Positions 1-64,000 of a stretch of DNA of 64,000 nucleotides are shown one piece after another (the stretch's first letter is position 1; every line of letters begins with the position of its first letter). The position numbers and the translations under genes were made by a program. Origin of the DNA: Pantoea eucalypti (lineage in GTDB: Bacteria > Pseudomonadota > Gammaproteobacteria > Enterobacterales > Enterobacteriaceae); assembly GCF_009646115.1 (NCBI RefSeq), contig NZ_CP045721.1, positions 1 through 64,000 of the forward strand. The letters run 5' to 3'. The notes under the pieces are model-generated. The model ran no database searches, was not told where the DNA came from, and saw only the letters and a program-made list of their open reading frames with translations.

Positions 1-348
1 ATGTTTAATGTGTCCGCAACCTACAGTGCAGAGGCTGTTGAATGCCTTTATGAAGTCATCGACATTCTTAACCTCAAGGGGGCACGCTGCCACGTGATCT
101 TTGATAGTCAGGCATCCCGTGCCGCGGTCATTGAAGCCGATACAATAGAAGAACTCGGCGAAATGCGTCACCCTGTACTGGCCGTTCTGGAACTGGAGCG
201 CGTGACCAGCATCAACACCATTTTGCGGATTAAATCGTTCTGGACTGATCCGGAGGGCGTCAGGCCTGACGTTGAGCCTGGCAGCCTGGCTAAAGCACTC
301 TATAAAGCGCTGACCATCAAGAAACAGATTACGCTGGTCGGTTTGTAA
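1..348 (+). CDS. hypothetical protein (possibly 5'-partial)
   Basis: Open frame of 115 codons beginning with ATG at the first base of the window, so the true start may lie upstream and no ribosome binding site can be judged. I do not recognise the family. The protein looks soluble, with mixed alpha/beta composition, no signal peptide and no membrane segment. Base composition matches the surrounding genes. It is followed by about 160 bases without a gene and then the 3' end of the convergent sugar operon. Confidence 0.5.
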   Translation: MFNVSATYSAEAVECLYEVIDILNLKGARCHVIFDSQASRAAVIEADTIEELGEMRHPVLAVLELERVTSINTILRIKSFWTDPEGVRPDVEPGSLAKALYKALTIKKQITLVGL

Positions 349-511
349 GAGAGACGGCTGAAAATCATTCACTGGCAATTTGCGCGCGTGTTCAATTCCC
401 CATTTCACCGTTCACGGTCCAGAATACGCGCGCATATTCATCATTGTTCAGGTACCCCGGTTGATCATTTTCACCTGAAAGAGATGTTCGTAAATAACCC
501 TGAACGTGGGA

Positions 512-1435
512 CTACTTTGAATTCTCAGCAACAAAGTTCAGATAATTTTCAGGTGTAATCAGCTTGTAAGGCACCCAGTTAAGCGTCTCAACCTTTTGTT
601 TGTTCAGCAGGGCTTTGGTCACCTGAACTGCGCCGGTAGCCTGTCCTTTTGCATCCTGAAAAATAGTGAGCACCATCCTGCCGTTTTTAATGAACTGCTG
701 ACCATCGGGTGTTCCATCAATTCCCGCCACAAGGATTTTATCGTTCTTCGCCTGGTTTAAAGCCATAATCGCGCCAATCGCCATCTCATCGTTGTTTGCA
801 GCAATGGCGTCAATGGGACGCTGATTTAGCAGCCAGCCAGAAACCACATCAACCGCTTCATTGCGTTGCCATTTCGCTGTCTGCTTCTCAATAACTTTCA
901 TGTCTTTATATTTACTGATAACCGCTTCCACAGCACGGGTACGCTCACGGGCCTCTTCATTCGACAGCGCGCCCATCAGTATCGCTACATTACCTTTGTA
1001 GTTCATTTTCTTTGCCAGCGCCTCCATCTGCATTTCACCACCCAGCGCCGAATCAGAACCAACATATGCCATATCTGCTGGCAGTTTCACTTCCGGTTTA
1101 CGATTTACGAAAACCAGCGGAATACCGGCATTTTTGGCGGCCGTGATCATCGGTAAAACACCCTGAGTATCAACCGGATTGAGAATAATGGCGTCAACGC
1201 CCTGGTTGATAAAGTCATCAACCTGCTGCACCTGCAGCGCGACATCGCCTTTGGCATCAACAAACTGGCTCTTGAGTTCACTGGCGTTAAGCTCTTTCTG
1301 CATCTGAGTGCGAAGGATGGAGACAAAGTTAAGGTCGAAGTTAGCCAGCGCGACGCCAACGGTAAACGTTTTGGCGCTGATTCCCACACTAAACAGCAAG
1401 GAGCAAAGACAAAGCAGAAGGTTTATGATGTTCAT
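512..1435 (-). CDS. periplasmic sugar-binding protein (ribose/inositol type), no cognate permease nearby
   Basis: Predicted 307-residue substrate-binding protein of the ribose/galactose/inositol family (type I periplasmic fold). A signal peptide precedes the mature start near AKTFTVGVALA. Family-type segments include VDAIILNPVDTQGV and the hinge region IAANNDEMAIGAI. I chose the ATG at 1435 because AGGAA sits just upstream and the signal peptide starts there. A longer frame reaches 1516 but lacks a ribosome site. It is the last gene of the minus-strand sugar operon. No ABC permease or ATPase follows it, so it may feed a distant transporter or act in sensing. Substrate is inferred only from the neighbouring dehydrogenase and isomerase. 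Confidence 0.85.
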   Translation of the reverse strand: MNIINLLLCLCSLLFSVGISAKTFTVGVALANFDLNFVSILRTQMQKELNASELKSQFVDAKGDVALQVQQVDDFINQGVDAIILNPVDTQGVLPMITAAKNAGIPLVFVNRKPEVKLPADMAYVGSDSALGGEMQMEALAKKMNYKGNVAILMGALSNEEARERTRAVEAVISKYKDMKVIEKQTAKWQRNEAVDVVSGWLLNQRPIDAIAANNDEMAIGAIMALNQAKNDKILVAGIDGTPDGQQFIKNGRMVLTIFQDAKGQATGAVQVTKALLNKQKVETLNWVPYKLITPENYLNFVAENSK

Positions 1436-1521
1436 AGTCAATTCCTGTAGGTTGAGGTTGTTATTGTTTTCATTAACATTATTGTGCGTTGGGTAACAGG
1501 CAAATACCCGACGCATGCTGC

Positions 1522-2301
1522 TTACAACGTAAAGTGATCGCGGAACTGCTGGACAGCCGCTGTGCTATCACCGCTGGCCCAGCCCTCCATGGCGACGGTG
1601 CCGCTGTAACCTATCTCCTGCAGCGTCCGTGCAATAGCCCGGTAATTGATCTCGCCGGTGCCCGGCTGCTGGCGGCCGGGTACATCGGCAACCTGGATTT
1701 CCCCTATCGCTGAACCGCAGCGCCGTACCAGTTCAATCAGATTGCCCTCGCCAATTTGTGCATGGTAGAGATCCAGATTCATCTTCAGCGCCGGGCTGTT
1801 GACCGCCTCGACCAGCGCCCGCGTTTCAGAGGCCAGGGCGAAGGGTGTGCCCGGATGATCGATCGGCAGATTAAGGTTTTCGAGGGTGAAAACGCGTCCG
1901 GCTCGTTCACCAAGTTGTGCAACCTGGCGCAGCGTATCGGCGGCCTTGAGCCACATAGCGCCCGTTACCGTTGTCACGGGTTTTACCGGCAGTCCGCGGT
2001 CGTCAAGTCCGGTGCCATGCAGATTCAGTACAGGACAACTGAGACGTTCGGCCACAGCCAGTGAGGCTTCAGCACTCTGCAGTAACTGCGCTATCTCTGT
2101 TTCATCGGTAAGATTACCGCTCAGATAACCGGTCATAGAGGTAAAGCGCGCACCGGTCGCCACCAGCGCATCAATATCCTTGTTGGCCCATCCCCAGATT
2201 TCGACGCCGAAACCCAGCTCATGAATGCGTTTTACGCGCTCTGTAAATGGCAGCTCCAGAAATACCATTTCAGCGCAGACGGAAAGTTGATAATCAGCCA
2301 T
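1522..2301 (-). CDS. TIM-barrel sugar isomerase, hydroxypyruvate isomerase (Hyi) family
   Basis: 259 residues, the usual size for the Hyi/IolI-like xylose-isomerase-type TIM barrel. Family marks visible are VCAEMVFLELPF near the N-terminus, the VEIWGW segment, and VADVPGRQQPGTGEINY near residue 215, which is typical of hydroxypyruvate isomerase relatives. Metal-ligand acidic residues are expected in ENLN and in the MNLDLYHAQ segment. The start codon overlaps the stop of the upstream dehydrogenase (TGATG), so the two are probably translationally coupled. In context it probably isomerises a keto-sugar made by the dehydrogenase. The exact substrate cannot be read from sequence. Confidence 0.88.
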   Translation of the reverse strand: MADYQLSVCAEMVFLELPFTERVKRIHELGFGVEIWGWANKDIDALVATGARFTSMTGYLSGNLTDETEIAQLLQSAEASLAVAERLSCPVLNLHGTGLDDRGLPVKPVTTVTGAMWLKAADTLRQVAQLGERAGRVFTLENLNLPIDHPGTPFALASETRALVEAVNSPALKMNLDLYHAQIGEGNLIELVRRCGSAIGEIQVADVPGRQQPGTGEINYRAIARTLQEIGYSGTVAMEGWASGDSTAAVQQFRDHFTL

Positions 2302-3314
2302 CAGCGCGCCCCCAGCTTAACCGGCAGGTTGCTCTGTACAGATTCGATACAGGCCAGCGCAATTTCCAGCGCGTTGCGCGCATCTTCGCCCGTGGCGCGA
2401 GGCGTTTCACCACTTCGGATACAGCGGGCAAATTCGGTCATTTCTGCCACATAGGCCTCTCGCAGCAGATCTGAATCCAGTCGCGACGTATCGACGGCTA
2501 TTCCGCTGGCGGTGTAACGCACGCAGTGGTTGGCATTGATGTGGCCCGCCTGCAGCATGCCTTTACTGCCAAAAACCTCACCGCGCACGTCATAGCCATA
2601 GACCGCCTGAAAGTTTGCCTCAGCTATAGCAATAGCGCCGTTGTCGAAGCGAATAGTCACAACCGAGGTATCCAGCAGCCCTTTATCCTTAAAATCTGGC
2701 CGCACCAGCGCATCGGCCAGCGCATAGACTTCTACCGGCTTTGCGCCATGATTGAAGTGCAGTAGCGTGTCAAAATCGTGAATCAGCGTTTCAAGGAAGA
2801 TGGTCCATTGCGGAATCGGCGCTGGATCGTTCAGGCCTGGGTCACGGGTCACAGAGCGACTAAGCTGGGTCGTGCCATTCTCACCATTTTTTACCGCTGC
2901 AATTGCTGCCGCAAAACCGGAATCAAAGCGGCGATTAAAGCCCACCTGTAACACGACGCCTGCCTCTTTTGCCGCCGCGATGGCGCGATCGGCCTCATCC
3001 AGCGTGACAGCCATAGGCTTTTCGCAAAACACATGTTTGCCGGCTCTGGCCGCGGCAATCACCCACTCCGCATGCGTCCGTGCTGGCGCGGCAATCGCAA
3101 CGGCGTCGATTTCATCATCCTGAAGCAGCGCATGCAGATCGCTATACGATTTGCTCACCCCAAGCCGGCTGGCGAGCTTCTCTGCTGCGCCAGGGAACGG
3201 ATCCGCCACTGCCGCAAGGGTGGCACCAGGCACACGCCAGGCCAGATTTTCCGCATGGAAGCTGCCCATGCGGCCTGCGCCGATTAAACCCACGCGTACT
3301 GTTTGATGGTTCAT
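2301..3314 (-). CDS. Gfo/Idh/MocA family dehydrogenase (inositol 2-dehydrogenase-like)
   Basis: 337 residues. The N-terminal Rossmann fold carries GLIGAGRMGSFHAENLA and the family-defining EKPMAVTLDEA segment near residue 97. The central part (QVGFNRRFD) and LIHDFDTLLHF supply the catalytic-site His/Asp region typical of inositol 2-dehydrogenases (IolG). It should oxidise a cyclitol or sugar hydroxyl with NAD(P). It lies 12 bases after the MFS porter and overlaps the following isomerase, so it sits in the middle of one operon. IolG-like is the best guess. Other sugar dehydrogenases of the same superfamily cannot be excluded. Confidence 0.88.
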   Translation of the reverse strand: MNHQTVRVGLIGAGRMGSFHAENLAWRVPGATLAAVADPFPGAAEKLASRLGVSKSYSDLHALLQDDEIDAVAIAAPARTHAEWVIAAARAGKHVFCEKPMAVTLDEADRAIAAAKEAGVVLQVGFNRRFDSGFAAAIAAVKNGENGTTQLSRSVTRDPGLNDPAPIPQWTIFLETLIHDFDTLLHFNHGAKPVEVYALADALVRPDFKDKGLLDTSVVTIRFDNGAIAIAEANFQAVYGYDVRGEVFGSKGMLQAGHINANHCVRYTASGIAVDTSRLDSDLLREAYVAEMTEFARCIRSGETPRATGEDARNALEIALACIESVQSNLPVKLGAR

Positions 3315-3326
3315 AAAAACTCCTTA

Positions 3327-4775
3327 TTATTTTGCTTTTGCCCAGGCGGGCGATGAAGGGTGTTGTTCAGATCGCTTCACCTCAGCAGCGAAACGACGGG
3401 ATTTGGAGAGCATCAGCGGTTCAATGTGCTCCAGCGACACGCCCCGGGTTTCCGGTAAAAAACGACGGACAAACCAGAACGCGATGAGCGATCCCACCGC
3501 GCATAACATCAGTGGGAAGGCACCATGAAAGTGTTCCATCAGCACCTGGCTGCGGTTCATCATCGGGAAGCTTTGGGTAACGATAAAATTAGCGACGTAC
3601 ATCGAGGCGAACGCAAAGCCCATCGCCACGGCGCGAATCCGATTAGGAAAGATTTCTGAGATCAGCAGCCAGGCACCCAGGCTCCATGAGAGGCCAAATA
3701 TCAGCACGAAGGCCAGCAGTCCAATCACCGGCAGCAGGCCACCTGCATCGGCGATAAATGCCAGGGCGGTGAAGATCATAGAGAACGCGCATCCCAGTGC
3801 CCCCCAGCGCAGCAGCACTGTCCGGCCCAGACGATCAATGGTACTCAGACAAACGGCCACGCCAGCCAGCAGCGCAAGACCAATGAAAATGCTGTGAAAC
3901 AGGGAAGACTGGGTACTGCCGGTGACATTTTGTAAGAGTGACGGCGCGTAATAGAGCAGGATGTTGATACCGGAGATCTGCTGCAAAATAGCAATGGCAC
4001 AACCCACCAGCAGGATATAGCGTGCCCGCGCATCCCGCAGGATGCCGCGCTGACGGGTCTGGATGTGGTCATCCCGATTTGACGTCAGGATTTCCTGTAA
4101 CAGTCGCTCGGCGTGTTGGGCATTTGAAAGACGCGTCAGCACCTCAAGGGCCCGCTCTTTTTTGCCGTTCAGCGCCAGCCAGCGCGGTGACTCTGGCATA
4201 AACGGCACCAGCAGCAGAAATAGCACGCAAGGCACCACGCCCGAAGCAAGCATCCAGCGCCAGCCTTCACTGACAATCCACTGATGCGGCATGCCGCGTG
4301 CAATCAGGTAATTCACGATATAGACGGTAACCTGTCCGCCCACCATCAGCATCTGCTGCAGGCCGAGCATCCGTCCGCGCCAGTCTTTGGGTGAAACTTC
4401 AGCGATGTAAAGCGGCGTAATCGCAGAGGCCATCCCGACCGCCAGCCCGCCAGTCAGTCGCCAGATAACGAAATCGGTCAGCGATCCCGCCAGCGCAGCG
4501 CCCACTGCGGAGAGCAAAAAGAGTAGAGCGGTAACGATTAGGGTCGTTTTGCGACCGATACGATCAGAAATGAAGCCAACACTCCATGCGCCGACGATGC
4601 AGCCGAGAATGACGTTGGACACCGCCCAGCCACTTTCCCATGGCGTTAAATTCAGATGTTCTGTCAGCGGGTCGATAACGCCAGAGATTACAGAAGCGTC
4701 ATAACCGAGAATCACGCCACTCAGTGAAGCAATGGCACAGATAAACAGAATCAGCCGTAAATTATGTTTGCGCAT
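3327..4775 (-). CDS. MFS sugar porter (inositol/hexose:proton symporter type)
   Basis: 482 residues with about 12 hydrophobic segments. It has the sugar porter signatures: GYDASVISG in TM1, SDRIGRK in the TM2-3 loop, and PESPRWL after TM6. It imports a sugar or cyclitol with protons. It is the first gene of the minus-strand operon and reads away from the sigma-54 activator. A near-consensus sigma-54 promoter lies about 50 bases upstream, so transport and the next three genes are probably activated together. The ribosome site before ATG 4775 is weak (GGGAAATAAG). Confidence 0.9.
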   Translation of the reverse strand: MRKHNLRLILFICAIASLSGVILGYDASVISGVIDPLTEHLNLTPWESGWAVSNVILGCIVGAWSVGFISDRIGRKTTLIVTALLFLLSAVGAALAGSLTDFVIWRLTGGLAVGMASAITPLYIAEVSPKDWRGRMLGLQQMLMVGGQVTVYIVNYLIARGMPHQWIVSEGWRWMLASGVVPCVLFLLLVPFMPESPRWLALNGKKERALEVLTRLSNAQHAERLLQEILTSNRDDHIQTRQRGILRDARARYILLVGCAIAILQQISGINILLYYAPSLLQNVTGSTQSSLFHSIFIGLALLAGVAVCLSTIDRLGRTVLLRWGALGCAFSMIFTALAFIADAGGLLPVIGLLAFVLIFGLSWSLGAWLLISEIFPNRIRAVAMGFAFASMYVANFIVTQSFPMMNRSQVLMEHFHGAFPLMLCAVGSLIAFWFVRRFLPETRGVSLEHIEPLMLSKSRRFAAEVKRSEQHPSSPAWAKAK

Positions 4776-4825
4776 AACAACTTATTTCCCTTCGCATGAT
4801 TGATTCAGGTGATTGCATCAACCTT

Positions 4826-4842
4826 TGCAAAGGTGGTGCCAA
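4826..4842 (-). promoter_or_regulatory. sigma-54 (-24/-12) promoter for the sugar operon
   Basis: Read on the minus strand: TTGGCAC, then five bases, then TTGCA. The GG doublet (4840-4839) and GC doublet (4828-4827) are separated by exactly 10 bases, as RpoN promoters require. Transcription would start near 4815 and run into the MFS porter. The divergent gene encodes a sigma-54 activator, which supports the call. Confidence 0.8.
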
Positions 4843-4900
4843 CCAAAATCCGGGAAATTTTGTGAGCGCTGACACAACGTCACACCTCAAACTGGCAACA

Positions 4901-4940
4901 ATGTTTACATGTCAACTTAACATGTCCATAAAATGGACAT
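4901..4940. promoter_or_regulatory. probable upstream activator site (inverted repeats)
   Basis: Contains a perfect inverted repeat ATGTCCAT-AAA-ATGGACAT (4922-4940) and two copies of ACATGT (4907-4912, 4920-4925). It sits about 80-100 bases upstream of the sigma-54 promoter, a normal distance for an enhancer, and just before the activator gene, where it could also autoregulate. Assignment to this activator is inference. Confidence 0.6.
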
Positions 4941-4961
4941 TTAATTCCACTGGAGTGGCGT

Positions 4962-6923
4962 GTGAATCAGCAATTGTTATTACGAGATGAGAGCGAGGCG
5001 ATCTTCAGCCTGCCAGACAGGGAGGCCGCCGACAGTTGGGACGCGCTGTTATGGCGAAGCTGGGAGAGCTTTACCCAGGGCGAACCGTCGCCAGCGGTTC
5101 GTGAAACTATTCTGCACTCCTGGCAACGCTCGCAGCAGTACGCTATCGATCCAGATCGATTTATCTATACCGCGCCCCCAGCCAGCGAACTGACTGCGAT
5201 TCTTGAAAACAATGCAGAACTGATTCTTGTTGCACGCAGCATTATGGAAAATTTGCTCGCCTATAATCCGGACGGGCACATTAACCTCACCGATGCGCAG
5301 GGTGTCACACTCCATTTTTGCGGTGCCGACCTGACACCGATCGGCAGTATTCTGCGTGAAGAGGTATTGGGTACTAACTGTACCGCGCGCTGCCTGATTG
5401 AACAGCGGCTGGTCTATGTGTTGAGCGGTGAAAACTGGAAGTTTGATTTGCGAAAACGCCGCCGGCAGTGCGCTGCGGCCCCCGTCCGTAATGAAAACGG
5501 ACAATTGATAGGTGTGCTCACACTGACCGCCACGCCTGATAATTTCAACGTCCACACACTTGGCACGGTCCAGGCGGCGGCAGAAGCAGTCGGACAGCAA
5601 CTGATGCTACGACGCCTGCTGGCTGAACAGCAGTCCATTCTTGAGACGCTGAATGAAGGTGTGATTGTCTGTGATAAACAGGGGCGCATTAAAACCCTTA
5701 ACCGTTATGCGCGCCAGATTTTCAGCGGGCTGAATCCAGGCAATACCCCGATTGATGAACTGCTACAGCCACAGGGCGGATCGCTGCTGACCATGCCTTT
5801 TTGTAATGACATTGAGTTGCAGTTCAGGCCAGCCGGCCTGGCCCCCCTCTCCTGCCTGATATCATTGATGCCCGCGCCGGATGGCGGACGCGTGCTGTCG
5901 CTGCGTGAAAATCAGCGTATCCGTGCCATTACACGACGTGTCATGGGCGTGAATGCCAGTTACACCTTTGACATGATTCGCGGCCGCTCGTCGCGTCTGC
6001 AGCAGGCAATTCATAAGGCCCGGGTCAGCAGCCGAACCGACAGCACAGTGCTGCTCAGCGGTGAAAGTGGCACCGGCAAAGAGTTGTTTGCGCAGGCCAT
6101 TCATAATGCCAGCCCACGTCAGCAGGAAGCGTTTATCGCTCTTAACTGCGGCGCACTGCCACGCGATCTGGTGCAAAGCGAGCTGTTTGGCTATGCGGAT
6201 GGCGCCTTCACCGGTTCACGGCGTGGTGGTTCGGCGGGCAAGTTTGAACTGGCTGACGGCGGAACCCTTTTCCTGGATGAGATTGGTGAGATGCCGCTCG
6301 AAGCGCAAACCAGCTTGCTACGCGTGCTGCAGGAGAGTGAAGTGCTGCGTATCGGCGCGGCTCAGCCCGTGAAAGTGAATGTCCGCATTATCGTGGCAAC
6401 GCACTGCAACCTGCTGGATGCCGTGGAGAAAAATGCCTTTCGGCGCGATCTCTATTATCGTCTGAATGTAATTTCATTAGAAATTCCTCCGCTGCGTGAC
6501 CGTCGTGAAGACATACCGGAGTTGGTGAATATTTTCATTCAGGCGCTCTGCACACGTCTGAAGCGTATTCCGCCTGTGGTCGCGCCGGACGCAATGACCT
6601 GTCTGCAAGCCTGGGATTGGCCGGGAAACGTACGTGAACTGGAAAATGTGATTGAGCGTGTCGTCAACCTGAGTGAAGGGTTAGAAATAACCCGCGCCGA
6701 TTTGCCCGAATCCCTGCAGCAAGTCTCAGCCAGTGATGCGCCTGGAGAGATTCAACCCTCACTGCAAAATCTGGAGCGGATGCATATTTTACAGGTTGTC
6801 AGTGAACAACAGGGGAATCTGCGTCAGTCGGCGCAACTGCTGGGGATCTCACGAACGGCGTTATATAACAAGCTCAATGCATGGAAAATCGACTACCGTG
6901 CTTTCAGGAAAAATGATGCCTGA
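4962..6923 (+). CDS. sigma-54-dependent activator, AcoR-like (GAF-PAS-AAA+-Fis)
   Basis: 653 residues. The N-terminal part (about 70-210) resembles the GAF sensor of AcoR/DhaR regulators. A PAS-like segment follows (about 220-300, beginning [16 protein letters not shown]). The AAA+ domain (about 345-575) has Walker A GESGTGKE, Walker [13 protein letters not shown] and the [16 protein letters not shown] segment. A Fis-type HTH ends the protein ([13 protein letters not shown]). The sigma-contacting loop reads GAFTGS instead of the usual GAFTGA, with the key Phe and Thr kept. The GTG start at 4962 is set by GGAG six bases upstream. It is divergent from the sugar operon and very likely activates it. 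The 3' end overlaps the convergent YkvA gene by 20 bases. Confidence 0.92.
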
Positions 6924-7290
6924 ACGCTGCGACGATTTGGCTGAACAGCACAGTGGCACCAACAATCCATATCGCGATAACGATTCCTGCCGTTACGCGA
7001 CTGACCGGATGTGTACTGGCTTGCGCTGCAGTTTCACGATGTTCGCGCATCACCTCGGGGGGAATAAGACGTACCACCAGCATGATCCCCAGCGGTACAA
7101 TGATCAGGTCGTCGAGATAGCCGATAACGGGAATGAAGTCGGGGATCAGATCGATGGGTGAAACCGCATAGGCCGCGACAATCATCGCCAGCACTTTAGC
7201 CACTAACGGTGTACGGGGATCGCGGGCGGCGAGCCATACCGCATGCACATCCCGTTTGATGTTTCGTGCCCACGTTTTGATGTCAGTCAT
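6904..7290 (-). CDS. YkvA/DUF1232 family membrane protein
   Basis: About 128 residues. The DUF1232 signature is clear: YAVSPIDLIPDFIPVIGYLDD near residue 55, followed by a hydrophobic stretch and a C-terminal membrane segment (VTAGIVIAIWIVGATVLF). The molecular role of the family is not established to my knowledge. I chose ATG 7290 (MTDIKTW). A longer frame to 7332 has no better ribosome site. It overlaps the 3' end of the sigma-54 activator tail to tail. Confidence 0.85.
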   Translation of the reverse strand: MTDIKTWARNIKRDVHAVWLAARDPRTPLVAKVLAMIVAAYAVSPIDLIPDFIPVIGYLDDLIIVPLGIMLVVRLIPPEVMREHRETAAQASTHPVSRVTAGIVIAIWIVGATVLFSQIVAAFRHHFS

Positions 7291-7404
7291 AAGCTTACTT
7301 TTCACGAAACGTCTTTTCCTTATTGAGGACAACGGTTATTCCGCTTTCGTACAACGCTCCTCACAAAGACTCACGCTCCGTGTTGAGTCCGGGCGCCATT
7401 TCAG

Positions 7405-8022
7405 TCAATCAACACTACGACAATCGGCATCCCAGGTCTTCATGGCAGTTGATACCGCCGCATCAAGTTCTTTACCGGTTGCGCCATCGCGGGCTTCGGT
7501 CGACAGGCCGATTTCAAAACTGTGAAAAAACCTGGCCAGTGCCTGCACATCTGTACCGGAAACCAGAAGCCCCGCCTCTTTCGCTCTGGTGACACATCGC
7601 AAAAATCCCGCTCTGGTTCGATCGCGTTGCGCTGCCAGAAGCTCACGAATGTGCGCGTTTGCAGGTGAGCAGGTATTAACGGACAGCGCGATCAGGCAAC
7701 CGCTGGGATGTCCCTGATCTGTCTGCATCTTTGCGGAGCGACGCAAGGCGAGTTCGATAGCCTGTCGGGGTTCAAGCGAGTCGTCCCATAGACAATCGTT
7801 CACCTGACCATAAGTCGTCATATAGCATTCGACAACCTCTTCGAACAGCGCCTCTTTAGAACCAAATGCGGCGTAAAAACTGGGGGCAGTGATACCGTTA
7901 CCGAGATTCGACTTGAGCATGGCAAGCGAAGTGGACTCGTAACCGTGTTGCCAGAAAAGTGTCATCGCCTGACGAATTGCTTCGTCACGGTCAAATGTTC
8001 GTGGACGTCCCATCTGAGCCAT
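7405..8022 (-). CDS. TetR/AcrR family repressor
   Basis: 205 residues. The N-terminal HTH (about 10-55) reads DEAIRQAMTLFWQHGYESTS, and the FYAAFGSKEALFEEV segment is typical of TetR proteins. The C-terminal ligand domain is variable. ATG 8022 has AAGGA seven bases upstream. It is divergent from an MFS exporter. The 177-base gap carries two facing copies of a 26-base element, so it most likely represses the pump and itself until a ligand binds. Confidence 0.9.
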   Translation of the reverse strand: MAQMGRPRTFDRDEAIRQAMTLFWQHGYESTSLAMLKSNLGNGITAPSFYAAFGSKEALFEEVVECYMTTYGQVNDCLWDDSLEPRQAIELALRRSAKMQTDQGHPSGCLIALSVNTCSPANAHIRELLAAQRDRTRAGFLRCVTRAKEAGLLVSGTDVQALARFFHSFEIGLSTEARDGATGKELDAAVSTAMKTWDADCRSVD

Positions 8023-8048
8023 ATCCGTTCCTTTTTGACTTGCCAGAC

Positions 8049-8074
8049 ATAAATACTAATCGATACATATATTC
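8049..8074. promoter_or_regulatory. operator copy 1 in TetR/MFS intergenic region
   Basis: This 26-base element is the reverse complement of the element at 8105-8130 with 21 of 26 positions identical. The core reads AATCGATAC. It lies directly upstream of the TTGACA -35 box. Its position next to a TetR gene suggests it is the repressor site. Confidence 0.65.
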
Positions 8075-8101
8075 TTGACAAGTTGCGCGGGGGCTTATAG
8101 T
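8075..8101 (+). promoter_or_regulatory. sigma-70 promoter for the MFS exporter
   Basis: TTGACA (8075-8080) is a perfect -35 box. The best -10 is TATAGT at 8096-8101 with a short 15-base spacer. The promoter is flanked on both sides by the operator copies, so a bound repressor would block it. Confidence 0.55.
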
Positions 8102-8104
8102 TTC

Positions 8105-8130
8105 GAATATATATACCGATCGATATTTAT
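8105..8130. promoter_or_regulatory. operator copy 2 in TetR/MFS intergenic region
   Basis: Inverted partner of the element at 8049-8074. The centre, ACCGATCGAT, is itself close to palindromic. It lies between the putative -10 box and the MFS start codon. Confidence 0.65.
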
Positions 8131-8199
8131 ATCAGCCAGCCTGTTATCAAGCGGGTTTTCGCAATATTTAAGCGTTACAAACTTAAAAAAGGACTCAAC

Positions 8200-9408
8200 G
8201 TGCACGCCAATACCGCATTCAGTGAAACCACAACACAACGAGGCCTGCCTCTGGCTTCCCTGCTGGCATTTGCCATGACTGGCTTTATCGCCATTCTGAC
8301 CGAGACCCTTCCGGCGGGTCTGCTTCCGGAGATCGGAAAAGGTCTGGGTGTTTCTCAGGTAATGGCAGGCCAGCTGGTCAGTATCTATGCGCTGGGATCG
8401 CTGCTGGCGGCGATTCCTTTAACGGTTCTGACCAGTGGATGGCGACGTAAAAAAGTGCTGCTGCTTGCCGTCGGGACTTTCCTGATTTTCAACACCGTTA
8501 CCACCCTTTCATCCAGCTACTGGCTGACGATGGGGGCTCGCTTCATGTCCGGTGTGGCTGCCGGACTTGCATGGGGAGTCCTGGCGGGCTATGCGCGCCG
8601 CCTCGTTCCTGCTGAATTACAGGGCCGCGCGCTGGCTATTGCGATGGTTGGAATACCGGTTGCCCTGTCGCTGGGAACCCCGGCAGGCGCATGGCTGGGC
8701 AGTATGATGGGATGGAGAGTCCCCTTTGGGATCATGGCAGCACTGGCCATTATTCTCTTTATCTGGACATGGGTGGCGGTTCCTGACCTGCCGGGCCAGC
8801 AGGCTGACCGTCGACTGCCGGTATGGCAGGTTTTCCGTATGCCCGGCGTCAGGCCCGTTCTGGCGGTTATCTTTCTGTGGATGACGGCTCACAACATTCT
8901 TTATACGTTCATCGGACCATTCCTGCAGTTGTCGGGACTGACCGGAAACGTCGGACTTATCCTGCTGATTTTTGGCATCGCGGCATTGGTCGGCATCTGG
9001 ATCACCGGAATGTTGGTAGATCGTCATTTGCGACATCTGGTTCTGCTCAGCCTTGCAGCACTGGCGGCGGTTTCTGTGGTGCTGGTCGCAGGCATGCGGG
9101 AACAGATTGTGGTCTATGTGGCTGTCATCGTATGGGGTTGGTCGTTTGGTGGTGCATCAACCCAGATGCAAACGGCCGCCGCTGATTCGGCTGGCAATCA
9201 TGTCGACGTTGTTCAGGCGATGGTGACAACCGCATGGAATCTGGCTATCGCCAGCGGCGGCGTTACTGGAGGACTGCTTCTCAATAATGCCGGTGCGGTC
9301 TCTTTCCCCTGGGCGCTACTCACCTTTATGGCGGTTGCGTTGATCATCGCCTGGCGGGCGAAAAAGCATGCTTTCAGGCCGGGTGCCAGAGGAGGCCCAG
9401 TGAAATAG
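8200..9408 (+). CDS. MFS exporter, DHA1 type (SotB/AraJ-like)
   Basis: 402 residues with about 12 membrane segments. The N-terminal part (ETLPAGLLPEIGKGLGVSQVMAG split over TM1-2) and the GARFMSGVAAGLAWGVLAGYA stretch in TM4 resemble sugar/arabinose and drug exporters of the DHA1 group. It should expel small solutes or drugs using the proton gradient. The GTG start at 8200 has AAAAGGA a few bases upstream. It is divergently paired with a TetR repressor, as inducible efflux pumps commonly are. Substrate unknown. Confidence 0.88.
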   Translation: MHANTAFSETTTQRGLPLASLLAFAMTGFIAILTETLPAGLLPEIGKGLGVSQVMAGQLVSIYALGSLLAAIPLTVLTSGWRRKKVLLLAVGTFLIFNTVTTLSSSYWLTMGARFMSGVAAGLAWGVLAGYARRLVPAELQGRALAIAMVGIPVALSLGTPAGAWLGSMMGWRVPFGIMAALAIILFIWTWVAVPDLPGQQADRRLPVWQVFRMPGVRPVLAVIFLWMTAHNILYTFIGPFLQLSGLTGNVGLILLIFGIAALVGIWITGMLVDRHLRHLVLLSLAALAAVSVVLVAGMREQIVVYVAVIVWGWSFGGASTQMQTAAADSAGNHVDVVQAMVTTAWNLAIASGGVTGGLLLNNAGAVSFPWALLTFMAVALIIAWRAKKHAFRPGARGGPVK

Positions 9409-9518
9409 TGATGTTGAAAGGCGTCCGCAATGGACGCCCGATAAATATCCAATCTGCTTTGCTTTGAGCTTGTGACCGGTAAATCTGTCTGAACGCGTTT
9501 TGCCAAACCCATTATGTG

Positions 9519-10496
9519 TTAATTGTTGGCCTCGTCAGAAACTGACTGCCCGAGCTGGGTGGTGTAATTAGCGGGCACCCAGCGATAAGCATTACCCTCG
9601 TGCTGAACATGGCCCAGACCCGGGAAAGCGATATGCGCCGCAGCCACCCAGTAGCCCTGATCGGCAGCCTGTTTCAGTACCCTTTCACGTGTATTAATAG
9701 CCTGTTTCTGATCGACATCAAAATGGATGGCCACTTCGGGGTCTGGCATTTGCACCGCTTTGGCATGGATGATGTCTCCCCATAACACCAGCGTCTGTCC
9801 CTGACTTTCCACGCGATAAAGTACGCTGCCCGGCGTATGGCCAGCGGTCGACTCAGCACGGATTCCTCCCGGTAATGTAGCGGGTGCAATAAATGTTTTA
9901 AGCAGGCCAGCATTCATGACCGGGCGAAGCGTTCGTTCAGAATCCGCAAAAGTGTGAGCCTGACTGGCTTCCACTTTGCTGACGTTGGCCGGATTAAGCC
10001 AGAAATCGACATCCCGTTTATCCACATACACTTCAGCTTCAGGAAAAGCCGGCTTGCCTGCACGCGAGACACCGCCTGAATGATCGGCATGAACATGAGT
10101 CAGAAGCACAGCATCGATCGATTCAGCCGGATAGCCAGCAGCAGCCAGGTTAGTCAGCAGATGTCCGCCATCGTGGCCAAAAAGCTCACCGGCGCCAGTA
10201 TCGACTAAGATGCGCTTTTTGCCATCATCGATAACAAAGGCGTTAATCGACGTTTCAGCCTGCGGCGTCATCGCCTCTCTGGCCATTCCCTTGCTGAGTT
10301 TATCCGGTGAAATGTTTGTCAGTAATGTATTAAGGGGAATGGTCACCGTGCCGTCGGAAACGGCGGTAATGCGCAATTTACCTAACATCATCCGGTAATA
10401 ACCCGGAACCTGTTGATCCCGTGCAGACGGCTGTTCGGCTGCATAGGCCGGACTGAATGCCATAAGTGACGCCACCAGCATCAGTAAAATTTTCAT
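9519..10496 (-). CDS. secreted metallo-beta-lactamase-fold hydrolase
   Basis: 325 residues with a signal peptide (cleavage near AYAAEQPS). The MBL-fold zinc motif HVHADHSGG is present near residue 135, followed by the later ligands in TAGHTPGSV and LWGDIIH. This group of periplasmic MBL hydrolases includes lactonase-like enzymes, but the substrate cannot be read here. The ATG at 10496 follows GGAGA. It is divergent from a LysR regulator only 80-odd bases away, which probably controls it. Confidence 0.88.
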   Translation of the reverse strand: MKILLMLVASLMAFSPAYAAEQPSARDQQVPGYYRMMLGKLRITAVSDGTVTIPLNTLLTNISPDKLSKGMAREAMTPQAETSINAFVIDDGKKRILVDTGAGELFGHDGGHLLTNLAAAGYPAESIDAVLLTHVHADHSGGVSRAGKPAFPEAEVYVDKRDVDFWLNPANVSKVEASQAHTFADSERTLRPVMNAGLLKTFIAPATLPGGIRAESTAGHTPGSVLYRVESQGQTLVLWGDIIHAKAVQMPDPEVAIHFDVDQKQAINTRERVLKQAADQGYWVAAAHIAFPGLGHVQHEGNAYRWVPANYTTQLGQSVSDEANN

Positions 10497-10577
10497 CAAT
10501 TATTCTCCAGAATGTTTCATCACAACGTGGTGGGCAGTATCCTCAGACAATCCATATCACTCAAATTGATTAAACTG

Positions 10578-11504
10578 ATGCTCACTATCAGAGAAAATGA
10601 TTTTCATCGTATCGACCTGAATTTACTGACGGTGCTGTTAGTTCTGAAGCGGGAAGGCAGCGTCTCTCGTGCAGCAGAAAAGCTGCATCTGGGCCAGCCT
10701 GCGGTCAGTAATGCACTGGCCCGGTTGCGGGTGATGTTCAGCGATCCGCTCTTTGTGCGTACAGCAAGAGGAATGGAGCCTACCCCGCGAGCCGAGGCGC
10801 TGATAGCTGAGCTGGGGCCTCTGATGGCGCAGATGCAGAATGTCCTTTTTCAGCCAGCATCCTTCACGCCTTCTGAGGTGACGCATGTTTTTCGGCTGGG
10901 GATGAGCGACTGGGTTGAGCGCTCAATCATGCCGGCACTGTATGCGCGCATCACGCGCACCGCGCCGGGCGTGACGCTTCAGGTCACGGCCAGCGATCCC
11001 TTCAGGGATGTGGAACTGGTCGCACGTGGCGAGATCGATCTTGCCATATCGGTGGGCGATAACACGCCCGCCACGCTGCAGCGCGAGAAAATCGTTTCAC
11101 ATAGCTTTTGTACGTTGTGGCATCCGGAGCAGCTTTCGTTATCTGCGCCGCTGACGCTGGAGGATTACGTGGCGCATGATCATCTGCTGGTTTCCTATCG
11201 TGGATCAACCTGGAGCGCCATTGATGACCAGCTTGCGACCCTTGGAAAGGCACGTTCGATTCGCTACGTGACGCCGCATTTTTCCTCTCTGCCGCCGCTA
11301 CTGGTGCGCACGCCCGCGTTAGCTACCGTCCCCGCCGGGCTGGCGGATGACTGGATAACCCATTACGGTTTATGCTCCAGCCCTGTACCGGCGGCGACTC
11401 CCGAAATCGCTCTTTCGCTGCTCTGGCATAAACGCTGTGATAACGATATGCCGCTGAGCTGGCTCAGGGAGGAACTGCGTGGGGTAATGACAGAGCGAAT
11501 CTGA
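10578..11504 (+). CDS. LysR family transcriptional regulator
   Basis: About 308 residues. The HTH (AAEKLHLGQPAVSNALARLR) near residues 28-50 and DPLFVRTARGMEPTPRA are classic LysR features. The RIDLNLL start resembles the NodD/PcpR-like branch. The frame is open back to 10512, and neither possible start has a convincing ribosome site. ATG 10578 gives the usual family N-terminus. It is divergent from the MBL hydrolase gene and likely regulates it. Confidence 0.88.
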   Translation: MLTIRENDFHRIDLNLLTVLLVLKREGSVSRAAEKLHLGQPAVSNALARLRVMFSDPLFVRTARGMEPTPRAEALIAELGPLMAQMQNVLFQPASFTPSEVTHVFRLGMSDWVERSIMPALYARITRTAPGVTLQVTASDPFRDVELVARGEIDLAISVGDNTPATLQREKIVSHSFCTLWHPEQLSLSAPLTLEDYVAHDHLLVSYRGSTWSAIDDQLATLGKARSIRYVTPHFSSLPPLLVRTPALATVPAGLADDWITHYGLCSSPVPAATPEIALSLLWHKRCDNDMPLSWLREELRGVMTERI

Positions 11505-11611
11505 GTAGCTGCTCTTGTGGGATGCTAAAACCTGCTTTGCAGTTCAACCGCCCTGAACAACGTCGAAAACCAGACTTTGCAGAAAATGGATGCTGAGAAG
11601 AGGATAAAAAT

Positions 11612-12028
11612 TTGTCTGACTACCAGCTTGCTGGAACTGTTCAATCTGTAGAGAATTTTTGCCGCTTACGTATTATCTCAGGACTGACGCCACGTCCCGC
11701 CGAAGCTGCCCGTCTGGGACTTCCTGACAGCTGTTATGTTGTTCATATCCTTTATAGGGAAACCGTCATCGGAATGGGACGTAACGTAGGCGACGCCGCG
11801 CTGAATATGGATATTGTCGATGTCGCTGTAGATCCACGCATCAGGGAAAAGGTTTGGGCCGCATGATAATGGAAACGCTGACAAAGTGGCTCGATAAAAA
11901 TGCCTGTGATGTGCTTATGTCACATTGATGGCAGATGTTCGGGGCTGTACGAAAAATTTGGTTTTACGCGCGTCAGCCCTGTGAGTGAAGGTATGGCAAG
12001 GATCTGGAAAAATACCAAAACGTCATGA
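11612..12028 (+). pseudogene. GNAT acetyltransferase broken by two frameshifts
   Basis: The first frame (11612-11866) encodes a normal GNAT N-terminus from a TTG start with AGGAT seven bases upstream. It continues through IVDVAVDP and then loses frame. In the +2 frame the acetyl-CoA loop follows directly as HQGKGLGRMIMETLTKWLD. A second shift near 11930 restores the end as GLYEKFGF and a stop at 12028. Adding one base near 11838 and shifting again near 11930 would rebuild one continuous protein of about 138 residues. This is a decayed gene or contains sequencing errors. Confidence 0.85.
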
Positions 12029-12199
12029 AATAGTGATGCTCCCGTTTAATGCAGACCGTAACATCACATCATTAAGTACTGATCCAAATAACACATTAAT
12101 GAGCAGGTAGATAAAACGTTACCTGCTCTGCTCTCTATCAGCGTGAACCTGTTAACTTCCACACCTTCACTTTATAAAGCACCGTTTACGTTCAGAATC

Positions 12200-13624
12200 T
12201 CAGTATCTCGCCCGGCTACTGCTTAATCGCGGAAAAAATGCCGGTGGCGGGAGAGCCTGAGGCGCCGCCGGCTCAGCGTTCAGCATGCTTAAGAACGCCC
12301 CGGCCCAGTGATGATTGTTGTGCATATGCAGGCCTTTCATCAGACGTGCATGCAGACTTCGCCGTTCGTGTAACGGCATCTGCAGGGCGCGATGCACCGT
12401 ACTGGCCATGGCGTCAGGATCATAAGGATTGACGATGATGGCTCCCTCCATCTGCTCGGCTGCACCGGCAAACTGCGAGAGGATAAGCACACCGGGATTT
12501 TTCGGGTCCTGCAGGGCGACATACATTTTTGCCATCAGACTCATACCCGCCATTAATGGCGTTACCAGCGCAACGCGTGAGGCTCGATAGATACCAGCCT
12601 GCTCTTCCCGGCTATAAGCATGAGTGAGATAGTTCACCGGATACCAGTTCATTGTGCCATGTACGCCATTCAGCTCGCCGCACAGTGCTTCCAGCGCATG
12701 ACCGAGTTCAGACGCATCATGCGCGTGTCCGGCTGCCGGAGGTGCCAGCTGCAATAGCGTGATATTTTTCTGATAGCAATCATGTCTTCTTAATAGTACC
12801 TCCAGGGTACTGATGCGGTAAGGCAGCCCCGAACTCTCATCAAGATGGCCGCCGCTAAGCACGGTATTTTCTGGCAGACTTTCGCGGCACTGCATTTCCA
12901 TGTAAGCACAGCTGTTGCTCTCGCGCAGACATTGCACATCATCAAGATCAATCCCGACCGGAAATACACCCACTCTTATTATCCGGCCATTGATTCGAAA
13001 ACGTTGTGCCTCCAGTCGATCCAGTCTGAATTCGCTCTCCAGCCAGACCAGGAAGTTATTCATATCCTGCACTGTCTGGAAGCCAATCAGGTCACAACAG
13101 AGTAATGAGTCAGTGAACCAGCGCCATTCGGGAATGGTTTCAAACATCCTGCCAGCCGGGAAAGGCTGATGCAGAAAAATACCCACTGAGTTGGTCAGCC
13201 CTTCTTCACGAATATAGGAAGCACAGCCAAGCAGATGATAATCCTGAATCCAGATAACATCGTCGGGTGTGGCATTTTCGCAAATGGCGCGCGCATAGGC
13301 TTTATTAATATTTTTATATTCCTGATAGCCATTAGTGGAAAATCGGGCCATGTCAGGGCGCTGGTGAAAAACAGGCCAGAGTCCTTTGTGAATATAGTTG
13401 TGGTAACCCTCATTCAGCTCGCCCGGCGTATAGGAGAAGGTCACGGTTTCATACTGGCCAGCCTGCTGCACTAAGTAGGGTCTTGACGCGTCGCTGGGTA
13501 TCATTTTGCTCTCACCATCCCAGCTAATCCACAGCCCGCCCTGACGGGAAAGTATGCCTTCATAAACGGCAGTAAGCGTCGAACGTTGACATTGATTATG
13601 AGAAACAAGGATAAGGCCTGACAT
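12200..13624 (-). CDS. OtsA-like GT20 protein lacking catalytic residues
   Basis: 474 residues, exactly the length of E. coli trehalose-6-phosphate synthase OtsA, and alignable along its length (IWIQDYHLLG, GIFLHQPFP, PKNPGVLILSQFAGAAE). Key active-site residues known for OtsA are changed. The SNR loop is SHN. RLDYSKG is HLDESSG, so Arg262 and Lys267 are lost. RDGMNLVAKE is MAGMSLMAKM, so Asp361 and Glu369 are lost. It is therefore probably not a working synthase and may be a regulatory or binding paralog. The ATG at 13624 has AAGGAA upstream. The longer frame to 13723 is not needed. Residue numbers follow E. coli OtsA from memory. Confidence 0.85.
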   Translation of the reverse strand: MSGLILVSHNQCQRSTLTAVYEGILSRQGGLWISWDGESKMIPSDASRPYLVQQAGQYETVTFSYTPGELNEGYHNYIHKGLWPVFHQRPDMARFSTNGYQEYKNINKAYARAICENATPDDVIWIQDYHLLGCASYIREEGLTNSVGIFLHQPFPAGRMFETIPEWRWFTDSLLCCDLIGFQTVQDMNNFLVWLESEFRLDRLEAQRFRINGRIIRVGVFPVGIDLDDVQCLRESNSCAYMEMQCRESLPENTVLSGGHLDESSGLPYRISTLEVLLRRHDCYQKNITLLQLAPPAAGHAHDASELGHALEALCGELNGVHGTMNWYPVNYLTHAYSREEQAGIYRASRVALVTPLMAGMSLMAKMYVALQDPKNPGVLILSQFAGAAEQMEGAIIVNPYDPDAMASTVHRALQMPLHERRSLHARLMKGLHMHNNHHWAGAFLSMLNAEPAAPQALPPPAFFPRLSSSRARY

Positions 13625-13739
13625 GGTGTGTTCCTTAAGAACCCGCTGCGAGAAGGCAACATTGCCTGGCAGTGAGCCGCTATTAATCGGAGGTCGGATA
13701 ATAAACTGGAGAAAACCGCTCATTTGCGTGCGCCCGGGC

Positions 13740-14288
13740 TTAGTGCCTGCTGGCGCTTTTGGCGCAAATCGGGTCGTATCCCCCTTCGTGCAGCGTCGTC
13801 ACGTAGACACCGGGCAGCGAGGGAAAAGAGATAAATCCGTTACGCTCGAAGAAATCCGGTACAGGCTCACCCATTGCAATGATGCTCCGGCAGCCCCTGG
13901 CGCCAGGATGAGACAGACAGCAGTGCAGCAACCATGAGCCGAGCCCGATAAAACGATATTCCGGCGAGATGAACAGGTTCCGGATTACCCAGGTCTCCGC
14001 CATATCGGTCACGACGCGGGCAAAACCGATTTGTCGGCCATTGCGGTAAAGTCCAAAACAGAGGCTATTGTTCAGCGCCAGAGTCAGAGAGCGGGTGTCC
14101 GGTATCGATTCACCCAGCCACTGAGAGATCAGGCGATAGTTCAGCAGTGCCGGATCGGTACTGGCCTCGATGGCATCTCTGAACCATTTGCGGGGCGAAA
14201 CAAGGCGAAGGCGCTGTTGCTCAGCAAGTTCAGTGACTGCAGCATCGCTGCACCCTGGTATGGACCAGGGTTTGTTAATGCATTTCAT
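13740..14288 (-). CDS. GNAT family N-acetyltransferase
   Basis: 182 residues. The segment STDPALLNYRLISQWLGES is followed by NSLCFGLYRNGRQIGFARVV and then the acetyl-CoA loop around YRFIGLGSWLL, a layout typical of one GNAT subgroup. The R/QxxGxG/A motif here reads RFIGLG. ATG 14288 is chosen for AAGGA upstream. A longer frame reaches 14315. It lies 115 bases ahead of the OtsA-like gene on the same strand, but a joint transcript is only a possibility. Acyl acceptor unknown. Confidence 0.82.
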   Translation of the reverse strand: MKCINKPWSIPGCSDAAVTELAEQQRLRLVSPRKWFRDAIEASTDPALLNYRLISQWLGESIPDTRSLTLALNNSLCFGLYRNGRQIGFARVVTDMAETWVIRNLFISPEYRFIGLGSWLLHCCLSHPGARGCRSIIAMGEPVPDFFERNGFISFPSLPGVYVTTLHEGGYDPICAKSASRH

Positions 14289-14582
14289 CCACGGCTTCCT
14301 TGAACATAGGCGCATCAGCGCCCGGTGCCGTTAATTAAACCGATCGGCCTGTAAAAAAGGCGTAAAAAGAGGCAGATGAAACGTAAAAACGCTGCAAAAC
14401 ATCCGCCGCCCTGGCATCGCCGGACGGGGAAGGTGCAATAAGTCAGCGAGTTGAATACAGAGAATGTACGCAGTGATAAGTCAAGAAGAGTGGCCTGCCC
14501 GGGTCCACTCGCTCCCAAAGCGGGTTTACTAAATGCGTGGCAGGGCCATATTTACTGCAGAAATGAAGAAATCTCTTTTAAA

Positions 14583-15023
14583 TCAGAACCGAGCCATCAT
14601 TGTCTGGAATGATACGCCGTTGAAAAACTTAACCTCTCCCACTCTCTTAAATCCCAGTTTTTCATAGAAGGGAACGGCGAAGAGTGAGGACCGTACACTG
14701 ATTTCTGATCGCAGCATGGGTGCTACCTGCTGCCAGAGTGCCCTTGCCACCCCTTGACGGTGAAACTTTGGATGCACAAAAAAGTATTTCACAAGATTGC
14801 CTTCGAAAAGGGTGAGTACGCCTGTTACCTCACCTCTTTCCACGGCAATCAGCCAGAGATAGTCATCTGCAACGATCAAAGGTTTAAGCACATCGGGTTT
14901 TATGCTCTCGATAAACCAGTGCGGACAGGGCTCTGCCTCTGAAAAGTTACACTTTATCGACACACTGTGTATCAGCTCACTGATGCCTGTCGCATCAGAC
15001 TCAATGGCCGCTCTGATTTCCAT
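14583..15023 (-). CDS. GNAT family N-acetyltransferase
   Basis: 146 residues with the acetyl-CoA binding motif FHRQGVARALW near residue 90 and the C-terminal FYEKLGFKRVGEV. Start at ATG 15023 is fixed by a strong GGAGGA. The frame extends to 15095 without support. The protein is soluble and probably acetylates a small molecule or protein amine. The 290 bases between it and the upstream-lying GNAT gene contain no convincing gene. Confidence 0.87.
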   Translation of the reverse strand: MEIRAAIESDATGISELIHSVSIKCNFSEAEPCPHWFIESIKPDVLKPLIVADDYLWLIAVERGEVTGVLTLFEGNLVKYFFVHPKFHRQGVARALWQQVAPMLRSEISVRSSLFAVPFYEKLGFKRVGEVKFFNGVSFQTMMARF

Positions 15024-15135
15024 TCTTTTGTCCTCCCCCTGATGTTGTGAATGTAAAGAAATGGCGGTTTGCCATTCGGATTGCCACCCACTCACCCTGT
15101 CTCCTGAATTCCGGCTGAACCTGCACCATTGACTA

Positions 15136-15813
15136 TCAGAGCAACGTCACTTTGCCCTGGAAAATCACCGGCCCGGACGGCCCGCTGAGTTTAGAACCCC
15201 CAACAGGCTCCAGACTCACCGCCAGCACTGTCTGATTGTTTAACTCGCCTGGTGCTAATCGGAAAGCGTTACTGTCGGTGTGATTGATCAGTCCCAACGA
15301 TTGTGGCGCAGCACTGCCCCTGATCAGCCAGAGTTGCAGGGCTTTATTCTCTGGCAGCGTGATGTTTAGCGCCGAGACCTGAATGCGTGACGCTGACTTA
15401 TCCAGACTCACCACAAACTGTGCGTTGGGCTGCGCGCCACTGAGTACTGCAATGGGCTGCAGGGAATGCGGGGTATCCGGCTTAATCACCTGGGTGTAAA
15501 TGAGGAGGCCCGCCATTGCCGCCGCCAGACTCCAGCCGAGCCAGAAGCCAGGTTGCCTGCGGACTGATATCGTGCCAGAGGCGCCAGCGTTCCGGTTAAG
15601 GTCCTGCCTGATCAGCGGCCAGACCGTAGCGGGAGGAATAACGTCGTGGGTGAGCAAATCGATGCCGTTAAACGCTTTCTGCCAGCGCAGCACCTCTGCA
15701 GCAAAGTGTGAATCGTCATTGAGGCGTTTATCAAGCCGATGGCGTGTCACATCGTCGGTAAGACCCAGCACATATTCCGCCGCAGTGAGATCATTGTGTT
15801 CCTGAGCAGTCAT
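15136..15813 (-). CDS. anti-sigma factor, RskA/anti-sigma-K type
   Basis: 225 residues. An N-terminal cytoplasmic domain (TAAEYVLGLTDDVTRHRLDKRL) of the zinc-less anti-sigma type is followed by one membrane segment (about 90-110, LGWSLAAAMAGLLIYTQV). The periplasmic C-terminal domain (VQVSALNITLPENKALQLWLI region) is characteristic of the RskA family. The start ATG at 15813 overlaps the sigma gene's stop as ATGA, so expression is coupled. It should hold the adjacent ECF sigma factor inactive until a membrane or periplasmic signal triggers its proteolysis. Confidence 0.9.
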   Translation of the reverse strand: MTAQEHNDLTAAEYVLGLTDDVTRHRLDKRLNDDSHFAAEVLRWQKAFNGIDLLTHDVIPPATVWPLIRQDLNRNAGASGTISVRRQPGFWLGWSLAAAMAGLLIYTQVIKPDTPHSLQPIAVLSGAQPNAQFVVSLDKSASRIQVSALNITLPENKALQLWLIRGSAAPQSLGLINHTDSNAFRLAPGELNNQTVLAVSLEPVGGSKLSGPSGPVIFQGKVTLL

Positions 15814-16358
15814 AGGCCTATGCACTCCCGAAGATGGATTAACGCGCGACGGATCCAGCTTTTAACCGTACCCTCAGGCTGACTCATGGAGAGCGCAATC
15901 TCACTCTGCGACAGGCCACGATAATAAGCGAGCGAAATACTTTGTCGCTGTTCTGAAGGTAAGTGCGCCATACAATGTTGAAGACGACGCGCCTCTGCAG
16001 GACTGTCATCCGCGGGAAGTAACGCCTGAAAACCCGATTCCGCTTCGCTGATTTCTTCCAGTGAACAGCATCGGTTCTCATGTTTTCGCAGGAAATCAAT
16101 CGCCCGATTTCTGGCTATGTGGCTAAGCCAGATGTGCGGCTCACTGCGCGCATCATCGTAATAGTTTGCCGACTGCCAGATGTGGATAAACGTGTCGTGC
16201 AGGATCTCTTCTGCCCAGTCCCGGCGCCTGACCATCCGCAGGATGATCCCATAAAGTCGGGGCGACAGGACGCGGTAAAGCTGCTCAAGAGCAGCTTTAT
16301 CACCGCCGGCTATCTGGTTCATTAAGTCGGCCTGAATGTGGGGCACATTTTTTGTCAT
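15810..16358 (-). CDS. ECF sigma factor (SigK-like)
   Basis: 182 residues with region 2 (YGIILRMVRRRDWAEEILHDTF, HIWLSHIARNRAIDFLRK) and region 4 (SLAYYRGLSQSEIALSMSQPEGTVKSWIRR). ATG 16358 has AGGGA upstream. It sits between a fasciclin-domain gene and its anti-sigma gene. This is the same trio known in mycobacteria, where SigK/RskA controls the fasciclin proteins MPT70/83. A matching ECF promoter precedes the fasciclin gene, implying autoregulation of the whole operon. Confidence 0.92.
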   Translation of the reverse strand: MTKNVPHIQADLMNQIAGGDKAALEQLYRVLSPRLYGIILRMVRRRDWAEEILHDTFIHIWQSANYYDDARSEPHIWLSHIARNRAIDFLRKHENRCCSLEEISEAESGFQALLPADDSPAEARRLQHCMAHLPSEQRQSISLAYYRGLSQSEIALSMSQPEGTVKSWIRRALIHLRECIGL

Positions 16359-16370
16359 CGGCTTCCCTGT

Positions 16371-16402
16371 AAAAGGTGTGGCCACGCAATCAGTGGCCAC
16401 AC
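16371..16402 (-). terminator. intercistronic stem-loop between fasciclin and sigma genes
   Basis: A perfect 10-base stem, GTGTGGCCAC with GTGGCCACAC, and 7-base loop. On the minus strand it is followed by CTTTT. It would cause partial termination or protect the upstream mRNA, so the fasciclin gene would be expressed above the sigma factor. Confidence 0.65.
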
Positions 16403-16419
16403 ACAGTATAGGTAACGCT

Positions 16420-16980
16420 TTATGGCATCAGTACAGTATCGATAACGTCGATGACACCGTTACTCTGGTTCACATCATAGGTGGTGATATTAGCAATATT
16501 GCCCTGAGCATCTTTAAGCTGAATGTTATGTGGGCCGTTGGACATCACCCAGAGTGATTCGCCATTGACTGTTTTCAGCTCGGCTTTACCGCCACCGGCT
16601 TTGATTTTTTTCTCCAGCGCTTTCATGTCCATTTTTCCTGCGACTACGTGATAGGTCAGCACGCTGGTCAGTTTTTGTTTATTTTCGGGCTTCAGCAGGG
16701 AGTCGACGGTACCCTTCGGCAATTTTTCAAACGCCGCATTAGTCGGTGCAAATACGGTAAAAGGCCCCTTGCCTTCAAGCGTCGGAACCAGCCCGGCGGC
16801 TTTGACGGCGGCCACCAGCGTGGTGTGATCTTTGGAGTTAATTGCGTTCTCAACAATATTTTTTGACGGGTACATGGCCGCTCCACCGACCATCACCGTG
16901 TCGCTGTCCATACTCGCCGCGAAAGTGGCGCCGCTGAAGACTAATGCAGATAAAAGCAGAGTTGGCAGGAATGGCTTCAT
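16420..16980 (-). CDS. periplasmic fasciclin (FAS1) domain protein
   Basis: 186 residues with a signal peptide (cleavage near TFAASMDS). One FAS1 domain covers about residues 45-185, with the two conserved boxes FTVFAPTNAAFEKLP and LTYHVVAGK and the C-terminal NGVIDVIDTVLMP. FAS1 domains mediate adhesion or protein binding outside the membrane. ATG 16980 follows GAGGGAAG. It is the first gene of the operon with an ECF sigma factor and its anti-sigma factor, and is likely their main target. Confidence 0.93.
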   Translation of the reverse strand: MKPFLPTLLLSALVFSGATFAASMDSDTVMVGGAAMYPSKNIVENAINSKDHTTLVAAVKAAGLVPTLEGKGPFTVFAPTNAAFEKLPKGTVDSLLKPENKQKLTSVLTYHVVAGKMDMKALEKKIKAGGGKAELKTVNGESLWVMSNGPHNIQLKDAQGNIANITTYDVNQSNGVIDVIDTVLMP

Positions 16981-17032
16981 TTTCACTTCCCTCATTCAGT
17001 TTGCGGACAGGGCCGAAGTGCCCTTATCTGTT

Positions 17033-17060
17033 AATACGAATGAGGGAGGGAAACGGATGC
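17033..17060 (-). promoter_or_regulatory. ECF-type promoter of the fasciclin operon
   Basis: On the minus strand GCATCC (17060-17055), a 16-base spacer, then CGTATT (17038-17033). The CATCC -35 core matches the published SigK-type motif and CGTAT is a common ECF -10 element. It ends 53 bases before the fasciclin start codon. Confidence 0.55.
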
Positions 17061-17086
17061 AAAAAATTTTACTTTTTTTGAGCTGC

Positions 17087-17118
17087 CTGTTCAGGCCCTG
17101 CTGCCGGGGCCTGAACAG
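17087..17118. repeat. perfect 12-base inverted repeat
   Basis: CTGTTCAGGCCC and its complement flank an 8-base loop. No T-run follows on either strand in the direction needed for termination. It lies just upstream of the fasciclin operon promoter, and its function is unknown. Confidence 0.6.
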
Positions 17119-17173
17119 ATGTCACTCACTGTTTGTCATAAGTCCATTCGGACCTGAGTAGTTACCTGTCTGC

Positions 17174-17542
17174 TCAGATGCGGAAGGCGTTAACGGCTTC
17201 ACGTAAAGAGTGCGCCTGAACTGAAAGAGACTGCGATGCAGAAGAGGATTCTTCCACCAGCGCCGCATTATTCTGCGTCACACCATCCATCTGGTTTACC
17301 GCAATGCTGACCTGAGAAATACCCTGCATCTGTTCAGCCGAGGCGAGCGAGATGTTATCCATTGCCACAGCCAGTTTTCCGACCATAGCGTTGATATCCA
17401 GAATACTCTTGCCGGTTCCGGTTGCAACGACAACACCACTTTCAACCTGCGCCACAGCCTCTTCAATCAGATGTTTAATATCCCGGGCAGCCGTCGCGCT
17501 GCGCTGCGCCAGCGTCCTGACTTCACCGGCGACCACAGCGAA
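17174..17542 (-). pseudogene. methyl-accepting chemotaxis protein, C-terminal fragment
   Basis: Only the signalling tip end and last helix of an MCP remain: FAVVAGEVRTLAQRSATAARDIK, then EEAVAQVESGV, then NAALVEESSSASQSL. The reading frame is open but homology stops abruptly at 17542, where a different gene fragment on the other strand begins. Everything upstream (sensor, membrane segments, HAMP) is missing, so it is a remnant. Confidence 0.85.
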
Positions 17543-17547
17543 CCAAC

Positions 17548-17799
17548 AAAGCATTTATCTATGGTGAAAAAGGCTACATTGAAATACCCGACTACTGGAA
17601 AGCCAGACGGGCGACCGTGCATTATTCCATCGGCGAAACAGAAGAGCTGCATTTTCCCTGCGATTTTGAGCTTGTTTATGAAGTTCAGCATATACATGCG
17701 TGCCTGGACAGTAACAGGCTGACCAGTCCGGTCATGCGTGCTGACATCACTATAGACACAGTCTCTATGCTGGAATCGATACATAAAGAGTGGTCTTAA
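17548..17799 (+). pseudogene. Gfo/Idh/MocA oxidoreductase, C-terminal fragment
   Basis: About 83 codons read KAFIYGEKGYIEIPDYWKA, continuing to HIHACLDSNRLTSPVMRADITIDTV and ending HKEWS. This is the C-terminal end of a sugar dehydrogenase of the GFO/IDH/MOCA family. There is no N-terminal Rossmann half. It abuts the MCP fragment within about five bases, so the junction looks like a deletion or rearrangement scar. Confidence 0.78.
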
Positions 17800-17891
17800 T
17801 GACATAAAATATCGCTGTAGTTTATACGATGAAAACAGTGCGCATCTGCCTACAATTGATGAAAGCTGAGAATTAAGATGCGTCCTGGAAT

Positions 17892-18419
17892 CTATTTCGC
17901 CGTTCTGTTCCAGGGCATCTTTTGCAACAACGTTGCCATCCCGCAAAAACCCGTCACGCCAGAGAAAATTAAACCGGCACCTATCACTCCTGAGAGCAAA
18001 AATAATCGGCTATCGAGGGTATATCCAGATACCACACCCAGCAGAACCAGTGAACCCGCCGTAATATGAACCTGTCTTATGACAGGCAACGGTTGTTTTT
18101 TATCTTCGACGGTCGGGAACGTGGCACTTTTCCACGCATTAATGCCTCCGGACATCAGGAAGACGTTTTCAGAGGTTGCCGCTTTTATAAGTGCATCAGC
18201 GTTACTGGTGGTTCTCATCCCTGCCTGACAGTGAAAAATCACAGGACGGGAGCCTGCGTTATCGACGCATTTACCCGCGGTGATGTCGGAAAGTGGCAGT
18301 GAGACCGCCTCCGGAATGTGTTCTCTGAGATAATCTGCACGTTCACGGATATCAATCAGCACGGCTCCTTGCGCAATAAGCTCACTGGCTTGCAACGGCG
18401 ATATCGATTCAGACTTCAT
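17892..18419 (-). CDS. ygaP: membrane rhodanese YgaP
   Basis: 175 residues, near the E. coli YgaP length. The rhodanese domain (about 1-105) has the active-site cysteine in IFHCQAGMRT. Two membrane segments of the DUF2892 type follow (HITAGSLVLLGVVSGY and LFLLSGVIGAGLIFSGVTGFCG). It transfers sulfane sulfur at the inner membrane. The start ATG overlaps the stop of the upstream ArsR gene (ATGA), with GGAGGA upstream, matching the ygaVP operon of E. coli. Confidence 0.92.
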   Translation of the reverse strand: MKSESISPLQASELIAQGAVLIDIRERADYLREHIPEAVSLPLSDITAGKCVDNAGSRPVIFHCQAGMRTTSNADALIKAATSENVFLMSGGINAWKSATFPTVEDKKQPLPVIRQVHITAGSLVLLGVVSGYTLDSRLFLLSGVIGAGLIFSGVTGFCGMATLLQKMPWNRTAK

Positions 18420-18733
18420 TTTAAATCCTCCGGGCAATAGATATCTTTTAGTGTGGAGACAACTTTTTTAACCGCATCGTCTTTTATGAAATAGTTCACC
18501 CGCTGAGCCACCTTTGAAGACTCAATCAGACCATCTTCTTTCATTTTCGCCAGGTGCTGAGAGGTGGCAGAAGGTGTCAGCCCACTTTGCTGGGCCAACT
18601 CCCCTGACGAGGTGCCGGGTTTTTCAATAAGGATGCAGAGGATTAAAAGGCGATTGCTGTTACTCATCGACTTCAGCAACGTTGTCGCCAGCGAAGCGCT
18701 TTCCTGCAACCGAACAAGCTGACTGTTTTTCAT
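18416..18733 (-). CDS. ygaV: ArsR-family regulator YgaV
   Basis: 105 residues with a winged HTH (SSGELAQQSGLTPSATSQHLAKMKEDGLI). It is followed by coupled ygaP, the same order as in E. coli, where YgaV is reported as a sulfide-responsive autorepressor of ygaVP. Cysteines are present (ILCILIEKP, IYCPEDLK). It is transcribed first and probably controls both genes. Confidence 0.9.
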   Translation of the reverse strand: MKNSQLVRLQESASLATTLLKSMSNSNRLLILCILIEKPGTSSGELAQQSGLTPSATSQHLAKMKEDGLIESSKVAQRVNYFIKDDAVKKVVSTLKDIYCPEDLK

Positions 18734-18918
18734 GTTTACTATTTTAGGATTCTCTAAATTAAGTAAATACTAAAATACAAGCAGGCGGGATGCAATGGCT
18801 AATTTTTGCCGATGACTGTTGAAGAGGCCTGACGGTAAGCACACAGCCTGCAACTGAATCGTCCGGCATCAGAAATGCACGGTCAGAAAAAGCCTTTACC
18901 GCCATATCACGGGTAAAT

Positions 18919-19890
18919 TTATCGTTCTGATACCCCAGCATTAATCACATGTGATCTATCACCACTAAAGTAACGTACGACATTATCAAAGGCCGTTTTG
19001 AAGTAGAGCGCATAGCTGGCCTTCTCGACATAGCCCAGATGTGGCGTGCACAGCACATTTGGCATCTGCAGGTAAGGATGTTGCGCGTCGTACAACGGTT
19101 CATCGTCGTAAACATCCAGTGCCGCAAATCCGGGGCGCCCCAGTTTCAGGGCGTTTAACAATGCGCCTTTCGAAACGAGTTCAGCACGGCTGGTATTCAC
19201 AAATAACGCATCCGTTTTCATCAGTGCAAGATCGGCCGCCGTGATATTACCTTCCGTCGACGCGACCAACCTTTGATGTACGGTTACCACATCGCTGGTG
19301 GCGAAAAACTGCGCCCGACTCTCCGGCACTATCCATCCGTCAGTACGGGCTTCTTCCTGTGCGCGAAGACTTCCCCATACCTGCACTCTCATCCCAAAAA
19401 CGGCTGCAAAGGAAGCGAGACGTTTTCCTATTTTCCCATAGCCAAGAATGCCGATGAGCTGATTATTGACTGCAGAGCCTATTTCTGTTTGCCATCGTCC
19501 TTCGGCCATTGCATTCACCGAAGAGACTAATTTTCTGCGTGATGCCATGATCAGCAGCCAGGTTAATTCTGCAGGCGCGACCGGGGAACCGGTCCCTTCT
19601 ACAATTGCCACACCCGCCATTGTACAGGCCTCAACATCGACATTCCTCGCCAGCTTACCCGTCTGGCTGATTAATTTAAGACGCGGTGTGCGTCGCAGAA
19701 AGGCTGCATCAACCACTGTTCTTTCCCTGATGAGTATCAATGCCTCTGCTGCAGAGAGATGGTGATCAGCCATTGAATCTTTAGTGAGGTCTCCCAGAGC
19801 CGAGCACAGGTATTTGTCGTTGTGCTGAAGAAAGTCACACTGCTGAGTAGCGAGCTGATAATCGTCTGGAATCACTATATGAATGGCCAT
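18919..19890 (-). CDS. D-2-hydroxyacid dehydrogenase family protein
   Basis: 323 residues. The NAD-binding core GILGYGKIGKRLASFAAVFGM lies near residue 147. NTSRAELVSKGALLNALK and VYDDEPL carry the usual catalytic region, and the His of TPHLGYVEKASY completes the Arg/Glu/His set. It should reduce a 2-keto acid or oxidise a D-hydroxy acid with NAD(H). The start is ATG 19890, following GAGGAT. It stands alone with no operon partner, and the substrate is unknown. Confidence 0.9.
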   Translation of the reverse strand: MAIHIVIPDDYQLATQQCDFLQHNDKYLCSALGDLTKDSMADHHLSAAEALILIRERTVVDAAFLRRTPRLKLISQTGKLARNVDVEACTMAGVAIVEGTGSPVAPAELTWLLIMASRRKLVSSVNAMAEGRWQTEIGSAVNNQLIGILGYGKIGKRLASFAAVFGMRVQVWGSLRAQEEARTDGWIVPESRAQFFATSDVVTVHQRLVASTEGNITAADLALMKTDALFVNTSRAELVSKGALLNALKLGRPGFAALDVYDDEPLYDAQHPYLQMPNVLCTPHLGYVEKASYALYFKTAFDNVVRYFSGDRSHVINAGVSER

Positions 19891-20499
19891 CAATCATCCT
19901 CTTTGTGGGGTATTTTCGGAGAGCATTAACTTTAATCAAATAACGTTATGTCATACTAACGGCTTCCAGACTTTGTGCCATAGCGGATATTTAATTACAT
20001 GATATGTGAGTTATTTCTGCAGGAGAGCAGATCCGTTTATCCTTATCGCGGGGCTTCCCGCATACCCTCTCCGGAACATTTCAGAACACTCGCTTTTCGA
20101 ATCCGCGAGGGTTCAATGTTGTGTCCAGAGCTTATTGCATGTGGAGACGAGATTCCGTCAATGGAAGCGAAGTCATTACAGGATGTAAAGGAGGGATTGT
20201 GTCAACATCTTACAATCAGAAGGTAATGAAAAGTGAGGCTTAGCCGATAATGACAGACATCTGGAACGTGAACTTACGTCGTCAGTTATAATTTGAAAAT
20301 GATAACATCAGAATATCAACCCGTTAATAATGTTAAGCAGGATTGAACATACAACTCTTATTAAACATACATTATATAATGTGATCAGGCTGATAATTTA
20401 AAAGTTGAAATGGGATGCTCTCATTTTTGTTCAATTTTCATTGTTTAGAATGTATATAGTTTATTAACCGGCTGAAAATTATGGATTTACAGGAATAAA
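19891..20499. other. 609-base intergenic region without a supported gene
   Basis: Short frames around 20000-20226 lack ribosome sites and family features. The part before the EAL gene (about 20290-20480) is AT-rich and probably holds its promoter, but I see no unambiguous boxes. Confidence 0.6.
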
Positions 20500-21672
20500 A
20501 TGAAACCTGTTGTGAAAAATGACGAGCCGCGTGAAGTTTTGCTACGGCGTATTAACAGCGGTGAGTTTCACCCGTTTTTTCAGCCTATCGTCTCACTGGA
20601 AGACCTGCGCGTGATGGGTTTTGAAATGCTCGCACGCCACATTTCCCCGCAAGGAACCGTTACGCCACCAGCAGACTTCATTCCTGCCATGGAACAAAAC
20701 GGTCTGCTGGACGAGCTGATGCTCAGCCTGATAGCGCAAGGTTTCAAAACGGCAGCTGCATGGCCGGAACAGCAGTTTCTGTCGATGAATGTGTCACCCT
20801 CTCAGCTCAATGGCAGAGACCTGGCTGAAATGATCAGTCAAACTGCTAATCGATTTCAGTTTGATCTGACAAGATTAAAGATTGAGATAACCGAAACTGC
20901 CCTGTTAGATGACATCATAACAGCCCGTGCAGAGGTTGAAGCCTTGTCTGATATGGGCTGTACGATTGCGATGGATGACTTTGGGACAGGCTATTCCAGT
21001 CTTTCCTGGTTAATTCAATTACCCGTCAATACTCTTAAAATTGATAGCAGCTTTATTCGCTCCATGCTGGAAAAAAAGGATAGCCGAAAAATTATCTCCA
21101 GCGTAGTTGGGCTAGGCCAAAGCCTTGATATGGATGTGATCGCCGAAGGGGTTGAAACGGATGAACAGGCTGAAATGTTACGTGGAATTGGATGCCTGTA
21201 TGCGCAGGGCTATCTGTTCGGCAAGCCGGTGACCGCGGCAGAAAGCCACCTGATGCTCGCCAGGGCGCCCGAAAAAGGTTTTCTTCGCCGGGTTGTGCGT
21301 CTTTCTCTTGACCAGCGGGCGCATCAGATATCATCAATGTACGCAGTTCCTGGTACCTCCATCTGCTTTCTTAACCCGGAGTTGATGATTGTTGATGCAA
21401 GCGACACCTTTGCTGAAAGGCTTGGCTGGGCCCCACAGGATGTTATTCACAAATACATTTATGAGGTGATACCCTCTCAGGCGGACAAGTTGCTCTGGCT
21501 GCAGGAATTCCGAATAAAAGGGCTACCCTACCCGCCATATGAAGTCGTACTGCCCGACGGTTCATCCGATCTTGTCATGGTTACGCGTGTTGAAGATGAA
21601 GCAAAGGACCTGTTAGGCTTCTGCGTTTTCGGTGTCAAACTAACGGGTCGTCACGGCAATGAAGCAAAATAG
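20500..21672 (+). CDS. EAL-domain c-di-GMP phosphodiesterase with C-terminal PAS-like domain
   Basis: 390 residues. The EAL domain (about 15-250) has FEMLAR as the EAL motif (E-M-L), NVSPSQL, ITETALL, DDFGTGYSS, LKID and EGVET, so metal and catalytic residues appear intact. The remaining 130 residues (ICFLNPELMIVDASDTFAERLGWAP) look like a PAS sensor placed after the enzyme, a less usual order. ATG 20500 follows AGGAA. It should hydrolyse c-di-GMP in response to a small signal. Confidence 0.88.
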   Translation: MKPVVKNDEPREVLLRRINSGEFHPFFQPIVSLEDLRVMGFEMLARHISPQGTVTPPADFIPAMEQNGLLDELMLSLIAQGFKTAAAWPEQQFLSMNVSPSQLNGRDLAEMISQTANRFQFDLTRLKIEITETALLDDIITARAEVEALSDMGCTIAMDDFGTGYSSLSWLIQLPVNTLKIDSSFIRSMLEKKDSRKIISSVVGLGQSLDMDVIAEGVETDEQAEMLRGIGCLYAQGYLFGKPVTAAESHLMLARAPEKGFLRRVVRLSLDQRAHQISSMYAVPGTSICFLNPELMIVDASDTFAERLGWAPQDVIHKYIYEVIPSQADKLLWLQEFRIKGLPYPPYEVVLPDGSSDLVMVTRVEDEAKDLLGFCVFGVKLTGRHGNEAK

Positions 21673-21711
21673 ATTGCTGTCAGAATTACGAATCAGACAG
21701 CACTCATCACC

Positions 21712-22269
21712 TTATTGTCCGCTCCTTCTATCAATCAAAAATGTTTGATGCCAGTCATCCCGGCTCAGCGTAAAAACCATGCTTGCAGCCGCATCTGGCA
21801 CATCATAGACATCGCGAATATGCCGAAGTCCGGCGTTAATCAAAACCTTTTGTGACGCCAGATGGTTTGCTCTCACCACTGCAGAGATTTCCGTGAGTTT
21901 TAACTCACTAAACCCATATCTGACTGCATATCGGGCAAACTCTGTCGCCAGCCCTTTTCCCCAGGATTCCGGCGAGAACCGATACCCCAGATTATTGATC
22001 GTGATATCGGCGAAGTTTCGGATGCTCAGCCCTCCGAAGCCTATGATTCTGTCAGGATCATCCCGAAGCGAAATAGCCCAATTGCCGAAACCCTGTGTTT
22101 CCCAGTGGCTTATTGAGCGAGACAAGACATCCCGTGCATGTTCAATATTCGGGTAAGGACCGGCTGGATTAAACACGTTCGTCGCAGGGTCACCATAAAT
22201 CCTGAAAAGGTCGCCTGCATCTGCTTCGCTGACTGGACGAAGGGCTAACCGCATGACGTCTGGCTGCAA
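21712..22269 (-). CDS. GNAT acetyltransferase (RimJ/RimL type)
   Basis: 185 residues. LRPVSEADAGDLFRIYGDP, the FGGLSIRNF strand and the SWGKGLATEFARYAV acetyl-CoA loop mark the RimJ/RimL-like group. I set the start at TTG 22269 because AGGAGGT lies at ideal distance. The internal ATG at 22254 is about 21 bases away from that site. It probably acetylates a protein N-terminus or small amine. Confidence 0.85.
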   Translation of the reverse strand: MQPDVMRLALRPVSEADAGDLFRIYGDPATNVFNPAGPYPNIEHARDVLSRSISHWETQGFGNWAISLRDDPDRIIGFGGLSIRNFADITINNLGYRFSPESWGKGLATEFARYAVRYGFSELKLTEISAVVRANHLASQKVLINAGLRHIRDVYDVPDAAASMVFTLSRDDWHQTFLIDRRSGQ

Positions 22270-22830
22270 AAGAACCTCCTGTGTTCGTTAAAGAAACGGG
22301 CACAACTGATAATAAACACAGTAAAAGGTGCCGGTCACCCAGTCAATACGTCACCTGAACAACGTTGTGATAACGTGATAGCCGTTATTTCATTGTGCTT
22401 ACGTCCCGGTAAGTCAAATTAACAGACGCCGCTACTGTTCACTATTAATCCTCTTTTTACCATCCGGACTTGTTTTAAGATCGCCGGCGATTAATGACTT
22501 AACTCAATCTAAAAAATATGACTAATCGGGCTGAAGATATCGTGATTTTTGTCGAAAACATAATGAGAAAATAAAAACATAAAGGGAGGAGTAATAGAAG
22601 ATATTGCTCCTGCATGTTCATCACGCTCTCTGGCAAGCCAGCCGGGCTTAACGCTCCTGCCTGTTTCCCAGAGCAATGCACTTTAAGTAGTCTGGCAGCA
22701 CTGGAACAACGATGAACCGATATATTTCAGGAAGCAGAGACGTCCGGAACGTGACCTATAGCATGATGAAGAGCCCACAAAGACGTGACGTCCCGACGGC
22801 GTCTGTTTTCACTACTGCGGGAAATGAAAA
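22270..22830. other. 561-base region without a supported gene
   Basis: A minus-strand frame at 22499-22621 could encode a 40-residue hydrophobic peptide but has no clear ribosome site. Nothing else is convincing. Confidence 0.55.
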
Positions 22831-23079
22831 ATGAGCATCGTTTATATACCTGCCCTCATTCCCTTACTGATGAAAAAAGAGAATGAGAAAGGAAGCCCAC
22901 TGACAGAGGATGAAGTCCGCCACGTCCGGGATAACGCCACGTTTATCGAAGTGCCGCGTGATGTTGCTTTCACGATGGCCGAATGCCGGGGCTATTTTGA
23001 TATCAATCCTGAGCATTGCTGGTCACAATGGTGCTCCTATCGGCGTGAGAATCTGTTGCCTGCTGCTGGCAACGTGTAA
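22831..23079 (+). CDS. small conserved hypothetical protein
   Basis: 82 residues. The pattern YIPALIPLLMKKENEKGSPLTEDEVR followed by IRD/VRDNATFI and a GYFDINPEHCWSQW end resembles a small uncharacterised protein family I have seen in proteobacteria. No catalytic motif, signal peptide or membrane segment is visible. A weak AAATGAAAA leader precedes the ATG. It stands alone between two gene-poor stretches. Confidence 0.6.
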   Translation: MSIVYIPALIPLLMKKENEKGSPLTEDEVRHVRDNATFIEVPRDVAFTMAECRGYFDINPEHCWSQWCSYRRENLLPAAGNV

Positions 23080-23441
23080 CTGCATCGCAGTTCGACATCT
23101 GTTTACCGTTTTTAGCAGTCGGTCTCCGGCCGCATAGCGTAATTGTTCAACAGAATGACGCATCCGTCCGAGGCGGACCTGGGCCTCGACCGCCAGGCTT
23201 TCAGGTTGCTTTGGGTTTCACCCACCTCGCAAAGGCTTTCCCGTGCAGCGGTCTGGCTGATCAGTCGTAAACTGAGTGTTGAACACAAGGCGACGTTCGC
23301 GTCTGATTCATCGGATGGGCTGCAAGCTGAGAGGGTATAACGTTGTAGTCGTCCTTAAAAGATCAGGCTCATCCGACATACCCTTGTGATATTCTCTGCA
23401 CTCTGGCGAAACCTGTCCTGTATATTATTCGCTGCGGAGGC
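23080..23441. other. 362-base region without a supported gene
   Basis: Only short frames without ribosome sites. The GGAGG at 23436-23440 belongs to the next gene. Confidence 0.55.
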
Positions 23442-23444
23442 ATG

Positions 23445-23932
23445 ATGACAGACTCAGATTCCATCAAATTAGCTATGCTGTTTCTTATTGCCTTCTGGAT
23501 ATATTACCTGAAAATTACACGCAGCTTTTCAGGACGATTTATCTATTTTGATAAAGAAAAAAAGATGTCTCATTACGCCTGTCAGTTTTTGGCACACCAG
23601 GAGACACGTCCGATCTTAGCGACGTTATTATTTCACTTAAAAAGTGTTTACAGGATCTTGAAAATAAAAATTATCATAGCGTGACATTTGAATCACACCT
23701 CATTACTGCAGAGATGATAGAATCTATTCAGCGCTTTACACAGGAACAGGGTTATTCATTTCAGAACGTCATGTTCTGCTACACCTCAAAATGGCAACGC
23801 GTTGTCATTCCACTTAAAACGGCCCTCTGCCGTTTCAACCTGAAATTTGCTAATCCGACAACCACAACGTTCACTGTCGTACTTGATCGAAGCCCAGCTT
23901 CCGGCTTTGATAATATTTATATCGGTAAGTGA
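23445..23932 (+). CDS. unknown membrane-anchored protein, frame shifts -1 at a slippery A-run
   Basis: The first frame starts with ATG 23445 (or 23442) behind GGAGG and encodes one membrane segment (LAMLFLIAFWIYYL) and then FIYFDKEKK. At 23558-23564 the sequence is A AAA AAG in the correct register for -1 slippage. The -1 frame then reads on without a stop as DVSLRLSVFGTPGDTSDLSDV, continuing through TFESHLITAEMIESIQ to 23932, giving about 160 residues. Without the shift the first frame ends at 23684 in low-quality sequence, and the downstream frame has no start with a ribosome site. I do not recognise the family. It could be programmed frameshifting, a mutation, or a sequencing error in the A-run. 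Confidence 0.6.
23558..23564 (+). other. A AAA AAG slippery heptamer
   Basis: Zero-frame codons GAA AAA AAG form the most efficient known E. coli -1 slippery heptamer, as used in dnaX. Slippage leads into the long open -1 frame. Confidence 0.6.
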
Positions 23933-24041
23933 CATTATTCCTGATACAGCATGAGAGAGCGTAGTCTGGGTTTCAGAAGCGTAACACGTAAACAGATCAG
24001 CATTGAATCCAGTGCGTTACACTCCGGATAGCTCTCATCCT

Positions 24042-24461
24042 TTACTGCGGAGCAAAATGGATTGTCATACTGTCCTTCTGGAATGGGCGGCCCACGGGGA
24101 AAGTATTGTTATCTACTGCCTGATTAATGGCTTCAGTAGCCGCAACGCACAGATCCGGATCGCCGCCCACCACATTTATCTTTACCGAATGATCACGTTG
24201 CGCCAGCTTAATTCTTATGTCACATGTTTTACCGCGATAAGTATCTGCATCGAAGAAGCGATGCTGTATTGATGTTGAGGCCTGGCATATCCAAAGCATC
24301 ACCTCGCGTTGTTGCGTTTGCTGAGGTGTCTGAGCTTCACACTGTGATTTAATCTCTGATGCGTCTGGAGACTTAATTCCCTTATGATTGATAGGGTTTG
24401 TCCGTGTATTGCATCCGGAAAGGACCAGTGCGAATGTTAAAACAACAATTTTTTTCATCAT
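24042..24461 (-). CDS. lipoprotein with TolA C-terminal-like domain
   Basis: 139 residues. The lipobox LVLSGC places a lipid on Cys near residue 18. The C-terminal part (YRGKTCDIRIKLAQ, VNVVGGDPDLCVAATEAI) matches the TolA C-terminal domain pattern, including two cysteines. In the family this domain binds TolB, colicins and phage proteins. Here it is a free lipoprotein without the TolA membrane anchor and helical arm. ATG 24461 follows AGGGA. Role unknown. A periplasmic interaction partner or decoy is possible. Confidence 0.82.
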   Translation of the reverse strand: MMKKIVVLTFALVLSGCNTRTNPINHKGIKSPDASEIKSQCEAQTPQQTQQREVMLWICQASTSIQHRFFDADTYRGKTCDIRIKLAQRDHSVKINVVGGDPDLCVAATEAINQAVDNNTFPVGRPFQKDSMTIHFAPQ

Positions 24462-24649
24462 GGCTTCCCTGTCGATTTTCCTGATTTGTATCATTAATAG
24501 TGCAATTGAGTAGACACCGCCAATAGACTCTCTTCAAAGCAAATACCACGATCTCCACACCGGCAACCCGACAAAGTCTATAAAACCTGTACGGAAATTC
24601 ATACAGCCATTCACGCCCTCTTTGCAAATCACATCCGCTACCGTTACTC

Positions 24650-24664
24650 TATACGAAACGTATA
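24650..24664. promoter_or_regulatory. perfect palindrome, probable operator of the ParD-like/map pair
   Basis: TATACG-AAA-CGTATA is a perfect 6+3+6 palindrome ending 19 bases before the ParD-like start codon. Antitoxin-type proteins often bind such sites to autoregulate. The link is inferred from position. Confidence 0.6.
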
Positions 24665-24683
24665 CACTTCATATAAGGCTTGT

Positions 24684-24929
24684 ATGGGTATCGTAAAAAT
24701 TTCCGATCTGATGCATGAGAATCTCCGCATCGCCAGCCAGGCGATGAGCCGCTCGATCAATGCCCAGGCAGAACACTGGCTTAAGCTTGGCATGCTGGCT
24801 GAACTCTATCCGCAGCAGACTCAACACCAACTGGCGCAAATGCTGATCCGGCTTGAACTGGAAGGCAGCGCTGATATTCGCAGTATGCTCCCAAAAGAGA
24901 GCCTCATCCCACAAGGAGACGTGTCATGA
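24684..24929 (+). CDS. ParD-like antitoxin-family DNA-binding protein
   Basis: 81 residues. GIVKISDLMHENLRIASQAMSRSINAQAEHWLKLGMLAEL fits the ParD-like family, a ribbon-helix-helix relative listed with type II antitoxins. The C-terminal half is helical. AAGG lies five bases before the ATG. Its stop overlaps the start of the methionine aminopeptidase gene (ATGA), so the two are translationally coupled. No ParE toxin is present. It probably represses its own operon through the palindrome upstream. Confidence 0.82.
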   Translation: MGIVKISDLMHENLRIASQAMSRSINAQAEHWLKLGMLAELYPQQTQHQLAQMLIRLELEGSADIRSMLPKESLIPQGDVS

Positions 24930-25711
24930 ACACCGTTAAAATACATACCGCAGCGGAAATTGAAATGGCGCGCGCAGCCGGACAGGCTGCTGCTCAGGTA
25001 CTGGCAATGATCACGCCTCATGTGCGTCCCGGTATCACCACGGAAGAACTGGATGATATCTGCCACGACTTCATTGTGAATGAACTTAAGGTCACACCCG
25101 CGAACATTGGCTATCACGGCTATACCCGCACCACCTGCACATCGGTTAATCATGTGGTATGCCACGGTATTCCGGCCAGTAAGACGCTTAAGGATGGCGA
25201 TATTGTGAATATCGATGTGGCGGTCATCAAAGATGGCTGGTACGGCGATACCAGCCGCATGTACTTTGTCGGCACCCCATCAGTCCGGGCCAAACGTCTG
25301 GTTGAGATCACCTATCAGTCGATGGTTGCGGGTATTAAAACAGTTCGTCCTGGCGCGACGCTAGGTGATGTGGGTGCAGCAATTCAGCGCGTTGCGGAAG
25401 CCGCAGGTTTCTCGGTGGTGCGTGAATATTGCGGTCACGGCGTCGGGGAGATTTACCACACCGATCCGCAGGTGCTGCACTACGGCACACCCGGTGAAGG
25501 GATGCCATTGAAAGCTGGCATGATTTTCACCATTGAACCGATGATCAACGCCGGTAAAGCAGGCACCAGCGTGCTGTCAGATGGATGGACGGTGGTCACG
25601 AAAGATCGCTCGCTTTCCGCGCAATGGGAACACACCGTCGCAGTGACTGAAGAAGGTTTTGATCTGCTGACGCCGTGGCCTGAAGGCACCGGCGACTATC
25701 CCGCAATTTAA
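24926..25711 (+). CDS. map: type I methionine aminopeptidase (second-copy type)
   Basis: 261 residues, similar to E. coli Map. The five metal ligands are visible: Asp in VNIDVAV, Asp in GDTSRMY, His in CGHGVG, Glu in TIEPM and Glu in WEHTVAV. The IYHTDPQVLHYG segment keeps the catalytic-site His. It removes the N-terminal Met from proteins. The housekeeping map gene normally sits near rpsB, so this coupled copy with a ParD-like partner is probably a paralog. It ends at a strong terminator. Confidence 0.92.
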   Translation: MNTVKIHTAAEIEMARAAGQAAAQVLAMITPHVRPGITTEELDDICHDFIVNELKVTPANIGYHGYTRTTCTSVNHVVCHGIPASKTLKDGDIVNIDVAVIKDGWYGDTSRMYFVGTPSVRAKRLVEITYQSMVAGIKTVRPGATLGDVGAAIQRVAEAAGFSVVREYCGHGVGEIYHTDPQVLHYGTPGEGMPLKAGMIFTIEPMINAGKAGTSVLSDGWTVVTKDRSLSAQWEHTVAVTEEGFDLLTPWPEGTGDYPAI

Positions 25712-25716
25712 TCCCC

Positions 25717-25741
25717 CTGCCTGAGACACTGTCTCAGGCAG
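25717..25741. terminator. terminator between map and GGDEF gene
   Basis: An 11-base perfect stem, CTGCCTGAGAC with GTCTCAGGCAG, and 3-base loop. TGTTCTC follows on the plus strand. It lies between convergent genes and may serve both. Confidence 0.7.
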
Positions 25742-25747
25742 TGTTCT

Positions 25748-26842
25748 CTATCTGCTTCTGACTTCATCCAGCGTTTCCAGCGTGCCCGAATGCCAGACCT
25801 GTATGTTATTGCGACCGGCGCGCTTAACCTGATAAAGCGCTTCATCAGCGCATCTCAGCCATTGATGGATTGATTCCGCATCACTTGCCGGTGCAATTCC
25901 AATACTCACCGAGCACTGAAAAGTGGGAGACGCTGGCAGCCGCAGCAGCGCAATGCCCTGTTTAATCTGCTCTGCCAGCAGCGTAATGCTGGCTTCGTCT
26001 GCATCCCGCACAATGACGCATAACTCATCACCCCCGAAACGGGCAGGAATATCTTTCAGTCCGACGCTATTACGAAGCAGTGCCGAGATCTCTGCCAGTA
26101 GAAAGTCACCAGCCTCATGCCCAAAGGTGTCATTCACCTGCTTGAAATGATCAACGTCCAGCAGCATTAGCCAGGCTTTACCCTCACCTCGCTGGGTGCG
26201 CAAAAACTCACTTTCCAGACGCTGCTCAAACAGACGTCGATTTGGGATTTTCAGCCCGGGATCCATCAGTGCAATACGTTCCAGCTCGCGGTTCTTTTTG
26301 CGCAGACTCAGGGTCAGATTATGTGACACCACGCTGAGTGCCAGCAGATATCCGCTGGCCAGCGGCAAGGTCAGCCAGACGGTACGGGTACTGAAATTAA
26401 GCAGAATGGGCGCCTTTTCCACCAGCCAGGCCAGCATGAAGGTAAACAGAAAAGCCTTTATTGCGGATTTCAGCTGAACCCAGCCCCCAGCCGAATAGCG
26501 ATCGGAGATCAGCACCGCCATGATAATAATTGAGGGCAACGGGCTGAGCGCCATGTTTGCAACCCAGAATCCGCCAAAGGCGGCATCCAGCGTTAAACTT
26601 TTGCGTTCAAATCCAGTGGGGTCGCGGGATCGCAACGCCAGTCGGTACGCTGCATAAGGCCAGACAAACGCATTAGTAAACAATAAGGCGCAGAGCTGCG
26701 GGCACATTCCCATCTCCATCAGGACAGAAAGAATGGGCAGAAAACAAAGAAAGGTACCAAGCTGGCGCATCATAAACATTCGCCGGACAAATCGCGTCGA
26801 ACGTCGCTTCAGTTGTACATCATCGGGGGTGTAATAATTCAT
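25748..26842 (-). CDS. diguanylate cyclase with MASE2-like membrane sensor (DgcC/AdrA-like)
   Basis: 364 residues. About six membrane segments in the first 180 residues (starting RRMFMMRQLGTFLCFLPIL) match the MASE2 layout of AdrA/DgcC. The GGDEF domain (about 195-360) has DVDHFKQVNDTFGHEAGD and the active site RFGGDEL, with Leu instead of the usual final Phe. No RxxD inhibitory site is obvious just before it. It should make c-di-GMP. It is convergent with the map paralog. Confidence 0.9.
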   Translation of the reverse strand: MNYYTPDDVQLKRRSTRFVRRMFMMRQLGTFLCFLPILSVLMEMGMCPQLCALLFTNAFVWPYAAYRLALRSRDPTGFERKSLTLDAAFGGFWVANMALSPLPSIIIMAVLISDRYSAGGWVQLKSAIKAFLFTFMLAWLVEKAPILLNFSTRTVWLTLPLASGYLLALSVVSHNLTLSLRKKNRELERIALMDPGLKIPNRRLFEQRLESEFLRTQRGEGKAWLMLLDVDHFKQVNDTFGHEAGDFLLAEISALLRNSVGLKDIPARFGGDELCVIVRDADEASITLLAEQIKQGIALLRLPASPTFQCSVSIGIAPASDAESIHQWLRCADEALYQVKRAGRNNIQVWHSGTLETLDEVRSR

Positions 26843-27030
26843 ACGCGTACTGAAGCAGTTACAGGTCAGGTAAGTTTATCGGTAAATGAAGAAAAATTGT
26901 GAATTATTTGCAGATTATTCTTATTGCCTGTACGCGAGTTAATTAAAAGGTGTAATTAACTTACGGGACTGGAAACAGCGGTGAGAGATTGCCACGCGTC
27001 GTGAATAACGCGCGGCATCTCTGATGCAGA

Positions 27031-27339
27031 TTATCTGCGGCCTTTAACGATTGAGGCAGACCAGTTGAAATCGCTGACTTCACTGGCGGTCAATGAAGAG
27101 GGCTTCTTTTTACGAAGCGGCTTTTTCTGCGCTTTTAGCGCCAGCGCTTTTTCCTTCTCCAGTTTACTGGTCATGACGATCTGACGTGCTTCACTATTAA
27201 ATTCTTTTTCTTTCTTACTATCAGGCTCTTTACCGGTTCGTTGACGGTACTTCTCTGCAAGTCCGTTGTAGGTTTGCTCGACGGCCAGACGTTCATCAGC
27301 GTTGAACTGATCAATGGAAATCATCTTCTTATCGTTCAT
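27031..27339 (-). CDS. small charged conserved hypothetical protein
   Basis: 102 residues, very rich in Lys, Glu and Gln, predicted largely helical and soluble (ERLAVEQTYNGLAEKYRQRTG, then KEKEFNSEARQIV). The C-terminal third is strongly basic (LKAQKKPLRKKKPSS). It could bind nucleic acid, but this is only a composition-based guess. AGGA lies about ten bases before the ATG. I do not recognise the family with certainty. Confidence 0.65.
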   Translation of the reverse strand: MNDKKMISIDQFNADERLAVEQTYNGLAEKYRQRTGKEPDSKKEKEFNSEARQIVMTSKLEKEKALALKAQKKPLRKKKPSSLTASEVSDFNWSASIVKGRR

Positions 27340-27568
27340 AGCGGCATGTCCTGTGGCGAGTTATTCAGGCAAGTGTACCGCATTTGCCGTTCGTTAATGC
27401 AGGGAATGGCATTAATCCGTCGACGTGATAGTTTCATGAGCCTTCCGGCAGGACAAATACGCCTGATCCTATTCGTAAGCCTGACTCAATCAGGTTTCTC
27501 TCTTAATATTAAACTAATGTTCATCAGGTTTAATGGTAGTGACCACGTACCGCCAGAGAGCAGAACCA

Positions 27569-27793
27569 ATGATAAGAGAGACCGATCGCCTGTCACAGGC
27601 ATTATTACGGCGGCATGGGATTGGCATTAAACAGAAACGCATACACTTCAGAGGCAGAGATCTGCTGTTTCAGTTGCATAACGCCCGCTATGATGTTTTC
27701 AATGGTGACCGCTGTATTGCGACTGTAGAAACTAACAATATCAACGAAGCCATTAAGCAGTTTAAAGCGCTGGATAACCCTGATGAGAAATAA
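27569..27793 (+). CDS. small hypothetical protein
   Basis: About 74 residues from ATG 27569 (MIRETDRLSQALLRRHG). A basic first half is followed by a beta-like stretch (FQLHNARYDVFNGDRCIATV) and a helix (NNINEAIKQFKAL). The frame is open back to 27533. No membrane segment or signal peptide. Family not recognised. Confidence 0.5.
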   Translation: MIRETDRLSQALLRRHGIGIKQKRIHFRGRDLLFQLHNARYDVFNGDRCIATVETNNINEAIKQFKALDNPDEK

Positions 27794-28098
27794 CCCTGCC
27801 TGATCATGACCTGTTTCAGAGGGATCACGCCGTCAGAAACGTGTGCGTTGTGGTGCAGGATAATCAGGATGGTCGAAGTTTCGAGGGTCTGTAAGAAGGT
27901 ATATGGCGTGCAGCACCCGATAACGCCATTGCAGCCCTGCAGCACGATCAGCCGATGCGGCTTGAAAATGAATGCCGCACAATCGTTTGCAACGAAATCA
28001 ATGGAAAGCAGCCTGTTGCGCCTGTCTACCCGATAAGCCGGAGAGTGTTCATCCGGTTCAACCCCAAATTTAGTGTTAATTCAACCGGTGCTGATTAG
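27787..28098 (+). pseudogene. possible decayed gene interrupted by one TAA
   Basis: One frame reads through about 100 codons (DHDLFQRDHAVRNVCVVVQD, later MRLENECRTIVCNEINGKQP) and is broken only by TAA at 27892-27894. There is no clear start or ribosome site and no recognised family, so this is a weak call. It is the only content seen between the small hypothetical gene and the membrane protein gene. Confidence 0.3.
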
Positions 28099-28130
28099 AA
28101 TAAAGCAAACTCCCCGAATACAGGTTTCTG

Positions 28131-28817
28131 ATGAAAATCACCATTCACAAAGAAGATGAGCTGTTTATGCAAAACTTCTTTGATGCACCCTGCCACACTC
28201 TCGAAACAGAATCGCCGCAGGCTCAAAAAATTCAGCAATCTCTTCAGCTGGCCATTCAGCAAAAAGGTGCAGAGGCCTATGGCGACTGGAAACGTAGCCT
28301 GACATTTCTGCTGCTGTTTCTCTTTCTGTATGCTGCGCTGGGTGCTTCATTGACGCTTGATCTCAGCGCCCCGGGCACGGGCCATAAAAGTATTGCCTAT
28401 GCGCTGGAAGCGATTCCGGTACTTATCGCCTTCTCCGGTTTCTTCATCTCTATTCTCTATCTTTTCCTGACTCGCGCCAGTGCGCGTAAACAGCGTAATT
28501 GGGAAAAGACGATTCTGGTGCTGGAGAAATACGCCATCGGAAACCTGTTCAAGGTGACACACAGCCAGGGTGGCGGCACCAGCAATTATTCCGTGCCTAA
28601 TCTCTCCATTTCACTGGCGATGTTTATCTGTGTAACCTGGCTGGTGATTTATAACTATCTTACATTCACCACCAGCGGTGTATTCGGTAGTGTGATTTCG
28701 CTGTTCATCAGCACCATGGTGTATGTGATTCTGGATATTCAGTTGCTTAAGCCTTTCATCCATGTGATGGATAAAGAGGAATCAGAAAAGCGTGACGCGG
28801 ATAAAGAACAGGATTAA
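28131..28817 (+). CDS. inner-membrane protein of unknown function
   Basis: 228 residues with five likely membrane segments: near residues 58-78, 95-115 and 160-178, and a final pair near 183-205. The N-terminal 55 residues and the acidic tail (DKEESEKRDADKEQD) are cytoplasmic or soluble. A run of aromatic and basic residues (RKQRNWEKTILVLEKYA) sits between helices. I do not recognise the family. A rho-independent terminator follows within 25 bases. Confidence 0.75.
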   Translation: MKITIHKEDELFMQNFFDAPCHTLETESPQAQKIQQSLQLAIQQKGAEAYGDWKRSLTFLLLFLFLYAALGASLTLDLSAPGTGHKSIAYALEAIPVLIAFSGFFISILYLFLTRASARKQRNWEKTILVLEKYAIGNLFKVTHSQGGGTSNYSVPNLSISLAMFICVTWLVIYNYLTFTTSGVFGSVISLFISTMVYVILDIQLLKPFIHVMDKEESEKRDADKEQD

Positions 28818-28840
28818 CCAGGATCTTCTGCGGTGTCAGA

Positions 28841-28872
28841 ATACCCGGCCACTGTGAGCCGGGTATTTTTTT
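28841..28872 (+). terminator. rho-independent terminator
   Basis: Stem ATACCCGGC with GCCGGGTAT, 8-base loop, then a run of T. It ends the transcript of the membrane protein gene. Confidence 0.85.
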
Positions 28873-29014
28873 GCCACAAACTGGCCATTGTTACTGGCAG
28901 GCCCATTTTTGCAGCGAATTCAATGAAACGCGAAACGAACACAACCTTTGTATGTTGTAACTATATGACGGCCTTATTATACCCCATTTAGCGCTGACGA
29001 ATCTCCGCCAGAAA

Positions 29015-29033
29015 GCCCGCTTTGATAGCGGGC
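29015..29033 (-). terminator. probable terminator of the alcohol dehydrogenase gene
   Basis: Stem GCCCGCT with AGCGGGC and a 5-base loop just after the stop. On the minus strand it is followed by TTTCT. Confidence 0.65.
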
Positions 29034-29042
29034 CTGCCGTCA

Positions 29043-30092
29043 TTACCAGTGAGTTTTCTGCATATCGATAACGAAACGGTATTTCACGTCACCAATCAGC
29101 ATACGTTCAAAGGCTTTTTCAACGTCGTCACCGGTGATCATCTCAACGTCAGCCGTGATGTTGTGCTGACCGCAGAAGTCGAGCATCTGCTGCGTCTCCT
29201 TAATGCTGCCAATTGAGGTGCCGCTAATACTCAGGCGGCGAAACACCATTGGGGTGACATTCGGTGACTTATGCGGTTGATCGGGGATGCCGACCAGCAC
29301 CAGCTGACCATTAGTTTTCAGCGCATTGAGGTAAGGATCGAGATCATGAGCCGCAGCCACACAGTCCAGAATGATATCCAGGGAGGCCTGACACGCTGCC
29401 ATTTGTGCCGTGTCTCGCGAGATGACCACGTTTTTAGCACCCAGACGGCGCGCATCCGCCCCTTTTGCAGGAGAAGTGGTAAACAGAGTGACTTCTGCAC
29501 CCAATGCGCTGGCGAGCTTAACCGCCATGTGTCCCAGTCCGCCAAGGCCGATAACACCTACGCGGTCGCCTGCTTTAACATTAAAATGCTGCAACGGTGA
29601 CCAGACAGTCACACCTGCACACAACAGCGGTGCCACAGCGCTCAGCGCCAGATTGTTGGGTACCGTCACCACAAAATGCTGGTTGACAATGACATGCTGC
29701 GCATACCCGCCAAAGGTGGTATTGCCAGTGTATTTGTCGGTGCCGTTATAGGTTGGTGTGAAGCCCGCTTCACAATATTGCTCTTCCTGCTGCTGGCAAA
29801 AATGGCATTCACGGCATGAATCGACCATAACACCCACGCCTACGGTATCTCCGACAGAAAAGCGTGTGACATTGTCACCTTTATCCACCACGCGTCCTAC
29901 AATCTCATGACCGGGAACCAGTGGATAGCGGCTCACGCCCCATTCATTCCGTGCCATATGAAGGTCAGAATGACAGACGCCACAATACAGGATTTCGATT
30001 TTGACATCGTCAGCCTGCACGTCACGTAACTCAATCTGACCCGCCTTTAACGGTTGATCTGACTGGGTGGCTACCAGCGCGTTAATTTTCAT
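29043..30092 (-). CDS. zinc-dependent alcohol/aldehyde dehydrogenase, YahK-like
   Basis: 349 residues of the cinnamyl-alcohol-dehydrogenase group. Catalytic zinc site CGVCHSDLH and PGHEIVG, structural zinc cysteines in SCRECHFCQQQEEQYC, and cofactor loop GLGGLGHMAVKLA are all intact. E. coli YahK, an NADPH-dependent aldehyde reductase, is the closest relative I recognise. It is divergent from an HxlR regulator, a common arrangement in which the regulator senses reactive aldehydes or quinones and derepresses the reductase. Confidence 0.92.
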   Translation of the reverse strand: MKINALVATQSDQPLKAGQIELRDVQADDVKIEILYCGVCHSDLHMARNEWGVSRYPLVPGHEIVGRVVDKGDNVTRFSVGDTVGVGVMVDSCRECHFCQQQEEQYCEAGFTPTYNGTDKYTGNTTFGGYAQHVIVNQHFVVTVPNNLALSAVAPLLCAGVTVWSPLQHFNVKAGDRVGVIGLGGLGHMAVKLASALGAEVTLFTTSPAKGADARRLGAKNVVISRDTAQMAACQASLDIILDCVAAAHDLDPYLNALKTNGQLVLVGIPDQPHKSPNVTPMVFRRLSISGTSIGSIKETQQMLDFCGQHNITADVEMITGDDVEKAFERMLIGDVKYRFVIDMQKTHW

Positions 30093-30202
30093 CTGTTGCC
30101 TCTTCTCATCTGATGGTCGTAAAGAAAGCGGCCCACTATAGACATGCAGGAACCTGTTTGGTAGTAGTTACCTTTTGGTTACCATGAATGTGAGGAGAGA
30201 CT

Positions 30203-30607
30203 GTGCCGGTCTGGGTTGAAGGAAAACTTTATTTTTATGCGGACTCACCACCACGTCGCCTGCTTGAGCTCTTTTCCGTGAAATGGAGCACGATGGTGCT
30301 GCATGCGCTTTATCACTGGCCGGAAAATCGGGCGCGCACAGGGGAACTGGAGCGCAGCCTGCAGGGAATTTCAAAGAAGATGCTGATTCAGACGCTGCGC
30401 GAGCTTGAGCAGCGCGGGCTGGTGTCGCGTCATGTCTGGCAGGTTGTCCCGCCGAAAGTGGAGTACAGCCTTACACCACTCGGCCATACCTTTGCAGAAC
30501 CGATTGAGCAGATGTATGAATGGGGTCTGGAGAATCAGGCTGCGCTGGATGAAATGGAAAATCATGCGCGCAGCCATCAGGAGAGTGGCGGAGATGACCG
30601 CCAGTGA
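30203..30607 (+). CDS. HxlR-family winged-helix regulator
   Basis: 134 residues. The HxlR core is clear: KWSTMVLHALYHWPE, then ELERSLQGISKKMLIQTLRELE, then the wing VPPKVEYSLTPLG. GTG 30203 is chosen for GAGGAGA upstream. It faces away from the YahK-like gene across 110 bases. The stretch around 30160-30184 contains repeated GGTTACC/GTTACC elements that could be its operator. Confidence 0.9.
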   Translation: MPVWVEGKLYFYADSPPRRLLELFSVKWSTMVLHALYHWPENRARTGELERSLQGISKKMLIQTLRELEQRGLVSRHVWQVVPPKVEYSLTPLGHTFAEPIEQMYEWGLENQAALDEMENHARSHQESGGDDRQ

Positions 30608-30620
30608 TGCACGTTACGGA

Positions 30621-31442
30621 TTAATCGAACGGGAATTCGCGCGCCAGCACGCGCGCAATCACATTTAGCGCGCCTTCGTCGTTGTTGCTCTGTGTCTGAT
30701 AGTGCGCCACGGCGGCGACAGCCTCAGCAGCATTTGCCATCGAGAAGCTATAGCAGGCCTGACGCAGCATCTCAATGTCATTGGCGCTGTCACCAATCGC
30801 CAGCACTTCACAGTCACTGATGCCCCACTTTTCCTGTAGTAGCGCAATGCCGTGTGCTTTATGGCAACCGGGAATGATGAGATCGATAAAGCCAAAGCCG
30901 CTGGAGACCGGATGCATAATGTTTTCCAGCTCGCCAAGTGTGGCGTGCAGTCTTTGCAGCAGTGCATTTACGCCTTCGTGCTCCAGCTTCAGCGAGAACT
31001 TGAAAATGGTGTCGTCGATGGCATAAAGGTCATCACGCTTTTCGAGTCGGTGATAATGGTTTGCCAGTTGCGCCATCATCTCGTCTGAAGCGGATGCATG
31101 CACATACGCACCATTACGTCCGCAGACCACAACCGCGATGTCGGGTTCATGCGCCAGGATATCGAGGATCTTATGCACTTTCTCCTGCGCTAACTCGCCG
31201 CAGAAAATCTCTTCATTGCAGTCCGAAACCCACGCACCATTTTCTGCCACAAACGCGATTTCATCTTTAATGTCGGGAAAATAGCGCTGGAGCTGGTAGT
31301 ACTGATTCCCGCTCGCCACCACAAAACGAATGCCCTTCTGCTTCAGCAGCGCATACTGACGTGAAAACCGCTGGACGTTGTACTGCTTATTATCGTCCAG
31401 AAAGGTGCCGTCCATATCCACCGCAATCATCTTAACCGCCAT
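30621..31442 (-). CDS. ybiV: HAD-family sugar phosphatase YbiV/SupH
   Basis: 273 residues, close to the E. coli protein. HAD motif I is VDMDGTFLDD. VASGNQYYQL and FVAENGAWV follow, and motif IV is AIGDSANDIEML. The cap domain includes SGFGFIDLIIPGCHKAHGI, typical of this Cof-type subgroup. It dephosphorylates sugar phosphates in the cytoplasm. ATG 31442 (MAVKMIAVD) is chosen by alignment with the E. coli start. The frame extends to 31499. It is divergent from ybiU, its usual E. coli neighbour. Confidence 0.92.
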   Translation of the reverse strand: MAVKMIAVDMDGTFLDDNKQYNVQRFSRQYALLKQKGIRFVVASGNQYYQLQRYFPDIKDEIAFVAENGAWVSDCNEEIFCGELAQEKVHKILDILAHEPDIAVVVCGRNGAYVHASASDEMMAQLANHYHRLEKRDDLYAIDDTIFKFSLKLEHEGVNALLQRLHATLGELENIMHPVSSGFGFIDLIIPGCHKAHGIALLQEKWGISDCEVLAIGDSANDIEMLRQACYSFSMANAAEAVAAVAHYQTQSNNDEGALNVIARVLAREFPFD

Positions 31443-31696
31443 TTCGCCTGCCCCTTTACGTTCGCCGTTCTGTCCTTTCGGCTGATTGATTTGATTCATA
31501 AAGCTTACTCGCTGTGTGGATTAATGAGAATGCAAATAGTGACATTGCTAACGGATTTCAGAGCGTTCCGGTTCATCAGTTGTGTTAGCGCGCACGGTTT
31601 ATGTCGTTAAAAGAATGTTAAGCTCAACGACAAATTACGAATGAAGATTATTTAAATTACATTCGAAACTCAACCATGACGATAAAGGAGCAGAAT

Positions 31697-32962
31697 ATGA
31701 TCCGTGATGAAACCCTGGCTACGCCATTACCTGACGACGTCAAAACCGCTATCCGCAAAATGAAACAGCAGTTACGTCAACAAATCGGCGATGTTGATGC
31801 TCTGTTCAAACAGGTCTGCGACAACATCACCACTGCCATTGCGCAGGCAAAAACAGAGGAAGCGCAAACCGGCACGGCCTGGCCGGTCGTGCCAATGCAG
31901 GACATTACTGAAGGAAAGGTTTCAGATGAAACCCGGTTGCTGATTAAACGTCGCGGTTGTGTGGTGATTAAGCAGCATTTTGCACGAAATCAGGCTCTGG
32001 CCTGGGATAAGTCGATGCTCGACTATCTGGATCACAATCATTTTGATGAACAGTATCGTGGGCCCGGTGATGACTTTTTTGGCACCCTGGCTGCCTCCCG
32101 CCCTGAAATCTATCCCATCTACTGGTCGCAGGCGCAAATGCAGGCGCGGCAGAGCCCGGCAATGGCAGAGGCACAATCTTTTCTTAACCGGCTATGGACG
32201 TTTAATTCCCAGGGCAAGCAGTGGTTTGATCCGGATGTCAGCGTTATCTATCCCGATCGCATCCGTCGTCGCTTGCCGGGTACAACCTCTAAAGGCCTGG
32301 GTGCCCACACCGATTCAGGAGCACTTGAACGCTGGTTGCTGCCCGCTTATCAGCAGGTTTTCAGTAAGCTGTTCCACGGTGAATTTGCCGCATACGATCC
32401 CTGGGACGCGGCTCACCGTACCGACGTAAACGAATATGATCTGCCAGGCACCACCAAATGTTCTGTGTTTCGCACCTTTCAGGGCTGGACCGCGCTCTCC
32501 GATATGATCCCCGGCCAGGGCCTGTTGCATGTGGTGCCGGTGCCGCAGGCGATGGCTTACGTTTTGCTGCGTCCGCTGCTTTCGGATGTGCCTGAAGATG
32601 AGTTGTGCGGTGTGGCGCCGGGTCGGGTATTGCCCGTGAATGAACAGTGGCATCCGCACCTGATTGCCGGGCTCTGTTCAATACCGGCTCTTGAGGCGGG
32701 TGATTCCGTGTGGTGGCACTGTGATGTGATTCACGCTGTTGCACCGGTTGAGAACCAACAAGGCTGGGGCAACGTGATGTATATCCCCGCAGCACCGATG
32801 TGTGAGAAAAACCGCGCTTATGCCCGTCGTGTTGCAGAGGCGCTGGAGCAGGGACGTTCACCGGCCGATTTCCCGCCTGAAGACTATGAAGCAGAATGGG
32901 AGCAACGTTTCATGCCGGAAGATCTCAACCTCAATGGCCGACGGTCTCTGAATTTAGCCTGA
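31697..32962 (+). CDS. ybiU: YbiU, DUF1479 protein
   Basis: 421 residues, the same length as E. coli YbiU and near-identical in long stretches (SMLDYLDHNHFDEQYRGPGD, FFGTLAASRPEIYPIYWSQA, GDSVWWHCDVIHAV). The HTD and later WHCDVIH segments look like a 2-oxoglutarate/iron oxygenase-type facial triad (His-x-Asp ... His), consistent with ideas about DUF1479, though the substrate is unknown. ATG 31697 has AAGGAG six bases ahead. An upstream in-frame ATG at 31676 lacks one. Confidence 0.93.
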   Translation: MIRDETLATPLPDDVKTAIRKMKQQLRQQIGDVDALFKQVCDNITTAIAQAKTEEAQTGTAWPVVPMQDITEGKVSDETRLLIKRRGCVVIKQHFARNQALAWDKSMLDYLDHNHFDEQYRGPGDDFFGTLAASRPEIYPIYWSQAQMQARQSPAMAEAQSFLNRLWTFNSQGKQWFDPDVSVIYPDRIRRRLPGTTSKGLGAHTDSGALERWLLPAYQQVFSKLFHGEFAAYDPWDAAHRTDVNEYDLPGTTKCSVFRTFQGWTALSDMIPGQGLLHVVPVPQAMAYVLLRPLLSDVPEDELCGVAPGRVLPVNEQWHPHLIAGLCSIPALEAGDSVWWHCDVIHAVAPVENQQGWGNVMYIPAAPMCEKNRAYARRVAEALEQGRSPADFPPEDYEAEWEQRFMPEDLNLNGRRSLNLA

Positions 32963-33038
32963 CGCAACCCCGCGTCGCGCACCGGCGCGGGATAATCCCT
33001 GTTACACTGCCTCTTTTATTTAACGGCGAAGCGCGATT

Positions 33039-33788
33039 ATGAACCCGCGACATCATCAGATCATTCAATTAGTTAATGACAGGGGCAGCGTAACTGTCAG
33101 TGAACTGGCGCAGCATACCGGAGTTTCGGAAGTGACGGTGCGCCAGGATCTGACACTGCTGGAACGTGATCGGCTGCTTCGCCGGGTTCATGGCTCTGCG
33201 CTGGCACTGGATAGCGATAACGTCGGCACCCGCATGAATACCCGTTATTCTACCAAGCAGGCGCTGGCACGACATGCGGCCAGCCTGGTGCAGGCGGGTG
33301 AGTCGGTTTTCATCGAAGGGGGCAGTACCAATGCGCTGCTGGCGCGGGCGCTGGCCGATCGTGCGGACCTTACGCTGATTACCGTCAGCCACTATATTGC
33401 CCAGCTTCTGCGTGAGGCTGCCTGTGAAGTGATTGTGCTTGGCGGATTATTGCAGAAAAGCAGTGAATCCGTTGTGGGTCCGCTGACGCGTTATTCCATT
33501 CAGCAGGTCCATTTTCACAAAGCGTTTGTTGGTGTGGATGGCTGGCATCCGGAGACGGGTTTCACCGGCCGCAATATGCTGCGCTGTGATGTGGTAGATG
33601 CAGTGCTGGCGAAAGGCGCTGAAAGCTATGCGCTGACTGACGCGTCTAAATTTGGTCAGATTCACCCCTATCCGCTCTCATCCGGCTTTCAGGTCGGGCA
33701 TGTAATTACTGATGAGACACTGGATTCCGCGACGGTCGTGCAACTCAGCGAACAGGGGATCGAGGTGATACAGATCGCGACAGGTTAA
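33039..33788 (+). CDS. yciT: DeoR-family regulator YciT
   Basis: 249 residues, as in E. coli YciT. The DeoR HTH (SVTVSELAQHTGVSEVTVRQDL) occupies the first 50 residues. The sugar-phosphate sensor domain includes FIEGGSTNALLARAL, SESVVGPLTRYSIQQVHFHK and VGVDGWHPETGFTGR. YciT has been linked to osmotic stress control in E. coli. It is monocistronic and overlaps the convergent ascG stop by four bases. Confidence 0.9.
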   Translation: MNPRHHQIIQLVNDRGSVTVSELAQHTGVSEVTVRQDLTLLERDRLLRRVHGSALALDSDNVGTRMNTRYSTKQALARHAASLVQAGESVFIEGGSTNALLARALADRADLTLITVSHYIAQLLREAACEVIVLGGLLQKSSESVVGPLTRYSIQQVHFHKAFVGVDGWHPETGFTGRNMLRCDVVDAVLAKGAESYALTDASKFGQIHPYPLSSGFQVGHVITDETLDSATVVQLSEQGIEVIQIATG

Positions 33789-34801
33789 GCCGACCAGGGG
33801 CCTTTAGTCACGGAGTCCCGCATCATCAGGCTGGCCGTGAAAGGCGCCTGAGTCTGCCAGTCACCCCCGTCCAGCATGGTTACCAGCCGGTTGATCGTCT
33901 CGTCGATCATTTCTGTGACCGGTAGCTTCATACTCGATAATGACGGCGTGATATAGGGTGCCAGCGGGATATCATCAAAGCCTATTACCGAGACCTGATC
34001 GGGTACTGCAATGTTGCACTCGGTCAGGCGTTTGATTGCACCAATCGCCATCTCATCATTACTCGCCACCAGCGCAGTAAATGACACGTTGCGCTCAAGG
34101 AGCGTGTCGACGGCTGCCATACCGCTCTGCGCCGTCCATTTACCCGCCACAATATGGCGGTCGTCAGCGTTAAGGCCCTTTGCCGCCAGCGCAGCACGAT
34201 AACCGTTAAGGCGCTCAACGCCGGTCGGGGAATCCTGCGAACCGGTAATAAATGCGATATCGCGGTGTCCCTGGTTCAGCAGATAGCCCACGGCCGTGGC
34301 ACTGCTGGCGTGCTGATCGCTGTAAATGCAGTAGCTGTGGTTGACGCGCAGCCGCCGGTTAATAACCAGAATGGGCTGTTTGTGGCTGGAGATAATCGCA
34401 TCCAGCGCGTCAATGCTGAGGAAGCGCGGATAGATGATGATGCCGTCACAGCGCAGATCGAGCAGAAACTGAATGGCCGCCTCTTCCTGCCTGGCGGTGT
34501 GCTTGCCGTCCGCCAGAATCAGCTGACGGCCCTGCTGCTCCATCATGCGTGCGGAGTGGGCCATTAACTCAGTAAAGTAGCTGCCGCTGTAAAGCGTGTT
34601 GGTGATGACCAGTCCGATTGTCTGAGACGTTTTTGTCGCCAGATTGCGGGCCAGCAAATTAGGCCGATACCCGGTTTCTGCAATCGCCTTCAACACCCTT
34701 TCACGTTTTTCCTGTCCGACGTAGCCATTACCGGAGAGCACACGTGACACTGTCGCTTTTGAAACGCCCGCCTTAATTGCTACTTCCTGAATCGTTGTCA
34801 A
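33785..34801 (-). CDS. ascG: LacI-family repressor AscG
   Basis: 338 residues. The HTH (VAIKAGVSKATVSRVLSGNGYV) and RPNLLARNLATKTSQTIGLV match E. coli AscG closely, as do LILADGKHTA, CDGIIIYPRFLS and the effector-domain end. It represses the ascFB genes that lie divergently, and the perfect operator palindrome between them fits. Binding of a beta-glucoside derivative should relieve repression. Confidence 0.93.
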   Translation of the reverse strand: MTTIQEVAIKAGVSKATVSRVLSGNGYVGQEKRERVLKAIAETGYRPNLLARNLATKTSQTIGLVITNTLYSGSYFTELMAHSARMMEQQGRQLILADGKHTARQEEAAIQFLLDLRCDGIIIYPRFLSIDALDAIISSHKQPILVINRRLRVNHSYCIYSDQHASSATAVGYLLNQGHRDIAFITGSQDSPTGVERLNGYRAALAAKGLNADDRHIVAGKWTAQSGMAAVDTLLERNVSFTALVASNDEMAIGAIKRLTECNIAVPDQVSVIGFDDIPLAPYITPSLSSMKLPVTEMIDETINRLVTMLDGGDWQTQAPFTASLMMRDSVTKGPWSA

Positions 34802-34976
34802 TGTGATGCTCCTTTGCTACGTCGTCCTGCAGTCTACCTAAGCCTCTCAATATTGGAAATATTTACCCGGTATGTATACGCACATCATCACATTTAGCAG
34901 GTGATGCACTTCACAAAATAGAAATCTGCCCGATTTATACTCTTGTCGCCGAACGTAAAGACCTTCATGATTTTGT

Positions 34977-34988
34977 GAAACCGGTTTC
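34977..34988. promoter_or_regulatory. AscG operator
   Basis: GAAACCGGTTTC is a perfect 12-base palindrome of the type bound by AscG and other LacI-family repressors. It lies 70 bases before the ascF start and 175 bases before ascG. Confidence 0.75.
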
Positions 34989-35058
34989 CTATTTGTCTGC
35001 TTGCAGGCATTAAAAACATAAAAATTTTGACCGATTTACCCTACAGAGAAGAGCGATC

Positions 35059-36507
35059 ATGCCCATGAACTATGCCGAGGTGTCACGCGCCATTGTCGAT
35101 GCGCTTGGCGGCCTCACCAATATCGAAGCCGTCACTCACTGCATGACCCGCCTGCGTTTTATCCTGAAGGATCAAACACAGGTCGACTATCCACGTCTTA
35201 AAGCCATCACAGGTGTCATGGGCGTGGTACACAACGATACCCAGTGCCAGGTGATCATCGGGAATAACGTATCGCAGGCTTACCAGGCGTTGCTGGAACT
35301 GGGATCGCCCGGCGCAGCTTCGACTGTGCCGGTGAAACGCAAAATTACCCTGAGAAGTATTGGCGCAGGCATTCTGGATGCGCTGGTGGGCACCATGTCG
35401 CCATTGATCCCAGCCATTATTGGTGGGTCCATGGTGAAACTGCTGGCGATGATTCTTGATATGGCGGGCGTGTTTGAAAAAGGTTCATCAACGCTGGTGA
35501 TCCTCAACGTCATTGGCGACGGGGCATTCTTCTTCCTGCCGATCATGGTTGCCGCCTCAGCGGCGCTGAAGTTCAAAACTAATATGTCGCTGGCGATTGC
35601 CATTGCCGGCGTTCTGGTCCATCCCAATTTTGTTGAGCTGATGGCAAAAGCGGCGCAGGGCCAGCCGGTCGAGTTCGCTTTCATTCCGGTCACCGCGGTG
35701 AAATATACCTATACGGTGATCCCGGCGCTGGTGATGACGTGGATCCTGTCACACATTGAGCGAGGCGTGGATCGCATCACCCCTGCGGTCACTAAAAACT
35801 TCCTGAAACCGATGCTGATTGTGCTGATTGCAGCACCCATTGCGATTGTGCTGATTGGCCCGATTGGTATCTGGATCGGCAGCGGCATCTCCGCGCTGGT
35901 CTACACCGTGCATGGTTATCTTGGCTGGCTTTCTGTTGCGATTATGGGCGCTATCTGGCCGCTGCTGGTGATGACCGGTATGCACCGGGTTTTCACACCA
36001 ACCATTATCCAGACCATTGCCGAAACCGGCAAAGAAGGCATGGTGATGCCGTCAGAGATCGGCGCCAATCTGTCTCTGGGCGGATCGTCGCTGGCGGTGG
36101 CGTTCCGCACTAAAAACCGTGAACTGCGCCAGACCGCACTGGCGGCAGCGGCATCAGCCATTATCGCAGGGATTTCAGAACCGGCGCTGTATGGCGTTGC
36201 AGTGCGCCTGAAACGCCCACTGATCGCCTGTCTGATCAGTGGTTTTATCTGTGGCGCGGTTGCGGGCATTGGCGGGCTGGCCAGCCACTCGATGGCCTCA
36301 CCCGGCCTCTTTACCAGCGTACAGTTCTTCGATCCCACCAATCCCATGAGTATTGTCTGGGTCGGTGCGGTCATGGTGCTCTCGGTGGTGTTGTCATTCG
36401 TGCTGACGCTACTGTTAGGCTTCGAGGATATTCCTGAGACAGAACCCGAAAGCGCTGCGCAACCTGCGCCTGCTACCGAACGCGCTAACGCGATCAATAG
36501 CCATTAG
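35059..36507 (+). CDS. ascF: beta-glucoside PTS permease AscF (EIIBC)
   Basis: 482 residues, as expected for AscF. The EIIB domain (1-90) has the phosphocysteine in THCMTRLRF. The EIIC domain follows (about 110-460) with the family motif ISEPALYGVAVRLKRPL. No EIIA domain is present, so a partner such as Crr is needed. It imports and phosphorylates arbutin, salicin or cellobiose-type sugars. AGAGAAGAG precedes the ATG. It is followed by ascB 35 bases later. Confidence 0.92.
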   Translation: MPMNYAEVSRAIVDALGGLTNIEAVTHCMTRLRFILKDQTQVDYPRLKAITGVMGVVHNDTQCQVIIGNNVSQAYQALLELGSPGAASTVPVKRKITLRSIGAGILDALVGTMSPLIPAIIGGSMVKLLAMILDMAGVFEKGSSTLVILNVIGDGAFFFLPIMVAASAALKFKTNMSLAIAIAGVLVHPNFVELMAKAAQGQPVEFAFIPVTAVKYTYTVIPALVMTWILSHIERGVDRITPAVTKNFLKPMLIVLIAAPIAIVLIGPIGIWIGSGISALVYTVHGYLGWLSVAIMGAIWPLLVMTGMHRVFTPTIIQTIAETGKEGMVMPSEIGANLSLGGSSLAVAFRTKNRELRQTALAAAASAIIAGISEPALYGVAVRLKRPLIACLISGFICGAVAGIGGLASHSMASPGLFTSVQFFDPTNPMSIVWVGAVMVLSVVLSFVLTLLLGFEDIPETEPESAAQPAPATERANAINSH

Positions 36508-36524
36508 GAAAAGGGTCAGGCTGA

Positions 36525-37973
<1,449 letters not shown>

Positions 37974-38020
37974 CACTGTCACTTAAAAAGCACATCTGAA
38001 TGCACTGTCGCGTAGCAAAC

Positions 38021-38062
38021 GTGCCTGAGCATAACACTGACGCATCCGTTGTGCTCAGGCAC
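38021..38062 (+). terminator. long hairpin after ascB
   Basis: A 15-base stem (GTGCCTGAGCATAAC against GTTGTGCTCAGGCAC, one wobble) with a 12-base loop. The following bases are TAATTATC rather than a U-run, so it may be a weak terminator or an mRNA-stabilising end. Confidence 0.5.
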
Positions 38063-38081
38063 TAATTATCGTATAACGAAT

Positions 38082-38166
38082 GTCTCCGAGGGGTGTCCTG
38101 TCATGGGCTGAGATGGCGAAAGCCGAACCCTTTGAACCTGATCTGGGTCATGCCAGCGAAGGGACG
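38082..38166 (+). ncRNA. TPP riboswitch (THI element)
   Basis: Conserved landmarks are in order: GGGGTGTCC, GGGCTGAGAT, ACCCTTTGAACCTGATCTGG, then TCATGCCAGCGAAGGGA. The outer helix pairs GTCTC near 38082 with GGGAC near 38161. It lies upstream of tenA and the ThiXYZ-like genes, so thiamine pyrophosphate should shut them off. Confidence 0.95.
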
Positions 38167-38224
38167 GGTCGGCAGATTTTCTGTCTCATTTCCTGCACTA
38201 TCCCCTGTTCCAGACCGTATGCCC

Positions 38225-38248
38225 GGATCTCCCTTTTAATGGAGATCC
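38225..38248 (+). promoter_or_regulatory. ribosome-site-sequestering hairpin of the TPP riboswitch
   Basis: GGATCTCC (38225-38232) pairs perfectly with GGAGATCC (38241-38248). The right arm contains the GGAG ribosome site, five bases before the tenA ATG. This is the likely expression platform, controlling translation start rather than termination. Confidence 0.7.
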
Positions 38249-38249
38249 C

Positions 38250-38951
38250 ATGTCACATCCGCTTTTCGAGACCGGTTTCTATGGTCGTCTGCGCCAGCAG
38301 GCGGGCACGCAATGGCACGCCTATGTAAGGCACGATTTTGTGCAGCAACTCGGTCAGGGTACGCTGCCTCCTGCCGCCTTCCGTCACTATCTCACCCAGG
38401 ATTATCTGTTCCTGCTCCACTTCGCCCGTGCCTGGGGTCTGCTGATCAGCAAACTCTCTGAGCCTGACGCTCTACGACGCGCTACGGCATCACTTAACGC
38501 GATTATCGGTGAACTGCCGCTGCACCTCGCTTACTGCCAGCAATGGGGCATCAGCGAGGCAACAATGGCACGCGAACCCGAAGCAGCGGAAACGCTCAAT
38601 TACACCCGTTATGTGCTGGATGCCGGTCACACCGGCGATGCACTGGAGCTCATAACGGCGCTGATGCCCTGTGTTGCCGGTTACGCTGAAATCGGCCTGA
38701 CTTTGCTGGATGATCCTGCGACGCGCATTGAGGGCAACCCTTACGCCGAATGGATTGAAAATTACGGCGATGAAGCCTATCTGGCCGGGGTAGGCTCGTC
38801 ACTGATACTTTTTGAAACGCTGGCTCAGCAGCGCGCCGGAGAACAACGTTTTGATCGGCTGGCGGAGATTTTCACCACTGCGACCCGGCTGGAAGCGGCA
38901 TTCTGGCAAATGGGGATAGATCACGCTGCCGATCTTCGGGTCAGACCATGA
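38250..38951 (+). CDS. tenA: thiaminase II / aminopyrimidine aminohydrolase TenA
   Basis: 233 residues. FRHYLTQDYLFLLHFARAWG and the catalytic cysteine in ALMPCVAGYAEIG, with YAEWIENYGDE, are typical of TenA_C enzymes. It converts aminopyrimidine breakdown products of thiamine to HMP for reuse. Its stop overlaps the next start (ATGA). It is the first gene of the TPP-riboswitch-controlled salvage operon. Confidence 0.94.
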   Translation: MSHPLFETGFYGRLRQQAGTQWHAYVRHDFVQQLGQGTLPPAAFRHYLTQDYLFLLHFARAWGLLISKLSEPDALRRATASLNAIIGELPLHLAYCQQWGISEATMAREPEAAETLNYTRYVLDAGHTGDALELITALMPCVAGYAEIGLTLLDDPATRIEGNPYAEWIENYGDEAYLAGVGSSLILFETLAQQRAGEQRFDRLAEIFTTATRLEAAFWQMGIDHAADLRVRP

Positions 38952-39688
38952 GCCAGCTGTGCAATGCCACACCGCCAGGTATTTCAGTTCGCCAGCTCAG
39001 CCTTACGCTGGGTCAGCAACAACTTTTCAGTCAGCTTGATCTGGAGATCGCCGGGGGTAAATTTACGGCGTTACTGGGTGCCAGCGGTGCAGGCAAAAGC
39101 AGCCTGATGCGTGTCATTGCCGGTCTTAGGCCACCCAGTTCGGGACAGATTAGCGGCAGCGATGGCCTTCCGCTGACCGGACGCATCGCCTGGATGGGGC
39201 AACAGGATTTGCTCTATCCGTGGCTGACGATTGAGCAAAATGTCTGCCTGGCCAGTCGGCTGAAAGGCGAGAAAGCCGATCGCGACTGGGCGCAGTATCT
39301 GCTGGCAAGGGTTGGGCTGAGCCAGAGCGCCCGCGCGCGCCCCGCTACACTCTCCGGCGGGATGCGTCAGCGCGCTGCGCTGGCCCGCACTCTCTACACG
39401 CGTCAGCCTGTTGTGTTAATGGATGAGCCATTCTCCGCGCTGGATGCATTGACCCGTCATGAGATTCAGATGCTGGCGGCGGAGGTGCTGGTCGGTCACA
39501 CGGTGCTGCTGATCACCCACGATGCCGCCGAAGCCTGTCGTCTCAGTCATCACCTGCTGGTGATCGGTGCGGCGGGAATCGAAGCCTCTCCACCACTACA
39601 GGGCCTGCCGCCAAGGGCAGCCGATGACGCCGGCTTAATACGAAGTCAGGCCGCACTGTTGAAACAGCTAAGCGGAATAGCCAGATGA
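38948..39688 (+). CDS. ABC transporter ATPase for thiamine pyrimidine precursor (ThiZ-like)
   Basis: 246 residues. Walker A GASGAGKSS near residue 50, the Q-loop GQQDLLYPW, signature LSGGMRQRAALART and Walker B VVLMDEPFSALD are all present. In context it powers import of formylaminopyrimidine or a related HMP precursor. It is coupled by ATGA overlaps to tenA before and the permease after. Confidence 0.92.
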   Translation: MSQLCNATPPGISVRQLSLTLGQQQLFSQLDLEIAGGKFTALLGASGAGKSSLMRVIAGLRPPSSGQISGSDGLPLTGRIAWMGQQDLLYPWLTIEQNVCLASRLKGEKADRDWAQYLLARVGLSQSARARPATLSGGMRQRAALARTLYTRQPVVLMDEPFSALDALTRHEIQMLAAEVLVGHTVLLITHDAAEACRLSHHLLVIGAAGIEASPPLQGLPPRAADDAGLIRSQAALLKQLSGIAR

Positions 39689-40440
39689 GCACACGTTTCG
39701 TCCGTTTGCGTCGTGGAATTACGCTGTTTGCCGGTCTGATTGCAGCATGGTGGCTGGCCACGCTGACCTGCATTCCCGCCTTTCTGCTGCCCTCGCCCGC
39801 TGCAGTCGCTATTGCGCTGTGGCAGAACGCTGACTATCTCAGCTATCACACTCTGATTACCCTGACCGAGATCCTCAGCGGCATGGCGCTCGGCGTGCTG
39901 CTGGGTGGTGTGCTGGCGCTGGGCATGACCTATTCACCGTGGTTACAGCGCTGGATGATGCCGCTGGTGATCACCAGCCAGGCGATTCCGGTATTTGCGC
40001 TGGCTCCGCTGCTGGTTCTCTGGTTTGGCTTTGGCATGAGCGCCAAAGTCGCGATGGCCGTGCTGGTGATCTTCTTCCCGGTAACCTCCAGCTTTTTTGA
40101 TGGCCTGCGCCGCGTTACGCCCGGCTACCTTGACCTGGCTCGCACTATGGGCGCTTCCCCTTCAGCACAACTGCGCCATGTCAGGCTGCCAGCGGCGCTG
40201 CCTGCGCTGGGTTCAGGGTTACGGATGGCGGCGGCCGTCGCGCCGATAGGGGCAATTATCGGCGAATGGGTCGGCTCAGCGGAAGGGCTGGGTTTCGTGA
40301 TGCTGAATGCCAATGCCCGGATGCAGAGCGACCTCTGTTTCGCTGCCCTGTTCATTCTGGTGCTGATGACCCTCGCCCTGTGGCTGACTATCGATCGCCT
40401 GCTGCGCCGCCTGATTAGCTGGGCTCCTGAGACAATTTGA
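39685..40440 (+). CDS. ABC transporter permease (ThiX-like)
   Basis: 251 residues with about six membrane segments. The EAA-type cytoplasmic loop VTPGYLDLARTMGASPSAQLRHVRLPAALP identifies a nitrate/taurine/pyrimidine-type permease. It should form the membrane channel as a homodimer. It overlaps the ATPase gene by four bases and the binding-protein start by one base (TGATG). Confidence 0.9.
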   Translation: MSTRFVRLRRGITLFAGLIAAWWLATLTCIPAFLLPSPAAVAIALWQNADYLSYHTLITLTEILSGMALGVLLGGVLALGMTYSPWLQRWMMPLVITSQAIPVFALAPLLVLWFGFGMSAKVAMAVLVIFFPVTSSFFDGLRRVTPGYLDLARTMGASPSAQLRHVRLPAALPALGSGLRMAAAVAPIGAIIGEWVGSAEGLGFVMLNANARMQSDLCFAALFILVLMTLALWLTIDRLLRRLISWAPETI

Positions 40441-41399
40441 TGACCCTTAAAATGAGAAATCCCATGACTAAACTGCCCCTGTTAACCCTGCTCTTCAGCG
40501 CCACCTTAACCACTCAGGTTCAGGCGATGGAAAAACTGACGCTGGTACTCGACTGGTATATCAATCCCGATCACGCGCCCATTATGGTGGCGCAGCAGAC
40601 CGGCGCGTTTGCCGCTGAAGGACTGGAGGTAAATATCGTGCCGCCTTCCGATCCGGCCCTGCCGCCACGTCTGGTCGCGGCAAAGCAGGCGGACTTAGCC
40701 ATTACCTATCAGCCTCAGCTGCATTTCTTCGCCGATCAGGGATTGCCACTGATGCGGGTGGGCACGTTGATTGACACGCCATTGAACACACTGATGACGT
40801 TAGACAAAACGGTGAAAAAACCGGCGGATTTAAAAGGTAAACGCATCGGCTATTCAGTGAGTGGCATTGAGCAGGCGACGCTGGCGACCATGCTGGCCCA
40901 TGACGGCGTCAAAGCCGATCAGGTCAAATTGATTAACGTTAATTTTCAGCTCACCAGCGCCCTGATGACCGGCCAGGTAGATGCGGTTATCGGCGGCTAT
41001 CGCAATATTGAAGCGCTGGAGTTGAAACTTGCCGGCAAAGAACCCGTGGTGCTTAACGTCGAGGATTATGGTGTTCCCGCTTATGACGAGCTGATTATCG
41101 TCGCCAACCGTGACGAGGCGCACTCGGAGAAGATTCAGAAGTTTCTGCGGGCATTGAAGAAGGGAAATGCGGAGCTGCAGGCGCATCCTGAGGAGAACTG
41201 GCTGATCTTTGCCCGCGAGCATCCTGAGCTGAATACACCGCTAAACCATCAGGCATGGCGTGCCACGCTGCCGCTGTTCGCCGCCGATCCGGCAAAACTG
41301 GATCGTGCACGCTATCAGGCTTATGAGCAATTTCTGTTTGATAACAAGCTGATTAAAGGCATCACGCCGGTTCAGCGCTACGCTATCGGCAGTGAGTGA
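40440..41399 (+). CDS. periplasmic pyrimidine-precursor binding protein (ThiY/NMT1-like)
   Basis: 319 residues with a signal peptide ending near QVQAMEK. The NMT1/THI5-type start LDWYINPDHAPIMVAQQTG and the pattern LVAAKQADLAITYQPQ mark a formylaminopyrimidine/HMP binding protein. The ATG at 40440 overlaps the permease stop. ATG 40452 or 40464 are alternatives. It is the last gene of the operon, and a GC-rich hairpin follows. Confidence 0.9.
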   Translation: MTLKMRNPMTKLPLLTLLFSATLTTQVQAMEKLTLVLDWYINPDHAPIMVAQQTGAFAAEGLEVNIVPPSDPALPPRLVAAKQADLAITYQPQLHFFADQGLPLMRVGTLIDTPLNTLMTLDKTVKKPADLKGKRIGYSVSGIEQATLATMLAHDGVKADQVKLINVNFQLTSALMTGQVDAVIGGYRNIEALELKLAGKEPVVLNVEDYGVPAYDELIIVANRDEAHSEKIQKFLRALKKGNAELQAHPEENWLIFAREHPELNTPLNHQAWRATLPLFAADPAKLDRARYQAYEQFLFDNKLIKGITPVQRYAIGSE

Positions 41400-41404
41400 T
41401 AAGC

Positions 41405-41426
41405 GCCCGCAGCGAGCGCTGCGGGC
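41405..41426. terminator. GC-rich hairpin between convergent genes
   Basis: A perfect 10-base stem, GCCCGCAGCG with CGCTGCGGGC. There is no U-run, only GGTTATT on the plus side. Position between convergent ends suggests termination. Confidence 0.5.
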
Positions 41427-41432
41427 AGGTTA

Positions 41433-43205
41433 TTAATGAGACTTCTGAAACAACCAGTGTTCAATGTCACTGGCGGGCAGAGGTTTTGAGAAGAAGTAAC
41501 CCTGAATCTGATCGCAACCGTAGGTTTTCAGTAATCCCAGCGTCGCTTCCGTTTCGACGCCTTCAGCCAGCACGGTATAATTCAGCTCTTTCAGCATCTG
41601 GATAATGCATCTGACGATGATTTTCGATGCGTCATCCTCACCCATACGCGAGATCAGTGACCGGTCAATTTTAATCACATCCAGCGGGATATCCTGCAAA
41701 TAGCTAATGTTGCTGTAACCGGTGCCGAAATCATCCAGTGAGATCACAAAACCGTGAGATTTCAGCGCTTCCAGCCCTTTTATCGCCACATCACTTTTGG
41801 TGATCAGTTCATTCTCCAGACACTCAATGCCCAGGATAGCGTTAGGCAACTGAGCGGCCGCGAGTTTAGCCACCAGCTCATCGGCAAAATCGGGCCTGGC
41901 GAAATCGCGCTCACTGACGTTGATTGAGACCGGAATCAGATCATATTCTCGATTCCAGCGCGCCAGTTGTTCAACGGTGTGATCGATAACCCAGTTGGTC
42001 AGATCGGAAATCAGGTTGGTTTTACCCGCTAACGGAATAAATTCGGATGGAAAGAGCTCACCTCGCTCAGGATGATTCCAGCGAATCAGCGCCTCCAGCC
42101 CGACCGTCTTACCAGTTCTGAGGCACACTTTAGGCTGCCAGGCCAGATAGAGCTCTTCATCTTTATTCAGCGCCTGAGCCAGATCGTTCATGATCATAAA
42201 ATCATCGGTGCGCCGCGAGTCGTAACTCTCGTCAAACGACATTGCATTGATGTTTTCATCAATGGCCTCATGCAGCGCGCTCACGGCCTGACGTATCGTT
42301 TCATTCGCATTCATCTGGCCCGGAACAAACTCTGTTTCGCCAGTAAAGACATTCAGATCGAGCGTAATGTTTTCCGCCAGGTCGGCCTTCATGCCTTTAA
42401 ACAGGTCGGGCATATTGTGTGCTGTAAACCGATCCGAATAGGGCTGAACGATGGCGAAACGGCCAGGTGCAAACGAATAGAGTGTTTCATTCTCCGGCAG
42501 TTTGAGCCGGTTTGCGACATCCTGCGCCATCTGCTTCAGGAGTTTTTCCATCGGCGCAACGCCTACCGCGCGCGTAAGTTCATAAGCGCGAATGATATCG
42601 AGACAGTCGATAAGAATCAGGCGAAAACGGCTATGAGGCGCGGTCAGGGTCAGCTGATGAATATCACGAATCAGGCGGGGACGATTCGGCAGATGCGTAA
42701 TAACGTCGGCAAAACCCGCGTTATTCCAGGCATCCAGAAAAGAGGAAACCAGCGTAGCCAGTGAGCGCAGCGTGACGAGTTTGTCATCCGCAAAGGGATG
42801 TGGCTGCGTATCAGTTACACAGAGTGTGCCCAGCACGGCACCGTCGAGGTTCTGCAGCGAAACGCCGGCATAAAAGCGAATATGCGGGTCGCCTTTAACA
42901 AACGGGTGAGTAACAAAGCGCTCATCCAGTAAGGTGTCATACACGACCAGGTGCCCTTCACCATCAATAACATGGCGGCAGAGAGACTCATCACGGGTCG
43001 ATTGCTTAAGATCAAAGTTACGTGAGGCTTTAATATACTGATTGTGGTCGTCAACAATCGAAATAAAACTGCCTGAAATACCCAGCACCTGGCTGGCGAG
43101 ATTAACAAATCTCTCCAGCACTTTGTCCCGTGCTTCATCTGGTGACAAAAGTGCCTTAATTGCACTAAGACGTTTTACGTCGCTGCCGTTTTGCTCGTTA
43201 TGCAC
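41433..43205 (-). CDS. GAF - degenerate GGDEF - EAL c-di-GMP phosphodiesterase
   Basis: 590 residues. An N-terminal GAF domain (about 15-150, ESLCRHVIDGEGHLVVYDTL) is followed by a GGDEF-like domain (about 160-320) whose active site reads APGRF, so it should not make c-di-GMP. The EAL domain (about 345-585) is complete: GLEALIRW, INVSERD, IECLENEL, DDFGTGYSN, IKID and EGVET. The GTG at 43205 is chosen for GAGAGG six bases upstream. The frame to 43262 lacks support. It probably degrades c-di-GMP in response to a GAF ligand. Confidence 0.9.
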   Translation of the reverse strand: MHNEQNGSDVKRLSAIKALLSPDEARDKVLERFVNLASQVLGISGSFISIVDDHNQYIKASRNFDLKQSTRDESLCRHVIDGEGHLVVYDTLLDERFVTHPFVKGDPHIRFYAGVSLQNLDGAVLGTLCVTDTQPHPFADDKLVTLRSLATLVSSFLDAWNNAGFADVITHLPNRPRLIRDIHQLTLTAPHSRFRLILIDCLDIIRAYELTRAVGVAPMEKLLKQMAQDVANRLKLPENETLYSFAPGRFAIVQPYSDRFTAHNMPDLFKGMKADLAENITLDLNVFTGETEFVPGQMNANETIRQAVSALHEAIDENINAMSFDESYDSRRTDDFMIMNDLAQALNKDEELYLAWQPKVCLRTGKTVGLEALIRWNHPERGELFPSEFIPLAGKTNLISDLTNWVIDHTVEQLARWNREYDLIPVSINVSERDFARPDFADELVAKLAAAQLPNAILGIECLENELITKSDVAIKGLEALKSHGFVISLDDFGTGYSNISYLQDIPLDVIKIDRSLISRMGEDDASKIIVRCIIQMLKELNYTVLAEGVETEATLGLLKTYGCDQIQGYFFSKPLPASDIEHWLFQKSH

Positions 43206-43356
43206 TGAAACCTCTCTTATGCAGGCGCAAAAATCGAAATAATTTAGCTTACAAATGCTCAATTAACGCCCAATTATCAGATAAATAACGGCTCAATCTG
43301 ACAGTACTTTCACAGCGAAACAGTGTCGCACGATATATGATCGCTGTCGAAACCAT

Positions 43357-44583
43357 TTAACGCTCTTCTTTCACGCGCGCAACCTGTGGCGACTCCGGTC
43401 TGAAGCCAAGACCAATCAGGCGTCCCAGCACGAAACGCAAGAATGGCAGGCGACGGATAATCGCAGGAATCTTGCTACTGCCCGAGGGTTTTCTTTTTGC
43501 TTTGTTGCGACTCATTTTAATCTGAAGAAACTGCGTGGCGACGGTAGGGAACTGACGTCGTTTCTGCACTTTTTCCAGATCGCGCAGTTGCAGTTCACCC
43601 CGCTTCAGGGATTCCGTCAGGAGGTTCGCCGTCGCAACTGCATCCTGAATCGCCAGATTTACACCCACCCCGCCAATTGGCGACATGGCATGAGCCGCAT
43701 CACCAATACAGAGCACGCCGGGTCTGGCCCACTTATCCAGCCGGTCAATACGTATCGACAGCAGCTTAAACGCCTCCCAGCTCTCGATTTCTGCCATGCG
43801 CGTCGCTTCAAAAGGTGATAGTGCCACAACCTCTGCTTTAAACGCGTCGAGTCCGGCAGCCTGTTTCGCTTCAAACTCTCCTTTCGGAATGGTCAGCCCG
43901 CACTGCCAGTAGTCACCGCGATCAATAACGATAAAGTTCTGACGGGGTCCTTTGTGCCCCATCCCAATGTCGGGATCCTGTGGCTGCTTACTTAAGCGGA
44001 ACCATATAACATCGCGCGCTGCGCCAAATTCCTGTCCCGTCAGCCCGGCCGCTTCGCGCACACGGGAATGGCGGCCATCGGCACCGACCACCAGTTTACA
44101 TGTGATATGCAGCTGCTGATTCCCACGAGAAGCCGTCACGCCACTGACCGTGCCATTCTCATATTTCAGCGACTCAAACGACGTTGATTGCAGCAGACTG
44201 AAGCCGGGATAGCGGATGCTCTGTTCTGCCATGTAGTTCAGGAAATCCCACTGAGGCATAAAGGCAATAAAGCGACACTGAACCGGCAAACGTGAGAAAT
44301 CAGCCATTGTAATGCTCTGTCCTGCTATCTCCGCCTCCAGCTTTTCAGCACGCTGATGCGGTAGCCTCAGGAAAGCGTCCAGGAGTTCGAGCTGATGCAT
44401 AATTTCCAGCGTCGAGGGGTGGATGGTATCACCACGAAAATCGTGCAGAAAATCGGCGTGCTTTTCGATCACTATGACACGCAGTCCCGCGCGGGCAAAA
44501 AGATAGCCCAGCATTAATCCCGCAGGACCACCACCCACAATACAGCAGTCAGTGGTGAGAATTTCAGTGGAATGTGGCTGCAT
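43357..44583 (-). CDS. FAD-dependent aromatic-ring hydroxylase family monooxygenase
   Basis: 408 residues. The FAD Rossmann motif VGGGPAGLMLGYLFARAG, the DG motif VGADGRHSRVREAAGL and the GD motif CIGDAAHAMSPIGGVGVNLAIQDA define the PHBH/UbiH superfamily. It should hydroxylate an aromatic or similar substrate using NAD(P)H and oxygen. ATG 44583 follows AGGGAG. A longer frame to 44679 is not supported. It stands alone, so the substrate is unknown. Confidence 0.9.
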   Translation of the reverse strand: MQPHSTEILTTDCCIVGGGPAGLMLGYLFARAGLRVIVIEKHADFLHDFRGDTIHPSTLEIMHQLELLDAFLRLPHQRAEKLEAEIAGQSITMADFSRLPVQCRFIAFMPQWDFLNYMAEQSIRYPGFSLLQSTSFESLKYENGTVSGVTASRGNQQLHITCKLVVGADGRHSRVREAAGLTGQEFGAARDVIWFRLSKQPQDPDIGMGHKGPRQNFIVIDRGDYWQCGLTIPKGEFEAKQAAGLDAFKAEVVALSPFEATRMAEIESWEAFKLLSIRIDRLDKWARPGVLCIGDAAHAMSPIGGVGVNLAIQDAVATANLLTESLKRGELQLRDLEKVQKRRQFPTVATQFLQIKMSRNKAKRKPSGSSKIPAIIRRLPFLRFVLGRLIGLGFRPESPQVARVKEER

Positions 44584-44746
44584 ATCAGCTCCCTGTTGCG
44601 CCATTATTGCTATGATTATTGCGTCAGCCGTGGCGATATGACCGCCACCGGTTGATGGTGCTGTGCTCAGACTAATCACTCAATGCGATTTATTCCAATC
44701 GAAGCTGCTGAACGGCCATTATTGATTCAGCAGTGAGGAGATCATC

Positions 44747-45055
44747 ATGAACGTGATCCGCAATACGCTTTTTATTCTGCCGCTGTTAAGCCCACTGGTT
44801 GTGGTCGCCGCGCCGTATGACACCCTGAAGTTTGCTCTGCGGCAGCAGCAAATAACGGATGATCTGCGCCAGAAGTGTCAGATATTGCCCGCCGTATCTG
44901 ATGAAAAATTGCGGCAGACGTTTATCAACGATAAACAGAACATGGAACAGAATCAGGCAACATTAAAAGCAGCGGTGCAGGCCCTGAAAAATCATGACAA
45001 TCCAGCCTATCGCGAACGCGTGGCACAAGTGGTTTGTCCACCACAAACCGAGTAA
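44747..45055 (+). CDS. small periplasmic protein of unknown function
   Basis: 102 residues with a clear signal peptide (cleavage near VVAAPYDT). The mature part is helical and charged, with two cysteines (QKCQIL, VVCPP) that could pair. GAGGAG lies eight bases before the ATG. It lies ahead of clcA on the same strand, with a 94-base gap. Family not recognised. Confidence 0.75.
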   Translation: MNVIRNTLFILPLLSPLVVVAAPYDTLKFALRQQQITDDLRQKCQILPAVSDEKLRQTFINDKQNMEQNQATLKAAVQALKNHDNPAYRERVAQVVCPPQTE

Positions 45056-45148
45056 CACTTTTCCTCAGGCGAAATTGATCCTGGCGTTTGTTTTCACTTT
45101 ACCACTCAGTAAACTGGCACGCTGGTTTGTTTAAACAAGAATGTCTTA

Positions 45149-46540
45149 ATGAACGAAGAATCACCGCAGCCGGTTTATGTTCCTCGCTCCATTGCAGCGC
45201 GTAGCCGGATGTTCCGCGCCCTTCTCTATCGTGATAAAACGCCGCTGGCGATGCTGTTTTGTGCTGCGCTGGTCGGTTCGCTGGTTGGCCTGGCAGGCGT
45301 GGCATTTGCACGCGCCGTTGAAACCATCCAGCAGTGGCGTGCCGACACGCTGACTTCAGGGCAGTTACAAGGCTGGATACTCTACGCTACTTCCTTTGCC
45401 ATCTCGGCTCTGCTGGCGATGGTCGGCTATTTTCTCGTCAGACGTTATGCTCCCGAAGCGGGTGGCTCGGGCATTCCTGAAATTGAAGGGGCGCTTGAAG
45501 AGCTAAGACCTGTGCGGTGGTGGCGGGTCATTCCCGTGAAATTCTTTGGCGGCATGGGCACGCTGGGTGCCGGAATGGTGCTGGGCCGGGAAGGCCCAAC
45601 GGTACAGCTGGGCGGGAACATAGGACGCATGGTCATTGATATTCTGGGAATGCGCAGTAATGAAGCCCGACATACGCTGCTGGCTACCGGTGCGGCCGCC
45701 GGTCTGGCTGCTGCTTTCAATGCACCGCTGGCGGGCATCCTGTTTATCATCGAGGAGATGCGCCCGCAGTTTCGTTATAACCTGATTTCGATTAAAGCTG
45801 TGTTTACCGGCGTCATTATGGCGAGCATCGTGTTTCGCTATTTCAACGGCGAACAGGCAGTCATCTCCGTTGGCAAGCTGGCTGATGCGCCAGTGCAGAC
45901 GCTGTGGCTCTATCTGATACTGGGTATGGTTATCGGTATGGTCGGCGTCTTATTTAACCGTCTGATATTCATCACGCAGGATCTTTTTGCCCGCTTTTAC
46001 GCGGGTAAAACGGCACGTGTGGTACTGGCAGGCGCATTGCTGGGCGGGGGTTGCGGCATTCTGGCTCTTATGTTCGCTCCAGGCGCAGGCGGCGGTTCTG
46101 AACTGATTCCCCAGGCGGTTCATGGTCTCTTCCCGTTCACCCTGCTGTTGGTTATCTTCCTGGTCAGGCTGATAACGACTCTGCTCTGTTTTGGGTCAGG
46201 TGCACCCGGCGGTATCTTTGCCCCGATGCTGGCATTAGGGACACTACTCGGTACAGCATTTGGGGTGGCAATGACGGATCTGTTTCCGTTTTACCATCTT
46301 GATGCGGGTACTTTTGCTATCGCAGGGATGGGCGCACTGTTCGCGGCTTCGGTAAGAGCACCACTCACCGGCATTGTGCTGGTACTGGAAATGACAGATA
46401 ACTATCAGCTGATATTGCCGATGATCATTACCTGTCTGGGCGCTACGCTACTGGCACAGTTCCTGGGAGGAAAACCACTCTACTCATCTATTCTGGCCCG
46501 CACGCTGGCGCGTCAGGCAGACGCTACCCGCTCGCAGTGA
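45149..46540 (+). CDS. clcA: H+/Cl- exchange transporter ClcA
   Basis: 463 residues. Selectivity motifs [23 protein letters not shown] (with the gating glutamate) and [14 protein letters not shown] are intact. The proton glutamate is in [10 protein letters not shown]. It exchanges two chloride ions for a proton and supports extreme acid resistance in E. coli. No strong ribosome site is visible before ATG 45149. Confidence 0.95.
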
Positions 46541-46557
46541 GCGGGTAGACGGCTTAG

Positions 46558-47082
46558 TTACTTATTATCAAAATAATCAGACGGCATCTGTCCAGGTGCC
46601 TGATTGATTACGCTATCGTTATCAGGCCCTTCGTTTTTCATGTAAGTCACTTTCGCAAACTCAGGAATAATTACGTACGGATAGGCCGGACCTTCATCGC
46701 GGAAGCGGTGCATATCATCGATAAAGTCATTCTGATAGCAGATGGTTTTCTCCGGATGCTGGCCTTCCCCCGCAATCCATTGTGGGAAGAAGATCGTTCC
46801 ATGAAGCAGAGTGCGATTCAAATCAAACAACAGACTGACGCAGGTGCCGGTAGGTTCATGCCAGTCAACTTTGTAGATGCCTGGCGCAAATTGCACCGCG
46901 TGCATTTTCTGGTTGGTTACCCACCGACCACCTACCAATCCCTGATGGATACGGTAGTCACAGGTAGTTTCATTGCGAGCATACCACTCATATTTCCAGC
47001 CATTATCATAGGTATAAACAAAATGCGTGCCAATGAACTCAGACAGATCGCTGGCGATATTCTCTGGAGATTCTCCTGACAT
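46558..47082 (-). CDS. padC: phenolic acid decarboxylase
   Basis: 174 residues, the family's usual length. FIGTHFVYTYDNGWKYEWYA, DYRIHQGLVGGRWV, HGTIFFPQWI and ICYQNDFIDDM match the PadC/ferulate decarboxylase family closely. It decarboxylates ferulic, p-coumaric and caffeic acids to vinyl phenols, a detoxification common in plant-associated bacteria. ATG 47082 follows AGAGG. No PadR-type regulator lies next to it. Confidence 0.93.
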   Translation of the reverse strand: MSGESPENIASDLSEFIGTHFVYTYDNGWKYEWYARNETTCDYRIHQGLVGGRWVTNQKMHAVQFAPGIYKVDWHEPTGTCVSLLFDLNRTLLHGTIFFPQWIAGEGQHPEKTICYQNDFIDDMHRFRDEGPAYPYVIIPEFAKVTYMKNEGPDNDSVINQAPGQMPSDYFDNK

Positions 47083-47130
47083 GTTAACCTCTGTTAAAAA
47101 GCGCATTTGAAATGCACGGATGAATGTCAA

Positions 47131-48160
47131 AAACAGGCTTTAGCACAATAGGTCAGTGAATTTAGACTATGGCGCAGATTCTTTTTTTTGCCATATGCTG
47201 CCAGAAATATTTCTGATAAATAAAAAATCGGGGACCGTTTTTTATTTATTTGATAAAACCGCAAGTGAATTGAATTCATCCAGACATAAAGCAGAGCCTC
47301 TCAAACCTGTCATACATTGTTGAAGATAAATGAATTGACGGGTCGTCGTCATTAGTCTGAAAGACTGTGTACATCTGAGTCTTAAAATCGGGGGCTGATA
47401 TCAGAGGCACTAAATGATAAAAGCCCTGACTGAAATAGCCAGGGCTTTTAAGGTACGACAGATTTAACGTTTACCATTAACTAACTTAATTGAAAGGTAC
47501 TGCTTCGATACTACTATTTATGAACAGATCCTGCGGATAATAATGATCACGAAAGAAAAATGTCATTACCATTAGCGGTTTTCACCACCTGATAGTCTTT
47601 CAGGAGACAAAGACAGGTCAGGCCCGTATAAATCTGTACACCCCCATCGCGATATATACTCTTTGATGCGTTGCCTTACTTTCATTACGACGTTTAAACC
47701 GCAATCGTATCCTGTCGTAACGTAACGTTCAGAACTACGAGGCCTTACATCATCGCGACGCGATACTGCAAACTACATATTACAACACCTTAAAACTTAC
47801 TTCGACTCCATTTAACAGGGTTATCATTAACTAATGTTTAGTTTCAAAGAACAATGTTTAACAGAACCGCCGACGATGTTAAACCAATATTCGTCGACAC
47901 CTTTTACGCTTAACACCACAGGTTTCTGGTGTATCAGGGCTGCTTCATGCCGCTGATGAGTTCTACTTTACGCATATAAAAAACGATGTCAACACTGTTA
48001 TTAAAGACATGTTTATATCTGCAGTAGAAGGGTTTACTAATTATTTAATCTCTGCACAAGCCCGCAGATTTCCTCTAAAGGTTAAGAATAATTGAAGCCT
48101 AATCTATTCGATATAAATAATTCAGCAGGTCACTATTTATTTTCCACGCACGGCGGTAAT
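47131..48160. other. about 1.0-kb AT-rich region without protein genes
   Basis: No frame of reasonable length or with a ribosome site appears on either strand. It contains one strong orphan terminator (47419-47449) and at its right end the terminator of the DJ-1 family gene. A small RNA or a decayed locus is possible. Confidence 0.7.
47419..47449. terminator. orphan rho-independent terminator
   Basis: Stem AAAAGCCCTG with CAGGGCTTTT and an 11-base loop. Its A- and T-tracts make it usable from either strand. No gene ends beside it except the distant padC start region, so it may end a small RNA. Confidence 0.75.
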
Positions 48161-48182
48161 AAAAAAGGCGCCCGCAGGCGCC
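48161..48182 (-). terminator. rho-independent terminator of the DJ-1 family gene
   Basis: On the minus strand GGCGCC-TGCG-GGCGCC followed by TTTTTT, about 30 bases after the stop codon. Confidence 0.88.
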
Positions 48183-48210
48183 CCTCAACCAGTGTATGCC
48201 AAAACCTGCT

Positions 48211-48891
48211 TTATTTTTTCAGGTTTGCCAGCAACACTTTTGCGGTCTCAGCCGATGAACCCGGATTCTGACCAGTAATCAGAAGGCCATCCTGAACCGT
48301 GTAGGACTGCCAGTCATCGCCACGTGAGTAGATACCGCCATTCTGTTTTAATGCATCTTCTACCAGGAACGGTACTACGTCCGTCAGGCCAACGCCCTCT
48401 TCTTCACTGTTTGTGAAGCCAGTAACTTTTTTGCCTTTAACCAGAGGCGTGCCATCCGCATTTTTCACATCACGCAGGACACCGGGAGCATGACAAACCA
48501 GTGCAACCGGTTTGCCAGCCTGCAGCGTTTGTTCGATCAATGAAATGGAGTGTTTGTCATTTGCCAGATCCCACAACGGTCCATGACCGCCAGGATAGAA
48601 GACGGCATCAAATGCATCCTGGTTCACCGTATCAAGTCTGACAGTCGAAGCCAGCGCAGCCTGAGCAGCAGAATCAGCATGGAAGCGACGGGTCTCATCG
48701 GTCTGAGAATCGGGCTCATCACTTTTTGGATCAAGTGGCGGCTGTCCGCCTTTTGGCGACGCCAGCGTAATGTCAGCACCCGCATCAAGAAAGGCATAGT
48801 AAGGCGCGGCAAGTTCTTCCAGCCAGAAACCGGTCTTCTTGCCAGTGGTACCCAACTCATCATGCGAGGTCAAAACCATTAAAATTTTCAT
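48211..48891 (-). CDS. DJ-1/PfpI family class I glutamine-amidotransferase-like protein
   Basis: 226 residues. The Hsp31-like subgroup is indicated by TGFWLEELAAPYYAFLDAGADITLASPKGG near the N-terminus and the nucleophile cysteine in ALVCHAPGVL near residue 133, with the FYPGGHGPLWDL glycine-rich turn. Members act as glyoxalases or protein/nucleotide repair enzymes against dicarbonyl stress. Which activity applies is unknown. It is divergent from a LysR gene that probably regulates it. Confidence 0.9.
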   Translation of the reverse strand: MKILMVLTSHDELGTTGKKTGFWLEELAAPYYAFLDAGADITLASPKGGQPPLDPKSDEPDSQTDETRRFHADSAAQAALASTVRLDTVNQDAFDAVFYPGGHGPLWDLANDKHSISLIEQTLQAGKPVALVCHAPGVLRDVKNADGTPLVKGKKVTGFTNSEEEGVGLTDVVPFLVEDALKQNGGIYSRGDDWQSYTVQDGLLITGQNPGSSAETAKVLLANLKK

Positions 48892-49052
48892 TTACGCTCC
48901 ATATAACAGTCAGTCGGTTTCAGGTGTAAGAATATTCAAAATCTGCGTGTAAGCCGCCAGTCACGGCGTGACCCATTAATCATGGCGGGCTTAAGAATAT
49001 TTATGAAATTTATCTCTTCAATTTCAGCTATTCACATAGCATTATAGCCTCA

Positions 49053-49970
49053 ATGAAATACGATTTGAATTTACTGCCAGTTTTGCTGGTCATGATGGAA
49101 GAGCGTAACGTTACTCGCGCAGCAGAACGACTGGGTATCACCCAGCCGGCGCTATCTAATGCATTGAACCGGCTTCGTGAGACACTCAACGATCCGCTAT
49201 TTATTCGTGAACGTTATGGGATGCGCCCGACGCCAAAAGCCGAACAGCTGGCTCAGGTGGTTGGATCGGCGTTGTCATCCATCGATAAAGTGATTCTGGG
49301 CCAGCAGGATTTTGATCCCCTGCATGCCACACGGCTATTTACTCTCGCACCGAATAGCTACGTTGAATTCATCATGATGCCTGCCATTGTGGCTCGCCTG
49401 CGGACTTCAGCACCTAATGTCAGGCTTCGCCTCACCCCTTTTGGCAATGACGTCACCGAAACCGGCGTAATTTCCGGCAACACCGATATGGTGCTGGGTC
49501 GAATCGTTGATCCTCCCGATAATCTGGTGGTGCAGCACCTGATGAATGAGAGTCTGGCCTGTGTATTACGCGCAGATCATCCGTTTGCAGGCGATAGCTT
49601 CAGTGCCGAACAGTATGAGCAGCTTAAACACGTCAATGTTCTGCCACCTGGACGTATGCGTGCAGGATTGTATCAGGCGCTTGAACAGCGCGGTCTGCGT
49701 CGTCAGGTTGCCGTATCCGTGACACATTTTCTCGCCGTGCCAGAAATGATTGCAGTCACAGACTATTGCGCCACCCTGCCACGTCTGATCTGTCAGCACC
49801 TTTCCCGGGATCCGCGACTCAAAATTGTTCCCGCACCTGTCGATCTCGGCACGTTTCCTGTGGAAATGGGCTGGCATACACGTTATCGCAGCGATCCAGC
49901 CCATCGCTGGTTCAGGACGTTAATCATGGAAACGGCACGGGAGCTTTCTGACTCACAGACAAACAATTAG
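49053..49970 (+). CDS. LysR family transcriptional regulator
   Basis: 305 residues. The HTH (RAAERLGITQPALSNALNRL) lies near residues 22-42, followed by DPLFIRERYGMRPTPKAEQL and a substrate-binding domain. It is divergent from the DJ-1 family gene across 160 bases. It is related in type to the LysR gene at 10.6 kb (both start with DLNLL), but the two are clearly different proteins. Confidence 0.9.
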   Translation: MKYDLNLLPVLLVMMEERNVTRAAERLGITQPALSNALNRLRETLNDPLFIRERYGMRPTPKAEQLAQVVGSALSSIDKVILGQQDFDPLHATRLFTLAPNSYVEFIMMPAIVARLRTSAPNVRLRLTPFGNDVTETGVISGNTDMVLGRIVDPPDNLVVQHLMNESLACVLRADHPFAGDSFSAEQYEQLKHVNVLPPGRMRAGLYQALEQRGLRRQVAVSVTHFLAVPEMIAVTDYCATLPRLICQHLSRDPRLKIVPAPVDLGTFPVEMGWHTRYRSDPAHRWFRTLIMETARELSDSQTNN

Positions 49971-50079
49971 CATAATCACCATTGCCGCACTAATAGTTAA
50001 TAACGATATGATAACCTGAGTTAGTATTATTCCCATCGGAGGCAGACACCCTCCCCATTCATCACTCAGGAATATGACC

Positions 50080-50295
50080 ATGAAAAACGTAAAAGCACTC
50101 TCTATCGCCGCTATCGCTGCACTCTCAATGATCTCGTTTGGCAGCTTTGCTGAGACTGTTTCTGTGACCTCATCCACACTGGATGGCGCAGAATCTAAAA
50201 TCGCTGCTCAGGCTCAGGAACAGGGCGCGCAGTACAAAATTACGGAAGCGAACACCAATAACCGTGTTCACATGACCGCAGAACTGTATAAATAA
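50080..50295 (+). CDS. DUF1471 (YdgH/BhsA/McbA-type) periplasmic stress protein
   Basis: 71 residues with a signal peptide ending near SFAETVSV. The mature domain (LDGAESKIAAQAQEQGAQYKI, then NNRVHMTAELYK) is the DUF1471 fold. Such proteins are induced by biofilm, acid or oxidative stress in enterobacteria. AGGA lies nine bases before the chosen ATG. A strong terminator follows. Confidence 0.9.
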   Translation: MKNVKALSIAAIAALSMISFGSFAETVSVTSSTLDGAESKIAAQAQEQGAQYKITEANTNNRVHMTAELYK

Positions 50296-50325
50296 CGGAT
50301 GGTCGCAAACGGATTTGCCAGGAGA

Positions 50326-50350
50326 GGCTGCCCAACGGGCAGCCTTTTTT
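50326..50350 (+). terminator. rho-independent terminator
   Basis: Stem GGCTGCCC with GGGCAGCC, 3-base loop and six T. It ends the DUF1471 transcript. Confidence 0.9.
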
Positions 50351-50358
50351 GTGCCCGA

Positions 50359-51561
50359 TCAGGCAAGACGGGTGGCGTGTGAACTGCCGGTACGCCACCA
50401 TAAAATCAGCGCGGCCAGCGCTATCGCTCCGAGTACCGCAAACGCCGTGCTATAGGAATAACGTGCGGCGATCATGCCGGTCATGGCAGGACTCAACGCA
50501 GCACCTACACCCTGCATCAGCATAATGACGCTCTGTCCGGCGTTAACATGCCCCGTGCCGCGCATCAACGTAACAATGTAGCCAGGCACCGCCACACCGA
50601 GAATTCCAGCCGCAATACCATCCAGCACCTGAACCGGAATAACAAAAATCGGCTCGGCAAAACCTGCCGCAATCACCGCGCGCAGCGGTAAAATCATCAG
50701 CGCAACCATAATGAAAAGACGATAACCCTGCGTTTCAACGCGCTTTGACACCCACAGCGCAACCGGGATCATTACCAGTTGTGAAATCACCACCGTTGCC
50801 GCCGCATACAGCCCCGGACTTACTGCCGCCTGGCCCCCAGCCGAAGCAACGCGCATGCTCAGCATTGGCAGCAACGCGGCATTGGCAAGATGAAACAGCA
50901 GTAACGTCACGCCAGCTATCATGAGCGCGGGTTTACGTATCAGCATCGATAAGTTGAGCGCAGGCTGTCGCTCTTCCTGTTTTTCATACCCACGCGCCAC
51001 ATCGTTATCGATTTCGTCACCGCGAATCGCCAGCGTCGCGAAGGCCGCGAAAACCGCCATCACGGTCATCAGAATAAAAACCGCCCCCATTCCCCAGTAC
51101 CACGCGGAGAAACCCGCCAGTAAGGCAGCAATGGTATTACCGCCATGGTTAAAGGCTTCGTTGCGTCCCATCTGATGGTTAAAACCACGCTGACCGGTCA
51201 GACCCAGGGTAATTCCCGCAACGGTCGGGCCGATGAAGGCCGCCGCAATACCTGCCACGATTTGTGAGACCATCGCCGTCCATGTCTGATTGCTGTACCA
51301 CAGCAGCAGCGTGGCAACGGTGATGACAAGGCAGCCCAGCAGCACAATCATTTTTTTATGGCGGGTTGCATCGGCAGCGATGCCCGCAGGCAGGGTGGCA
51401 AGTAATCCGGCTATTCCGCCACAGGTCATCACCAGACCAATTTCGTCTGGTCGCCAGTGTCGTTCCGTTAAAAATATCCCCAGAAAGGGCCCCAGACCAT
51501 CGCGGACATCGGCCAGAAAAAAGCTCATTAAACAGAGCGCATAAAGTGAACGCTGAGACAT
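50359..51561 (-). CDS. MFS transporter of unknown substrate
   Basis: 400 residues with about 12 membrane segments. FFLADVRDGLGPFLGIFLTERHW at TM1 and GRNEAFNHGGNTIAALLAG between TM4 and TM5 resemble a conserved enterobacterial MFS subgroup. It has no obvious drug-pump or sugar-porter signature. It is monocistronic, and its end faces the DUF1471 terminator. Confidence 0.85.
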   Translation of the reverse strand: MSQRSLYALCLMSFFLADVRDGLGPFLGIFLTERHWRPDEIGLVMTCGGIAGLLATLPAGIAADATRHKKMIVLLGCLVITVATLLLWYSNQTWTAMVSQIVAGIAAAFIGPTVAGITLGLTGQRGFNHQMGRNEAFNHGGNTIAALLAGFSAWYWGMGAVFILMTVMAVFAAFATLAIRGDEIDNDVARGYEKQEERQPALNLSMLIRKPALMIAGVTLLLFHLANAALLPMLSMRVASAGGQAAVSPGLYAAATVVISQLVMIPVALWVSKRVETQGYRLFIMVALMILPLRAVIAAGFAEPIFVIPVQVLDGIAAGILGVAVPGYIVTLMRGTGHVNAGQSVIMLMQGVGAALSPAMTGMIAARYSYSTAFAVLGAIALAALILWWRTGSSHATRLA

Positions 51562-51665
51562 GTAATTTCCCTGGAAAGTAAGTGTTAAAGGCAGTTGCGC
51601 TTCGGTTAACAGGGAAATTATGTGTTACAACCTGGAAAGTCACATTTCGTTATAGTAACAAAATG

Positions 51666-51698
51666 AAAAAGGCCACCCGCAACGGTGTGCGAGTGGCC
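51666..51698 (-). terminator. terminator of the nitroreductase gene
   Basis: On the minus strand GGCCACTCGCA and TGCGGGTGGCC pair around a short loop and are followed by TTTTT. Confidence 0.8.
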
Positions 51699-51724
51699 CT
51701 GCGTTTCACTCAACAAAGAGTTAA

Positions 51725-52465
51725 TTATTTATCTGTGCCGAAACCCTGCTTCAGCAGTGCGGGCAGTACAGCCGGGAAATAGATGTTCTTGTAATAACCG
51801 CTGACGCTCTCGCTCCAGCTCTCACCGTCATCACGTCCGATGTTTTTCCAGTGCTGAACCATTTCTTCATTATAAGCCGCAATCTGCTGCTCCAGACCCT
51901 GAGTCTGGTAGGTCTCATCGTGGCGGAAAGTGGCCAGCGGCAGACGTGGTTTCTGGTGAGCGGGCTGGTCAACGTGACCGATTACCACGCCGGCAACCGG
52001 GAAGGTCATCGGTGGAAGATTGAGCAGTGAGATCATTGCCTGCGGATCGCGACGGATACCACCAATCGGCACAATGCCCAGACCTTCTGCACGTGCCGCG
52101 GCCATCACTGACCCCAGCGCAATGCCGATATCGGTTGAACCCGATACGATACTCTCAATACTCTGATGAGCGATCTGCTGCTGATCGACAGCGGCCATGC
52201 CGACCGCTGATTTATGCATATCCAGCACAAAGGTGATAAACACGGGTGCTTTGGCGATCCACGGCTGACCGCCCGCGATGGCAGCGATCTCGGCACGACG
52301 TCCGGCATCACGGGTAATGACAACAGAAACCTGCTGCGAGTTTACTGATGTTGGTGCGCGGTAAGCGGTACTAATTATACGATCCAGTACCGCTTCATCG
52401 ACAGGTTGCTCAGTGAAACTGCGTTCACTTTTATGACTTGTAAAAATATCAATCAGTTCGCTCAT
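51725..52465 (-). CDS. NfsA-like NADPH-dependent flavin nitroreductase
   Basis: 246 residues. HKSERSFTEQPVDEAVLDRI, RAPTSVNSQQVSVVI and GLGIVPIGGIRRDP are typical of the NfsA/FRP oxidoreductase family that binds FMN. It reduces nitro compounds, quinones or flavins with NADPH. ATG 52465 is fixed by GGAGGAA. A longer frame to 52507 is not needed. A TGTACAT-type palindrome lies about 100 bases upstream and may be a regulatory site. Confidence 0.9.
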   Translation of the reverse strand: MSELIDIFTSHKSERSFTEQPVDEAVLDRIISTAYRAPTSVNSQQVSVVITRDAGRRAEIAAIAGGQPWIAKAPVFITFVLDMHKSAVGMAAVDQQQIAHQSIESIVSGSTDIGIALGSVMAAARAEGLGIVPIGGIRRDPQAMISLLNLPPMTFPVAGVVIGHVDQPAHQKPRLPLATFRHDETYQTQGLEQQIAAYNEEMVQHWKNIGRDDGESWSESVSGYYKNIYFPAVLPALLKQGFGTDK

Positions 52466-52562
52466 GGTTCCTCCCATATAAAGCGCAACTATAACAGCAC
52501 AGCGCATACATGCTTGGTAATTCGAGGGTTTTTGGGCGGGCTTTTGTAACTGATTTTTATCA

Positions 52563-52580
52563 TGTACATGTCTATGTACA
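52563..52580. repeat. palindrome TGTACAT-N4-ATGTACA, copy 1
   Basis: Perfect 7+4+7 inverted repeat. The same element, with only the spacer differing, occurs at 60824-60841. It lies about 100 bases upstream of the nitroreductase gene and at the left edge of the accessory island. Confidence 0.7.
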
Positions 52581-52845
52581 CTTTTGAAATCTATGGCGAA
52601 GTCACCAGATTTAGATTGTAAACCTTACGTATCATTTGCCGTTTCAATCGTGGCAGTAACGTTTCCCGGCAAAATGATCCCCTTACGCCCCGGTCCGTCG
52701 ACTGTCTCATGATGCGCGATAATTGGACCAGTGAACCAGGCATGACAGAGGGCGAAAGCCACAAACAGATTGAGCCACCCTGTTTTGGCAGTAATAAACT
52801 ATTGCGTATCTCCATGCCACCACACGTGAAAATGCGAAATAATCA

Positions 52846-53100
52846 TCACACTACCGGCAGGTCCGAAACCCTTGTGATATATGCCGGTGAAAGCATATCC
52901 CGCTTCATTGACCAGGATTTCTGGATACCCTGCCCTGCAAAAAAAAGACTGGCCTTGCCGCTCTGGTTGAGCCCATCAATCACCCGCATCAGAGCTTCGC
53001 TATTCGCCTGCGGCTGATATTCGTCAAACAGACTTAGCTGAGCCACCCCCTGGCTGAAGAAGTCACCAAGCATCACGCCCGCTTTCATATGCCGGTGTCG
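52846..53100 (-). pseudogene. umuC 3' fragment (DNA polymerase V subunit)
   Basis: About 80 codons match the UmuC C-terminus: MKAGVMLGDFFSQGVAQLSLFDE, then GKASLFFAGQGIQKSWSMKRDMLSPAY. The catalytic and palm domains are absent. Homology begins inside the 3' end of the neighbouring LexA-controlled small gene, so the rest was lost by recombination at that point. Confidence 0.85.
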
Positions 53101-53260
53101 TGTGTGTCTCTATCCACTTATTCGCAGAGTTAAGTGTGTAATGCCAGTTCATCTGGCCAGGCTCTTTTACAAAGTCGAGTGTGCTGATGGTGAATCGGCC
53201 TTCAGCATCGCGCTTAATCGCCTGCCTGAAAGCCATCATGATTTCGTAGTCGCGTGGCAT
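53063..53260 (-). CDS. small LexA-regulated protein of unknown function
   Basis: 65 residues, MPRDYEIMMAFRQAIKRDAE at the start, with a soluble alpha/beta look. ATG 53260 follows AAGGGGGA. A near-perfect LexA box ends 22 bases upstream, so it is very probably induced by DNA damage. Its 3' end overlaps a umuC remnant by about 26-38 bases in another frame. I do not recognise the family with confidence. It may be a phage- or plasmid-borne SOS gene that took over a umuDC site. Confidence 0.72.
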   Translation of the reverse strand: MPRDYEIMMAFRQAIKRDAEGRFTISTLDFVKEPGQMNWHYTLNSANKWIETHTTPAYESGRDAW

Positions 53261-53281
53261 GATAATTCCCCCTTTGATTAA

Positions 53282-53301
53282 TACTGTATGGATAAACAGT
53301 A
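53282..53301 (-). promoter_or_regulatory. LexA (SOS) box
   Basis: TACTGTATGGATAAACAGTA has the required CTGT-N8-ACAG core and near-perfect outer bases. It lies directly upstream of the 65-residue gene. Confidence 0.88.
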
Positions 53302-54204
53302 ATTGCAGTTGGCAGGTTTGATCAAGGCGAAGCTTACAACAGATTTGTAAAGGGTCTGATGGCGCTGAATTTTTATCTGACGGTCGTTATGAGGCCATCC
53401 TAAAGGCATGATATCCGAAGCTGACTTTGCAACCTGAGTCAATCGAAATAAATTGTTGAACGTCTATTTCCTAATAATGGCGTTATGTGTATCCTCCGTG
53501 TTATCAGCCAGGGCTGATAGATGGTTTGCCCCAATTGAACAACTTTACGCCCGTGTAACGCGGGTTTTTTTATGCCTTCCGTTAAATTGCCGCTCCAATG
53601 ATAGCTTACCAACGCAAAACCCACCCCGCAGAATAAATAGATGGCTTGCAGGTTATTTATTCCGTCGCAAATTTTACTACTGCTTTAGTCTGCAAAGAGC
53701 GAGAAGCGGACAATTTACCTTACCCATAAATTTTTTCTCTGCGCATTTACAAAATCATTAGAGGTGATTCGGCGGGAGTAATCGTTTTGTATGGCCGCTT
53801 TTTGGAAAAGCCGTCATTTGCAGCGAATCCAAAAGTATTCATTCAGCCTGCTGTTGATCGGCTTTGGTATAATCGTTTCAATTAGCCATGTATGACATAA
53901 GTCTTTTGAAAGCGCATGATTGCAGTCTGTAAGAGCAACAAAACTTCACTTCGGAAACGCTCGCTTTTGATTTAGAGCGGACATTCATAGTTCCTGAAAG
54001 ATTCAGTTAATATGAACCGCATTTGATAATCTCCCGTCATCATGATTACAAAAAATATTGCGACACTTTCCAGAAAGACGGGGCCAGCCTGGAATTAAAT
54101 TTAATAAATAACCATAAAAATCAACGCTGTAAAAGCTTTTTCACTAAGCTTTCCAAAAAATACCGTTAACATTTTGTATGCATTTCTTTCAAAACGTCGC
54201 CATA
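53302..54204. other. about 0.9-kb AT-rich region without protein genes
   Basis: No frame with a ribosome site is convincing. It contains a rho-independent terminator at 53550-53571 that may end a small RNA, and then AT-rich sequence leading to the microcin locus promoter. Confidence 0.6.
53550..53571 (+). terminator. rho-independent terminator, possible small RNA end
   Basis: CCCG-TGTAACG-CGGG followed by seven T. A CAGCC-AGG-GGCTG-like hairpin lies about 45 bases upstream. No protein gene precedes it. Confidence 0.65.
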
Positions 54205-54233
54205 TTGTCAACTAATTACTCTTTGTGTGTAAT
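54205..54233 (+). promoter_or_regulatory. sigma-70 promoter of the microcin locus
   Basis: TTGTCA (54205-54210), a 17-base spacer and TGTAAT (54228-54233). It lies 41 bases before the immunity-candidate start. Confidence 0.55.
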
Positions 54234-54274
54234 CTTTTTGTTAATACTATTTACGCGAATATGAGGACTTGACT

Positions 54275-54466
54275 ATGAAATCAGTTATCCAAGAGAAGAT
54301 ACTTACTTTAATTTTTTGCGTTGCGATTACAGCTGTAATTGTTAAGTTCATTTCGAAAAGTGCTTTTTACGTTTCACATCCTTCTTTATCCATTTCATTA
54401 ATAGTTGCTGTAGCAGTAATTATCTCAAACGTGATAGTAACAAATTTAGTTTCAAAAAGAGGATAA
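54275..54466 (+). CDS. probable microcin immunity protein
   Basis: 63 residues, almost all in two membrane segments (ILTLIFCVAITAVIVKFI and SISLIVAVAVIISNVIVTNLV) with a short basic tail. GAGGA sits seven bases before ATG 54275. The gene is AT-rich compared with its surroundings, suggesting transfer. It is followed five bases later by a double-glycine peptide gene. Small two-helix membrane proteins in this position are typically the immunity genes of class II microcins. Function is inferred from context only. Confidence 0.7.
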   Translation: MKSVIQEKILTLIFCVAITAVIVKFISKSAFYVSHPSLSISLIVAVAVIISNVIVTNLVSKRG

Positions 54467-54471
54467 ATGAC

Positions 54472-54816
54472 ATGCTTAGAGAACTGACCGAAAATGAAAG
54501 TAATATCGTCTCTGGCGGTAATGCTAACTCAGGTTACGAAGGCTCAAACTGCACCAACGCCGCGATTGAAGGGGGTGTTAACGGTGCAACGGGTGGTGCT
54601 GTGGCCGGTGCTATCCGTGGCGGTGTCACGGGCCTCGCTGGCGGCCCTGGAGGGGTAGTAGCAGGCGCGGGTGCCGGGGCTGCTGAAGGGGCTGTTTATG
54701 GCGGAGTTCCAGGTGCTATTGGAGGGTATGTAGGTTGCCAGAATAGCGGCTATGCTAACAATGGTGGAAACAGTAGCAATCTCGGCGTAGATTCCAGCGA
54801 TAACAGCGTGAACTGA
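54472..54816 (+). CDS. class II microcin/bacteriocin precursor with double-glycine leader
   Basis: 114 residues. The first 16, MLRELTENESNIVSGG, are a textbook double-glycine leader for export by a peptidase-containing ABC transporter. The predicted mature peptide of 98 residues is dominated by Gly, Ala and Val in GxxxG-like repeats (GGAVAGAIRGGVTGLAGGPG), which fits membrane insertion. It has exactly two cysteines (precursor residues 27 and 89) that could form a disulfide. The C-terminal tail is Asn/Ser rich. GAGGAT precedes the ATG. No CvaA/CvaB-type exporter is in this window. I do not recognise a named microcin. Confidence 0.82.
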   Translation: MLRELTENESNIVSGGNANSGYEGSNCTNAAIEGGVNGATGGAVAGAIRGGVTGLAGGPGGVVAGAGAGAAEGAVYGGVPGAIGGYVGCQNSGYANNGGNSSNLGVDSSDNSVN

Positions 54817-54863
54817 CAGTGCCATTGGTAGCAGGTTACGAAAGACTGAACCCTAACAGTCTA

Positions 54864-55280
54864 CTATTGTATTTTCGATACTTCAGCTTTAGCCCATTTA
54901 ACCGCATCATCAGCAAAGTATTGATTACCAGTTAAATAATCAACTACAAGCCCTCCTGCAAGACTTGCAATACAGGATGCCGTCGCTAAGGCAGAGACCC
55001 ACTCAAGTTCATATCTGCCTGTTGATAAAACAATTGCTAAATCCGGAACGAAGGTAGCATTTAACTCATTAAGTTCACCATCATTATCCACTACATGTAC
55101 ATAATACTCGAAACCTGAAATTGAACCATTAACAGGGCAAGGTAAGAAGCCGCTGAACGTTAAAGGATCAAATTCATCATCCAGTACGCAGGGAAACCCT
55201 GCATGAATGATTGAATCCCTAAGAAGAGAAGTAGGAGGGAAGTTTTTTTTAGCTATGTAAATACCGATATCGCGTGACAA
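54864..55280 (-). CDS. hypothetical protein, possible immunity protein
   Basis: 138 residues beginning SRDIGIYIAKKNFPPTSLLRD, followed by PLTFSGFLPCPVNGSISGFEYYV and a hydrophobic stretch (WVSALATASCIASLAGGLVVDY). It resembles an uncharacterised family often seen beside toxin or phage genes. The TTG start at 55280 is chosen for AAGGAG six bases upstream. It lies 29 bases after the truncated tape-measure gene, in the same direction, so it may be an immunity partner of a lost toxin end. Confidence 0.65.
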   Translation of the reverse strand: MSRDIGIYIAKKNFPPTSLLRDSIIHAGFPCVLDDEFDPLTFSGFLPCPVNGSISGFEYYVHVVDNDGELNELNATFVPDLAIVLSTGRYELEWVSALATASCIASLAGGLVVDYLTGNQYFADDAVKWAKAEVSKIQ

Positions 55281-55309
55281 GTCTTACTCCTTCTTAGTCA
55301 AGTTCTGGC

Positions 55310-56971
55310 CTATAACAATACATGGAAAACCAGATAATCAGCATCGTTATCCAGCCCCTGTGTGAAGGTGTCCAGCATGCCGCCATCCCTGCCCATCACC
55401 AGCTGCAGGTTCTCCCACTTTTTCTGAAAGTCGATTTTCTTACCGTTATAGGTGCCGCCGACCACACCATAAGCGTCATTCAGTCCCCGTACGATGCCAT
55501 AGGCGTCGGTACGGTGATGGATAGTCTCAAGCTGTTTGTCAATAAGATTAAACATCTTGCCGCCAGTCCGCCCAAATATCAGGGCATTCTCACGCTGCTT
55601 CTGTTCTTCTGTGCAATGATTACGGCGATAGATGGGCAGGATGACGTTTTCATAGTATTCAACCGGCGACTGGCTGAAGAGCTGAGCATTGATAAGCGGG
55701 TTGCCACGGAAGCGCTTTATGCCTTCCAGGCCGTTGAGCTCAATTTTGCTGGCATCCCATATACCCATTTTCATGAGGTCATGCGTGACCTGATTAGGTA
55801 ATTTGATAATGCCGTTTAACCGGTTGTAAGCGGTCATCAGCGCATCACCCGCTGAGCTGCCCTTAAGCTCGCCGATAATCGGCTCAAGCTCGGCAAACAA
55901 CGCTTTATTGCTCAGACCGAACGCAGCAGTGCCGGCTTTGGCCATAAACTGACGGTACTGGGTGAAATCGACATTGCCCCCGGAGGACTGGATTGCGCGG
56001 AAGGCAGCGTCAATGAGTCGGTTAATCCGCTCAGGGCTTTTCAGGCCGCCCGCGGTCTCAGTAAAGCGCAGCATATCCATCTGCTTCGCAACCGTGGCTT
56101 CGCGCTGGTGCTCATCCAGAACGCGTGAGGCGAATGTGATACGCGCCAGCACGGGGGCAGCCAGTTTCGCCGCGCGCAGCTGCTCATCCACAGACTTCAT
56201 GCCGGATTCGCTGAATACGCCCTGCGCCTCCACCAGATACTTCAGCATGTCAGTAGCCGATGAGCCACGGACCCACGTGGTTTCGGCAAAATGCATTGCT
56301 TCCTCTGTGGTCGCCTGACTCATGCCGAACTGTCTGAACTTCTCAGTCATGGTCTGGTACCGGGCAGCCTCGTCAACAAAACCCTTCAGCATGCTGAAGC
56401 CCAGATAGCCGGTGGCCAGACTGGTCATACCGGCTGAATATGAGCCTCCACCTGGTGGCCGGCCATTACCACCGCCGTGGCCAGAGCCACCCCATCCACC
56501 AGGAGGGACGCCGTTATTCCAGCCATGCCACCAGCGACTGTTTCCTGCAGGAGGAGGCAGCGCAGGTCCTCCGCCATGGTTCCCATATCCACTGCTGCCC
56601 CCTGCAGCCGCGGCACCAGCAGCAGCCCGAACGGGCAACGTTATGGCTGCACCGTAGCTGCCCGCCAGCAGTGGCACATTACGGGAGGCCCGGTTGATGC
56701 GCTGTGTCTGGTAGGCAATCTCGCGGATGGCACCGGCATACTCACGCGCGCCGCGTGACGCACCAGAGAACATATTATTGAGGGAGCGATTGAGTGCCCG
56801 CAGCGCAGATGTCGCCTCGCGTGCCGCACTGGTCAGTGCTTTAATGTTCCTGGTGATGGTGAGGAACTTCTTGTTCAGTTCAATCGCATCACGGCTCACC
56901 TGCAGCAGGTTGCGCGTAATCTGGTCATCCAGCGCCAGCCGCACGGCTACACGGTAAGCCTTAACATCCAT
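55310..56971 (-). CDS. phage tail tape-measure-like protein, C-terminally truncated
   Basis: 553 residues. A helical N-terminus (ALDDQITRNLLQVSRDAIEL) is followed by a Gly/Pro/Trp/His-rich linker near residues 120-175, a hydrophobic patch, and then a phage-tail-type domain (RYQTMTEKFRQFGMSQATTEEA to EKWENLQLVMGRDGG). Tape-measure relatives continue well beyond this point, but here the protein ends in an unrelated short tail (DADYLVFHVLL), indicating truncation. ATG 56971 follows GAGG. No other tail genes remain, so it is a prophage remnant. Confidence 0.75.
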   Translation of the reverse strand: MDVKAYRVAVRLALDDQITRNLLQVSRDAIELNKKFLTITRNIKALTSAAREATSALRALNRSLNNMFSGASRGAREYAGAIREIAYQTQRINRASRNVPLLAGSYGAAITLPVRAAAGAAAAGGSSGYGNHGGGPALPPPAGNSRWWHGWNNGVPPGGWGGSGHGGGNGRPPGGGSYSAGMTSLATGYLGFSMLKGFVDEAARYQTMTEKFRQFGMSQATTEEAMHFAETTWVRGSSATDMLKYLVEAQGVFSESGMKSVDEQLRAAKLAAPVLARITFASRVLDEHQREATVAKQMDMLRFTETAGGLKSPERINRLIDAAFRAIQSSGGNVDFTQYRQFMAKAGTAAFGLSNKALFAELEPIIGELKGSSAGDALMTAYNRLNGIIKLPNQVTHDLMKMGIWDASKIELNGLEGIKRFRGNPLINAQLFSQSPVEYYENVILPIYRRNHCTEEQKQRENALIFGRTGGKMFNLIDKQLETIHHRTDAYGIVRGLNDAYGVVGGTYNGKKIDFQKKWENLQLVMGRDGGMLDTFTQGLDNDADYLVFHVLL

Positions 56972-57020
56972 AGGAACCTCAATTTACGGGCATAAAAAAC
57001 CTGCCGGAGCGGGTCGGGTT

Positions 57021-57329
57021 TTAAGAAAATAACATCAAAATTCGGTGCGACAGGGACTCTATAAGAGCCTCATACCACTCCTTCACTGTTGGATCGAATT
57101 GCAAAAACCATAGACTGAAGTAAACCCCTCCAACACCAGCGAGCATATGCAAGCTAAGATTGAACCAGTATGCGTGAGGCCGGTCAGCCCTCTTGATAAG
57201 CTCGCATCTGGACGTGCCTTTGAAAGTCTTGGTGTAGACACCAGTTCGGTAATAACTGATTGCTTGCATAACCATTACAAGCCCAGTGACAAAAATTGCA
57301 ATTACAGTGAACCAATAGCCGTAATCCAT
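57021..57329 (-). CDS. small membrane protein of unknown function
   Basis: 102 residues with a membrane segment at the N-terminus (WFTVIAIFVTGLVMVMQAI) and another near residue 60-80 (HMLAGVGGVYFSLWFLQF). The middle is basic (KTFKGTSRCELIKRADRPH). AAGGA lies ten bases before the ATG. It belongs to the accessory island and precedes the tape-measure gene on the same strand. Family not recognised. Confidence 0.6.
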   Translation of the reverse strand: MDYGYWFTVIAIFVTGLVMVMQAISYYRTGVYTKTFKGTSRCELIKRADRPHAYWFNLSLHMLAGVGGVYFSLWFLQFDPTVKEWYEALIESLSHRILMLFS

Positions 57330-57595
57330 GCCAAATAATTCCTTTTATAACTAAGTCTTTAATTGAACCAGCCAGCTATCTGCGTTTAATTATCATACGC
57401 ATTTTTCGGCTCTGCATTTCCGTTTTATCTGCCAGAACCAGACACTTTACACCATCGATTCCGGCTCATCATTTGAGCATTCACAAATTCCAGTCACTGC
57501 GAAAAGACCTGTTTTTTTATCAGGATTCCTATTCCAAAACTTAAGCGTATATTGCCAATGGGGTCTTCCCATATGGCAAGGTTTAAAAATCATAA

Positions 57596-57754
57596 ATGAA
57601 AAAAACAATCGTGGCTCTAATCACTCTGGCTCTCCTGGCACCATCTGTCAGCTTTGCACGCGGTGGTCATTACGCTGGTGGGCATGGCTCTTCTCACAAG
57701 TATGGTACGTATAAAAACGCTCGTACGGGCAATCATTATGAGAAGCGACACTGA
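57596..57754 (+). CDS. small secreted Gly/His-rich protein
   Basis: 52 residues. A signal peptide (MKKTIVALITLALLAPSVSF) is followed by a short mature part rich in Gly, His, Lys and Tyr (GGHYAGGHGSSHKYG, ending NHYEKRH). Proteins of this look occur in enterobacterial prophage regions. The ribosome site is weak. A strong terminator lies 24 bases after the stop, which supports a real transcript. Metal binding by the histidines is possible but unproven. Confidence 0.7.
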   Translation: MKKTIVALITLALLAPSVSFARGGHYAGGHGSSHKYGTYKNARTGNHYEKRH

Positions 57755-57777
57755 TTAATAGTATGGAATCCGTACTC

Positions 57778-57802
57778 AAAGCCCACTCCGCTGGGCTTTT
57801 TT
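57778..57802 (+). terminator. rho-independent terminator
   Basis: Stem AAAGCCCA with TGGGCTTT and six T, right after the Gly/His-rich peptide gene. Confidence 0.88.
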
Positions 57803-58240
57803 GATTATGCTGAAAGAGTGAATATGCAAAAGAAAAGTTAAAGTTTGCAGCCAGTGTGCCGATAATCAATAACATGCCTGAGTGACTCTTGTGAATGATG
57901 ATCATGTCAGTTGATACTATTTACCGGCACTTTTAAAAAGCCTGGGCTGAAACGCCACATTGAACACTTAGTGATGCTCAACTCCGTTTAATAGCTGAAA
58001 ACTGCCGCCGGGACGAAATAGCTGCAATTCACTTTGTCATAAAACTGTGCAATGCCGATCTTGCTACATGCCCTGACTAGGATGTTGAAAAGCAATACCT
58101 GCTTCACAAAAACATTCACACATTATAGCGCCTGCTTGCTCAGATTGATTTGCTGCGCAAGCAATAAGCGGTGTTCATTCCCAGTGAATGATTAGGCCGG
58201 CAGTCGATACCATAAGTATGTAACTCAAGGAGAACGCTCA
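57803..58240. other. 438-base region without a supported gene
   Basis: No frame with a ribosome site on either strand. The AAGGAG at its right end belongs to the next gene. Confidence 0.55.
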
Positions 58241-58432
58241 ATGGAAAAACCAAACCCTCTCGCAGCCCTATCATTGATCATCTGGTTTCTGATGTTTATC
58301 CCATGCTTCCGCATGGCTCAGAAAGCTGGTTTCGGATGGAAGATGGCGCTGTTGCTTTCCTTCCCAGGTATCCATTTCATCATGCTCTACGTTTTAGCTT
58401 ACAAGAAGTGGCCAAGTCTTCCACGCGCATGA
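58241..58432 (+). CDS. small two-helix membrane protein
   Basis: 63 residues with two membrane segments (LAALSLIIWFLMFIPCF and MALLLSFPGIHFIMLYVLAY) around a short basic loop. AAGGAG lies seven bases before the ATG. Function unknown. It lies 35 bases before a secreted protein gene. Confidence 0.72.
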   Translation: MEKPNPLAALSLIIWFLMFIPCFRMAQKAGFGWKMALLLSFPGIHFIMLYVLAYKKWPSLPRA

Positions 58433-58467
58433 TAGAAGCACCAATTAATCTAAATGGATTTTAAGTA

Positions 58468-58761
58468 ATGAAAAGATTAACGCCAGCTTTAACTTTTATT
58501 TCAATGATGATTACTTCTTTGACTGTTATTGGTGCAGAAAAAAGCACTGATAAAGTTGGTGCTTCAGGTAAATGCCTTGGCTACTTATCTATGTTTAATG
58601 AGGAAGATCTCAAGGCTAAATCAACCCGAACTCAAGATCTTCTTGATTTATACAGGTCATCTTTGTCTGAGGCCATGCAGACGTCTTCAATCAACGGGGA
58701 GCAGGTCATACCTGCTGATATTTACACACTAAGTATAGATGCATCAGCATTTGTTTCTTAA
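58468..58761 (+). CDS. small secreted protein of unknown function
   Basis: 97 residues with a signal peptide (cleavage near VIGAEKST). The mature part is helical and charged with one cysteine. It may be C-terminally shortened. The ribosome site (TAAG) is weak. The low GC content matches the neighbouring island genes. Confidence 0.55.
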   Translation: MKRLTPALTFISMMITSLTVIGAEKSTDKVGASGKCLGYLSMFNEEDLKAKSTRTQDLLDLYRSSLSEAMQTSSINGEQVIPADIYTLSIDASAFVS

Positions 58762-59204
58762 TAAAGCCTCTGCCGGTACCATTATGTCCTCAATGGTACC
58801 GGACCAATCGTTCATACCAATGTAAACTGCTTAGTCTCATAAGAAAGAAAAACGTTTGCTGCCCCCGTCCGAACTCCTTTTCTGGTTAAATTCTGGCTGG
58901 CAAAATCGCACAACTCGGAGCCTGTGGTGGCCTGAGCGTAAGACCTGCAGCAGCTTTTTAATCGCGGGCACGGACAGGTATTTAAACGACATCAGGCCTG
59001 ATACTGGTCACACTCATGGTGGCGGAAATGATGGACATTTTTAACAGGCAAGGGCGCGGTCGGAATAAGACCGGTTATGACTGATTCAGCTGACAGATGA
59101 GCCGGACTTTTTGCTACCTGATATCAGCCAGAATGCATGGCAGGTGCACATTAAGCTTCATGGTTTTTATAATGATTTTTTAATGCTACGAATGGGGATA
59201 TTGC
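58762..59204. other. 443-base region without a supported gene
   Basis: Only short shadow frames. GGGGA at 59194-59198 is the ribosome site of the next gene. Confidence 0.5.
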
Positions 59205-59585
59205 ATGCTTAAATCCGCGCTTTTTCTCGCTGCCCTGCTCTCTCCTTTTGCCTCTGTCGCCGGGCCCGGTAGTTTTATATTTGAAGTAAATGGTACAAAG
59301 GAAACATACTCACCAGGATGTATAAAATCAATAAGTTACGTGCCGAATGATGAGGTTGATTCTGAAAATGTTGATTTCACACTAAGAAATGAGTGTGGAA
59401 AAAAACTCTTTGTCAACACAAAGCAGAACATTGGTAAGAAGTTGTCTATTTATTACAAAGGCAATCTGCTTTCCAGCGCTACTATTGTCTCTGTACTCAG
59501 GAATACTTTCAGAATATCCAGTAAAGAGATGCCGCGCATAGTTCTGATGCAGCTTCTTTATGACTATGGGGTTAAGCGTAATTAG
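59205..59585 (+). CDS. secreted protein resembling the SecD P1 head domain
   Basis: 126 residues with a signal peptide ending near SVAGPGSF. The mature part, VDFTLRNECGKKLFVNTKQNIGKKLSIYYKGNLLSSATIV, follows the pattern of the SecD periplasmic P1 domain (phase FTL...GKKL...T...NIGKKL.I...G..LS...I). It has two cysteines. GGGGA lies six bases before the ATG. Similar small stand-alone proteins exist, but their role is unknown. Confidence 0.65.
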   Translation: MLKSALFLAALLSPFASVAGPGSFIFEVNGTKETYSPGCIKSISYVPNDEVDSENVDFTLRNECGKKLFVNTKQNIGKKLSIYYKGNLLSSATIVSVLRNTFRISSKEMPRIVLMQLLYDYGVKRN

Positions 59586-59719
59586 TGGAAATGTAGGGGA
59601 ATGAAGTATAGACGAACGCGACAGGATTAACTTAGATTCAGACGTGTAGCAAGTATTACACGAGTGTTGGGCTGTAGTATCCGGGTGGCACTTGCACAAT
59701 CTATCAAAGGAGAAAAACG

Positions 59720-60037
59720 GTGAGATGGCTTTTCTTATCCGGAATGTTACTTTCCATGATGGTAATAGCGGATGACCGGTCGTTCGAAACGCCAGAAGTA
59801 AAATGCCTGAATGAACACACTATCCCATTCATTAAGTCGGAAGTTCCGCCAAAAGAAATCGTTGATGAGGCCTATGTTACCTGTAAGCCAGAACTGGATG
59901 AGTGGAAGAAGTCGCAGGAGCCATTACCTGATGAAATGAAGCAGCACATGCGCAAAGAGCTTTATGACTTCTACATTAGGATGATTGGAAAAAGACGAAA
60001 TTACGAAACAGGTAAATCATCAAAGGCTGCTCACTGA
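59720..60037 (+). CDS. small secreted protein of unknown function
   Basis: 105 residues from GTG 59720, with AAAGGAG seven bases upstream. A signal peptide ends near VIADDRSF. The mature part is acidic and helical with two cysteines (VKCLNEH, VTCKPEL). It is the last secreted protein of the island cluster. Family not recognised. Confidence 0.65.
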   Translation: MRWLFLSGMLLSMMVIADDRSFETPEVKCLNEHTIPFIKSEVPPKEIVDEAYVTCKPELDEWKKSQEPLPDEMKQHMRKELYDFYIRMIGKRRNYETGKSSKAAH

Positions 60038-60128
60038 GACACTTTTTAACGTCTGCGCGGCTAAATTTTCGGGGTTATCAGAAGATGAACTTCCCTGGAA
60101 AACCAGACTCTGTATAACAGAAGGAGTA

Positions 60129-60272
60129 ATGAAAATAGCCTACAAACCGAGAACATGTCCTTTCTGCAACTATCCGGGCCTCCAAAAAGAGCCGGATCGG
60201 AAATGGTCCTGCAGAAAGTGCGGCCTTGAATGGAAGCAGGAGCAGGATAATCGCGATAAAGATAAACAATGA
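60129..60272 (+). CDS. 47-residue zinc-ribbon protein
   Basis: Two CxxC knuckles, CPFC and CRKC, separated by 17 residues, form a zinc ribbon, followed by a charged tail. AAGGAG immediately precedes the ATG with an unusually short gap of two bases. The frame is open back to 59985. A terminator follows at once. It may bind nucleic acid or be a partial protein. Confidence 0.6.
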   Translation: MKIAYKPRTCPFCNYPGLQKEPDRKWSCRKCGLEWKQEQDNRDKDKQ

Positions 60273-60274
60273 AT

Positions 60275-60294
60275 CCCGCCCTGCGGGGTTTTTT
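60275..60294 (+). terminator. rho-independent terminator
   Basis: CCCGC-CCT-GCGGG followed by G and six T, directly after the zinc-ribbon gene. Confidence 0.88.
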
Positions 60295-60586
60295 ATTATC
60301 TGAAGACGGGTTCAGATATTCCCGGTACCGGTACGCCGCAGCCGTCTGACGTTTCGCACCTGCGACATCCTGCACTATCACGAAGATTGCGCCCGCATCG
60401 AGAGTCACCCTTACCGTAACTCGTATCCACCATAACAAGTCAGTGCGGCGCAGATCATTTAAGTTCCAGTACGTCTGACCACATACTGACTGGCGCATTC
60501 TCATGGGGAACACAGCATGGTTGTGGAAAAAGGTGCAGTTCAAATGATCGCAATGCCTGCTGATAATCACTCTTGTTTTCGACGAC

Positions 60587-60769
60587 CTATTTTCCCGCCA
60601 CGAACTGATCACGTATTCGATGGGCATAGGTGCCGATATCGACACGTTCATCCTGCCCATTCCAGAGATAACGGTATTGAATCATCATTCGGCCTTTACG
60701 TGATATCCGGACAGATAATCCGTCGCGATCCGTTTTCACCTGAACTTTTTCATATTCCTTGCCCGGCAT
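60587..60769 (-). pseudogene. tyrosine integrase, N-terminal fragment
   Basis: 60 codons (YEKVQVKTDRDGLSVRISRKG, then IQYRYLWNGQDERVDIGTY) match the arm-DNA-binding domain found at the N-terminus of P4-type integrases. The catalytic domain with its Arg/His/Arg/Tyr residues is absent. It marks the right edge of the mobile island. Confidence 0.75.
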
Positions 60770-60823
60770 TGAACTCAGGGCAGCATCTGAGAGTGCTATA
60801 GATTCTTTGGAGGTTGGGAATTA

Positions 60824-60841
60824 TGTACATCATTATGTACA
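60824..60841. repeat. palindrome TGTACAT-N4-ATGTACA, copy 2
   Basis: Same 7+4+7 inverted repeat as at 52563-52580. It lies about 55 bases upstream of the integrase fragment start on the minus strand and at the right edge of the island. Confidence 0.7.
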
Positions 60842-61061
60842 CGTAAAAAGAGTAAGTGAAGAGAAACACCTGGAATACTGCGGAATACAAAAACTCATCA
60901 ATTACCTGTTTTTTATGCGATTCGCCAGCTGTCACGTGAATATACGGAATAGCCGGGAATCGAAAGAAAACAGATGGAATAGAAACTGTTATATAGCGCA
61001 GGAATAGCAGTAAGTCACAGGGAAAAACATAACCGCACTGGTCATGCTGATGTGGCCTTTT

Positions 61062-62474
61062 TCAGCCTCCCCAGCGGCTTTTAAGATAGCTCACCGCCTG
61101 CTGAGTCTGTGGCTGATTCAGATAGTTCTCTCTGAACAGAATGGTGCCGTTGATATTTGGGTTCGATTCATTGAGATTGAGCTGTTTTTTCAGCTCTGGC
61201 ACACCACCCTGAAGCGTCCAGTCAGGCTCAATTTTTGAAGGTTCCCCCACTTTGTAGAGCGCCAGACCAATATAGAGCCGGGTTTTAGTGGGTTTCACCA
61301 CCTCTGCCCACCAGTTTGCCAGCACGTCGTAACGGGCAGCCTGACGGGAAAATGGCCAGTACAGCTGGGGCGCAATGTAATCCAGCAAACCCTGCTGAAC
61401 CCAGCGGCGGGTATCCGCAAAGGCTTCGTCATAAGCCGCCGCGCCGCGGGTATCGGAACCGGCGGGATCGTGTGAAAGATTGCGCCAGACGCCCGCCGGG
61501 CTGACACCAAACTCAACCTCCGGCTTCAGCTGCTTAATGGTGCGAGATACCTGCTCAATCAGCTGCTGCGTATTGTGACGCCGCCAGTCTGCTTTGCTGG
61601 CAAAACCCTGGCCATAACGGCTGAAGGTCTGATTATCATTGAGCAGCGAACCCGCAGATTCGGAATAGAAGTAGTCATCGAACTGCACACCGTCGATGGG
61701 ATAGCGCGCGACAACCTCGGCCACAATGCTGGTAATCCAGTCACGCACCTCAGGAATACCCGGATCGAGCACATAGCGATCGCCAGCGGTGCGGATCCAG
61801 TCGCGATGCAATACAAAAACACTGGCCGGATTAAGTGACAGTGTGCGGTTCAGTTCGCTCACGGTAGAGGGTTTAGTGTTCACCGATACCCGGTAAGGGT
61901 TGAACCAGGCATGGACTTTGATACCGCGCTTATGTGCCTCATCCAGCATAAACTGCAGCGGATCATAGCCAGGATCGTCACCGATTTTGCCGGTCAGCAT
62001 ATCGGACCAGGGCAGGATTTTTGAGGGCCAGAGCGCGGTAGCATCGGGCTTGACCTGGAAAAAGACCGTGTTAATCCCCAGGCTTTTCAGCTTATCCAGC
62101 TTGTCGGTCAGTGATTGCTGCTGCAGGCGAATACGCTCTGCCGCCGGACGGCTGCCATTCACCGACGCTACCGGTGGCCAGTCAAGACGCGATACCGTGG
62201 CTAACCAGACGCCCCGTACCGGTTCATGCACCTCAGGACGGTCTGGCTTGCCTGCAGGTAGCGGCTGTTTTGTTACGGGCGGAAAAGGCGTCACCAGCGA
62301 TTTCGGCGGCTCAGATGCGCAACTGACCAGCAACAACGCCGCAGCGAGCGCGGCGCCTCGCTTAACAGCGGTTCTGGCCTGTGCAGAAAAGAGATTAAAG
62401 ACGATGATGAACTCCAGTATTGTCTGGTCGGGACGCAAAGAGATGTATTCTCGGTGAGTCTGATTAAATGTCAA
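61062..62474 (-). CDS. digH: glycosyl hydrolase lipoprotein DigH (YddW)
   Basis: About 440-470 residues depending on start, closely matching E. coli DigH/YddW: PVRGVWLATVSRLDWPPVAS, FFQVKPDATALWPSKILPWS, DGVQFDDYFY and EFGVSPAGVWRN. A lipobox LLLVSC anchors it to the outer membrane. DigH cleaves denuded peptidoglycan glycan strands at division sites. No ATG precedes the lipobox in a good context. The frame opens with TTG at 62474, and the true start is uncertain. Confidence 0.92.
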   Translation of the reverse strand: MTFNQTHREYISLRPDQTILEFIIVFNLFSAQARTAVKRGAALAAALLLVSCASEPPKSLVTPFPPVTKQPLPAGKPDRPEVHEPVRGVWLATVSRLDWPPVASVNGSRPAAERIRLQQQSLTDKLDKLKSLGINTVFFQVKPDATALWPSKILPWSDMLTGKIGDDPGYDPLQFMLDEAHKRGIKVHAWFNPYRVSVNTKPSTVSELNRTLSLNPASVFVLHRDWIRTAGDRYVLDPGIPEVRDWITSIVAEVVARYPIDGVQFDDYFYSESAGSLLNDNQTFSRYGQGFASKADWRRHNTQQLIEQVSRTIKQLKPEVEFGVSPAGVWRNLSHDPAGSDTRGAAAYDEAFADTRRWVQQGLLDYIAPQLYWPFSRQAARYDVLANWWAEVVKPTKTRLYIGLALYKVGEPSKIEPDWTLQGGVPELKKQLNLNESNPNINGTILFRENYLNQPQTQQAVSYLKSRWGG

Positions 62475-62532
62475 TGCGTTAGCACAGCGGCAACGGTAAA
62501 ATCGCCGCCATTAAAATCAGGCCCTGAACCCG

Positions 62533-64000
62533 CTAGCGCTGTGGAGTGAATTCAATACCGGCAGACGCCAGACAGGCTTTAAGGGTGCCAAACGCATCCT
62601 GACACTGCCGCTCATTAACACAGGCGTAGCCCAGCAGCAATCCACGCTCCTCCTGTGGGTGCATATAATATTGCGAAAGCGGCCTCACCTTGACCCCGCG
62701 CTTAAGTGCCTCTGCGGCTATCGCCACGTCATCAGCACCGGCTGGCAGCGGCATCACCAGATGCAAACCTGCTTCATGGTTGAATGCCGGTAAAAAAGCA
62801 GGCCCCAGATAGCGCTCGATAAGCCGGCAGAGGAACTGTCGGCGCTGACGATAAAGCAGCCGCATGCGGCGGATATGCTCCATGTAATGACCCAGCCGGA
62901 TAAACTCCGCCAGCGCCCGCTGAATCAACAGATGCCCACCGCGATAGAGCTCCGCCGCCGCAATGCGCAATGGCTGCGCCAGCGGTTTCGGCACCACCAG
63001 ATAGCCGATACGCAGCGCGGGATAGAGCGTTTTGCTGAACGTACCCATGTAAATAACCGGTGCATCTGCTTCCAGACCCTGCAGTGAAGGGTGTGGCTGT
63101 CCCGAAAATCGAAATTCACTGTCGTAATCATCTTCAACAATCCAGCTCTGATGACGGCGTGCCAGAGAGAGCAATGCCTGACGACGGGCCAGACTGAGAT
63201 GAACGCCCAGTGGATACTGGTGCGACGGGGTCACAAACACCATTTTGGGTGGCGGCCCGCTGTCCGGCACCAGGCCCTGCTCGTCCACGGGCATCGCGCG
63301 AATTTTCAGGCCATTCATACGCAACAGATTCCGTGTTCCCCAGTAGCCCGGCTCCTCCATCCAGACCCGATCGCCCGGATCGCAGAGCACCCGCGTCACC
63401 AGATCAACCGCCTGATGAACGCCTTCCGTAATCAGAATCTGATCAGCATCGGCTCGCACTGATCGTGCAACCCTCAGATAATCCACCAGCGCATGGCGCA
63501 AATCGGGACAGCCACCGCCGCTGCTGTAAACCAGACGGTGAACGTCAGGTTCGCGGTTCAGTCGCGCCTGAATCTGACTGAATAGCTTGTGGGGGAATTC
63601 AGTGACATCCGGTGCGCCAGGAACAAATGCGCCCCATTGATACGGTGATGCGGTTGCATGACCGAGTAGCGTGGCACCCCGCTTTGACAACGTCGCCGGT
63701 CGTTGCGCCTTCACAGCCTGAAGATCGGCAATCGCATCGCTCTGCAGACAGTTTTCCGGCAGCGTCTCGGCAATCCAGGTGCCGCTGCCGGTTCGCGCCG
63801 TGACATAACCCTGCGCCATCAGGCTCTCATAGACATGCATAACGGTATTTCGCGACACACCCAGTTCCCGCGCCAGATCGCGTGTTGGCGGCAAGCGGCT
63901 TCCGCGCGGGAATACCTCTTCTATGATCGCGGCCTGCATACAATTCAGCAGCCGCTGATGTAATGAGCCCGTTCTTAGAAACTGTAACCGTGCTAATAGA
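62533..64000 (-). CDS. MocR/PdxR-type GntR-aminotransferase regulator (5' end outside window)
   Basis: The frame stays open from the stop at 62533 to the window edge, so the N-terminus is cut off. The visible part starts in the GntR wing-helix (PRGSRLPPTRDLARELGVSRNTV) followed by a full aspartate-aminotransferase-fold domain. ILITEGVHQAVDLV, VEDDYDSEFRFSG and the PLP lysine in MGTFSKTLYPALRIGY are present. It binds PLP and regulates, typically, vitamin B6 or amino-acid genes. The target is unknown. Confidence 0.92.
   Translation of the reverse strand, partial: LLARLQFLRTGSLHQRLLNCMQAAIIEEVFPRGSRLPPTRDLARELGVSRNTVMHVYESLMAQGYVTARTGSGTWIAETLPENCLQSDAIADLQAVKAQRPATLSKRGATLLGHATASPYQWGAFVPGAPDVTEFPHKLFSQIQARLNREPDVHRLVYSSGGGCPDLRHALVDYLRVARSVRADADQILITEGVHQAVDLVTRVLCDPGDRVWMEEPGYWGTRNLLRMNGLKIRAMPVDEQGLVPDSGPPPKMVFVTPSHQYPLGVHLSLARRQALLSLARRHQSWIVEDDYDSEFRFSGQPHPSLQGLEADAPVIYMGTFSKTLYPALRIGYLVVPKPLAQPLRIAAAELYRGGHLLIQRALAEFIRLGHYMEHIRRMRLLYRQRRQFLCRLIERYLGPAFLPAFNHEAGLHLVMPLPAGADDVAIAAEALKRGVKVRPLSQYYMHPQEERGLLLGYACVNERQCQDAFGTLKACLASAGIEFTPQR

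What the first reader, a model, noticed from the sequence alone, without database searches (positions are those of the whole stretch)
54205..54816. Uncharacterised two-gene microcin locus (immunity candidate plus double-glycine precursor)
The leader MLRELTENESNIVSGG is seen directly and fits the class II microcin leader rule. The 98-residue mature part is Gly/Ala rich with two cysteines far apart, and the 63-residue gene just upstream is a two-helix membrane protein. AT-rich composition of the immunity gene suggests transfer. No exporter is nearby, so it would have to borrow a CvaAB-type system elsewhere. I do not recognise it as a named microcin.
Basis: partly seen in the sequence, partly recalled or inferred. 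Interest (0 to 1): 0.78.

Follow-up and report, generated by a model that had tools for sequence, protein, structure and literature searches.

The report
Broken-down Pantoea microcin with its immunity gene
This spot on a Pantoea megaplasmid holds the leftovers of a bacteria-killing peptide system: the protective gene is still whole, but the peptide gene stops short and its export machinery is gone, so it most likely no longer works as a weapon.

Summary
Both are homologs of a class IIa (microcin PDI-like) microcin pair. In Pantoea agglomerans and Erwinia oleae the pair heads an operon with an HlyD-type protein, a C39 peptidase ABC exporter and a ClpP-like protein. The window copy is a remnant. 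Its precursor ends five residues before the shared C-terminus. Homology to the complete operon stops at 54830. No exporter genes lie at the locus, and no C39 domain was found in the 4.8-Mb genome, whereas 15 of 16 precursor-bearing genomes have one. Sister plasmids carry the same stop; one has lesions in both genes. In two other lineages the immunity ORF is intact while the precursor is destroyed. Best reading: a dismantled microcin with a possibly still protective orphan immunity gene. Borrowing an exporter in trans looks feasible for a Rosenbergiella relative, but not for this genome. Microcins and orphan microcin immunity genes are known kinds, and Pantoea/Erwinia microcins are in print. 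The ClpP-like partner in intact relatives is the more interesting lead.

The parts
54166..54274 (+). Upstream stretch shared with the complete operons (GAGGA at 54263-54267)
   Evidence: blastn homology to L002, L003, L004, L010 begins at 54165/54166; promoter scan 3 found, shuffles mean 2.4
54275..54466 (+). 63-aa immunity-protein candidate, intact ORF, two hydrophobic segments
   Evidence: no Pfam or NCBIfam family above its curated cut-off
54472..54816 (+). 114-aa class IIa (MccPDI-like) microcin precursor, ending five residues before the relatives' C-terminus
   Evidence: (1 TGA inside the 119-position match)
54472..54519 (+). Double-glycine leader (16 residues), followed by the NANSxYEG segment
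   Evidence: alignments; 49 of 76 collected proteins carry a NANS-type segment after the leader
54817..54830 (+). Residual homology beyond the early stop; homology to the operon ends here, before any exporter gene
   Evidence: matches to L002, L003, L004, L010 end at 54830
54830..55347 (.). Block shared with P. ananatis plasmids (87-92% DNA), abutting the microcin remnant; carries a 138-aa ORF of unknown function at 54864-55280 (-)
   Evidence: extent, searched on its own; no Pfam or PHROG family and one sub-threshold NCBIfam match
55310..56971 (-). 553-aa ORF whose homologs outside the sister plasmids match at most residues 1-542; its end is replaced at the same block
   Evidence: H114-H118

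Best explanation
The locus is a degraded remnant of a complete MccPDI-like class IIa microcin operon carried on a Pantoea ~0.5-Mb plasmid. In intact relatives the precursor would be cut after its double glycine and exported by a C39 peptidase ABC transporter plus an HlyD-type adaptor (inferred from gene content and the class II microcin pathway, not assayed), and the 63-aa membrane protein would protect the producer (inferred). In this lineage another plasmid's DNA now lies directly after the precursor gene, the exporter genes are absent, and the precursor has an early stop. The peptide is therefore most likely not secreted. The 63-aa ORF is still open and, if made, could still protect the cell from the microcin of intact neighbours as an orphan immunity gene; the alternative is that it is simply decaying too.
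For: Operons with the same pair and every part in one piece: L002, L003, L004 and L028. Operon homology ends at 54830, where DNA shared with P. ananatis plasmids begins. The precursor lacks the last five residues present in all 6 longer relatives of the alignment; 36 of 49 NANS-type proteins have a Cys within the last five residues. Own genome: 0 C39 matches; a whole-exporter query gave 119 ABC-type matches, none starting before query residue 107; the one ABC plus HlyD-type neighbour pair has no C39 domain and no Cys in its first 160 residues. Of 16 genomes with a precursor match, 15 have a C39 match and only G000 has none; all 7 genomes of the named relatives searched also have one (2 of the 7 look identical to genomes already counted, and L036 was not held). 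The early-stop sequence is shared by MT58, FBS135 and D25 and P0001; D25 has lesions in both genes; P0004 is a frameshifted version. Window vs FBS135: 5 non-synonymous and 2 synonymous precursor differences, no sign of constraint, while divergence from intact relatives was constrained (dN/dS 0.14-0.16).
Against: For MccPDI the two C-terminal cysteines are individually dispensable (PMC5311971, passages), so losing the terminal Cys need not by itself abolish activity. The frame is otherwise open. A relative (L032) has a full-length pair without an adjacent exporter, so absence next door is not proof of loss. A C39 exporter on a plasmid missing from the assembly, or in a co-resident strain, cannot be excluded. 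13 of 49 NANS-type proteins also lack the terminal Cys, some of them not obviously broken. Counts on 63-114 codons are small.
Confidence: 0.78

Rival explanations
1. The pair is a working microcin that uses an exporter supplied in trans.
For: Leader intact with double glycine; both ORFs open in the window, MT58 and FBS135; older divergence constrained; the Rosenbergiella relative has no exporter match in its locus but two C39 matches in its genome.
Against: No C39 match in the 4.8-Mb assembly rated 100% complete. Precursor shortened relative to all six longer relatives. D25, one of four close strains, has both genes broken. Only 5 of 1,562 Serratia assemblies with putative microcins lacked a PCAT (PMC13101503, passages).
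Confidence: 0.08
2. Orphan immunity kept by selection (a sharper form of the best explanation): the toxin side has been shed while the 63-aa protein is retained as resistance to the microcin of intact P. agglomerans-type neighbours.
For: The immunity ORF is open in three differently wrecked lineages: the window clade; G034, where precursor codon 20 is joined to HlyD codon 335; and L006/L007, where at most a trace of the first precursor codons remains. Against L002, amino-acid changes are fewer than neutral in L006 (11 of 21, binomial P 0.018) and L007 (13 of 23, P 0.036). Orphan microcin immunity genes are reported on E. coli plasmids (53 counted), and that paper argues that immunity gain explains many orphans (PMC12546727, passages).
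Against: Part of that constraint may predate toxin loss, and L006 and L007 are close relatives. In D25 the immunity ORF is itself broken. Window vs FBS135 immunity: 2 non-synonymous, 0 synonymous. G034 vs L002 is not significant (6.5 of 11, P 0.11, count rounded). Protection is untested.
Confidence: 0.4
3. The 114-aa form is a shortened but functional variant with a different uptake route, not a broken gene.
For: Early stop present in the window, MT58, FBS135 and P0001, and its sequence in D25; terminal cysteines of MccPDI are dispensable (PMC5311971, passages).
Against: Does not explain the missing exporter, the abutting foreign DNA or the further lesions in D25 and P0004. Of 8 full-length matches in 7 genomes only this one has a stop inside.
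Confidence: 0.07

Closest known systems
Microcin PDI (McpM) and other NANS-type class IIa microcins
   Same: Double-glycine leader directly followed by NANSNYEGG; Gly-rich core; in relatives a Cys near the C-terminus. P0052 matches 15 of the 16 McpM residues named in PMC5311971 (all but S33; passages) and is a hit of the family profile (E 8.6e-5). The verified McpM sequence itself was not fetched.
   Different: Different core; the window copy lacks the C-terminal five residues and has no export genes.
Hybrid 'Group 2' Pantoea/Erwinia microcin candidates (PMC13174018, two sections read, passages)
   Same: Pantoea/Erwinia class IIa candidates with a MccPDI-like C-terminal part and a Cys very near the end, most beside PCAT and MFP genes.
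   Different: Described with two cysteines (P. agglomerans relatives here have three) and a MccH47-like N-terminal part, which I did not test here. Their sequences are in figures or supplements that I could not read, so identity with this family is open.
Orphan bacteriocin immunity genes (PMC12546727, passages)
   Same: Immunity gene without a working cognate toxin on a plasmid; the paper also describes shared truncations of the toxin gene among related plasmids.
   Different: Here in Pantoea; protective activity untested.

Membership tests
Class II microcin (precursor) | 15-19 residue leader ending in a double glycine (or GA) | tested here: met
   16 residues ending GG; rule from PMC5311971 passages
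Class II microcin (precursor) | Homology to McpM-type class IIa microcins | tested here: met
   Family profile hits P0023, P0039, P0049, P0052; P0052 fits 15 of 16 published McpM residues; the verified sequence itself was not compared
Class II microcin (system) | C39 peptidase ABC exporter (PCAT) in the genome | tested here: not met
   0 matches in G000; present in intact relatives
Class II microcin (system) | HlyD-type membrane fusion protein of the microcin exporter | tested here: not met
   absent from the locus; four weak HlyD matches elsewhere, 22-30% identity
Class II microcin (system) | Adjacent small membrane immunity protein | tested here: inconclusive
   63 aa, two hydrophobic segments, 5 bp upstream, conserved beside the precursor; structure job unfinished; protection not tested
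Class IIa NANS-type (MccPDI-like) microcin | NANS segment after the double glycine | tested here: met
Class IIa NANS-type (MccPDI-like) microcin | Cys within the last five residues | tested here: not met
   window ends five residues early; 36 of 49 NANS-type proteins have it
Class II microcin (precursor) | Antibacterial activity of the secreted peptide | not testable with these tools
   needs an assay
Orphan bacteriocin immunity gene | Intact immunity ORF without a functional cognate toxin, protective when expressed | tested here: inconclusive
   ORF intact and toxin side broken; protection untested

The most novel reading that the evidence does not exclude
The intact relatives define an uncharacterised microcin subtype in which a secreted ClpP-like peptidase (CLP_protease domain plus an N-terminal signal-like segment), encoded just after the C39 exporter, takes part in maturation of the peptide or gives a second, proteolytic layer of self-protection. 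The window shows what is left when a lineage disarms but keeps the dedicated 63-aa resistance gene.
Probability: 0.25. Interest if true: 0.55.

Novelty: new member of a known kind. Interest (0 to 1): 0.3.

Why it matters
It turns a 'new microcin' call into a concrete case of weapon loss with the immunity gene left behind, in plant-associated Pantoea. Three differently wrecked lineages of one operon, each with an open immunity ORF in at least one genome (broken in strain D25), make the 'toxin loss versus immunity gain' question (posed for E. coli in PMC12546727) testable in one small family. It also shows that leader-motif mining without checking for the exporter and the C-terminus overcounts producers.

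Tried and rejected
Considered and rejected: chance ORFs (homologs in the same arrangement); a housekeeping small protein (sparse: immunity profile in 4 of 61 genus, 2 of 295 family and 1 of 394 order genomes, G000 counted in each); the chromosomal 714-aa ABC plus HlyD-type pair as exporter (no C39 domain, no Cys in the first 160 residues).

Led nowhere: Pfam and NCBIfam on the pair (nothing above curated cut-offs); the P. vagans C9-1 flank as an empty site (different surroundings); promoter scan (3 found against a shuffle mean of 2.4); ClpP-like protein in the own genome (no match, and without a positive control that answer shows little); AlphaFold of the 63-aa protein (accepted; not finished when asked), so the two-segment topology rests on hydropathy alone. 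Literature: no paper holds both 'class II microcin' and 'Clp protease' (one search of this open-licence library). PMC11494933 does not mention Pantoea, Rahnella, Erwinia, Clp or orphan in its main text.

Full report
OBSERVATION. The window encodes, on the + strand, a 63-aa ORF (54275-54466) and, 5 bp later, a 114-aa ORF (54472-54816) starting MLRELTENESNIVSGG. The small ORF is AT-rich (GC 0.297; precursor 0.559; window 0.514) and has two hydrophobic segments by hydropathy. Neither has a Pfam or NCBIfam match above a curated cut-off.

WHERE IT IS. The window lies on a 529-kb contig (G000:C2) of a 4.80-Mb genome in 4 contigs, rated 100% complete. The region 52000-58000 is 99.97% identical to the 522-kb plasmid of Pantoea sp. 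MT58, and the segment 53800-55400 is 99.1% identical to plasmids of P. jilinensis D25 and P. vagans FBS135.

WHAT IT COMES FROM. P. agglomerans plasmids L002, L003 and L004 carry the same pair followed by an HlyD-family protein, a peptidase-domain (C39) ABC transporter and a protein annotated as a ClpP-type peptidase, with a methyltransferase gene upstream (domains of L002). Erwinia oleae (L028) has the same six genes. Rahnella aceris (L005) has the pair with a divergently oriented exporter and ClpP-like gene and no methyltransferase match. Erwinia sp. ErVv1 (L029) has the pair followed by HlyD fragments, then a second precursor with HlyD, exporter and ClpP-like gene, but that exporter's C39 match lies in an open frame of only 305 aa. 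Rosenbergiella collisarenosi (L032) has the pair with no exporter match in the 16-kb locus, yet two C39 matches in its genome: borrowing in trans is possible there. For L031 and L033 the fetched DNA shows only a precursor match. The intact precursors of the close relatives are 116-119 aa and end in GQCHW; in wider relatives the cores vary, but the leader, the NANSxYEGG segment and a C-terminal Cys mostly recur. A profile search with 12 members listed 75 proteins at E <= 0.1 (the 8000 best candidates were scored). Of 76 collected proteins 49 carry a NANS-type segment, and 36 of those have a Cys within the last five residues; the 13 without include the window's own kind (P0001, P0004), several that look frameshifted or fragmentary, and some that do not (P0063, P0065). 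P0052 matches 15 of 16 McpM residues named in PMC5311971 (passages; all but S33). The family is therefore MccPDI-like, though the verified McpM sequence itself was not compared.

WHAT IS BROKEN. (a) The window precursor ends five residues before the shared C-terminus; of 8 full-length matches in 7 genomes it is the only one with a stop inside. (b) Homology to the complete operon spans 54166-54830 and stops there. (c) At 54830 a block of about 518 bp begins that is 87-92% identical to P. ananatis plasmids. On its other side a 553-aa ORF is cut: outside the three sister plasmids, the listed homologs match at most residues 1-542 (15 of 21 records listed). (d) No C39 domain was found in the assembly. 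The search is able to find them: 34 of 61 genus genomes and 8 of 14 control genomes ring. A whole-exporter query gives 119 ABC-type matches in G000, none starting before residue 107 of the query. Across the 16 genomes with any precursor match (7 of 61 and 10 of 295, G000 in both), 15 have a C39 match and only G000 has none; several of these precursor matches are distant microcins (E ~1e-4), and one C39 match is partial (G498). All 7 genomes of named relatives that could be searched also have one, two of which look identical to genomes already counted (G717 to G047, G720 to G600). The chromosomal ABC plus HlyD-type pair at G000:C1 ~1.36 Mb has no C39 domain and no cysteine in its first 160 residues. 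The published Serratia survey found a PCAT in all but 5 of 1,562 microcin-bearing assemblies (PMC13101503, passages).

DECAY IN SISTERS. The sequence of the early stop is shared by MT58, FBS135 and D25 and the stop by P0001. D25 also has a frame-disrupting change in the precursor upstream of that stop, and a stop plus a deletion near the start of the immunity ORF; its record may contain sequencing errors. P0004 continues in the other frame after residue 36. Pairwise counts: window against intact relatives, precursor dN/dS 0.14-0.16; among intact relatives 0.00-0.11 (one pair undefined); window against FBS135, 5 non-synonymous and 2 synonymous differences, no sign of constraint (binomial P 0.58).

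IMMUNITY OUTLIVING THE TOXIN. In G034 the immunity ORF and the methyltransferase are intact while precursor codon 20 is joined to HlyD codon 335. G004, like G000, has no C39 match; G034 has one elsewhere. Against L002, amino-acid changes are fewer than neutral for L006 (11 of 21, P 0.018) and L007 (13 of 23, P 0.036), not for G034 (6.5 of 11, P 0.11). L006 and L007 are close relatives and not independent, and part of the constraint may predate toxin loss. D25 speaks against retention. I rate retention by selection at about 0.4.

MECHANISM. Shown: gene content, order, truncation, absence of a detectable C39 exporter. From established knowledge (class II microcin pathway as described in PMC9746304, passages): a PCAT is needed to cleave the leader and export the peptide. 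Inferred: the window peptide is not secreted; the 63-aa protein may still protect.

NOVELTY. Class II microcins in Pantoea and Erwinia are in print: 159 filtered candidates (text) or 191 unique candidates (legend) across three genera, 23 tested, and 'Group 2' hybrids with MccPDI-like C-termini (PMC13174018, sections read). Whether this family is among them I could not check, because the sequences are in figures or supplements. Orphan microcin immunity genes are also in print (PMC12546727, passages). The window's locus is therefore a degraded member of a known kind. A ClpP-like gene next to the exporter (matched in L002, L004, L005, L023/L027, L028, L029, L030, L035 and annotated in L003; not matched in L034, L036, L025) has no described role that I found.

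Noticed in passing
L002 14177-14854; L005 9971-10672 (-); L029 14172-14843; L030 2998-3630 (-); L035 7038-7694: ClpP-like protein (PF00574 in L002) with an N-terminal signal-like stretch (by eye), encoded beside the microcin C39 exporter in relatives; role unknown.
   Followed up: partly
L034 2344-2982 and 8435-9064, both - strand (Rahnella rivi): Putative membrane proteases beside two other microcin-like genes in place of the 63-aa protein: 8435-9064 matched PF02517 (Rce1-like); 2344-2982 judged similar by eye. Possible proteolytic immunity.
   Followed up: partly
L032 7805-8351 (Rosenbergiella collisarenosi): Full-length precursor and immunity pair with no exporter match in the 16-kb locus, in a genome with two C39 matches elsewhere: a candidate for export in trans.
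   Followed up: partly
window 54864-55280 (-): 138-aa protein of unknown function shared with P. ananatis plasmids, in a block that abuts two cut loci; in L008 it lies near two genes annotated as lipid II-degrading bacteriocins.
   Followed up: partly
window 55310-56971 (-): 553-aa ORF truncated at about residue 541 relative to homologs in other Pantoea plasmids; looks like a phage tail-type protein by eye, no PHROG match.
   Followed up: partly
window 52846-53088 (-): 80-aa ORF with a DUF4113 domain (recalled as the C-terminal piece of UmuC), apparently a gene fragment; DNA similar to 52883-53088 lies within umuC of L002.
   Followed up: no
L023 9329-11502 and 6449-7116 (same region as Pantoea sp. 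Mb-10 L027): Exporter and methyltransferase of an otherwise complete operon each match in two pieces; real decay or assembly error.
   Followed up: no
L029 8001-8737 (Erwinia sp. ErVv1): First precursor followed only by HlyD fragments, then a second precursor with a full HlyD match: looks like another partly wrecked copy of the operon.
   Followed up: no
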